Origin: Fidelibacterota bacterium
GTDB taxonomy: Bacteria > Fidelibacterota > UBA8477
DNA: 36,090 nucleotides
Reading direction: 5' to 3'
Assembly: GCA_021734045.1 (NCBI GenBank)
Contig: JAIPJR010000021.1
Span: 1 to 36,090, forward strand
Positions 1 through 36,090 of this stretch are shown one piece after another. Numbering within the stretch: the stretch's first letter is position 1; every line of letters starts with the position of its first letter. The notes below the pieces were generated by a model. That model made no database searches. It saw nothing but the letters and a program-made list of their open reading frames with translations, and had not been told where the DNA came from. Position numbers and translations under genes: made by a program.

Positions 1-286
1 AACGCTCTCGGATCGTCTCCTGGTATTCTTTGCGTGATCTTTTGCTCATATTCATGTACCTCATTTGCGGTTACATTATTTATGAGGCAACGACCTTTTT
101 CTAAGATCGCCAGGGTTACATTAATTTTGAGTCAATGCGATCGCGAAGCACAGGGGCAATTCCCAAAGATGTTCCTTGACAGGGCTTTGGGTGCCGAATA
201 CGTTATCCGGCTTTTTAAATTTTGACTCAGGGTTAATAAAAATATGGGATTAACCCGGTGTTTTAGGAAGGATTAACAAGTAGCGT
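1..286. other. Non-coding region upstream of the sigma factor gene
   Basis: I see no convincing gene here. A 63-codon open frame (34-225) has no family features and no clear ribosome binding site. The last 70 bases are AT-rich, and a TTGACT box at 222-227 may be part of the sigma factor promoter, but I cannot place a convincing -10 box. An AGGAAGG element at 265-271 is the likely ribosome binding site for the gene starting at 287, although its spacing is long. Confidence 0.4.
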
Positions 287-1144
287 ATGGCGAAAAAGGT
301 TAAACGGATTGGTGGAGACGCGAACCGTAGCCTCAGTAAATATCTGGAGGAGATTGGACAATACGAGCCTCTGGACCCCAAAGATGAGATCGCTCTTGCC
401 CAGCGTGTAAAACAGGGTGATCGCATCGCCTTAAAAAAACTGACGGAAGCAAATCTGCGGTTTGTGGTGTCGGTAGCCAAAGATTACCAAGGGCAGGGGT
501 TGCCCCTGACCGACCTTATCAATGAGGGAAATCTGGGACTCATCAAGGCGGCTGAGCGGTTTGATGAAACCCGCGGATTTAAATTTATCTCCTACGCTGT
601 GTGGTGGATTCGCCAATCAATTTTGCAGGCACTGGCTGAGCATTCCAGAATTGTCCGTCTGCCCCTGAATCGGGTGGGAACCATTAGCAAGATTTCAAAA
701 AAGTCAGATGAGTTGGAGCAGCGTCTGGAACGCACACCGTCTGAGAAAGAAATCGCCAATGAATTGGGCATGGAGCCTGAAGAGGTTGCTGATGCCATTC
801 GCATTTCCAAGCGACACCATTCACTGGATGCGCCCTTTCATGAGGAAGAGAAAAACTCTCTCATGGATGTAATTGAGGATGCGGACCAGGAAACACCTGA
901 CAGTGATTTGATGAATGAATCTCTACAGAAGGAAATCCGGGACGCCCTGGATACGCTGAAACCGCGTGAGCGCGAAGTGATTAAAATGTATTTCGGAATC
1001 GATCGTGAATATCCATTGACATTAAATGAGATTGGTGAGGTGTTCAGCCTTACCCGTGAGCGGGTCCGGCAGATAAAAGAAAAAGCAATTCGGCGACTAC
1101 AACACAAGTCGCGAAGTAAGAAACTGCAAGCCTATTTAGGCTAA
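287..1144 (+). CDS. rpoD: RNA polymerase primary sigma factor (RpoD/SigA type, short form)
   Basis: This is a group-1 sigma-70 factor that directs core RNA polymerase to housekeeping promoters. Of 285 residues, region 1.2 lies at about 12-44. Region 2 lies at 52-122, with the conserved stretch AVWWIRQSI near 104-112. Region 3 lies at 130-205. Region 4 lies at 215-280, with the DNA-binding helix signature [17 protein letters not shown] at 255-271. Region 1.1 and the long non-conserved insert of E. coli RpoD are absent, as in Bacteroidota and relatives. An in-frame TAG six bases upstream fixes ATG 287 as the first possible start. The S21 gene follows 26 bases after the stop, so the two are probably co-transcribed. 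Calling it the primary rather than an alternative sigma factor rests on the close region 2 and 4 match and on the S21 linkage. Confidence 0.95.
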
Positions 1145-1153
1145 AGCATAACC

Positions 1154-1162
1154 GGAGGTGAT
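1154..1162 (+). promoter_or_regulatory. Extended Shine-Dalgarno of rpsU (GGAGGTGAT)
   Basis: Nine consecutive bases match the complement of the usual 16S rRNA 3' tail, ending eight bases before ATG 1171. It is the strongest ribosome binding site I noticed in the window. It favours ATG 1171 over the in-frame ATG at 1180. In Bacteroidota, S21 helps to sequester the anti-Shine-Dalgarno sequence and its own gene has a strong Shine-Dalgarno for autoregulation. Whether that holds here is inference. Confidence 0.8.
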
Positions 1163-1170
1163 GACCTAGT

Positions 1171-1377
1171 ATGCCTATTATGGTGACAGTAAAACGCGAT
1201 GAGCCCTTTGAAAAGGCACTGCGTCGTTTTAAAAAGAAATATGAGAAAGCGGGAATTCTTAAAGACGTGAAAAAGAACTCGTTCTACTTGAAACCTTCTG
1301 AAGATCGGCGATTACGTCGCGCCAAAGCCCAAAAAAGAGCTCGGCGGAATATGTTCAAGTTCGGTAGTAGTCGTTAA
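1171..1377 (+). CDS. rpsU: 30S ribosomal protein bS21
   Basis: This is a small, very basic ribosomal protein of 68 residues that sits on the 30S platform near the 3' end of 16S rRNA and takes part in initiation. The N-terminal TVKRDEPFEKALRRFKKK segment and the Arg/Lys-rich C-terminus (residues 45-68) are diagnostic. The length is typical of the family. It follows the sigma factor gene in the same direction and is closed by a strong terminator at 1441-1481. In E. coli rpsU heads the rpsU-dnaG-rpoD operon. Here the order is rpoD-rpsU and dnaG lies 22 kb away. Confidence 0.96.
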   Translation: MPIMVTVKRDEPFEKALRRFKKKYEKAGILKDVKKNSFYLKPSEDRRLRRAKAQKRARRNMFKFGSSR

Positions 1378-1440
1378 TTAATTCACCTCTATATGCAACC
1401 TGATTGCTTTTACGGGAATCAGGAAAACCAAATAAAGACA

Positions 1441-1481
1441 TTCCCATAAAGCCGGCTTTTAGCTGGCTTTCTTTTTGGGAA
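1441..1481 (+). terminator. Rho-independent terminator of rpoD-rpsU
   Basis: A 10-bp stem (1448-1457 with 1461-1470, one G-T pair, loop TTT) is followed by CTTTTT at 1471-1476. Flanking TTCCCA (1441-1446) and TGGGAA (1476-1481) can extend it. Confidence 0.85.
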
Positions 1482-1508
1482 TTTGGGATCGCAACTTATG
1501 TTTAGCCT

Positions 1509-1528
1509 TGTAAACCCGTTTGTTTACA
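1509..1528 (+). promoter_or_regulatory. Palindrome TGTAAAC-N6-GTTTACA upstream of the M16 pair
   Basis: A perfect 7-bp inverted repeat with a 6-base spacer lies 38 bases before the GTG start of the first M16 gene and after the rpsU terminator. Its position in the only space available for an M16 promoter suggests an operator. No T-run follows, so it is unlikely to be a terminator. I do not recognise the regulator. Confidence 0.35.
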
Positions 1529-1566
1529 TACCTTTCTCTTAACTACCTCGATGATGGGAGGTTTTC

Positions 1567-3063
1567 GTGAAAATAAAAACACTGCTTCTGATACTAATGC
1601 TTATCCCCATGGGTCTTATGGCGGGGATTGAAGCACAGGAATATACACTCAGTAACGGCATGCAGGTGCTGGTGGTGGAGCGGCATGAAGCACCGGTGGT
1701 ATCCACCCGCATTTGGTTTAATGTGGGATCGGTGGATGAACCGCGTGGTTCTACCGGTATGGCCCATTTGCTGGAACACATGCTTTTCAAGGGAACCAAA
1801 ACCCTGGGTGTAACCGATTATGAAAAAGAAAAAGCCTACCTGGCACGGGAAGATTCGCTTTGGGTATTAATCGACGAGGCCAAGCTGAAGCTTGAAAATG
1901 GCGATGAAGCCGCCAAGGCCGAGGTGGAATCGCTGCAGGAAGCGTATGAGCAGGTTCTGGCAGAACATAAAGCGCTCATCATCAAAAATGAATTATGGGA
2001 TACCTATTTAAATAACGGTGCCTCCGGACTGAACGCCAGCACCAGCACGGATTGGACCCAGTATCAGGTACAATTGCCATCCAACCGGCTTGAACTTTGG
2101 GCTGCAATTGAATCTGATCGCATGGCCAACCCGATTTTCCGGGAATACTATTCCGAACGGGATGTGGTGAAAGAGGAGCGGCGCCGATCGTATGAAACCC
2201 GCCCGTTTGGTCTGATGTATCTGAAACTGTACGAGACGGCGTACACGGTATTTCCCTATAAAATATTGACCATTGGATTGATGGAAGATTTGTTCAAAAT
2301 GAAATTGTCCACACTGGACGCCTTCTTCCGTCAATACTATGCGCCCAATCGTGCCACGGCAGTGGTGGTGGGAGACGTCTATCCGGATGACCTTATTCCA
2401 CTGTTGGAAAAATATTTCGGACATATTCCGCCTCAGCCCGATCCGCCACCGGTTACTGTTGTGGAACCTCCCCAGACCAAATTGCGCCAGGCAACCGTAG
2501 AATTTGATTCCAATCCGGCGCTGATGATGGCCTGGCACATGGGAGACATTCACCATCCGGATAATGCTGCTTTGAATGTGTTGGCTGACATTCTCACCGA
2601 CGGACGCACGTCGCGCATTTATAAAGCCATTGTGGAGGAGAAGCAGCTGGCCTCCAATGTTTGGTGTTCACCAGATCCGGGGAAATATCCGGGACTTTTC
2701 GTTATGTCCGGAACGACCCAGGGTGAGCACACCAATGCCGAGCTTGAATCGGCTTTACTGGAAATCATCCGTGACATCCGGGAAAATGGGATTACCCAAA
2801 AGGAATTAGCGCGTGTCAAAAAGCAAAGTCGTATGTCCTATCTGAAGGGTCTCCGTACCAATGCAGGGTTGAGCTTCCAATTGGGATATTATGCCACAGT
2901 TGGTGGCGATTGGCGATTGGTGGAGAAATTCCCGGAAGATATCAAAGCTGTTACGGCTGAAGATGTCCAGCGGGTAGCCAACACCTATCTAACAGACACC
3001 AATCGGACCGCTGTTTACCTTGTTCCGCCAACCGAGCAAGCCAATGCCGTGGAGGTGAAATAA
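1567..3063 (+). CDS. Zinc-dependent M16 (pitrilysin-like) peptidase, catalytic subunit
   Basis: This is a secreted M16-family metalloprotease of 498 residues. A signal peptide covers about 1-23. The inverted zinc motif HxxEH is complete (H67, E70, H71, in HLLEHMLFKG). By alignment to pitrilysin the third zinc ligand is probably E204 in ERDVVKEE. The spacing from H71 is 133 residues against 77 in pitrilysin. The extra length is a charged, probably coiled-coil insert at about 85-143. The second, non-catalytic M16 half follows at about 260-490. GTG 1567 is preceded by GGGAGG at 1556-1561. The gene overlaps the next M16 gene by one base, so the two are translationally coupled and probably form a heterodimer. 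The likely role is degradation of peptides in the periplasm. The substrate is unknown. Confidence 0.92.
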   Translation: MKIKTLLLILMLIPMGLMAGIEAQEYTLSNGMQVLVVERHEAPVVSTRIWFNVGSVDEPRGSTGMAHLLEHMLFKGTKTLGVTDYEKEKAYLAREDSLWVLIDEAKLKLENGDEAAKAEVESLQEAYEQVLAEHKALIIKNELWDTYLNNGASGLNASTSTDWTQYQVQLPSNRLELWAAIESDRMANPIFREYYSERDVVKEERRRSYETRPFGLMYLKLYETAYTVFPYKILTIGLMEDLFKMKLSTLDAFFRQYYAPNRATAVVVGDVYPDDLIPLLEKYFGHIPPQPDPPPVTVVEPPQTKLRQATVEFDSNPALMMAWHMGDIHHPDNAALNVLADILTDGRTSRIYKAIVEEKQLASNVWCSPDPGKYPGLFVMSGTTQGEHTNAELESALLEIIRDIRENGITQKELARVKKQSRMSYLKGLRTNAGLSFQLGYYATVGGDWRLVEKFPEDIKAVTAEDVQRVANTYLTDTNRTAVYLVPPTEQANAVEVK

Positions 3064-4529
3064 TGGTAGGGAGAAGATTAAACTTGAGCAGTATCATTCT
3101 GACAATGACACTTTTCATGCTGATGGGCTGCCAAATGCTGCCGCATCATTCCGGTAACGGGAAAGAGAGTATGAAACGCAAAGATCCCCGAGAAATGACA
3201 TTTCCGCCGGTAGAGGCGATTCTTCCTGAAATCCAGGAGTTCACAACCAGCAATGGCATTCAAGTCATTTTCATTGAAAATCACGAATTACCACTGGTGG
3301 AAGTGCAGGCGCAATTGGCCGGCGGCGGGGTGTATATCAGCCCTGAAAAAGCCGGTTTGGTAAACCTGTTCAGTGATGTTCTTCGTACCGGTGGCGCCGG
3401 TGCACGCAGTGGCGATGAAGTTAATGATTACCTGGAATCACGGGCCGCCAGTATCGAGACCTGGGGTGGTCGAATGGCTACCGGAGCCGGGCTGAGTTGT
3501 CTGAAGGAGGATTTTACCGGGGTGCTGAATGTCATGGGCGACATTTTTATGGCTCCAAAATTCGCACCTGATCAGCTGGAGCTGCACCGTAATTTGCGGC
3601 TGGAGCAGGTTCGCCGGGAGAATGATAATCCCCATTCCATCGTGAATCGTGAGTTTTCACAAGCCCTCTATCCCAAGTCCATTTTGGGTGTTCATGCCGA
3701 TGAGGTGTCCTACCGGGGCATTACCCGTGATGACCTACTGAATTTTTGGAGACGTTATTATCATCCCAATAATGTGATTCTCGCTGTAACTGGTGATCTC
3801 TCAAGGCAGGAACTGGAAACGGCATTAAGCCAAACTTTTGGTAACTGGCCGGAAGGTGACTTATCCATTCCCGACGTACCGGAGATTGAGCCCACCACAA
3901 CATCCCGGGTCGTGCTGGTGAAGAAGGACCTGGTTCAATCCAATATCCGGATTGGCATGCTGAGTCCTTTACAGGACACCCATCCGGATCGGTTTGCTGT
4001 CTCGGTGATGAATTATGTTCTGGGCGCTGGCGGGTTCAAGTCCCGGCTCACGGAAAAAATTCGCTCAGATGAAGGCCTGGCTTACTCGGTTTGGAGCAAT
4101 TTCAGTCCGGGGTGGCAGTTACCGGGTGTTTTTCAGGCTGGTACCGAAACCAAGGGCGAAACGACACATCGCGCAGTGGAATTACTGCTTCAGGAAATAA
4201 CCCGCATGCACGAGACAGGCATCACGCAGGCAGAGTTCGACCGGGCGAAGGCATCAATCGTTAACCGGGATGTCTTCAAGTATGACGATCCCAATAAAAT
4301 CGCCCGTCAGTTACTCAATCTGAAATTTGAGGGAAAACCCCAATCCTATCTCACAGATGCGGTGAAGGGGTTTCAGTCCCTGAGTCTGGAAGAAGTAAAT
4401 GCTGCTGCAAAAAAATACCTTCCCCCGGATCAAATACTGATTATGGTGGTGGGAAATCCTGATCTGTTTGAAAAACCGATTGATGATTTTGGTGATGTAA
4501 CTGTCATTGATCTGGAGCAGGATGCATAG
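3063..4529 (+). CDS. M16-family lipoprotein lacking the zinc motif (non-catalytic partner)
   Basis: This 488-residue protein starts with a lipoprotein signal (LFMLMGC, Cys 23). It carries two M16-like halves, with landmarks VVLVKKDLVQSNIRIG in the second half and GLAYSVWSNF further on. At the place of HxxEH the sequence reads GLVNLFSDVL, so the zinc site is missing and the protein should be inactive alone. Bacterial M16B enzymes often work as a catalytic/non-catalytic pair, like the mitochondrial processing peptidase. The one-base overlap with the preceding catalytic gene fits this. The lipid anchor would tether the complex to a membrane. A clear terminator follows at 4575-4605. Confidence 0.9.
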   Translation: MVGRRLNLSSIILTMTLFMLMGCQMLPHHSGNGKESMKRKDPREMTFPPVEAILPEIQEFTTSNGIQVIFIENHELPLVEVQAQLAGGGVYISPEKAGLVNLFSDVLRTGGAGARSGDEVNDYLESRAASIETWGGRMATGAGLSCLKEDFTGVLNVMGDIFMAPKFAPDQLELHRNLRLEQVRRENDNPHSIVNREFSQALYPKSILGVHADEVSYRGITRDDLLNFWRRYYHPNNVILAVTGDLSRQELETALSQTFGNWPEGDLSIPDVPEIEPTTTSRVVLVKKDLVQSNIRIGMLSPLQDTHPDRFAVSVMNYVLGAGGFKSRLTEKIRSDEGLAYSVWSNFSPGWQLPGVFQAGTETKGETTHRAVELLLQEITRMHETGITQAEFDRAKASIVNRDVFKYDDPNKIARQLLNLKFEGKPQSYLTDAVKGFQSLSLEEVNAAAKKYLPPDQILIMVVGNPDLFEKPIDDFGDVTVIDLEQDA

Positions 4530-4574
4530 CTTGATGACCAATTAAGTTCAGACTATATGAGATAATTTCTCTTC

Positions 4575-4605
4575 AGCCCCGCCAAATAATGGTGGGGCTT
4601 TTTTT
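4575..4605 (+). terminator. Terminator after the M16 operon
   Basis: A 10-bp stem AGCCCCGCCA / TGGTGGGGCT (4575-4584 and 4590-4599, one G-T pair) with loop AATAA is followed by a run of T from 4599 to 4605. On the minus strand there is no matching T-run, so it serves mainly the plus strand. Confidence 0.9.
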
Positions 4606-5173
4606 AATCCGCAAGGCGGTAATCACGTAATTCTTTGGCGAGCTGTCGGGCCTTGTTGGTCGTCACCTGGTTCAGCATACTCCAGAACTTTGGACCGTGA
4701 TTTTTTACCCGTGTGTGAACCAATTCATGGAGCAGGATATAATCCTGTAAGTGCCTTGGCAGGCCTACAATTTTCAGGTTAAGACTGATATTATTTTCCC
4801 GGGAGCAACTGCCCCAGCGAGTGCGTTGTTGGCGGAAGCTGATACGATTAAAATGAAAGTGATGTTTTTTCGCCAGGAATACAATACGGTGATGCAACGA
4901 CCCTGCAGCCGCCTTTAGATCCAGCGGGGTAGAGACCGGAATTTTAGATGGATAGACGGTGTCGTTCAGCAAACGAAGCTGCTGCTTCAATATCCAGTCC
5001 CGGTGGTTTTCCAAGAAGGCTACAGCAGCGGAATTGGGGACACCGTTTGGGATTGCGACCCGCACCTGGGAGGGTGATTTTACAGTAATATTCAGCCGTT
5101 TTGCCCGTTTGCTATTCACATAGTGAATGGTTCCCAATGTCGGATGGTCCATAACTTTCTCTGTATTCTGCAT
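4604..5173 (-). CDS. YgjP-like (DUF45/WLM) zinc metallopeptidase
   Basis: This 189-residue protein of the YgjP/DUF45 family has the zinc-binding motif HELVH (H149, E150, H153) followed by HGPKFW (H159), the arrangement of the SprT/YgjP group. RWGSCS at about 119-124 is the other family signature. There is no signal peptide, so it should be cytoplasmic. The physiological substrate of YgjP proteins is not established, though some members sit next to restriction or DNA-repair genes. It stands alone on the minus strand and converges on the M16 operon. No strong ribosome binding site is visible, and the in-frame ATG at codon 8 is an alternative start. Confidence 0.9.
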   Translation of the reverse strand: MQNTEKVMDHPTLGTIHYVNSKRAKRLNITVKSPSQVRVAIPNGVPNSAAVAFLENHRDWILKQQLRLLNDTVYPSKIPVSTPLDLKAAAGSLHHRIVFLAKKHHFHFNRISFRQQRTRWGSCSRENNISLNLKIVGLPRHLQDYILLHELVHTRVKNHGPKFWSMLNQVTTNKARQLAKELRDYRLAD

Positions 5174-5293
5174 GGCGGCAAATTTATCTGCAGGCTTCTT
5201 TTTTCCCAGTGAACTCTCTTTGTGAATACAATTTGGTGATTGCTGGGAAAATCTGTTAGTTTAAAACACTATCACTTGAACAAGGGAGGGATC

Positions 5294-5716
5294 ATGTCTG
5301 CCATCCGCCATTTACTGACGATCAACGCGCCGCCCGAGCGGATTTACAAAGCGTTAACCGAGGAGGAAGGGCTCCAATCCTGGTGGACAGAAAACGCCAA
5401 GGCGAAGCCTGAAGTCGGTTCGGTCGCTGTGTTTGATTTTGGGGCTCGATTTCACAATGAAATGAAAATTGACGAGCTTGTTCCACCCGAGAGGGTGGTC
5501 TGGACATGCATTGAGGGTGATGAAGAGTGGAATGGCACACACTTCACCTTTGAAATCAATCGTATCCCCGGAGGATCTGAGCTGAGATTTGCCCATACAA
5601 ATTGGCGGGAGGAGACGGATTTTTTTGCAAGCTGTAGTTATAATTGGGCCTATTATCTATCCAGCCTGAAGGAATATTGCGAGAAGGGCGAAGGGCGGCC
5701 TTATAATGGAAATTAG
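5294..5716 (+). CDS. SRPBCC / AHSA1-like (START-fold) protein
   Basis: This is a 140-residue single-domain protein of the helix-grip fold (activator of Hsp90 ATPase homologue-like, COG3832). Signs are the start INAPPERIYKALTEEEGLQSWW, the central VVFDF/ELVPPERVVWT strands and the C-terminal helix NWAYYLSSLKEYCEKG. Such proteins bind hydrophobic ligands in a central cavity, and the ligand here is unknown. I chose ATG 5294 because GGGAGGG at 5284-5290 lies at ideal distance. An upstream in-frame start at 5240 would add 18 residues outside the fold. The acetyltransferase gene begins five bases after the stop, so the two form an operon. Confidence 0.88.
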   Translation: MSAIRHLLTINAPPERIYKALTEEEGLQSWWTENAKAKPEVGSVAVFDFGARFHNEMKIDELVPPERVVWTCIEGDEEWNGTHFTFEINRIPGGSELRFAHTNWREETDFFASCSYNWAYYLSSLKEYCEKGEGRPYNGN

Positions 5717-5721
5717 CTAGA

Positions 5722-6267
5722 ATGCTTCGAATTGCCGTAGATGGAGCATTTACCCTGCGCAGCTATCGCCGGGACGATAAGCAGCGCCTCGTGACATTTG
5801 CCAACAATGAAAAGGTAGCACGAAATCTTCGGGATGGATTTCCTCATCCCTATACGGATGAAACGGCAGACCAATGGCTGGATACGGCTATTCAGCATTT
5901 ATCAGATTCTGTTTTTGTTATTGCGGAGGATGATTTACTGATCGGTGGCATCGGGTATCATCCTCAGGAGGATGTATACCGGTTTAGCGCTGAAATCGGG
6001 TATTGGCTTGGTGAGCCGTATTGGGGACGGGATATTGTGACCCGATGTGTAGGTAAACTGGTGGACTGGATATTTACCAACACTGAATTGACGCGATTAT
6101 ATGCTGGTGTCTTTTCCAATAATCTGGCGTCCATTTGTGTATTGGAGAAGAATGGCTTTCGTTTGGAAGGGCGGCTGCGTCAGGCTGTAGTCAAGCAGGG
6201 AGTGGTTTTAGACGAACTTCGACATGCGCTGTTGCGGGATGAGTGGATAGCCCGAAAATCGGGTTGA
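5722..6267 (+). CDS. GNAT-family N-acetyltransferase (RimJ/RimL type)
   Basis: This 181-residue protein transfers an acetyl group from acetyl-CoA to an amine of a protein or small molecule. Features are the N-terminal LRSYRRDDKQRLVTFANN, the central strand AEIGYWLGEPYWGRDIVTRCV with the acetyl-CoA binding turn (about 92-115), and the C-terminal NNLASICVLEKNGFRLEG at about 129-147. These are typical of the Acetyltransf_3 branch that includes RimJ/RimL and SpeG. It probably shares a transcript with the SRPBCC gene. The substrate cannot be told from sequence. Confidence 0.9.
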   Translation: MLRIAVDGAFTLRSYRRDDKQRLVTFANNEKVARNLRDGFPHPYTDETADQWLDTAIQHLSDSVFVIAEDDLLIGGIGYHPQEDVYRFSAEIGYWLGEPYWGRDIVTRCVGKLVDWIFTNTELTRLYAGVFSNNLASICVLEKNGFRLEGRLRQAVVKQGVVLDELRHALLRDEWIARKSG

Positions 6268-6500
6268 TGTGCCGGTATCAACGTTAATTGTCGCATAAAA
6301 TATTTAATTCCTTCCCCAGATAGAAGCAGTGGCCGTCCGGAGGGTCGTAAGCAAGACATGCCTTGGAGTCACTGGAAGCCGCCAGTTCGATCCAAGATAC
6401 TAAGGAAGTATTTTTCTGTCTCAAGGATGTGAACACAATCCCCGGTACAAGGAACCTCGCTTTTGGGATTGTCAAAGTTGCGGTTTAGACACTTCCAGTT

Positions 6501-7289
6501 TTAGTCGGGTAGTCCAGTGAACGGCTTGTGAGTAAAATTCATTAACCTTTGGATTTCATCAGGACTTAATTCACGATGGAAGAGAAAGAGTTCGTCAATT
6601 GCCCCCTTAAAATACCAAGGCGGGGCATCGTAATTTGTATCGTATTTTCCGATATAGGCGGGCCCATCAGAATAAATCATTTTGGTTGCGAACCCGTTAT
6701 CTTCACCACTTTGAACAATTCCATCTAAAAAAAGCAGGAAATCTTGATTATTCTGAAAAATAGCTGTGATATGATACCATTTATGAAGCTTAATATCAGG
6801 TTTACGAATCAGGGATTTCCGGCCAAATTTTGTTGTTAGTCCCCCGTTACCATAAGAAATCATGGGAAAACCTTTTCCCTCACCTGATACACCTATAATA
6901 ATACCGTAATAGTAATTTTCATGGTAATTATTAACAAATATGGTCTGCCCATATTTCCGTTCTGCCTTAAACCAGACACAAATGGTAATCGGAAAATCCG
7001 GCTTCAACTTCTTCGAATTTCCCAAGTCGATGTAATCGTCTTTTCCGTCAAAATACATAGCCGGATTGGGGCGGGCGTTTCGGTCGGTGAAAGGTTTTGC
7101 TCCGTAGATGGTACCATGGAGTCCATTACCACTATAATCCCGTGCATCATTATCCAGAGGATAATAGGCAATGAGTGAATCGGTGGAAATTGGTAACACA
7201 GCACCGTTAATGAGCGCATTCTTTTCTATTCCGAACAGATGCCCGCAAATAATTAAAAGACCAATTGTGGTTTTAAGATATTTCCCCAT
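6501..7289 (-). CDS. Secreted LamG (concanavalin A-like) domain protein
   Basis: This is a 262-residue exported protein with a signal peptide (about 1-20, MGKYLKTTIGLLIICGHLFG) and one LamG/ConA-like jelly-roll at about 40-250. Landmarks are LIAYYPLDNDARDYSGNGLHG, AMYFDGKDDYIDLG, WYHITAIF and GAIDELFLFHRELSPDEIQRL. Such domains bind carbohydrate or protein, usually with calcium. ATG 7289 is preferred because it gives a clean signal peptide, while a TTG at 7307 would add six basic residues. It is a lone minus-strand gene. A second LamG protein lies at 27718-28506. No C-terminal sorting domain is present. Confidence 0.85.
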   Translation of the reverse strand: MGKYLKTTIGLLIICGHLFGIEKNALINGAVLPISTDSLIAYYPLDNDARDYSGNGLHGTIYGAKPFTDRNARPNPAMYFDGKDDYIDLGNSKKLKPDFPITICVWFKAERKYGQTIFVNNYHENYYYGIIIGVSGEGKGFPMISYGNGGLTTKFGRKSLIRKPDIKLHKWYHITAIFQNNQDFLLFLDGIVQSGEDNGFATKMIYSDGPAYIGKYDTNYDAPPWYFKGAIDELFLFHRELSPDEIQRLMNFTHKPFTGLPD

Positions 7290-7608
7290 AAACGCCCGCC
7301 GTCTCAATTTTTCACGCCCCTTTAACCTCTGGAGCGTAAGATTTTGACTTTAATATAATATACTAAGCGTTTCAGTCAGTAAGAACATTCAGGTTTTACC
7401 CCTGCAATAAACAAGGTCAACCCGGCTTGATAAAAACACACTTCAAATTACTGGGGTAGGAATATTTCCAAACAAGAGACAAGGCAGGACATATCGGCGC
7501 CAGCTCCATCGTGGAATACGAAACCCCCTGAAAAACAAGGGGTGTAGGGTTGTCGCTTCTGCCTGAGAGCGATATTTTTATGAGAAGGGAGAAGAAGCGC
7601 CGAAACCG

Positions 7609-8130
7609 GTGACGAGGTATGCGGGCCTGCTGGAGAGGACGCTGGATTACCCTGTGGCAGAGGAGTATTTTGCTAAGACCTTTGCCGCTTATATCGTGGC
7701 GAATAAGCATTTGAGAGAATATGACCCGGTGGGGGCGAAAATGATTGATGAGGTGTTGGATGAGGTTGGGTTGAGGGATAGCATAAGGATTTGGGGTGAA
7801 GGAAAGATGGTGGATGTATCGAAGGGAGTGGTGATGATGAAGGGAAGTAAAAAAAGGCTGTATGAGGGCAGGATTACGGGCAAAAAGCTCACTGCTGAGG
7901 GTTGGAGGGATGCTTATATTGCTCTGGTCAAAAAGTATTTCAATATGGAAAATGCCGAATTCTGGGATAGTGCGCCGAAGGGTGAGATCGTGAAGTTTCT
8001 GGAAGATGACTTTTTTGAGGATTGGCCACTTGGTTTCCCGCCTTATGGGGATGTGGTGTCGCCGGGCTGGGATGAGTTTATGGCGTCTGCGAGAGATGAT
8101 CAGAGTTTTAATGAGTATTTGGGATCATAG
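7609..8130 (+). pseudogene. Probable phage or metallopeptidase-like remnant, N-terminally truncated
   Basis: This 173-codon open frame starts at GTG 7609, and the same frame is open back to 7567 without a better start. The hydrophilic sequence contains LDYPVAEEYFAKTFAAYIV near the start. That resembles the segment after the active site in lethal-factor-like or phage MuF-associated metallopeptidases, but no HExxH motif is present upstream in any frame I could follow. It ends against a decayed terminase on the other strand and lies beside tRNA-Phe, a common integration site. I read it as the surviving C-terminal part of an imported gene. A short intact gene of unknown function remains possible. 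Confidence 0.45.
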
Positions 8131-8316
8131 AATCAGGGCGTGGTTTATTTCATTGCTGGAGACCAGAGCAGATGAGAAGGCCATCATAACAGCGTCCCCA
8201 TAGTCAGGGGAGCGGCCGGTCTTGAATTTCATCTTATCCTTGGAAAGCACCGTTACCATCTTGTTGCCGTCTATCTGGTATCAGCGGGCCGTCATCCCGG
8301 CAACGACCACCGAAGA
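8125..8316 (-). pseudogene. Phage terminase large subunit, C-terminal fragment with in-frame stop
   Basis: On the minus strand, 51 codons from 8280 to 8125 read YQIDGNKMVTVLSKDK...TGRSPDYGDAVMMAF. The RSPDYGDAVMMAF part matches the end of the nuclease domain of phage terminase large subunits (usual form SPDxADAxxxAF). Just upstream the frame continues as GMTAR and is broken by TGA at 8283-8281, where homologues often have a tryptophan before Tyr. I see no start codon or ATPase domain. This is therefore a decayed remnant of a prophage packaging gene. Confidence 0.65.
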
Positions 8317-8420
8317 TGCTTTCTCAAGGGTTGAGATTCTGAAAGTTGATCTGGGGACATGGGGGGCGACGACTGGAACGCTTGAAGGGAACCCGACCGC
8401 TTAGAGGGCAGAATTTTTGC

Positions 8421-8454
8421 GTGTTAGTGTATGTGTTAGTGTATGTGTTAGTGT
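8421..8454. repeat. 12-bp tandem repeat (GTGTTAGTGTAT), 2.8 copies
   Basis: There are three adjacent copies of GTGTTAGTGTAT, the last truncated. On the minus strand one frame reads a Thr/Leu/His repeat ending at a stop (complement 8404-8402), which could be the tail of a lost integrase, but this is weak. It lies between the terminase remnant and tRNA-Phe. Confidence 0.7.
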
Positions 8455-8522
8455 TTTAGATACCAATCTGCCCTAATCAATACCAAAATACTACCCAACC
8501 CGTGCCTGAGACGCCGCACGCC

Positions 8523-8550
8523 GAGGCCGCAGAAATCGTTCTGTGGCCTC
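8523..8550 (+). terminator. Strong hairpin between phage remnant and tRNA-Phe
   Basis: A 12-bp stem (8523-8534 with 8539-8550, one G-T pair) with loop ATCG is followed on the plus strand by ATTCTTTG, a weak T-rich tail. It lies about 45 bases downstream of the 3' end of tRNA-Phe and may end transcription from either side. Confidence 0.5.
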
Positions 8551-8595
8551 ATTCTTTGTGTTGATTTTGTTGGATTTAGGGGTGATGAAAAGAAG

Positions 8596-8668
<73 letters not shown>

Positions 8669-8982
8669 CGTCACGGTAATGCCCTAAAGGCGGAACCGGA
8701 CTACGCTTTGAAAAAAAGCGCGCAAAAGTACTTTGCCACCCCCCAAAATGCAAGTTTGATTATCTCAGTCACATCCTCCGGGTCACCACCTTATTCGATG
8801 ATGCACCCTGTCTTCAATTTCCCTGCACAAATTTCCGCGATTCTACCCACAGAAAGCCTTCTTTCTTTTGGTTGTGAGTCATTACTTTACCGCGCTAAAA
8901 CCGGACACGGATTCCATACAACATGAAATTAGCAGTGAAAAGCAAGCAAAATTCTCCGGCAAAACCTTCGCAGATACTATTG

Positions 8983-10557
8983 ATGAAATGGTTTTCGGTC
9001 AGGCCGGTACTGCTCAGCCTGGGGATTGCACTTTCACTGGTATTTTGTAACCTGTCTGATGGGGAAAGGCACCGGGCGATCCCTGAACAGGGCGGCATTT
9101 TAAAAATGCTAATTTATCCGCCCTTGACGCTGGACCCGGTGAATGACCTGTCCGTTTACGAGAGCTTTCTTTTGAATCAGGTTCACGCCGGCCTGGTTCA
9201 ATTGGACGAAGGTCTTCAGCCCATTCCCGGATTGGCGGAATTCTGGACCATCGACAGCTCATTTACGCGCTTCACATTCCGATTAAGAGGCCAAATCAGG
9301 TTCCATAACGGCAAACCATTGCAAATGCAGGATGTGTACGAAAGCTTCCTGTATTTGATTAAACGCGATGCACAGCAATCCACTGCAGTTCATCATTTCA
9401 TTGATGAAATACGGGGTGTTGACGAATGGCTGGCTGGTGAAAGTCAAGAACTACCAGGCATCACCATATTGGACAGCATCCATATCCAATTCACGCTCAA
9501 GCACAGTACACCGGATTTCCTCTACTTCTTTACAGCCGACCAGGCTAAAATTATGCTACGGGAAAAACCTCATACACCACCGGTCGGCACTGGCCCCTTC
9601 ATCATCCGGCAAATTTCTGATACGCTGATTACACTTACACCATTTCGGGATTATTCGTCAAAAAAAGCCTATCTGGATAGCATCCTTCTCTATCTGGATG
9701 ATACTGCCAGCGGAGAAAAAGAATTTGAGTACCTGCTTAATGGGAAGATTAATTTCATCGAATGTCCACTCTGGGCGGTGGATACCCTTGCAACGATTAC
9801 CCGGTTTCAGACACAAAAACGATTAAGCCTGGAATTTGACTTCATTGGGCTCAGGATTGATAAACCACCGCTCAATGATAAAAACTTTCGGATCCTGCTA
9901 TTTCAGAGTATTGACTGGTCACGACTGATTAATCCTGACAACCCCTATTTTGACCGGGCAAAGGGTGTCATCCCACCAGGGATGGATGGGTATCGTCCAG
10001 ACTTAGTGCATCCATTGCTAAAACCTGAAAATCAAAAGACCCCTAAAATCCATTTGCCTAAAAAATTTGATCGCTCCCTGATCTATGGTGTGGTCGATAC
10101 TGTCTATGTGAACACCGAAGATGATTTTATCCTGCAGGACTGGACTGCATTGGGGGTACCCTTAAAATGGCCGCCCTTCACATGGCGGAGTTTTGATCAT
10201 GCCCTGATTCGTGGTGAAATGGATTTTTTCGTAATGGGCTGGCTGGTGGAAATCCCCAGCACACCTCGTTACCTATACAATCTTTTTCACTCCAATGGCG
10301 TGGGAAATTACTTCGGCTATAATAATGCCCGTGTCGATGCATTAATTCAATCGGCGCTTCACACAGATGATAAACGCCAACAAATCCTGTTGTGCCAGAC
10401 GATAGAGGACAGCATTTTAATCGACATGCCTGTTATACCATCTTCATTCGTATTCAATGCCTATGCGTACGATGCACGCTTCAGGAATGTGAGCCTGAGC
10501 GAAATGGGACTGCCGACACTACGCTGCGAAGAAATCTGGATAGAGAAAAAGGAATAG
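8983..10557 (+). CDS. ABC-type solute-binding protein family 5 lipoprotein
   Basis: This is an extracytoplasmic binding protein of the oligopeptide/nickel type (SBP_bac_5), 524 residues from ATG 8983. A probable lipoprotein signal ends at Cys 22 (LSLVFC, phenylalanine at -1 being unusual). The fold is recognisable from GGILKMLIYPPLTLDPVND, the FRLRGQIRFHNGKPLQMQDVYESF block (family form: F.DG.PLTA.DV..S), PVGTGPFII and the C-terminal half. An in-frame ATG at 8923 would add 20 residues before the signal peptide. Neither start has a good ribosome binding site. No permease or ATPase gene is near. The next gene, 12 bases on, is a histidine kinase with a periplasmic domain. I infer a role in ligand sensing rather than, or besides, import. 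Confidence 0.88.
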   Translation: MKWFSVRPVLLSLGIALSLVFCNLSDGERHRAIPEQGGILKMLIYPPLTLDPVNDLSVYESFLLNQVHAGLVQLDEGLQPIPGLAEFWTIDSSFTRFTFRLRGQIRFHNGKPLQMQDVYESFLYLIKRDAQQSTAVHHFIDEIRGVDEWLAGESQELPGITILDSIHIQFTLKHSTPDFLYFFTADQAKIMLREKPHTPPVGTGPFIIRQISDTLITLTPFRDYSSKKAYLDSILLYLDDTASGEKEFEYLLNGKINFIECPLWAVDTLATITRFQTQKRLSLEFDFIGLRIDKPPLNDKNFRILLFQSIDWSRLINPDNPYFDRAKGVIPPGMDGYRPDLVHPLLKPENQKTPKIHLPKKFDRSLIYGVVDTVYVNTEDDFILQDWTALGVPLKWPPFTWRSFDHALIRGEMDFFVMGWLVEIPSTPRYLYNLFHSNGVGNYFGYNNARVDALIQSALHTDDKRQQILLCQTIEDSILIDMPVIPSSFVFNAYAYDARFRNVSLSEMGLPTLRCEEIWIEKKE

Positions 10558-10569
10558 AATAGTGAAGCT

Positions 10570-12888
10570 ATGAATACCCGCCCTCTTTGGCTCAGATTCG
10601 CCATCCGCCTAAGCCTGGCACTCACTGCCATGGTCCTGGCAATGCTGGCACTCTTTGTCTCCTTCTACCAATACGCCCATATCCAGGAAGCTAAAGAGTA
10701 TGTCCACACCTTTAGTCAAGCCCTGGCGAAACAAATTCAGCCTGCGCTCCTCACTTACAATCAGAGTGAATTAGAAAATTTAGTTACCTATCTGGATTTG
10801 CAGCAGCATATCCTCTGGCTCACTGTTTATAATGCCGATGGTGAACAAATTATTGACCGATCCTATACACCCCTGTCGGATCCGGAGCGGGAAATGTATC
10901 TGCCTCAACAGTTGGAAGAGGTGCCACAACACCCAAGTTTCACCCAGATCAATCTGATGGGGCATTATGACTCAACACCCGCCCTGCACTACATGATGCC
11001 AATTCGTGTCGAAGGCAGTGACGCCATCTGGGGAAGTATAAATCTCGGGTACACCCTGGCTTCCAATATCTTCACTACCGGTCATCTTTTTCAGCTTTTT
11101 GGTATTCTGGCACTCTTTGGATTGGTTATCGGTGTGATCATTGTCCGTTTCTTTTCAAATTGGATAACCCAGCCCATCCAAAACCTTCACAAGGCCACCC
11201 GCAGTATCTCTACCGGTGATTACACGGTTAATCTTTATCCAACCGGCGCAGATGAATTCGCGGAATTGGCCCGCTCCTTCAATCTCATGTCAGCAGAAAT
11301 CAGCCGCACCCGTGAAAAATTACAACAACAGGCAGAAAACCTGGAAGAGATGGTGGAGGCGCGCACTGTTGAGTTAGAAGAATCGAAAGAATTTAATGAG
11401 CGTCTCATCCGGGCATTACCTGACACCATCGCTATTCATCAAAATGGCGTTTTGAAGTTTGTGAATGACGCCGGACTTAAGCTGTTGGGTTACTCTGACC
11501 CGGCGGAAGTCATCGGCCGGCCGGTTCTGGATTTTGTCCACCCACGGTATCATGATACCATCCGTGAACGGGTGCGCCGGGTGAATGACGAGGGACGACG
11601 CGTACCTCTCACAGATGAAGTGTTCATCCGGAAAGACCGGTCGGAAATTATCGTGGAGGTTGCTGCAGGACCAATACAGTACAAAGGTGAGCCTGCGGTG
11701 GTGGTCTCACTGCGGGATATCACGGATATTCGTCTCCTCCAACAACAAGCGGCCCGCGCCGAGCGCCTGGAAACAGTGGGAAACATCGCCGCGCAGGTAG
11801 CCCATGATCTGAACAACCTGCTCACACCTATTGTTGCTTATCCCGATATGATATTGGCACTTTTGGATGATAATCACCGTGCCATTCGATTCATTGAAGA
11901 CATTAAACGCCACGGCGAACGTATCGCTGAAATCAATCAACAGCTTTTGACGTTAAGTCGGCGAGGACATTATAACCTGGAGCCCTTGTCTCTAAATGAT
12001 GTACTGAAAGAGGTCACGCGCCTCATCACCGTACCCCAGCAGGTGCATCTTAAGCTGGCATTATCCGATGACCTCTTCACGATTTCCGGCGGCGAAAGCC
12101 AGCTTTCCCGTGTCTTCAGTAATCTTTTACTGAATGCCATGGACGCCATGGATAATCAGGGTGAGATTTTGGTTAAATCCTACAACGCATATCTGGACAA
12201 ACCCATTATTGGATACGAACGGGTGGAGCGTGGTGAATATGCCGTGGTTTCAATCTCGGATAATGGGACCGGCATTGAGAAGGAGCACCTGTCCCGGATT
12301 TTTGATCCTTTTTTCACCACCAAGACAGCCAGTAAAGTCCACGGCTCGGGCTTGGGATTGTCCGTGGTTCGTAATGTCATTCGTGACCACCAGGGCTATA
12401 TCGATCTCGAGACTGGCCCCACCGGTACCACCTTCACCCTTTACCTGCCGGCAACCCGGTCTGACGAGCTGAACAACATGGATACCGCTTCAGATTTTCA
12501 GGGACATGAACACATTTTGGTGGTGGATGATGATTTGCTCCAGTTTAATGTTTTGGACGAATTACTCAGTTCACTGGGGTATCATGTTTCCTATGCCGGC
12601 ACACCGGAAAAAGCCATCTCCATGTGCCAGCAAACACCCTATGATATCTTGGTCCTGGATATGGTGCTGGATTCCGACTTGGATGGCGTTGATGTGTTTC
12701 TGCAAGTTCGCAGATTTCGCCCGGAGCAAAAGGCCATCATCATCTCGGGATTTGCCGAGAGTCATCGGGTGAAAGCCGGACTGAATGCGGGTATCGGAAG
12801 TTTTATACGGAAGCCGCTCACGCTGGATAAAATCGCCCACGCAATTCGTGAAGAATTAGACCGGGTGGATACCAGCGGTGAGCTCTAA
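10570..12888 (+). CDS. Hybrid sensor histidine kinase (periplasmic sensor-HAMP-PAS-HisKA-HATPase-REC)
   Basis: This is a 772-residue membrane kinase. It has TM1 at about 12-34, a periplasmic sensor at about 35-170, TM2 at about 172-194, HAMP at 195-248, a coiled coil at 245-275 and PAS at 276-388. The phosphoacceptor H412 lies in AHDLNNLLTP. The ATPase domain has the N-box around N522, DNGTG at 564-568 and GSGLGL at 592-597. The C-terminal receiver (about 647-765) has acidic residues at 653-655, phospho-acceptor D697, S726 and K748. There is no output domain, so phosphate must pass to another protein. It probably shares a transcript with the binding-protein gene 12 bases upstream, as in systems where a binding protein presents ligand to the kinase. 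Its 3' end overlaps the convergent gene at 12885 by four bases. Confidence 0.93.
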   Translation: MNTRPLWLRFAIRLSLALTAMVLAMLALFVSFYQYAHIQEAKEYVHTFSQALAKQIQPALLTYNQSELENLVTYLDLQQHILWLTVYNADGEQIIDRSYTPLSDPEREMYLPQQLEEVPQHPSFTQINLMGHYDSTPALHYMMPIRVEGSDAIWGSINLGYTLASNIFTTGHLFQLFGILALFGLVIGVIIVRFFSNWITQPIQNLHKATRSISTGDYTVNLYPTGADEFAELARSFNLMSAEISRTREKLQQQAENLEEMVEARTVELEESKEFNERLIRALPDTIAIHQNGVLKFVNDAGLKLLGYSDPAEVIGRPVLDFVHPRYHDTIRERVRRVNDEGRRVPLTDEVFIRKDRSEIIVEVAAGPIQYKGEPAVVVSLRDITDIRLLQQQAARAERLETVGNIAAQVAHDLNNLLTPIVAYPDMILALLDDNHRAIRFIEDIKRHGERIAEINQQLLTLSRRGHYNLEPLSLNDVLKEVTRLITVPQQVHLKLALSDDLFTISGGESQLSRVFSNLLLNAMDAMDNQGEILVKSYNAYLDKPIIGYERVERGEYAVVSISDNGTGIEKEHLSRIFDPFFTTKTASKVHGSGLGLSVVRNVIRDHQGYIDLETGPTGTTFTLYLPATRSDELNNMDTASDFQGHEHILVVDDDLLQFNVLDELLSSLGYHVSYAGTPEKAISMCQQTPYDILVLDMVLDSDLDGVDVFLQVRRFRPEQKAIIISGFAESHRVKAGLNAGIGSFIRKPLTLDKIAHAIREELDRVDTSGEL

Positions 12889-13337
12889 AATTTCTCGCCC
12901 TTCTTCTCTCTAATTTGACTTCCCACCGGCCGGACCCGATCCCAGACAGAGTAAATCAATCCAATCATACCGATGACCTGTAGCGCGGATAAGGCAAATG
13001 CGGTGACACGAACCCAGTCGTCCTGCCAGATTCCCATGAAAATTTCAAATACAAATCGTCCCAATGTACTGATAGTAAATATCCAGTAAAACTTCTGCAC
13101 CCGGTCCGGATCGTACTTGGTATCCTCCTTCGTCGGCCGAGGAAAAAACCACACCGCCACACCCAAAATCATCATCATCATACCACCGACCAGTAAAACA
13201 TGGGTGTGGACAGTTACCAAGGTCACCGGATAAGGCCAGCCGAAGGTTTTCGCGCCATACATATAGAGTCCGGTGAGAAATCCCAGAATGAAAAAGACAA
13301 ACGATGTTTTTATGAAATACCGTACCATCGAAAACAT
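12885..13337 (-). CDS. Small four-helix membrane protein, heme-copper oxidase subunit I-like
   Basis: This 150-residue protein has four predicted membrane helices (about 9-28, 40-65, 83-104 and 110-132). The second helix starts with HTHVLLVGG (H44, H46). This resembles helices of heme-copper oxidase or nitric-oxide reductase subunit I and related short cytochrome c oxidase subunit I-like proteins, so it might bind heme. It is far too short to be an oxidase. The start at 13337 is supported by GGGGAGG five bases upstream. It is a single gene, convergent with the hybrid kinase and overlapping it by four bases. The function is unknown and the family call is tentative. Confidence 0.75.
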   Translation of the reverse strand: MFSMVRYFIKTSFVFFILGFLTGLYMYGAKTFGWPYPVTLVTVHTHVLLVGGMMMMILGVAVWFFPRPTKEDTKYDPDRVQKFYWIFTISTLGRFVFEIFMGIWQDDWVRVTAFALSALQVIGMIGLIYSVWDRVRPVGSQIREKKGEKF

Positions 13338-13466
13338 GACAGCCTCCCCGTGAATTAGCTTTTTAGCGTGACAGTGAAGATATTATCCAACCCGGTTGGT
13401 TTCCAAGCCGGATTCCCACCTCCTCCGGTATTGGTTCCTAACCATTTGAAATTATATTCACACCTT

Positions 13467-14549
13467 ATGCCTGCCCAAACTCAGCTTGTCCATCTGCGTG
13501 ACTACTCTCTGGAAGAGCTTGAAACCTTTTTCATCGAATTGGGGGAAAAGCCCTTTCGCGCTCGGCAGGTCTTTCAGTGGATGTGGGACAAAAAGGCTAC
13601 CGAATTTTCCCAGATGACCAACATTTCCAAAACCCTCAGCGCTCGTCTGGAAGAAATTGCCACGCTGAATCGAACCCGGATTGTCTATACCTCCCGCTCT
13701 TCCGCCACGGAAACTCGCAAATTATTGGTGCAAATGATGGACGGAAAGACCGTGGAGACCGTCCTCATTCCGGAAGAATCCCGAGTAACGGTCTGCCTGT
13801 CTTCCCAGGTGGGTTGTGCGCTGGATTGTGATTTTTGCGCCACGGGTAAAATGGGACTGCTGCGGAACCTCACAGCAGGTGAAATCGCGGATCAATTGCG
13901 TCACGCAATGGCAATCAGCCCCCGGCCTATCACCAACATCGTTTTCATGGGCATGGGTGAACCCTTTCACAACTACCGGGAGGTGCTTAAAGCAGCGCAC
14001 ATAATAAACGGTGAACTGGGTTTCGGAATTGGCGCTCGTAAAATCACCATTTCCACCAGCGGTCTTGTTCCCCAAATCAAACGCTTCGCCGATGAAAACC
14101 AACGCTTCAAACTGGCCGTGAGCTTGAATGCCACACTGGATCAGCAGCGGGACATGCTCATGCCGATTAACCGCAAATGGAATATTCGGGAGTTGGTGGA
14201 TGCGTGTCGTTATTATGTGGAAAAAACCACCAATATGATGACTTTCGAGTATGTCCTGTTGAATGGCATTAACGATACACCGGCGGATGCCAGACGATTG
14301 TTGCGAATCGCTCAGCAGGTTCTGTGCAAGGTTAATGTCATTCCCTATAACGATATTAAGGGGCGTTATCAGCGGCCGCCGGATCAGACGATTGAAGCTT
14401 TTTTGAAAGAACTGAGTACAGGCAAATTCCCGGTCACTGTCCGCTGGAGTCGTGGTGATGATATTGATGCCGCCTGCGGGCAGCTTGCCACCACAACAGA
14501 CGAACTTGATTTAACGCTCTACACACCCAATCTAACCAAACACGAGTAG
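13467..14549 (+). CDS. rlmN: 23S rRNA/tRNA adenine C2-methyltransferase (radical SAM)
   Basis: RlmN methylates A2503 of 23S rRNA and A37 of some tRNAs at C2. The radical-SAM cluster motif CALDCDFC gives C117, C121 and C124. The two cysteines of the methyl-transfer mechanism are C110 (in VCLSSQVGC) and C337 (in AACGQLA). The MGMGEP motif and the GARKITISTSGLVPQI segment complete the family pattern. The length of 360 residues from ATG 13467 is typical. A GTG at 13368 in the same frame would add 33 residues not seen in the family. The purine nucleoside phosphorylase gene starts six bases after the stop, suggesting co-transcription. Confidence 0.96.
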   Translation: MPAQTQLVHLRDYSLEELETFFIELGEKPFRARQVFQWMWDKKATEFSQMTNISKTLSARLEEIATLNRTRIVYTSRSSATETRKLLVQMMDGKTVETVLIPEESRVTVCLSSQVGCALDCDFCATGKMGLLRNLTAGEIADQLRHAMAISPRPITNIVFMGMGEPFHNYREVLKAAHIINGELGFGIGARKITISTSGLVPQIKRFADENQRFKLAVSLNATLDQQRDMLMPINRKWNIRELVDACRYYVEKTTNMMTFEYVLLNGINDTPADARRLLRIAQQVLCKVNVIPYNDIKGRYQRPPDQTIEAFLKELSTGKFPVTVRWSRGDDIDAACGQLATTTDELDLTLYTPNLTKHE

Positions 14550-14555
14550 CATGCT

Positions 14556-15356
14556 ATGAATGCCCCACAATCCCATCATCGATCCGTAGAAACCGCCGTG
14601 AAGGCCATTCAAAACCAAGCGGGCTTTAAAGGTTCGGTGGGATTAGTACTGGGGTCCGGTTTGGGACAATTTGCTGAAGAACTGATGGAGACCACGACCC
14701 TTCCTTATCAGGAAATTCCCGGATTTCCCCAATCCACGGTCGAAGGACATTCCGGAGAATTGGTTTACGGTCGTGCGGGTGCATTAGACGTGCTTGTTAT
14801 GCGGGGACGGGTTCATTTTTACGAAGGGTATTCGCTGGAAGAGGTGGTATTCCCCATCCGGGTTCTGTACGGTCTGGGAGCCCGCACACTGATCATCACC
14901 AACGCCGCCGGTAGCGTGAATACAGAATTTTCTCCCGGTGACCTCATGGTCATTGACCGGCAGCTGAATCTCACGGGTCGCTCTATCATGGCGGGCGACG
15001 AACCGTTGCGGCCCTATTTACGCCGTCTGGGTGACTTGGTGGAACGTGCGGGACGGGAAATGCAAATCCCCATTCGCCGTGGCTGCTACGCCGGTCTTAC
15101 CGGACCCAGTTACGAAACGCCAGCAGAAATCCGTTTTTTGCGCCACCTGGGCGCGGACGCTGTAGGGATGTCCACCATCCACGAAACCATCCAGGCGTAT
15201 CAATTGGGGATGGAGGTACTGGGCATCTCCTGTCTCACCAATTACGCTGCCGGCATTCTGAATCAGCCCTTAAGTCATGAAGAGGTAATTGCCACCGGCA
15301 AGCGGATTGAAAAGGCTTTTACCGGACTATTGCATCGCGTTTTATCGCAATTCTAA
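14556..15356 (+). CDS. Purine nucleoside phosphorylase (trimeric type)
   Basis: This enzyme splits purine (deoxy)nucleosides with phosphate into base and (deoxy)ribose-1-phosphate for salvage. At 266 residues it has the size of the trimeric PNP class. It shows the phosphate loop GSGLG (33-37), GHSG with H65, RVHFYEGY (85-92), NAAGS (116-120), and TGPSYETPAEIRFLR. The base-recognition region is GMSTIHETI with TN further on. In many homologues the GMST motif is followed by V(P/H)E, so Ile here is a mild variation. It lies directly behind rlmN with a six-base gap. The usual symbol would be punA, which I leave out because inosine-guanosine specificity is not shown. Confidence 0.94.
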   Translation: MNAPQSHHRSVETAVKAIQNQAGFKGSVGLVLGSGLGQFAEELMETTTLPYQEIPGFPQSTVEGHSGELVYGRAGALDVLVMRGRVHFYEGYSLEEVVFPIRVLYGLGARTLIITNAAGSVNTEFSPGDLMVIDRQLNLTGRSIMAGDEPLRPYLRRLGDLVERAGREMQIPIRRGCYAGLTGPSYETPAEIRFLRHLGADAVGMSTIHETIQAYQLGMEVLGISCLTNYAAGILNQPLSHEEVIATGKRIEKAFTGLLHRVLSQF

Positions 15357-15390
15357 TTCCTCGCCTGACCACATCAACATCACAAATCAT

Positions 15391-15424
15391 CATATCAAAT
15401 TGATATGCTTCTATCAAATTGATA
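15391..15424 (+). promoter_or_regulatory. Two ATCAAATTGAT palindromes upstream of the PDZ protein gene
   Basis: CATATCAAATTGATATG at 15391-15407 is a perfect 8+1+8 palindrome. TATCAAATTGATA at 15412-15424 is a second copy of its core, with centres 19 bases apart. They lie in an AT-rich region 80-110 bases before the sigma-54-like element at 15504. This spacing is usual for enhancer sites of NtrC-type activators, and one such activator is encoded at 18920-20269. The link is inference. Confidence 0.6.
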
Positions 15425-15503
15425 TATTAATTCAATCAAGATTACAAGTCTAAATATCTCGTAAGCTATTGTTATTACGGATTTTATTAAATTAACCAAA
15501 TCC

Positions 15504-15519
15504 TGGCATGCCGATTGAC
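15504..15519 (+). promoter_or_regulatory. Possible sigma-54 (-24/-12) promoter
   Basis: TGGCATG-N4-TTGAC has the conserved GG at 15505-15506 and TTG at 15515-15517 at the right spacing for a -24/-12 element. The normally invariant GC at -12 reads GA, so the match is imperfect. It lies 40-55 bases before ATG 15560. Confidence 0.3.
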
Positions 15520-15559
15520 CTGTATTGGCATGAACATGAAAACTGAAAGGGTCATACAA

Positions 15560-16822
15560 ATGAAACGCTTAACCAAAACCTCAATACTTTTTGCAATCAC
15601 CTTTTTCGCTGGTATCCCCTGGCAGGCCAAGGGGCAAGTGCCGGATTCGTCCGTTAAAACCGAAAAGATTATTCAGGTGGCCGCTGCCAATGTGGAGGCT
15701 GCCGCAGCACGGGTTGAACAGCAGCGCCTCATGGTGGAAAGAAAACAGGCCGCGCTGGAAGCCGAATCGGCACGCCTGGGAAAAGGTGCCGACAGTATAG
15801 CTGTGGATGCCGAATTGCGTGCCAAACCCCGGCTGGGCGTCTACCTAAGCAACCTCGACTTTGAAGACGCTTATAAAAAACGCTATCCCTACAATTATGG
15901 TGTGTATGTCTCCGGTGTTGTTGAGGGTGGCGGCGCCGATATGGCCGGCATTATCGAGGGCGATATTATCGTGACCTTTGATGGTGAAAAAGCCCAGTTT
16001 GAAGATCAACTGGTACGACTCATCCAAAGTAAGCGTGTGGGTGATACCGTTCCGGTGACCGTATTCCGCGATGAAAAAGAACTAACGCTGAATGTTACAC
16101 TCACCGCTGCTGGTGGTCGCACCGGAAAAATTGAAGGTGAATTCGTTTTCCGTTCCGGCGATGATCACAAGTCCGTGGGATATGGCGGTGGCGGCTGGAC
16201 GCCGGTCTGGATTGTCCAGGATATGTCAGATGTGAATGCCATGCTCACCAAGCTGAATCTGGGTGACATCGGTACCGACGGTGTTCTCATGCAGGGTGGC
16301 GGTGGCCACGGTAATGTGGGCAACGGCTGGTTCATCGGTGGTCAGGGCATGGGTTATACCATTGACCGCAAAGTTGGCATGACCATTGGTACCGACCAGG
16401 TTACCCGTCATTTGAAATTTGACATGAGTATGGGTGGTGTCATGCTGGATAAACGCTTTGCACTGACCAAAAACATGATCCCCTCCATTGGCTTTATGCT
16501 GGGTGGTGGTGCATATAACCTGGAAGTTTCCCAGACCAATGGTGAATATGACTGGTCCACGCTGGATACTGAATTAGCCAGTTCGTCTAATAATGCCATC
16601 AAGCTGCAGCGTGATTTCATCATCCTGCAACCCAAAGTCGGTCTGTTGATTCGAGTACTCCCCTGGATGGCGATTCGCGCCGAAGGTGGCTACGCCTACG
16701 GGTATTCCTGGCACAAAGGCTGGAAAGCCATGGTCGGGAACGATTCCTATGTGATTCAAAACTCTCCCGATACGCCCTTCCAGGGTGCGACCGCATCCGT
16801 TGGTCTGTGGTTTGGGTATTGA
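15560..16822 (+). CDS. Envelope protein with coiled coil, PDZ domain and beta-rich C-terminal region
   Basis: This is a 420-residue exported protein of unknown function. It has a signal peptide at about 1-25 and an Ala/Glu/Arg-rich coiled coil at about 32-75. A PDZ domain follows at about 90-175, with LGVYLSNLDF, the VVEGGGADMAGIIEGDIIVTFDGE core and VGDTVPVTVFRDEKE. The rest is a Gly-rich, alternating beta region (about 180-420) ending in aromatic GLWFGY, as an outer-membrane barrel would. ATG 15560 is preferred over an in-frame TTG at 15515 because GAAAGGG lies eight bases upstream and the signal peptide then starts correctly. It stands alone, with palindromes and a sigma-54-like box upstream and a terminator downstream. 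Confidence 0.82.
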   Translation: MKRLTKTSILFAITFFAGIPWQAKGQVPDSSVKTEKIIQVAAANVEAAAARVEQQRLMVERKQAALEAESARLGKGADSIAVDAELRAKPRLGVYLSNLDFEDAYKKRYPYNYGVYVSGVVEGGGADMAGIIEGDIIVTFDGEKAQFEDQLVRLIQSKRVGDTVPVTVFRDEKELTLNVTLTAAGGRTGKIEGEFVFRSGDDHKSVGYGGGGWTPVWIVQDMSDVNAMLTKLNLGDIGTDGVLMQGGGGHGNVGNGWFIGGQGMGYTIDRKVGMTIGTDQVTRHLKFDMSMGGVMLDKRFALTKNMIPSIGFMLGGGAYNLEVSQTNGEYDWSTLDTELASSSNNAIKLQRDFIILQPKVGLLIRVLPWMAIRAEGGYAYGYSWHKGWKAMVGNDSYVIQNSPDTPFQGATASVGLWFGY

Positions 16823-16876
16823 TGGGAATTCAGATAAAAGCCTGTATGTCTACAAACTTTAGCATCTCCTGTTTGG

Positions 16877-16913
16877 AAAGCACCGCCGGAAAACCAAGCC
16901 GGGCGGTGCTTTT
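16877..16913 (+). terminator. Terminator after the PDZ protein gene
   Basis: An 11-bp perfect stem AAAGCACCGCC / GGCGGTGCTTT (16877-16887 and 16902-16912) is followed by TTTC. It lies 54 bases after the stop codon. Confidence 0.85.
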
Positions 16914-16982
16914 CATCGGGCGATCAGTAAAAACGAGATGTCGTCATGCAAAAACATTGGTTTCTTCATAGGCAACGCAAAG

Positions 16983-17079
16983 GGATCATTGGAGATTAAC
17001 CCATACGCTCTGCTCTAATGATCCTGCTCCCAAACATAAGCCCATGGTTGGATTTTTAACCCTTTCACCATGGGCTTAT
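16983..17079 (+). other. Two successive hairpins, possible structured RNA
   Basis: Stem 1 pairs 16983-16994 with 17013-17024 (12 bp, one G-T, loop 18). Stem 2 pairs 17036-17047 with 17068-17079 (12 bp perfect, loop 20). They lie between the PDZ-gene terminator and the DUF4390 gene, in a 330-base gap without protein genes. No long T-run follows either stem. They could be a small RNA, a leader of the kinase operon, or a mobile repeat copy. Confidence 0.4.
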
Positions 17080-17151
17080 TGTATCTTTGCGAATCGATAG
17101 AAACGATATATTGCCGGACGAGGAAACCTGGAACATTCCCATCTGACCGCG

Positions 17152-17712
17152 ATGTACAATAAAATCATTACCACACTGCTTTCACTCGGAACCGCACTGT
17201 TCACAAATATCCAGGGTGTAGATGCTGAATTCACCAACGGTTTGATAGAGCAGGACGGGCAAATCATTGTCGCCAGTGCTGAATTGATAAATTGCTGGAC
17301 ACCGGAATTGGATCGCATTCTCCGATCAGGACATCCGGTGAAAATCACTTATCGTCTGGAACTGTTTGCCCGGGAAAACTTGCGAGCTCTCACATCCCAA
17401 TCAATTGCCCACGAGTTACGCTATAGCACACTGGACGACATCTTCACCATTTACCGCAGTGAGACTAACCAGGAAGTGACGGTTCGGAGCATTGAAAATG
17501 CCAAACTGGTATTGGCACAACTCAAGCGCGTTGGGATAATCAATGTTGATGAATTAGTGGATGATAAAACCTATTATCTTACCGTGAGTGCCGCATTGAA
17601 TCGAATCAGCCTGCCCGGGATGGATGAAGAATTGAACCTTATGGCTTACTGGAAAGGTATTCGTCCCGATTATCGCAGCGAATTTTTTACCAAAGCGGAT
17701 TTTTCTCAGTGA
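17152..17712 (+). CDS. DUF4390-family protein
   Basis: This 186-residue exported protein has a signal peptide at about 1-25. The body matches the DUF4390 pattern: IIVASAELINCWTPELDRILRSGHPVKITYRLELF near the start, then FTIYRSETNQEVTVRSIENA and the closing strand segment. In Proteobacteria DUF4390 genes sit directly before an NtrY-like kinase and an NtrC-like regulator, and the same order is seen here. The stop overlaps the GTG start of the kinase by four bases. It probably acts in the envelope as part of that signalling system. Its biochemical role is not known. Confidence 0.82.
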   Translation: MYNKIITTLLSLGTALFTNIQGVDAEFTNGLIEQDGQIIVASAELINCWTPELDRILRSGHPVKITYRLELFARENLRALTSQSIAHELRYSTLDDIFTIYRSETNQEVTVRSIENAKLVLAQLKRVGIINVDELVDDKTYYLTVSAALNRISLPGMDEELNLMAYWKGIRPDYRSEFFTKADFSQ

Positions 17713-18917
17713 AGCGGCCACATTTATCCTTCCGGGCTCAAATTTTTCTCCTGATGCTCATTCTGGTAGTGGGCGCCGTCTTGTTCGTCCGCTCCTACTT
17801 CATCGAATCACTCTCCACCTACCAGACCCAGGTTGAGGTTATTCATCTGGAAGAGCGTCTAAAAACATTATTCCATAGTTATGTGGACAGTCTGCCTGCG
17901 GACGAAGCTCTGCGCTTCAAGTCCGAGATTGAGTCCATGATTACAGACCTGACCCAATTGAAATTATCCGGTGAATTCCAAAACCGGGATTTGGCGCTGT
18001 ATTCGGCATTTATCCTGCTCTTCATAACACTAACGGTGGGCGGTGTATTTCTTATCAGTATGAATGTCATTACCCGTCCACTGGTGCGTCTCCAGGCGGC
18101 GGTGGAAGAATTGAGCGCTGGAAATTTCACCATTCGGGTGGCGGAAAGCCCGCGATCACCCATAAATGCGCTCATTCGTACATTTAATAATATGGTGGGT
18201 GAGTTGGAGGAGAGTCGTCGCAAACTGCTTCAGGCACAGAAAGACATGGTCTGGCGGGAAATGGCAAAAATCATGGCGCATGAGATTAAAAATCCGCTGA
18301 CACCGATTCAATTGGCGACCCAGCGACTTGAGCACAACTATTTACAGAAACCGGAAAATTTCGAGAAAGTTCTCACCGAGAGTACCCGGGTCATCCACGA
18401 GGAAATCGCTAGTCTGCAGCGATTGGTGCGAGCCTTTTCCGAATTCGCCAAAATGCCGGCACTGCAGACTGAACCCTACGATGTGGTTCAGCAACTGGAG
18501 GAGGTGGCCAATTCATTCCAGGATGAAGCGGAATTGCAGTTTGACTCTGGTGCTACCCCTGTTTTTATCAATGCGGACAAACTCCAGTTACGCCAGGTCT
18601 GGACCAACCTTTTTCAAAATGCCGTATTATCCCGCTCACCGGGTCGTGTTTGTGAAATTACCATCTCCATCGGTAAGCAAAACGGTTGGACTGCGGTAAC
18701 AATCCAGGACAATGGCACGGGGATTCCCGAAGAAAATCTTGAGAAGATTTTTCAGCCCTATTTCACCACCCGGGAGCGGGGAACCGGATTGGGGCTGGCG
18801 ATTGTGCGGCGAATTATTGAGCTGCATGGTGGTGAAATTTCTGCCACCTCCGAATTCGGCTCCGGGACAACATTTACCATTCAGCTGAAGTCAGAAACAC
18901 TGCAGAAAAGGACATAG
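17709..18917 (+). CDS. NtrY-like sensor histidine kinase
   Basis: This is a 402-residue membrane kinase. It has TM1 at about 11-31, a short periplasmic loop, TM2 at about 98-120 and HAMP at about 120-172. HisKA has H191 in MAHEIKNPLTPIQLATQRL, the wording typical of the NtrY branch. The ATPase domain has N304, DNGTG (334-338) and GTGLGLAI (358-365). It starts at GTG 17709 inside the stop of the DUF4390 gene and ends two bases before the response regulator, so all three are one operon. It should phosphorylate the adjacent NtrC-like protein. The signal is unknown. Confidence 0.93.
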   Translation: MKRPHLSFRAQIFLLMLILVVGAVLFVRSYFIESLSTYQTQVEVIHLEERLKTLFHSYVDSLPADEALRFKSEIESMITDLTQLKLSGEFQNRDLALYSAFILLFITLTVGGVFLISMNVITRPLVRLQAAVEELSAGNFTIRVAESPRSPINALIRTFNNMVGELEESRRKLLQAQKDMVWREMAKIMAHEIKNPLTPIQLATQRLEHNYLQKPENFEKVLTESTRVIHEEIASLQRLVRAFSEFAKMPALQTEPYDVVQQLEEVANSFQDEAELQFDSGATPVFINADKLQLRQVWTNLFQNAVLSRSPGRVCEITISIGKQNGWTAVTIQDNGTGIPEENLEKIFQPYFTTRERGTGLGLAIVRRIIELHGGEISATSEFGSGTTFTIQLKSETLQKRT

Positions 18918-18919
18918 CC

Positions 18920-20269
18920 ATGCGTATTCTGGTTATTGATGATGAGAAAAATATTCGGGCTACATTGACAGGGATTCTGGAAGATGCGGGATATGATGTT
19001 CTGGCAGTGGATACAGCCGAAAAGGGCATGGATGCCCTACAGGAACAGCTTTTTGATGTGGCGTTGGTGGATGTAAAACTGCCCGGTATGGACGGGATGA
19101 CATTTTTGGATGCTGCCCGACAATTAATGCCGGATCTGGACATTATTATGATATCGGGACACAGCGGAATCAGTACCGCTGTACAAGCGGTGAAAATGGG
19201 CGCCTATGATTTTTGTGAAAAGCCACTATCCCTGCCCAAAATCCTCATCTCTATTCAGAATCTGGCGGAAAAACGGCGCTTAGCACGGCGCACACAGGAA
19301 TTTTCCGACAACGAGGAGCTGCGCTACCGGATGATTGGTAAATCGCCGGCCATGCACCAACTGGCGGAATTGATCCAGCGTGTAGCCCAAACGGATGCCA
19401 AGGTGTTGATTCGCGGTGAAAGCGGTACTGGTAAGGAATTGGTGGCGCACGCCATTCATTCGCAAAGCAATCGCCGGAAGGGGGCTTTTGTTAAATTCAA
19501 TTCCGCCGCCATCCCCCGCGAGTTAGTGGAGAGCGAATTGTTCGGTTATGAAAAAGGTGCCTTCACCGGCGCGGCCAAGGCCAAACCGGGAAAGCTGGAA
19601 CGCGCACACGAGGGGACACTATTTCTGGATGAAATTGGTGATATGGATTTATCTGCTCAGGCGAAAGTTTTACGGGTCATTCAGGAGGGAAAATTCGAGC
19701 GGGTGGGCAGTACCAAAACCCTGGATATTAATGTGCGCTTGATCGCGGCGACGCATAAGCCGCTGGAGGAGATGGTTCAGGACGGGCTGTTTCGGGAGGA
19801 TTTGTTTTACCGGCTCAATGTGGTGCCCATTCAAGTGCCACCGCTGCGGGAGCGGGTGACGGATATTCCTTTATTAGCTGAATATTTCCTGGAGGAACTC
19901 GGTCGTGAATTGAAATTGGGCAGTAAAAATATCGACACAGATGGTTTGGAGCTATTGAAAACCTATCCCTTCCGGGGAAATATCCGCGAGCTACGTAACC
20001 TCATGGAGCGGCTCTATATTTTAGTGCCTCACACAACCATCAGCCGTCGTGACATTATACCGCATCTGGAAATATCTACCAAAGCGGATTCGGAGGAATT
20101 TGCCTTTCTGGAGGCCAAATCATTTCAGCAGGCGCGGCAGGAATTTGAGACCTATTATTTGCAGCAGCAACTAGAGAAATTTGACGGAAATATCAGTCGT
20201 TTGGCGCGCACTTTGGGGCTTCAGCAGTCCAATTTATCCCGGAAGTTGAAGGAACTGGGGCTGCGGTAG
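18920..20269 (+). CDS. NtrC-family sigma-54-dependent response regulator
   Basis: This 449-residue activator has a receiver (1-115, phospho-acceptor D51, K101). An AAA+ domain follows at about 138-370, with Walker A GESGTGKE (166-173), the sigma-54 contact loop GAFTGA (213-218), Walker B GTLFLDEIGD (232-241) and the FREDLFYRLNV region. The C-terminal Fis-type helix-turn-helix lies at about 405-449 (GNISRLARTLGLQQSNLSRKL). It remodels sigma-54 polymerase from upstream sites once phosphorylated by the kinase encoded just before it. The intact GAFTGA loop shows it is a true sigma-54 activator, so rpoN should exist elsewhere in the genome. Possible targets in the window are the palindromes at 15391-15424. 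Confidence 0.95.
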   Translation: MRILVIDDEKNIRATLTGILEDAGYDVLAVDTAEKGMDALQEQLFDVALVDVKLPGMDGMTFLDAARQLMPDLDIIMISGHSGISTAVQAVKMGAYDFCEKPLSLPKILISIQNLAEKRRLARRTQEFSDNEELRYRMIGKSPAMHQLAELIQRVAQTDAKVLIRGESGTGKELVAHAIHSQSNRRKGAFVKFNSAAIPRELVESELFGYEKGAFTGAAKAKPGKLERAHEGTLFLDEIGDMDLSAQAKVLRVIQEGKFERVGSTKTLDINVRLIAATHKPLEEMVQDGLFREDLFYRLNVVPIQVPPLRERVTDIPLLAEYFLEELGRELKLGSKNIDTDGLELLKTYPFRGNIRELRNLMERLYILVPHTTISRRDIIPHLEISTKADSEEFAFLEAKSFQQARQEFETYYLQQQLEKFDGNISRLARTLGLQQSNLSRKLKELGLR

Positions 20270-20485
20270 GCGTTTGTTAGGAAGCGATGATTTGTTCTCT
20301 AACCCAACAATGAATCTGGCTTGATTAAAGCACTTTTAGGCGACAGATTGACCGAATGCACTGAATGCTTTTCCTCCCCTTGAGATAAGGGGAAGCCTGG
20401 CCCAGTGACATTCAACCTTTGGTTGCGTATTTCACCCGGCCAGGAGGGGATTGACCTATCGTTGAATCGGCGGGAAAGCGCGGGG

Positions 20486-20660
20486 TGTAATCCCGTCAGG
20501 GGTTCTCTCTCTGTAGTTGAAAAAAACCGACCCAGAAAAAATTCAACCCCGTAAGGGGTTTTCTATTTTTCACCCGCAATAATTTCAGGAAACCCTTACA
20601 GGGTTCATGTGATACACCGGGAAACGCTGGTAAAGATAAAAACACCGCCGGTGTTTCTCT
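20486..20660 (-). repeat. Four-hairpin dispersed repeat, copy A (inverted relative to copy B)
   Basis: Read on the minus strand, this element carries four short hairpins in the order AAACACC..GGTGTTT, AACCCT..AGGGTT, AACCCC..GGGGTT and AACCCC..GGGATT. The same four hairpins in the same order and spacing occur on the plus strand at 29939-30113. The second stem has AACCCT/AGGGTT here and AACCCC/GGGGTT there, a paired change that keeps the stem. Confidence 0.75.
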
Positions 20661-20920
20661 CCACTTTCGTTTTACATAAACACCAAACGAACCGAATGAA
20701 GCCGGATGAGTGGATTGAGTCGCTTTGCTCCTCTTACTTCGCTCCGCTCCGTTTGTCGGATTGCGGATGAGTGGATAATCGGATGAGCGGGCATCAGTGG
20801 AGAGGAGAACTGTCTGTCTCCCCTCGTTACATTCCCTGGACCGGCACAGAAAGCATCATTCAATCTTAGCAAGCTCTGCATCTTCTTTTCACCTCGGTGT
20901 AAATCTCAAAGCCAGAATCC

Positions 20921-21285
20921 GTTCAATCCGCGTTGCCCACGGCCAAAAATTCTTCATCTGTGATTGTCTGCGTTTATCTGTGGCAAGAGTGAGAGAATTC
21001 CCAAATCACAAGCACCAAATATCAAACAAATCCCAAATCACAAGCATCAAAACTCAAACAAATCCCAAATCACAATTTTCAATTTTCAAAACGGAAATCC
21101 GTCCAATCCGCGTCATCCGCGGCTAAAAATTCTTCATCTGTGATTGTCTGTGTTCATCTGTGGCAAGAGTGAGAGAATTCCCAAATCACAAGCATCAAAA
21201 CACAAACAAATCCCAAATCGCAATTTTCAATTTTCAAAACGGAAATCCTGTCCAATCCGCGCCATCGGAGCTAAAAAAATAACCT
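20921..21285. repeat. Imperfect 180-base tandem repeat with 32-base subunits
   Basis: The unit starting GTTCAATCCG at 20921 recurs at 21101 (GTCCAATCCG), exactly 180 bases on, and partly again near 21250. Inside it, 32-base subunits starting TCCCAAATCACAAGC lie at 20999 and 21031 in the first copy and only at 21179 in the second, so copies differ by whole subunits. Related sequence lies on the opposite strand in the second island (28752, 29559 and 29889). Confidence 0.8.
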
Positions 21286-21530
21286 TTGCAAACTTGGCGT
21301 TTTACTCTGCGCCCTTTGCGGTTAAGAATTTCTCTGCTTGATTTGCCCTGCTTCCAAAATATTCGGGACGATGACGAACCCTTTCTGATTCCCCATAAGC
21401 ACTCTCGACTGTTTCTGCCTTTTTTAACCCGTGAACTTTTGTAAAATACAGGCCGATATCAGGCCGTTTAAAATCTCGCGCAAGCGTGTGACGCACATGG
21501 GAATGAACCTGAAGGAAATACGGATTGAAT

Positions 21531-22112
21531 ATGGAAGAGAATAAAAGTAAATCGGTCAATCGCCCGGGTTCCAACTCATTTCATGTGGACCAACCCGGTG
21601 GTCATCTGGACCACATGATGAAACAAACCCGCTCCCACCATGTACAGCTCAGCGTCATGGCCGATTCCAAGGCCAATATGCTGTTAACCGTGGCTACCGT
21701 TGTGATTACCCTTTCCGTACCTCATCTGGTAACCCCTGAACTGCGTTGGGGCATGCTGGTGATTATCTTCTTTAGTTTCCTCACCATTGTGCTCTCCACC
21801 TATGCGGTGATGCCCAAATTACCCCTCACCTATAAGCCCAATAATCGGCCAGATATGAAGGCACCCTCTTTCAACCTGCTGTTTTTCGGCAGCTTCGTAC
21901 GATTGAACCTGGAGGAGTATCTTGAGGCCATGGAGTCGGTGGTAAATGATCCCAGCCAGACCTATGAGGTGATGATCAAGGAGATTTATACACTGGGAGA
22001 CTTTCTTGCGCGTAAAAAATACCGCTTCATCCGGTTGGCTTATCTCACCTTCATATTTGGTGTTTTTTCCAGCGTGGTCACGCTGATTTTTACAGGTGGT
22101 TTGTTGGCGTAA
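21531..22112 (+). CDS. PycTM-like (DUF5706) membrane protein, possible Pycsar-type effector
   Basis: This 193-residue protein has an N-terminal cytoplasmic region and three hydrophobic segments: about 44-62 and 64-88 early, and about 169-190 at the C-terminus. The segment HHVQLSVMADSKANMLLTVATVVITLS is the signature of DUF5706/PycTM proteins. In Pycsar these are membrane effectors triggered by cyclic UMP or CMP from a dedicated cyclase. No uridylate cyclase gene is in the window, so a stand-alone or different role is possible. AAGGAA at 21512-21517 fits either ATG 21531 or a TTG at 21525, and the difference is two residues. A winged-helix/nucleotidyltransferase pair follows after 165 bases in the same direction. 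Confidence 0.72.
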   Translation: MEENKSKSVNRPGSNSFHVDQPGGHLDHMMKQTRSHHVQLSVMADSKANMLLTVATVVITLSVPHLVTPELRWGMLVIIFFSFLTIVLSTYAVMPKLPLTYKPNNRPDMKAPSFNLLFFGSFVRLNLEEYLEAMESVVNDPSQTYEVMIKEIYTLGDFLARKKYRFIRLAYLTFIFGVFSSVVTLIFTGGLLA

Positions 22113-22213
22113 GAATTTCCAGGGTCCAAGTCTCACATTTTAGCCAATCTTCTGACATTAAAACTTTGACACATTGATAATTTCTGGTTTGAGAATAATA
22201 TCTCCTTGTTTAA

Positions 22214-22251
22214 ATTCGCAATATGCGAATCGCGAATCGCGAATCGCGAAC
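22214..22251. repeat. ATTCGCA palindrome and 7-bp tandem repeat (GCGAATC)
   Basis: ATTCGCA-ATA-TGCGAAT (22214-22230) is a 7-bp inverted repeat. It overlaps 3.7 tandem copies of GCGAATC (22225-22251). The pair sits 27 bases before the winged-helix gene and may act as its operator, or it may be a simple-sequence expansion. Upstream start codons in this frame would translate the repeat, so I reject them. Confidence 0.7.
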
Positions 22252-22277
22252 AACGAACAGAATGGGGAGTGAAAGCA

Positions 22278-22790
22278 ATGAAAAAACATTCCGGAATGCG
22301 CCCGCATGACATCATTATTCTTTTAAAAATTGCCATAAAAAAATCAAATACCTGGACGCTGCGAGAGCTGGGGATTGAATTGGAAGTCAGTTTTAGTGAG
22401 ATTAGCGAATCTTTGAATCGTTCCGTTTTAGCGGGATTGTTGGCGGAAGATAAGCATACGCTCATGAGACAAGCGTTTGTTGAATTTTTAATGTTCGGAT
22501 TGAAATATGTCTTTCCCCAGAAACCGGGTTCCCCTGTCCGCGGCATTAAAACTGCCTATTCAGCTCCGCCATTATCCGCCATCATTCAGCATGATGAAAA
22601 AATTGTTTGGCCCTGGCCTGAAGGAATGGATCGCGGGGTAAGTATAGAACCACTCCACCCAAAATTACCCGGGGTTTGTTTAAGGGATTCACAGTTGTAC
22701 GAACTGGCTGCGCTAACAGACACGCTTCGGGTGGGAGGCAGCCGGGAAAGGCAGGTGGCTGCGGAGGAATTAAGAACACGACTACTGTAA
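22278..22790 (+). CDS. Winged-helix protein of a winged-helix/nucleotidyltransferase pair (putative antitoxin)
   Basis: This 170-residue protein has an N-terminal winged helix-turn-helix at about 6-65 (RPHDIIILLKIAI...TLRELGIELEVSFSEISESLNRS). A conserved C-terminal region follows, with FLMFGLKYVFPQKPGSPVRGI and later IVWPWPEG...SIEPLHPKLPGV...LYELAALTDTLRVG. I recognise this as one partner of a widespread two-gene module with the nucleotidyltransferase that follows. ATG 22278 has GGGGAG nine bases upstream. Its TAA overlaps the ATG of the next gene by one base. By analogy with AbiE-type type IV toxin-antitoxin pairs it may repress the operon and neutralise the nucleotidyltransferase. That role is inferred, not shown. 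Confidence 0.75.
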   Translation: MKKHSGMRPHDIIILLKIAIKKSNTWTLRELGIELEVSFSEISESLNRSVLAGLLAEDKHTLMRQAFVEFLMFGLKYVFPQKPGSPVRGIKTAYSAPPLSAIIQHDEKIVWPWPEGMDRGVSIEPLHPKLPGVCLRDSQLYELAALTDTLRVGGSRERQVAAEELRTRLL

Positions 22791-23479
22791 TGCAAAGCCG
22801 CGCTGATATCCTGACCGTTCGTCAAATTGCTCAAGCCTTGGGGGATTTGAATCAGGATGTGGTTTTTGTGGGTGGTGCTGTGATCAGTCTCTATGTAACG
22901 GATCCTGGTGCCCCGGAAATGCGTCCCACACAAGACGTGGATTTGTTCGTTGAAGTACTGACATCCAAGGATTTAGAAACATTTCGCCAAAAACTGGTCA
23001 CGAGAGGCTTTGCACAATCCCCTGAAGATAAGGTGATTTGTCGTTTCAGATATGATGGGATTTATAAGGTGGACGTCATGAGTACCAAGGCAGTCGGGTG
23101 GGCACCGGCAAATCCATGGTTTGCTCCCGGAAAAAAGGATGTTGAGACCCGGATCATAGAAAATCAAGCGATTCGTGTACTTTCATTCCCTTATTTCCTG
23201 GCAAGTAAGTTGGCCGCATTTCATTCGCGGGGAACCGATGCCAGAACCAGCAAGGACTTTGAGGATGTGGTTTATCTCCTGGATAATAGAGCAGAAGCTG
23301 TTCATGAGATTTTAAACACAGCTGCCACTGTAAAAGAATATCTGTGTGCTGAATTCAGCGAAATGTTACAAAATCCAGGTCTTCAGGAGGCGATACTTTC
23401 TCACTTGGAGCCAGAAAGTCAGACGATCCGATATCATCGTTTACAGGATCTACTTACGAGGTGTATTCAAGCTATTTAA
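22790..23479 (+). CDS. AbiEii-like nucleotidyltransferase (putative toxin partner)
   Basis: This 229-residue protein has a minimal Pol-beta-type nucleotidyltransferase fold. GGA in VVFVGGAVISLYV and the metal-binding TQDVDLFVE (about 46-54) match the GG...D-x-D motif, and a third acidic residue lies in YKVDVMS. The C-terminal half (YFLASKLAAFHSRGTD...SKDFEDVVYLLDNR) matches families grouped with AbiEii. Translation is coupled to the winged-helix gene by TAATG. AbiEii and MenT enzymes transfer nucleotides to tRNA or other targets, and by analogy this may be a growth-arrest toxin. No activity can be told from sequence alone. An earlier in-frame start at 22676 lies inside the winged-helix gene and is unlikely. 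Confidence 0.8.
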   Translation: MQSRADILTVRQIAQALGDLNQDVVFVGGAVISLYVTDPGAPEMRPTQDVDLFVEVLTSKDLETFRQKLVTRGFAQSPEDKVICRFRYDGIYKVDVMSTKAVGWAPANPWFAPGKKDVETRIIENQAIRVLSFPYFLASKLAAFHSRGTDARTSKDFEDVVYLLDNRAEAVHEILNTAATVKEYLCAEFSEMLQNPGLQEAILSHLEPESQTIRYHRLQDLLTRCIQAI

Positions 23480-23658
23480 TACCGCATGAAATATTCGTTA
23501 TAATCCTAGCACAGAACGGCAATTCTACTACCAGATACAAATACATAACGCTAATTTTAATCGCGGGACCTAACCTCAAATTCAAGATCAGCGCTTGGAT
23601 GAGAGGGATCATAACCTGAATATTGGCCTGAGAGGAGATGACCGGAATTAGTTAGACC

Positions 23659-25455
23659 ATGGCGCGTATCCCCGAACATCAGATTGAGCAGGTTCGTGAA
23701 GCCAACGACATTGTGGATGTAGTGGGTGATTATGTCCGCTTGAAAAAATCGGGGCGCAATTACTTCGGTCTGTGTCCCTTCCATGGCGAGAAAACACCCT
23801 CTTTTTCCGTAGCGCCGGATAAGCAGATTTTCCACTGCTTCGGCTGTGGCGTGGGCGGGAATGTCATCAATTTCATCATGCAGTACGAAAAAATCGAGTT
23901 CGTGGAAGCGGTGAAATTGCTGGCTGACCGGGCCGGTATTACCCTTCAGTACGAATCCGGTGGTAGTGGCGCACCGGCACCGAAAAAGGAAGATCTCTCC
24001 CATTACCATTCCCTGCATGAACGCATTACCGGCTTGTACGAAAAAGCATTGTGGCAAAGTAACGAAGGTAAACAGGCCCTGGATTATCTGCGGGGACGGG
24101 GACTCGTCGATGCCGTCTTAAAACGCTTTCGGGTGGGGTATGCGCCGGATCAATGGGATTTTGTTACCCTGCAGGTGATGAAACTGGGCTTACCCAAAGA
24201 GGTCCTCACCAAATCCGGCCTGCTCATGACCAAAGACCGTGGCGGCTTTTACGACCGGTTCCGCAAACGCATCATGTTTCCCATCATGGGCGTTCAGGGG
24301 CGCGTCATTGCTTTTGGCGGGCGGGTGCTGCCGGGTGACGATCAGAGCGCCAAATACATGAATTCCCCCGAAACGCCGGTGTATCATAAAGGCAAAGTGC
24401 TCTATGGGCTGAATCATACCAAGGGGGACATTCGCAATGCCCAAGAAGCGATTCTGGTGGAAGGCTACCTGGATTTAATCCGGCTCTACCAGTCGGGATT
24501 TCACAATGTGGCCGCCGGTTCAGGTACGGCGCTTACCGAACAGCACGGGAAAATCCTGAGCCGCTTTGCCGATACGGTATTTTTGTGTTATGACAGCGAT
24601 GAAGCCGGTGTCAAAGCCACCGATCGTGCCGGCAAAATCTTACTGGACGCCGGCCTGACGGTGCGGGTTATCCAGCTGCCTTCCGGCAGCGATCCCGATA
24701 GTTATTTTGATGACCATTCACCGGAAGATTTCCAGGCATTATTGGACGAAGCGCCTGATTTCATGGGCTATCTGGTGTCCTATTACCGACCCCGGTTGCG
24801 CTCTGCCACGGCCAAGTCCAATTTCGCTGAGCGGTTTGTCTCAGACCTGGCGCAGATGAATAATCGCCTGACCAGAGAACTGCTGTTAAGTCAGTTTGCC
24901 GAAGGAATGGGGATGACGGAATCCACACTCTTCAGACTATTACGGGATAAAATTCGCTACCAGCCCCATCGCCGCGGTGAAGAAAATGGAACGCGCGATT
25001 CATTGCGACCGGAATCTGCCACCGACAAGGCGGAATATGAATTGTTGCGACTCCATTTCTCCGAATCTGAGGTAGTTTTGAAATGGCTGCTGAAAAACCT
25101 GGAGCCGGAAATTCTGGAGCGCATGCGTTTTAAAGAAATTTTCCAGAAGGCTCGCTCCGAACTGGAAAATGAACTACCGCTGAATCGTTCCCGGATGGTT
25201 GATGCGCTGAGGGATTCACCCTTGCAGAGTCTGGTGTCGCGCATTCTGTTTGATTTGGATTCGGGGAAAGCCGTCACGGTACAGTTAGCTCAGGATTGCG
25301 TGTCGGCATTAAAACAGCACCAGCTGAAAGAAGAATTAAAAACCTTGCGCGAAGAACTCCGGGATGTGGAAAAAAACGACGGCGATGTCCTCACCATCCT
25401 GCGCCAGATAAGAACGATTGAAAAACAGCTCACAGCCGAAAAGCAGACCGGATAA
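23659..25455 (+). CDS. dnaG: DNA primase
   Basis: DnaG makes RNA primers for replication. The 598-residue protein has the N-terminal zinc site (C39, H42, C60, C63, in CPFHGEKTPSFSV and HCFGCG). The RNA polymerase core includes RFRKRIMFPIMGVQGRVIAFGGR (about 200-222). The Toprim site has E268 in ILVEGYLD and DSDEAG at 312-317. A C-terminal helicase-binding region lies at about 440-598. The 179 bases upstream (23480-23658) hold no gene, and there is no strong ribosome binding site before ATG 23659. The FN3 lipoprotein gene starts seven bases after the stop, an unusual partner. In E. coli dnaG lies between rpsU and rpoD. Here those genes are 22 kb away. Confidence 0.97.
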   Translation: MARIPEHQIEQVREANDIVDVVGDYVRLKKSGRNYFGLCPFHGEKTPSFSVAPDKQIFHCFGCGVGGNVINFIMQYEKIEFVEAVKLLADRAGITLQYESGGSGAPAPKKEDLSHYHSLHERITGLYEKALWQSNEGKQALDYLRGRGLVDAVLKRFRVGYAPDQWDFVTLQVMKLGLPKEVLTKSGLLMTKDRGGFYDRFRKRIMFPIMGVQGRVIAFGGRVLPGDDQSAKYMNSPETPVYHKGKVLYGLNHTKGDIRNAQEAILVEGYLDLIRLYQSGFHNVAAGSGTALTEQHGKILSRFADTVFLCYDSDEAGVKATDRAGKILLDAGLTVRVIQLPSGSDPDSYFDDHSPEDFQALLDEAPDFMGYLVSYYRPRLRSATAKSNFAERFVSDLAQMNNRLTRELLLSQFAEGMGMTESTLFRLLRDKIRYQPHRRGEENGTRDSLRPESATDKAEYELLRLHFSESEVVLKWLLKNLEPEILERMRFKEIFQKARSELENELPLNRSRMVDALRDSPLQSLVSRILFDLDSGKAVTVQLAQDCVSALKQHQLKEELKTLREELRDVEKNDGDVLTILRQIRTIEKQLTAEKQTG

Positions 25456-25462
25456 GCATGCC

Positions 25463-27718
25463 ATGGGAGCGGCGGATTATTCCAGACCTTTAATTTCAAC
25501 ACGCCGGTTTTTGCCGCGAATGCTCACCCTATTGATTTTCATCATGAGCGGCATGGTGTTGTGGCAGTGCAGTGAGCCGCCGGCGGAAGATGTGGTTCCA
25601 CCAGTCCCCACGCTGGTTAGTCCTGCAGGTGATCTGGTGACTGTCGTGAATATTTATACCCTGCGTGCCCGGGTGACGGATAATCAGAAGGTGGTGGGCG
25701 TCGCCTTTATGCAGGGGCCGGATACTTTGGGTCGTGGTATTCAGGAAGAGAATTCCAGTTATTATTATTATCGTTGGAATACCCACGGGTTTGCCAATCT
25801 GGACACGGTGGAAAATATCTATGTAAAGGCGGTTGATGCGGCGGGTAATCAGGGCAGCTCAGAAACTCGTCGTGTGGTGGTGGATAATCGCGGTGTCACG
25901 CCCCATCCGGTTGAAATTACCGATGTGAGCGCGCCGGTGATCGGTGGTTCCATTGATAAATACCAGTTGAATATCACCTGGACACCCACCAATGCGTACT
26001 ATTTTGACACCTACCTTTTGTATCGCTCTGAAGATGCCCAGGTGGATAGTCTGGACACACTGATTGATTCCATTACCATACGCAGCCAATCAGCTTACGC
26101 GGACACCCATGCCATGGGCATTCAAAAGTCATTCTCCTACTGCATCTATGTTGTGGTGGATTCAGTTTGGTCAGCAAAATCCAATATCAAAAGCGGCACC
26201 ACCGGGGATTGGGTGGAAATTGAATTGGATCAGGTGACGCCGGTGGGAAAACACACCATGCAGGTGCATTGGAACCGCATGCTGGATCCCTATTTCCAAA
26301 GTTACCGTGTCTATCGCAGCCAATTTGCAGCCATTGATACCACCCGGGATACATTGGTGTTCTACTCGGAGGACCACAACCGCAATGAATTCACCGATGG
26401 CGGGTTGCATCAAAATACAAATTACACCTACCAGGTCTGGGTCACGGATACCCACGGCGCCATTTTTAAAACCGACCCGGTTTCGGCGCGAACCCTGGCG
26501 CTCCAACCGGTGGATTTCGTGGGCGCCACCAATGTGACCAAATATTCCGCCACCATTCAATGGGAGCCCAGCAATGATGCTGAATTCTCCGGTTACCGGC
26601 TGACCCGTAGCGCGGATAGTTTGTTCATGGCAGAACACGACACCCTGTTAGTGACGAATGATGTGAGCCGTACCGCCTATTCCGATTTGTTCCTGAATGG
26701 CGATCAGGACTATTTCTATTACCTCTGGGTGCTGGATCCGGACACCCTTGTCACCGGCCCGCCACTGGTAGTGCATACCCGCCCGGTGACGCCCGTCATC
26801 CTCAATACTCTGGAACCCGGACGCTATCAATTCGAAATGAGTTGGTCCCAGTACCTGCCCGTTCGCAGTGATTTCAGCGCCTATGTGGTGACCAAAACGG
26901 TGAATGATACCCTGACGCCCGTGGACACCATCCGGGAGCTGACTACATTGACTTACACCGACACAAAGGAGATTGCCTACGGAGTGAATCATACCTACAA
27001 AATTGCCGTGCTGGATACCAATGGCGGGGTGGGATTCAGTAATGGCATAATGGCGGAGCCATTGCGGATTCAACGAGCCAATGTGGTGAATATCCAACCC
27101 AGTGGTCAAGACGGGATAATCCTGCAATGGGACTGGGCTGACCAGCCTGAACCCGATTTTACGGCCTTTCAAATCAACCGGTACACCGACCTGTTTATTC
27201 TTCAGAATGGTGACACGATCTGGCTCGGGGATGATATTTTGGAGGAGGTACCGGCGGCGCTCCAGTGGAAATCCACCACTTTGGTCACCACCATCAGCAA
27301 TAGCGCCCAGCGCTCCTACACGGATAACGCCATTCAACAGTCACAAGGCGACTATGCCTACCAGATTTTGGTGATGGACTCCCGGGGAAATCTGGAGGGC
27401 GGCGAAATTCTGGGAAATTTCGTGGCCATGACGCTGCCTTCCGTGACCCTGCTGGCACCGGTCAATATCACCAACCACAGCGCCACATTACTCTGGACCC
27501 CGGCTCAGGCTGCCAGCGTTTATGAGCTGTATGTTAATGCCGACTCCACAGGCATGCGTCGTGATAATTCTGAGCTTGTGGCCGAAACAGTGAATTTACA
27601 GTTGAATGTGACCGGCTTGGGAAGCGGTGTAACCTACTGGTTTGCCGTGTGGGCTCGGGACAGCCGGGGAAATTACTCAGAGCGGAGCAATCTGGTTAAA
27701 GTCGAGACCCTGTTTTAA
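25463..27718 (+). CDS. Lipoprotein with one Ig-like and about six fibronectin type III domains
   Basis: This 751-residue surface or periplasmic lipoprotein has a signal ending at Cys 36 (MVLWQC, Gln at -1). An Ig-like domain lies at about 42-130 (PTLVSPAGDLVTVVNIYTLRA...VKAVDAAGN). About six FN3 repeats follow, each with the W-x-P...F..Y.LYRS pattern (for example ITWTPTNAYYFDTYLLYRS and VHWNRMLDPYFQSYRVYRS). No catalytic domain or C-terminal sorting signal is present, so it is probably structural or binds a partner. ATG 25463 lies seven bases after the dnaG stop and is preferred. An ATG at 25520 would start directly at the hydrophobic segment. It overlaps the LamG lipoprotein gene by one base (TAATG). 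Confidence 0.85.
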   Translation: MGAADYSRPLISTRRFLPRMLTLLIFIMSGMVLWQCSEPPAEDVVPPVPTLVSPAGDLVTVVNIYTLRARVTDNQKVVGVAFMQGPDTLGRGIQEENSSYYYYRWNTHGFANLDTVENIYVKAVDAAGNQGSSETRRVVVDNRGVTPHPVEITDVSAPVIGGSIDKYQLNITWTPTNAYYFDTYLLYRSEDAQVDSLDTLIDSITIRSQSAYADTHAMGIQKSFSYCIYVVVDSVWSAKSNIKSGTTGDWVEIELDQVTPVGKHTMQVHWNRMLDPYFQSYRVYRSQFAAIDTTRDTLVFYSEDHNRNEFTDGGLHQNTNYTYQVWVTDTHGAIFKTDPVSARTLALQPVDFVGATNVTKYSATIQWEPSNDAEFSGYRLTRSADSLFMAEHDTLLVTNDVSRTAYSDLFLNGDQDYFYYLWVLDPDTLVTGPPLVVHTRPVTPVILNTLEPGRYQFEMSWSQYLPVRSDFSAYVVTKTVNDTLTPVDTIRELTTLTYTDTKEIAYGVNHTYKIAVLDTNGGVGFSNGIMAEPLRIQRANVVNIQPSGQDGIILQWDWADQPEPDFTAFQINRYTDLFILQNGDTIWLGDDILEEVPAALQWKSTTLVTTISNSAQRSYTDNAIQQSQGDYAYQILVMDSRGNLEGGEILGNFVAMTLPSVTLLAPVNITNHSATLLWTPAQAASVYELYVNADSTGMRRDNSELVAETVNLQLNVTGLGSGVTYWFAVWARDSRGNYSERSNLVKVETLF

Positions 27719-28506
27719 TGCGAATAGGATTTAACAAGATAATTATATTGTTCAGCACGGTGGGGCTGCTGATTTTAATGCAATGCAGTGAGCCGGCGCC
27801 ATTTTACCAGTCTGTTAAACTCACCTCTGACGATGCATCCATCAGTTACCTGGAAATTGACACGCTGAATACTGCCTATCTCACGGGCGCCTTTACATGG
27901 GAATTTTGGTTCCGCATCGCTGAACTCACTGCGGACAGCCCCTGTCTGCTCATGGTACCGGATGCTGATGACAACAATGATCTGGCCATTTATCTTGACC
28001 GTACTACGGGAAAAACCATCACGATCTTTTATGCCAATAATCAGTTAACCACAACCAACCCCACCAATTTGCTGGATGGTCAATTTCACTCCCTGGCCCT
28101 GGCCAATGATGATGCGGGCCGGTTGGTACTATTTGTGGATGGCGCCCGGCGCATGGTGCGGAATCACACCTGGACTCTCAATCCAACAGGGCAGCGCATT
28201 CTCATCGGGGGTGACTGGGATCCGGGACAGTCGCAACCGGATAACGGCTGGACGGGCTGGTTGGATGAAGTGCGCTTATGGACCATTGCGCTGGCCGATT
28301 CAGAGCTGACCTTTCATGGCCAGCATATTGAAAAATTAACACAACATTATAATCCTGCCCTGCTGGAGCAGCTGAAGGGATTGTGGCGGTTTAACACCAC
28401 GGATCAATCATTGAATGTGGTGCCTGATGAACATCCCGGCACTGGTGAGCGTCCTGCGTTAATTCTCCATGGTGAGGTTGCCTGGACGGAAACTGCTGTG
28501 CGGTGA
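27718..28506 (+). CDS. LamG-domain lipoprotein
   Basis: This 262-residue lipoprotein has a signal ending at Cys 23 (LILMQCSEP, Gln at -1). One LamG/ConA-like domain covers about 30-210, with FTWEFWFRI, LLDGQFHSLALANDDAGRLVLFVDG and GWTGWLDEVRLWTIALADSEL. It is translationally coupled to the FN3 lipoprotein and shares the CSEP sequence after the lipid cysteine, so the two are probably exported to the same place and may work together. The ligand is unknown. Confidence 0.85.
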   Translation: MRIGFNKIIILFSTVGLLILMQCSEPAPFYQSVKLTSDDASISYLEIDTLNTAYLTGAFTWEFWFRIAELTADSPCLLMVPDADDNNDLAIYLDRTTGKTITIFYANNQLTTTNPTNLLDGQFHSLALANDDAGRLVLFVDGARRMVRNHTWTLNPTGQRILIGGDWDPGQSQPDNGWTGWLDEVRLWTIALADSELTFHGQHIEKLTQHYNPALLEQLKGLWRFNTTDQSLNVVPDEHPGTGERPALILHGEVAWTETAVR

Positions 28507-28520
28507 GTTGTGAAATGGTG

Positions 28521-28564
28521 AACGGCCAATTCCTGTTGGAGCCCCATGGACGGCCGTTTATTTT
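28521..28564 (+). terminator. Probable terminator after the lipoprotein pair
   Basis: AACGGCC (28521-28527) pairs with GGCCGTT (28552-28558), followed by TATTTT. The loop is long (24 bases) but contains a small CCAA/TTGG stem. It lies just before the tRNA gene. Confidence 0.5.
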
Positions 28565-28587
28565 AGCGCCGCGAGAATTGACACCCG

Positions 28588-28660
28588 GGGCCCTTAGCTC
28601 AATGGTTAGAGCAAACGACTCATAATCGTTAGGTTGTAGGTTCGAGTCCTACAGGGCCCA
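28588..28660 (+). tRNA. tRNA with CAT anticodon (tRNA-Ile2 likely, or elongator Met)
   Basis: This is a 73-nt cloverleaf. The acceptor GGGCCCT pairs with AGGGCCC, D arm GCTC/GAGC, anticodon stem AACGA/TCGTT with loop CTCATAA, T arm GTAGG/CCTAC with TTCGAGT, and discriminator A. CCA is not encoded. The acceptor and D-arm wording match E. coli tRNA-Ile2, whose C34 is changed to lysidine by TilS, more than elongator tRNA-Met. I cannot exclude Met. Confidence 0.93.
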
Positions 28661-28667
28661 CTTTCCA

Positions 28668-28699
28668 ACAAATTTGTTACCCATGTCCTGATTTCACCA
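28668..28699 (+). repeat. 32-base direct repeat, left copy
   Basis: The 32 bases from ACAAATTTGTTACCCATG onward are identical to those at 30245-30276, 1,577 bases away. The left copy starts eight bases after the tRNA gene. Together the copies bracket almost the whole island. Confidence 0.8.
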
Positions 28700-28828
28700 C
28701 CATCTTCCAGCCCCCCGACCCTCGTTTTGGTCATTGACTATTGGATTTTTGAATTTGTTTGAGATTGGAGGCGTGGGATTTGTGATTTCCCGTCATTCGG
28801 GAAAGCTCGGGACTACGGATTTTTCTCC

Positions 28829-28949
28829 GTTGCCACGGGCTTTAGCCCGTGGGTAGATAGACTTCGCAGACGGAATGGGCTTCAGCCCCTTACTCGAGCC
28901 GCATTGATAAGGGACTAAAGTCCCAATCGCAGGGGTGTTTCGATGCTCT
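28829..28949 (+). repeat. 121-base palindrome-rich repeat, copy 1
   Basis: The element contains CCACGGGCT-TT-AGCCCGTGG, GGGCTTCAGCCCC and GGGACTAAAGTCCC. It is followed by CCGGGCTAAAGCCCGG just outside the copied part. It matches 29186-29306 with about three differences. The style is that of REP-like intergenic palindromes. No transposase is nearby. Confidence 0.8.
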
Positions 28950-29106
28950 CCGGGCTAAAGCCCGGAGCTACGGAAAAGAAAACCTCCTGAGTTCACTCTG
29001 AGCTCTACCTGCCCCAGTGAAATGCTCATCTTTTAGATGAATTTCACGGGGCCTGCCGGGGCGAAGCAGAGCGCAGCTGGATAAAAGTGCAGCCGGGATT
29101 GCGGCG

Positions 29107-29806
29107 CTTCCGGCTTATTCAGGGAAGGGCTTTAATGACGCGATGAAGAACGAAACCAGGAAATCATTCGCTGTTACCAAATTTCGTTGCCACGGGCTTT
29201 AGCCCGTGGGTAGATAGACTTCGCAGACGGAATGGGCTTCAGCCCCTTACTCGAGCCGCATTAATAAGGGACTAAAGTCCCAATAGCAGGGGTGTTTCAA
29301 TGCTCCACAACGCTCCTGTTCTTTTTTCTTGAAAAAAAATGAACCAAAAATTCAAGTCTGAAAGCCCTTCTCCGGCGCTGTTCATCACCTCCGCTGCAGA
29401 AAATCGAACTCAGTCCCTTGGGGACTTCAGACATGATTTGCTGCTTCACGCTCTGGTGCTTCCGGCTTATTCCGGGAAGGGCTTTGATGACGGGATGAAC
29501 AACCTGGTATTTTACTACTTTGGCGATTCTTGTTTTGACTATTGAGGTTTGGAATTTTGAATTTGTTTGAGATTGGAGGCGTGGGATTTGTGAACGTGCT
29601 ATTCGCAAAGAAAGCAATAGCAACGCCCCATGTTACACGACCGCGTTGAAGTTTTCTCCCCTTGGCAAGGGGAGAATAAAAGAGGGGTTGAGAATCCGTG
29701 TGTTGCCGGGAATGGATCCCCTCCCGAACCTCCCCTTATCTCAAGGGGAGGGGACTTCGTCATTTCGCCATTATCAGGGAAGGGCTTTAATGACGCGATG
29801 AAAAAC
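29107..29806 (+). repeat. Three copies of a 45-base repeat (CTTCCGGCTTATTC...)
   Basis: Copies at 29107-29151, 29459-29503 and about 29767-29806 share AGGGAAGGGCTTTAATGACG with small changes. The third copy has a diverged 5' part. They alternate with the other repeat families of the island. Confidence 0.75.
29186..29306 (+). repeat. 121-base palindrome-rich repeat, copy 2
   Basis: This is the direct copy of 28829-28949, shifted by 357 bases. The differences seen are single bases in GCATTAATAA, AATAGC and TTTCAATG. Its 3' border coincides with loss of the CCGGGCTAAAG hairpin present after copy 1. Confidence 0.8.
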
Positions 29807-29938
29807 CGAAAATCCAGCGTTTTCCCTTTCTCCATCTCCCTTGCTCCGTCCTCCTCGACTTCGTTTCGGTCATTCATTTTTGAAATTTAGAATTTGTTTG
29901 AGATTTGATTCCTGGGATTTGTGATTTTCTTTCTCCCT

Positions 29939-30113
29939 TAAACACCGTAGGTGTTTTCTATCTGTAGAACCGGGTGTCCCCAGGATAAATGATGAACCCC
30001 ATCGGGGTTTCCTAATGATTTAAGCAGACATTAAAGGAATAGAAAACCCCTCACGGGGTTGAATTATTCTACAACGGTCTTTTCTACAGCGAGAGAACCC
30101 CTGACGGGGTTTT
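29939..30113 (+). repeat. Four-hairpin dispersed repeat, copy B
   Basis: The four hairpins in order are AAACACC-GTA-GGTGTTT, AACCCC-ATC-GGGGTT, AACCCC-TCAC-GGGGTT and AACCCC-TGAC-GGGGTT. They are joined by spacers of similar length to copy A (20486-20660, minus strand). Spacers have drifted while stems are kept, which suggests selection on structure or recent mobility of a structured element. Confidence 0.75.
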
Positions 30114-30244
30114 GATTTTCTGCCAGCTAAAACCATTCGGTTGTATTTGATTCACCTGCCCGGACGAGGCAGAGCCATGACGGATTCCATGTTTCCCAAA
30201 CAGTGTAAATTTGAAAGTTGTGTATCTGTTACCTATGTTTCAGG

Positions 30245-30276
30245 ACAAATTTGTTACCCATGTCCTGATTTCACCA
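30245..30276 (+). repeat. 32-base direct repeat, right copy
   Basis: It is identical to 28668-28699. Here it is part of a longer motif: TCAGGACA (30240-30247) and TGTCCTGA (30261-30268) form an 8-bp inverted repeat, and a related GTTACCTATG lies just before. This may be an end of a degraded insertion sequence, but no transposase is left. Confidence 0.8.
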
Positions 30277-30404
30277 GCTTTCTCCATTTTCAATCCTCCT
30301 TCTTCCCTTTTCCCTTTTCCTCCCTCCCTTTCACAAATTTTTTCCCATTCCATTAGCCACACATTGCACTATTTTAATCCATCCATTCCCGAAAGGAATT
30401 CTTC

Positions 30405-31652
30405 ATGAAATTGTCATCCACTTATAGACGAATACTCCTGCTCATGATTGTTATCATCCCGGTGTTGACACAATGCAGCATTCAGAAGAGAGGAAAAATG
30501 GCCAAAATGGAATCAGGAGAGCTTAATCTACACACCCGCCTGCTGACACTGGATTCCCATGTGGATACGCCCTTGCGCATCATGCATGACAATATTCATC
30601 TGACCGAGCGACACAGTCCTGAACTGGACAACAGCCGACTTGATTTTCCCAGAATGCGTGAAGGCGGACTGGACGGGGTCTTTTTTGCCGTGTGGACTGC
30701 ACAGGGCGAGCGAACGCCGGAAGGGCACCAGTCCGTTTTTGAAAAAGCTGACCATATTCTGGATGTGGTTGATGCTGAAATCGGGAAATACAGTGATCAG
30801 GCCGCCACTGCCACGCGCTCCACAGACCTGAAACGACTGGCCGGGGAGGGTAAATTCGCCATTTTTCTGGGTATGGAAAATGGCTATCCCGTTGGCCGGT
30901 CGTTGGATAACCTGGATTATTTTTACAGGCGGGGCATTCGCTACATGACCCTCTGTCATACGAAGAATAATGAGATTTCAGATTCGTCTAACGATGAGCC
31001 CGAACACGGCGGTTTGAGCCCCTTTGGTGTTGAAGTGGTGAAACACATGAACCACCTGGGGATGATGGTGGATGTCTCCCATCTGTCGGATGACGCCGTC
31101 CGTAATGTGCTGGAAATCTCGTCAGTACCGGTCATCGCCTCCCATTCCTGTGCCAAAGCATTGTGTGACAATCCCCGAAATCTTTCGGACTCCCTCCTCA
31201 CGGCAATAGCCCTGCAGGGCGGTGTGGTCCAACTGGCATTTTTCAGTGAGTATCTGGAGACACCCCGGCCCGATGCCGCTCGTGATTCTGCCTTCCAGGC
31301 GTTTCGCAATAAATGGGGTAACCGGTATGACCTTGACTCCCTGCAGCTGGTGGACTATCGCTGGGAGCGGGCCGAGTTGAACCAAAAATTCCCACCGCAG
31401 TTGGCCACACTGGAAACGGCTCTCAACCATCTTGATCACATGGTGAGCGTCATGGGAGTGGATCATGTGGGCATTGGCAGTGACTTTGATGGCGGAGCTG
31501 CGCTGGCGGACTGTCAGGATGTGAGCTGCTATCCCCGGATCACGGCGGCCCTGTTGAAAAGGGGGTATTCACTCGCCGATATTGAAAAAATCTGGTCCGG
31601 GAATCTTTTGCGGGTCATGACGGCCGTGGAGGACTTCTCAACGAGCCTGTAA
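30405..31652 (+). CDS. Membrane dipeptidase-type lipoprotein (peptidase family M19)
   Basis: This is a renal-dipeptidase-like zinc enzyme of 415 residues, exported with a lipoprotein signal ending at Cys 24 (VLTQC, Gln at -1). The metal ligands are in place: H52 and D54 (DSHVDTP), E158 (GMENGYP), H226 (VDVSH) and H247 (ASHS). D360 lies in HVGIGSDFDG. Family members cleave dipeptides, some with D-residues, at the C-terminal side. The likely role is peptide use or cell-wall dipeptide recycling in the periplasm. AAAGGA lies nine bases before ATG 30405. It stands alone after the repeat island, and the 272-base gap downstream separates it from the acyl-CoA synthetase gene. Confidence 0.93.
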   Translation: MKLSSTYRRILLLMIVIIPVLTQCSIQKRGKMAKMESGELNLHTRLLTLDSHVDTPLRIMHDNIHLTERHSPELDNSRLDFPRMREGGLDGVFFAVWTAQGERTPEGHQSVFEKADHILDVVDAEIGKYSDQAATATRSTDLKRLAGEGKFAIFLGMENGYPVGRSLDNLDYFYRRGIRYMTLCHTKNNEISDSSNDEPEHGGLSPFGVEVVKHMNHLGMMVDVSHLSDDAVRNVLEISSVPVIASHSCAKALCDNPRNLSDSLLTAIALQGGVVQLAFFSEYLETPRPDAARDSAFQAFRNKWGNRYDLDSLQLVDYRWERAELNQKFPPQLATLETALNHLDHMVSVMGVDHVGIGSDFDGGAALADCQDVSCYPRITAALLKRGYSLADIEKIWSGNLLRVMTAVEDFSTSL

Positions 31653-31737
31653 GCCGCTTAATTTTGGTATTCCAGGAATCTTCAAATTGGAAATGAGAGC
31701 GCACTTTTCAGCAATCTGCTGAACCCTCATCGGTTTC

Positions 31738-31772
31738 CATTGCAGGGACTGCAATGACGCCGTATCATTGCA
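31738..31772 (+). promoter_or_regulatory. Three overlapping 7-bp arms that can form alternative hairpins
   Basis: CATTGCA (31738-31744), TGCAATG (31750-31756) and CATTGCA (31766-31772) are arranged so that the middle arm can pair with either neighbour. It lies 150 bases before the acyl-CoA synthetase gene, where a leader would be. It could be an attenuator or a set of operator half-sites. No known riboswitch is recognised. Confidence 0.35.
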
Positions 31773-31924
31773 CACACAGGCGGCTTCGGGGGGTCATTCA
31801 TTAAAACATTATCTTTGAATTAAAACCCATGGCAATCTGAAGGGCTTCCTGCCACGAGGATTGTCCCGCGTGTTGAATGAATAAACGGGCAAACGAGCAG
31901 ATCGATTCATAAGGTAACATCAAC

Positions 31925-33706
31925 ATGAACGCACTAATTGGCCAGATTATACAGAACCTGAAAAGCACGGGATCCGAACCCCGGTTTTATGAAAAACAGG
32001 GTGACACCTGGCAGGGATATTCGGGCGAGACGGTGATTGAACAAGTATTGCTGGTGCGCGCCAATCTCACGCGGCTGGGATACGGTAACGGGGACTTTAT
32101 CGGTATTCAATCCAACAACTGTTTGCGCTGGGTATTGGCAGATTATGGAATTGCCGCTTCGGGCGGTGTGTCGGTGGCCATTTACCCGACCCTGCCGGCG
32201 CAGCAAATCCAATACATCCTACAGCATTCGGGGACCCGTTTGGTGTTTGCGGAAAATGCGGAGCAGGTGGAGAAATTATTGGCGATCAGCGCTGAATGTC
32301 CCGCTTTAGAGCATATCGTATGTTTCGATGATGGCGCCACATTTGACGACCGGCGTGTCCTCAATTTCACGCAGTTCATGGCCGGTGATGAAGACAAAGA
32401 CAATCCCGAGAATCTGGATCAGTTGCTGGAATCACTGGATAAACGGGATCCCAATCGTCCCCACACCCTGCTCTACACCGCCGGTACAACCGGTGTCCCC
32501 AAGGGTGTTCTCCTGAATAATGCCAATCTGATGAGCAATGTGGACGGCTGCCAGGTGGCCAATCCGGTCATTGCCGGTGATCGGTACCTCTCCTTTTTAC
32601 CCCTGAGTCATATCTTTGAGCGCACTGGTCAGTATTATGCATTGAGCGGGGGTGGGATTATCTATTTCTGTGATAATGTGGATCGGGTTTCCGAGTATCT
32701 GCCCCAGGTCAATCCCATGGTCATGTTTGCGGTACCGCGGTTTTTCGAAAAAGTGTATGCCGGCGTCATGGCGAAATTTGCGGCAGGCAGTTTTATCCAG
32801 AGTTTTATCGCGGGACAGGCATTGAAAATCGGACGGAAATCGCTTCGGAAGCCCGCGCTGAAGCATTCCATCCGATACAAACTGGCCGATAAACTGGTTT
32901 TTTCCAAGGTGCGTGCCCGCCTGGGGGATCGTTTGAAATATTTCATCAGTGGCGGGGCACCCTTGAGCAATCAGATTGCGGAATTTCTGGAAATGATGGG
33001 CATTATGGTGCTCCAGGGCTATGGACTTTCCGAGACGTCGCCGGTCATCAGCGGTAACATGTATTCGAATCATCGCGTGGGCAGTTCGGGACCCGTGCTC
33101 TATAATGTTGAGGTCGCTTTTGATGCGGATCAGGAGATTTTGGTGAAGGGGCCATCGGTTTTCGGTGGCTATTTCAAAGATCCGGAGGGCACAAGCAGGG
33201 CTTTTGATGCAGAGGGTTGGTTTCATACCGGTGATTTGGGTGCATTGATTGATGGTCATCTGCACATCACCGGGCGTAAGAAGAATATTATCGTGACCTC
33301 CGGGGGTAAAAATGTCATGCCCGCTCCGCTGGAGGAAGCGCTGGAAATTCATCCCATGATTGATCAGGTGGTGGCGGTAGGGAATCTGCGAAATTTCATA
33401 TCAGCCCTCATCGTACCCTCGTTTGAAAACCTGCAGGAATGGGCGCGTGAGAAGGCATTGCAATGGAAAAATAATGAGGATCTGGTGAATCTGAGTGAGG
33501 TGAAAATACACTTTAAGGAATTGGTGGACACGGCCATGGAAAGATTTGCCCGTTATGAACGCATTAAAAAAATTGCCCTGTTGCACACTCCCTTCACGAT
33601 CGAGGAAGGGACGCTGACCCCAAAGTTTTCCATCCGGCGGGAACAGGTGGAAAAGCGCTACCAAGCGCTGATTGATGCCCTGTATCAATCGGATTCAAAC
33701 ACCTGA
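31925..33706 (+). CDS. Long-chain fatty acid-CoA ligase (AMP-forming)
   Basis: This enzyme activates long-chain fatty acids with ATP and CoA for lipid synthesis or breakdown. The 593-residue protein is of the FAA1/FadD15 branch (COG1022). The ATP-binding motif is YTAGTTGVPKGV (184-195), where most members have YTSGTTG. Other landmarks are GYGLSETSP, GWFHTGDLG and the GRKKNIIVTSGGKNVMP hinge region. No membrane segment is evident. AAGGTAA lies upstream of ATG 31925. It is a single gene. It converges on the large secreted protein gene, with the terminator at 33832-33863 between them. Chain-length preference cannot be judged. Confidence 0.93.
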   Translation: MNALIGQIIQNLKSTGSEPRFYEKQGDTWQGYSGETVIEQVLLVRANLTRLGYGNGDFIGIQSNNCLRWVLADYGIAASGGVSVAIYPTLPAQQIQYILQHSGTRLVFAENAEQVEKLLAISAECPALEHIVCFDDGATFDDRRVLNFTQFMAGDEDKDNPENLDQLLESLDKRDPNRPHTLLYTAGTTGVPKGVLLNNANLMSNVDGCQVANPVIAGDRYLSFLPLSHIFERTGQYYALSGGGIIYFCDNVDRVSEYLPQVNPMVMFAVPRFFEKVYAGVMAKFAAGSFIQSFIAGQALKIGRKSLRKPALKHSIRYKLADKLVFSKVRARLGDRLKYFISGGAPLSNQIAEFLEMMGIMVLQGYGLSETSPVISGNMYSNHRVGSSGPVLYNVEVAFDADQEILVKGPSVFGGYFKDPEGTSRAFDAEGWFHTGDLGALIDGHLHITGRKKNIIVTSGGKNVMPAPLEEALEIHPMIDQVVAVGNLRNFISALIVPSFENLQEWAREKALQWKNNEDLVNLSEVKIHFKELVDTAMERFARYERIKKIALLHTPFTIEEGTLTPKFSIRREQVEKRYQALIDALYQSDSNT

Positions 33707-33831
33707 AGTACGGAAGATTGATTTTGGATTCTGAATTAAGTACCGGTGTTTTTCAGCATATTCAGTTTTAATACCACAATATACTCTAGACAAAGACTCC
33801 CTTACCTCAACTGATCTGTCACTAAATGAAA

Positions 33832-33863
33832 AGCCCCGGATCCTCTGGCGGGAATCCGGGGCT
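33832..33863 (-). terminator. Terminator for the large secreted protein gene
   Basis: A 10-bp perfect stem AGCCCCGGAT / ATCCGGGGCT (33832-33841 and 33854-33863) is followed on the minus strand by TTTTCATTT. On the plus strand the tail is GGTTTG, so it acts best for the minus-strand gene, though it may also stop readthrough from the acyl-CoA synthetase. Confidence 0.8.
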
Positions 33864-33952
33864 GGTTTGATGCATCCACATTTCCATGAGGAGAAATGTT
33901 GATGGATGTTTCAGTATCAGATGTCAGATAGCATCAACATCATTCATCCGAT

Positions 33953-36090
33953 TTATTTAATGAACGCCATGCGTTTCACCTGACGGGTACCACCCGCTTC
34001 AAGGACATAGAGGTAGGTCCCGCTGCTCAGTTGACTGCTGCCAAACTGAACCTGATGCATACCGGCCGTCTGATATCCCTGAACCAGACTTTCAACCAGA
34101 TTACCACGAATGTCATAGATCTTCAGGCTCACTGTACCGGCTTCCGGCAGAGCGTACCCAATGGTCGTGGTGGGGTTGAAGGGGTTGGGATAGTTCTGAT
34201 GCAGGGTGTAGGCGTCAGGGATCACGACCGCAATGTCAGCATCCTCTTGGTCACCGGAACGCGTCATCTTGGCCATACTGCCGGCTGCTGGTGAGTAGTA
34301 GCTGTCCAGCGTGACGGTCACATTATTGTGAACCTGGATTTCACGAGCCCAGAATGCACCCACTGCCTCGACGCCATTTTTCATGGAGAGTTTACTATCC
34401 ATGGCAAACACATTGGCGTAAACCGTGCTGTTGTATTCGAATTTGACATCATTATCATCACCATGATGCCCATGGCCATGGCCGTCTTCGCCACTGACGG
34501 TAATTAGAATGTCCGCTGCAGTGATGGACGCATCGTCAGCGGGACCCAGATAAGCCCGTTCATCCACCTTCAGGCGCCGCTGAATACGAATCTCGGTACC
34601 AGCTTCAACCTGGAGTGACCCACGCTGTTTGATTCTGAGTTCGCGCACATTGTAAACACCACCGGTGAGCACCAGAGTCGCGTTCTGCTTGATTTCGATT
34701 TTATCATAATCCCCGGCCGCCAGTGTTTCGGACTGATTCCGGCGTACGGTGACATCTTCCGTACCCGGTGCGGCAGCGGCAACGGGTGGCAGATTCACAA
34801 ACTGGGGAACACTCAGCGGTGAAAATTCACTGCCGGCGATGTTTCCGCGGCTGCTCAGGACATTGTAATAGGCATCGCCACCAATCTGAGACTGGCGTCC
34901 GATACGAATCGCGTTGGCCCGAATGGAGTATCCACCTGCGGTGGTGACATCTTTGCCGATGGTCAACTCATAAGCCGGACCATGATGGTGGTCGTCATCA
35001 TCATCATCGTCGTCATCGTCATGGTGCCCACCACGGCCATGATCATTACCTCCATGACGTCCGCCGTCTCTGCCACCATGGCGACCGTTGCGTCCATGAT
35101 CATTGTCGTCGTCATCGTCGTCATCATTATCGCAATCACCGTCGTCATCGTCATCATCATTATTGCTGTGATGACCGGAGCTTGCGCTTGCTTCATTCAC
35201 GATCACATTGCCTGATGTCACGTCCACATTCCGTTTCAGATCCGTTCCGGACAATGAGAAAAGCACGGCATCGGCCAGATCGGTGGTCACATTGATGGTG
35301 ACGGTGAAAACATCTTCCACTGTGCCGCCACAGCCATCATCGGCTGTTACGGTAACCGTGGTTGATCCCAATGAGCCCAGGGTCACCGTCAACGTGTCGC
35401 CGGCCAGTGAGATTCCTGCCACTGAAGAATCAGCAATGGCGTCACTAAATTGCAGTGAATGGGCATCCGGATCGCTGAAGACGCTATTGAGATCAATAGT
35501 GGTACTCAGGACACTGGTTCCGTAGGAGAGCACCACTTCACCTACCGGATTATCCACCACCGGCGCATGATTAATCACGCGTACCGTGCGCACGACTTCA
35601 GCAGTATTGCCACTGGCATCCACGGCGGAGTAGGTAATGGTATATTCACCCACCTGGCTGGTGTCCACCGTGCTGGCAACTGTCATGGCCGGATTGGCGT
35701 CGCAATTGTCCGCCACGGAGGCACCCGGATCGGCATAGCCATAGAGACACACCACCGAGTCAGGATTGGCGCCGGACAGTGTAATGACCGGTGCTTCGTC
35801 GTCCACATTGACGGTGACGGAGACCGTATCGCTGGCAGAGGCTTGGCCATCATTGACGGTAAGGATATAGTCATGGACGCCACCACCGATGGAGTCGGTG
35901 AAGGCGGCAGCCGAACTGACTTCCGTCCCATCCAACATCCAGCTGTAGCTAAGGGCATCACCATCAGGATCACTTGAAGCCGAGCCGTCCAGGGTGACAT
36001 CGGTGCTGCCAATGACACAATCAAAGGACTGATCCGCACCGGCATCGGCTACCGGCGGCTGATTGGTAGCTACCACGATGGTCACCTCGT
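33953..36090 (-). CDS. Large secreted PKD/Ig-like protein with type IX-type sorting domain (5' end outside window)
   Basis: The frame is open to the window edge, so the N-terminus is missing. At least 711 residues are visible. In order they are a PKD domain (PVADAGADQSFDC...LDGSASSDPDGD, about 10-93), an HYR/DUF5011-like domain (about 94-172), a cadherin-like domain (about 173-270), and a beta-helix-like region (about 275-610). A 65-residue Asp/His-rich insert splits this region at about 304-368. The final 80 residues are a sorting domain (HQNYPNPFNPTTTIGYALPE...GTYLYVLEAGG...KRMAFIK). In Bacteroidota this domain directs export by the type IX system and is cleaved. The protein is probably cell-surface attached or released. 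The GTG at 36085 is an internal codon, not a start. Function is unknown. Calcium or other metal binding by the acidic insert is plausible. Confidence 0.9.
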   Translation of the reverse strand, partial: EVTIVVATNQPPVADAGADQSFDCVIGSTDVTLDGSASSDPDGDALSYSWMLDGTEVSSAAAFTDSIGGGVHDYILTVNDGQASASDTVSVTVNVDDEAPVITLSGANPDSVVCLYGYADPGASVADNCDANPAMTVASTVDTSQVGEYTITYSAVDASGNTAEVVRTVRVINHAPVVDNPVGEVVLSYGTSVLSTTIDLNSVFSDPDAHSLQFSDAIADSSVAGISLAGDTLTVTLGSLGSTTVTVTADDGCGGTVEDVFTVTINVTTDLADAVLFSLSGTDLKRNVDVTSGNVIVNEASASSGHHSNNDDDDDDGDCDNDDDDDDDNDHGRNGRHGGRDGGRHGGNDHGRGGHHDDDDDDDDDDHHHGPAYELTIGKDVTTAGGYSIRANAIRIGRQSQIGGDAYYNVLSSRGNIAGSEFSPLSVPQFVNLPPVAAAAPGTEDVTVRRNQSETLAAGDYDKIEIKQNATLVLTGGVYNVRELRIKQRGSLQVEAGTEIRIQRRLKVDERAYLGPADDASITAADILITVSGEDGHGHGHHGDDNDVKFEYNSTVYANVFAMDSKLSMKNGVEAVGAFWAREIQVHNNVTVTLDSYYSPAAGSMAKMTRSGDQEDADIAVVIPDAYTLHQNYPNPFNPTTTIGYALPEAGTVSLKIYDIRGNLVESLVQGYQTAGMHQVQFGSSQLSSGTYLYVLEAGGTRQVKRMAFIK
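34981..35172 (-). repeat. GAC/GAT-rich low-complexity stretch coding Asp/His runs
   Basis: Read on the minus strand this encodes about 65 residues with 28 Asp and 11 His, including runs of six, seven and ten Asp separated by a Gly/Arg/His/Asn part. Both Asp codons alternate, so the DNA is not a pure triplet microsatellite, which argues that the protein sequence is kept by selection. A smaller His/Gly/Asp patch lies at 34455-34490. Confidence 0.85.

Follow-up and report, generated by a model that had tools for sequence, protein, structure and literature searches.

What might a long tract of aspartate, interspersed with histidine, accomplish within the beta-region of a putative bacterial surface protein? 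The question is raised by a gene at one end of the window (i.e., the whole stretch of 36,090 nucleotides analyzed here), which is one whole contig of a 2.54-Mb, 92%-complete assembly from the Fidelibacterota, a phylum with few cultured members and represented by one isolate among the literature matches listed. An earlier note on this DNA had suggested that such runs could bind calcium, zinc or mineral surfaces. Judged from the relatives recovered, all of which have such loops at both sites, a role of the Asp/His loops in binding metal ions or charged surfaces is probable, and we assign a probability of approximately 0.5 to the more specific reading of a cargo of the type IX secretion system (T9SS) that serves as an adhesin or in the matrix and whose solenoid loops bind cations at many weak sites.

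Truncated at the contig edge, the gene (Table 1) lacks its 5′ end. In order, the visible frame encodes a PKD domain, an Ig-like domain, a stretch without an above-cut-off match, the acidic tract (loop 1), a DUF7305-like domain and a T9SS type A sorting domain. Genome G001 encodes a relative with 94% identity across residues 372-598, in a longer open frame of 1150 codons with an extra second PKD domain and an N-terminal region (approximately residues 1-375) for which a Pfam scan returned no match at E ≤ 0.01. The hairpin that follows the gene is weak as a terminator, given that one was found against a mean of 0.5 in shuffles. Near the gene, on the opposite strand, lies a membrane dipeptidase of the M19 family (window 30405-31652; PF01244, 329.7 bits), the start of which looks lipoprotein-like by eye.

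Table 1. Features of the cargo gene and its 3′ flank, with positions counted along the window.
Feature	Position	Strand	Detail
T9SS cargo gene (putative surface protein)	33953..36088	-	711 codons visible, open frame to contig edge
PKD domain, residues 9-93	35810..36064	-	PF18911, 30.8 bits (cut-off 27)
Bacterial surface Ig-like domain, residues 102-171	35576..35785	-	PF16403, 55.2 bits (cut-off 27)
Loop 1, residues 305-371	34976..35176	-	Asp/His/Gly-rich, 67 residues; same site in 14/14 homologues
DUF7305-like predicted beta-solenoid after loop 1, residues 372-598	34295..34975	-	PF23981, 20.9 bits, under cut-off 27
Loop 2, residues 533-547	34448..34492	-	GEDGHGHGHHGDDND; same site in homologues, 6-32 residues
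T9SS type A C-terminal sorting domain, residues 633-706	33971..34192	-	PF18962, TIGR04183
Terminator-like hairpin 3′ of the gene	33832..33863	-	12-pair stem, then T-rich tail

The insert itself is real: frame and content match the earlier description of 65 residues at 34981-35172, with only the boundaries slightly widened. It contains 28 Asp, 14 Gly, 11 His, 6 Asn and 5 Arg for a net charge of -23, with Asp runs of 6, 7 and 10, His clusters HH, HH and HHH, and Asp codons divided between GAC (14) and GAT (14). A pattern of seven consecutive Asp codons has five overlapping matches in the assembly, all inside loop 1, and the reversed control gave none. Of the 20 sorting-domain loci compared in the genome (the window protein included; these are partial loci with a rough choice of open reading frame, some perhaps of the wrong gene), the window protein alone has more than 6 D/E/H in any 15 residues that include two or more His, peaking at 15 of 15 vs. 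at most 6 in such stretches elsewhere. The second His/Gly/Asp patch that had been placed about 500 bases downstream corresponds to loop 2, approximately 490-530 bases further along the gene.

The sorting domain, which the earlier note had left without a type, can be identified as T9SS type A, with both PF18962 (37.6 bits, cut-off 27) and TIGR04183 (36.7 bits, cut-off 23) above their cut-offs. The genome also encodes T9SS machinery, with SprA (TIGR04189) and eight PorV-family matches above cut-off. The type A sorting domain is common to dozens of proteins in this genome, and a search of the genome with the whole protein gave 57 matches at E ≤ 0.001, nearly all within the sorting domain. By eye, a hydrophobic stretch lies near the start of the 1150-codon relative, a region that the truncated window gene is missing.

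Homologues were sought with a domain profile, which recovered 14 copies in 12 of 245 genomes of the phylum, and all 14 domains were read; as the search covered the phylum, confinement of the family to the phylum is the limit of the search and not a claim. The solenoid domain occurs once in the window genome. A single-sequence search of genome contigs matched only the close relative L033, and no homologue was found in one single-sequence search of plasmids or one scan of viral contigs. An acidic tract occupies the loop 1 site in every copy, and at the loop 2 site Asp, Glu and His account for at least one third of the residues in 14 of 14, the weakest being L041 (GDRHYA), which is short and not net acidic. 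The domain body measures 274-281 residues, with alignment gaps outside the loops only near the C-terminal end of the domain, while loop 1 spans 13-73 residues (the shortest being THEHEQDGHNHDH) and loop 2 spans 6-32, loop lengths that count a few flanking residues too.

Pooled over the 14 copies, loop 1 consists of 40.6% Asp, 6.7% Glu, 12.1% His, 14.0% Gly and 7.5% Asn, with 4.7% Arg and hardly any Lys (0.2%), Thr (0.4%), Pro (0.6%) or Gln (0.9%); loop 2 has 25.8% Asp and 28.3% His, and the domain body 6.8% Asp, 8.0% Glu, 0.9% His and 7.3% Lys. The ratio of Asp to Glu is approximately 6:1 in loop 1 vs. 0.85:1 in the body. Among these natural variants the His share of loop 1 ranges from 0 to 38%; both loops of L039 are free of His, and those of L038 contain a single His apiece. 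No loop residue is conserved throughout the 14 copies, and the nearly unconstrained length of loop 1 means that no fixed metal site can be conserved there. Across the 14 copies, loops 1 and 2 are not significantly correlated in His fraction (rho 0.34, p 0.23) or length (rho -0.17, p 0.55). As read from these alignments, the position and composition of the loops are kept and their length is not. With regard to the alternatives framed by the earlier note, namely an insert conserved in charge or one that is absent or replaced by unrelated low-complexity sequence of random length, the presence of the tract and its related composition support the former, but the range of lengths agrees with the latter. 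From composition and length variation we infer that the loops are disordered.

The domain that bears the loops is best described as DUF7305-like and not as a member, because its score against PF23981 (DUF7305) lies under the gathering cut-off. The same profile matches 10 of 11 family members scanned at E ≤ 0.01, and its above-cut-off matches comprise 8 copies in 6 of 100 searched genomes, all of the solenoid protein family; a pilin-like relative below the cut-off (L068) differs in that it has no long Asp run. Our literature search found no paper on DUF7305, and a profile sequence search of solved structures returned nothing at E ≤ 1. An AlphaFold2 model, built from two sequences, predicts a solenoid with confidence over approximately residues 181-250 of the submitted stretch and with moderate confidence to about 320. 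Residues 1-175 of that stretch fall nearly all below pLDDT 50, the conserved part after loop 1 included, so the low pLDDT that loop 1 shares with this conserved part carries no information particular to loop 1. For a shorter construct the mean pLDDT was 61.6, and values stayed below 50 throughout the first 70 residues. At loop 2, pLDDT drops locally to under 50 in both models, and the strands on either side are better modeled. The earlier placement of the tract between beta strands is accordingly a divided matter: the alignment and the predicted solenoid further on are in favor, but the strands that flank the tract have no confident model.

Comparison of the model with known folds by VIA-align placed DUF3494 ice-binding proteins at the top (Z 12.4-13.7; 9li0_A with rmsd 2.6 over 127 residues), followed by the adhesin 4wa0 (Z 12.3), the bactofilin 6rib (Z 11.4) and SRRP adhesins (Z 10.8 and 10.2), and lower down by the pilin ComZ (Z 9.9) and tapirins (Z 9.9 and 9.4). 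What the ice-binding proteins, bactofilin, tapirin and SRRP adhesins would have in common with our low-confidence model is a beta-solenoid (Z 9.4-13.7), at 10-19% sequence identity. It is very unlikely that the solenoid is a relative of ice-binding proteins with loops that modify an ice face, even though the best fold matches are of the DUF3494 type and PF11999 (Ice_binding) weakly matches 2 of 11 family members. The window domain has no match to PF11999 at E ≤ 10, an adhesin and a bactofilin follow closely in Z, Foldseek returned no match at E ≤ 0.001 and, to our knowledge, ice faces do not look like a large charged loop. We take the fold matches as pointing to a solenoid fold class and not to ice binding, and because they include adhesins (4wa0, SRRP, tapirin), we count them in favor of an adhesin.

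The manner in which the tract has evolved bears on whether it is under selection at all. Tandem Repeats Finder detects imperfect repetition in the tract at periods of 3, 6, 9 and 12, as might be expected if a sequencing or slippage artefact had recently expanded a simple GAY repeat in one MAG, but the repeat matches are only 68-84% and the tract recurs in all 14 copies from 12 genomes. Of 162 pairs of neighboring Asp codons, 82 consist of the same codon twice vs. 84.0 ± 5.8 in shuffles; the order of GAC and GAT in the Asp runs is therefore random and gives no sign of recent triplet slippage. Gly codons ending in a pyrimidine (0.70 in the loops, 0.68 in the body) and Ser AGN codons (0.41 and 0.42, respectively) are used at similar rates. 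Between the two closest genomes, G000 and G001, gaps in the tract comprise whole codons (i.e., in-frame indels), and the 56 aligned codons carry 22 synonymous and 14 nonsynonymous changes, with Nei-Gojobori dS saturated in loop 1. Counting two-fold third positions at identical residues, these genomes differ at 13 of 30 in loop 1. The share is lower in the adjacent domain (3 of 37; Fisher p 0.001), the N-terminal part (13 of 61; p 0.047) and the C-terminal part (2 of 21; p 0.012), each p value referring to a comparison with loop 1. This concentration of third-position divergence indicates fast DNA turnover in loop 1, where composition is nevertheless held. An origin by artefact is thus extremely unlikely, and we rejected it on the grounds of codon order, in-frame indels, third-position divergence and recurrence in all copies. 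The earlier argument from mixed codon use to selection on the protein is strengthened by the same body of evidence, i.e., a tract of related composition in every homologue, random codon order and more synonymous than nonsynonymous changes. Spread of point mutations from GAY codons was likewise considered as the source of the composition; it may explain Asn and Gly, but it fails for His, which accounts for 110 of 694 loop codons as compared with 8 for Tyr, 16 for Ala and 5 for Val. Each of these, like His, is one transversion from GAY, and mutation of Asp codons alone therefore does not explain the His content.

How these properties might combine can be outlined as follows. The type IX system would export a cell-surface or matrix adhesin in which a stalk of PKD and Ig-like domains bears the DUF7305-like beta-solenoid, and from this solenoid two flexible polyanionic loops would project. 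Dense Asp carboxylates, aided by His imidazoles, could hold divalent cations at many weak sites, with calcium the most likely and zinc, copper or nickel possible through His, and the bound cations may in turn bridge the protein to anionic polysaccharide, neighboring cells or a mineral surface. Selection would then act on charge density and His content as opposed to a fixed site, leaving length free to drift. The surface location of the window protein is, like cation binding and adhesion, an inference. In favor of cation-binding loops, we count the conservation of an acidic loop 1 site in 14 of 14 copies, the concentration of large length changes in the two loops, the preference for Asp over Glu, the near absence of Lys and a His content beyond mutational spread; against them, we count the His-free loops of L039 and the His-poor ones of L038, the lack of an invariant residue, the presence of Arg in loop 1, the loop 2 of L041, the lack of covariation between the loops in length or His content, the dispensable His-rich loop of ZrgA and the Asp runs in other kinds of protein in the phylum.

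A bare charged spacer is a serious rival, unlikely but by no means negligible. The loops would then be soluble disordered spacers (entropic bristles) in which only hydrophilicity and negative charge matter and nothing specific is bound, keeping solenoids apart or marking a site that tolerates insertions. The wide range of loop 1 lengths without a residue conserved throughout, the in-frame indels that separate the two closest genomes and the rapid turnover indicated by third positions are all what a spacer would display. A spacer, however, should freely admit Lys, Thr, Pro, Gln and Glu, the first four of which are each below 1% of loop 1; nor does it account for His at 12% of loop 1 and 28% of loop 2 vs. 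0.9% of the body, or for the recurrence of like composition at a second, separate site. That the loops instead scavenge extracellular zinc (or nickel or copper) and pass it to an uptake system is improbable. There are parallels for such a function in the His-rich loops of ZnuA and ZrgA, where it is discussed, and in the exoprotein ZepA, which is reported to mediate zinc uptake and for which it is shown, as far as excerpts of the sources go (PMC10957091 for ZepA). Asp is nonetheless far above His in loop 1, one copy has no loop His, no metal transporter was found among the 10 neighboring proteins scanned with Pfam (other neighbors being represented by open frames only), and the architecture, with its Ig stalk, does not look like that of a small solute-binding protein. 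It is on account of the predominance of Asp over His, the Ig stalk and the neighbors that we prefer adhesion or a matrix role to zinc uptake.

The genes that adjoin the family suggest a further elaboration. Upstream DNA is readable in 7 of 14 copies, the others being cut by contig ends, and in 5 of these 7 the same-strand upstream gene is a hybrid two-component sensor-regulator or part of one. Two of them (L035:3-3248 and L104:3662-7774) have Reg_prop, Y_Y_Y, HisKA, HATPase and receiver domains with an AraC-type HTH, two (L034:1-927 and L043:3-1037) have a receiver and an AraC-type HTH in the visible part, and one (L105:4194-7547) has Reg_prop, Y_Y_Y, PAS and a LuxR-type HTH with no kinase match. 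The remaining two upstream genes are an HSP90 gene (L039) and a frame without a Pfam match at E ≤ 1e-5 (L036). Each of the 7 genomes searched has only between 1 and 9 Y_Y_Y-domain matches, and four of these matches lie within the upstream frames, which makes a chance adjacency unlikely, bearing in mind that the copies counted are related and not independent. The window gene's own upstream side is missing beyond the contig end, and when the upstream neighbor from G001 was used to search the window genome, the matches were confined to distant response regulators, with 33% at best. In the Bacteroidota, such sensors usually govern polysaccharide use. A quite improbable extension of the adhesin reading is a sensor-controlled, T9SS-exported solenoid in which the two length-variable Asp/His loops would act as a polyanionic “glue” of adjustable strength toward mineral particles or polysaccharide loaded with metal, with the adjoining hybrid sensor switching the protein on at a suitable particle and in-frame indels tuning length to the ionic surroundings. 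The lack of covariation between loops 1 and 2 counts against joint tuning. The downstream neighbor in L036 is a C25 peptidase.

Asp-rich proteins that handle calcium or mineral, such as aspein and calsequestrin, are acidic like these loops but are eukaryotic and of unrelated folds, and we claim no homology between them and the window protein. Closest in behavior, by analogy, are the variable His-rich loops of ZrgA and PA4063. According to excerpts of the published accounts, PA4063 has on one face a pair of disordered His-rich loops that contribute to a zinc site (PMC8561739), the His-rich stretch of V. cholerae ZrgA is also rich in Asp and Glu (PMC8561739; PMC9820375), and the His-rich loop of ZrgA is not essential, the function of such loops being called enigmatic (PMC9820375). 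As described there, the likeness would lie in disordered His-rich stretches of varied length that add weak metal sites to a beta-containing fold. In contrast, ZrgA and PA4063 are ferredoxin-like periplasmic proteins encoded with ABC transporters according to the same excerpts, whereas the window protein is an Asp-dominated T9SS cargo with a predicted solenoid on an Ig stalk. BapA, a large calcium-binding protein, is required for attached growth of Paracoccus denitrificans, and in the excerpted text its authors discuss Asp-rich proteins, with mention of aspein, and speculate on calcium mineral (PMC5588039). The window protein is likened to BapA through this description, as a large calcium-binding protein discussed with Asp-rich proteins, and not by sequence. 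The secretion route of BapA is type I, unlike T9SS.

Variable loops of His and acidic residues are, as far as these excerpts extend, already known on zinc-binding solute-binding proteins. Among the literature matches listed, no paper dealt with Asp/His loops in T9SS proteins or in Fidelibacterota, and we consider the novelty moderate, consisting of the domain and secretion context, the conserved position and the upstream sensor in most readable copies. The significance lies in the reappearance of a similar loop design, at two constant positions, in an exported solenoid that is unrelated to those proteins. Moreover, the natural variants, with their range of loop 1 length and His content on a near-constant body, represent a ready-made series with which to relate loop length and His to cation or mineral binding, and the recurrent upstream sensor could help to identify the signal to which the protein responds.

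Runs of Asp are not confined to this family. Eight consecutive Asp codons occur in 22 of 244 genomes of the phylum, vs. 5 for the reversed control pattern, and 3 of the 21 loci read (the window's own excluded and at least two places unread) belong to the solenoid protein family. Among the others are sequences resembling RNase E/G, cytochromes, a CsgG-like protein and short proteins with acidic tails, names that reflect a reading of the sequences and not family matches. As Asp runs occur in proteins of other kinds, they are not specific per se. One such locus, L078:553-2019 in genome G218, combines a pilin-like N-terminus with a 14-Asp run that is followed by Gly/His repeats and then by a beta-rich-looking region, with no Pfam match at E ≤ 0.001; it may be a convergent case in which apparently similar loops are placed in another export context. 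Runs of eight or nine Asp with basic or His flanks were seen in RNase E/G-looking proteins (L070, L083, L085), and runs of nine to thirteen lie at about one place in a protein, shared by several members of the phylum, that appears to be CsgG-like and exported (L071, L072, L074, L080). Elsewhere in the window, a 32-base tandem repeat is present at 20999-21075 (2.4 copies, 93% matches), along with perfect short tandem arrays at 8421-8454 (12-base, 2.8 copies) and 22225-22250 (7-base, 3.7 copies).
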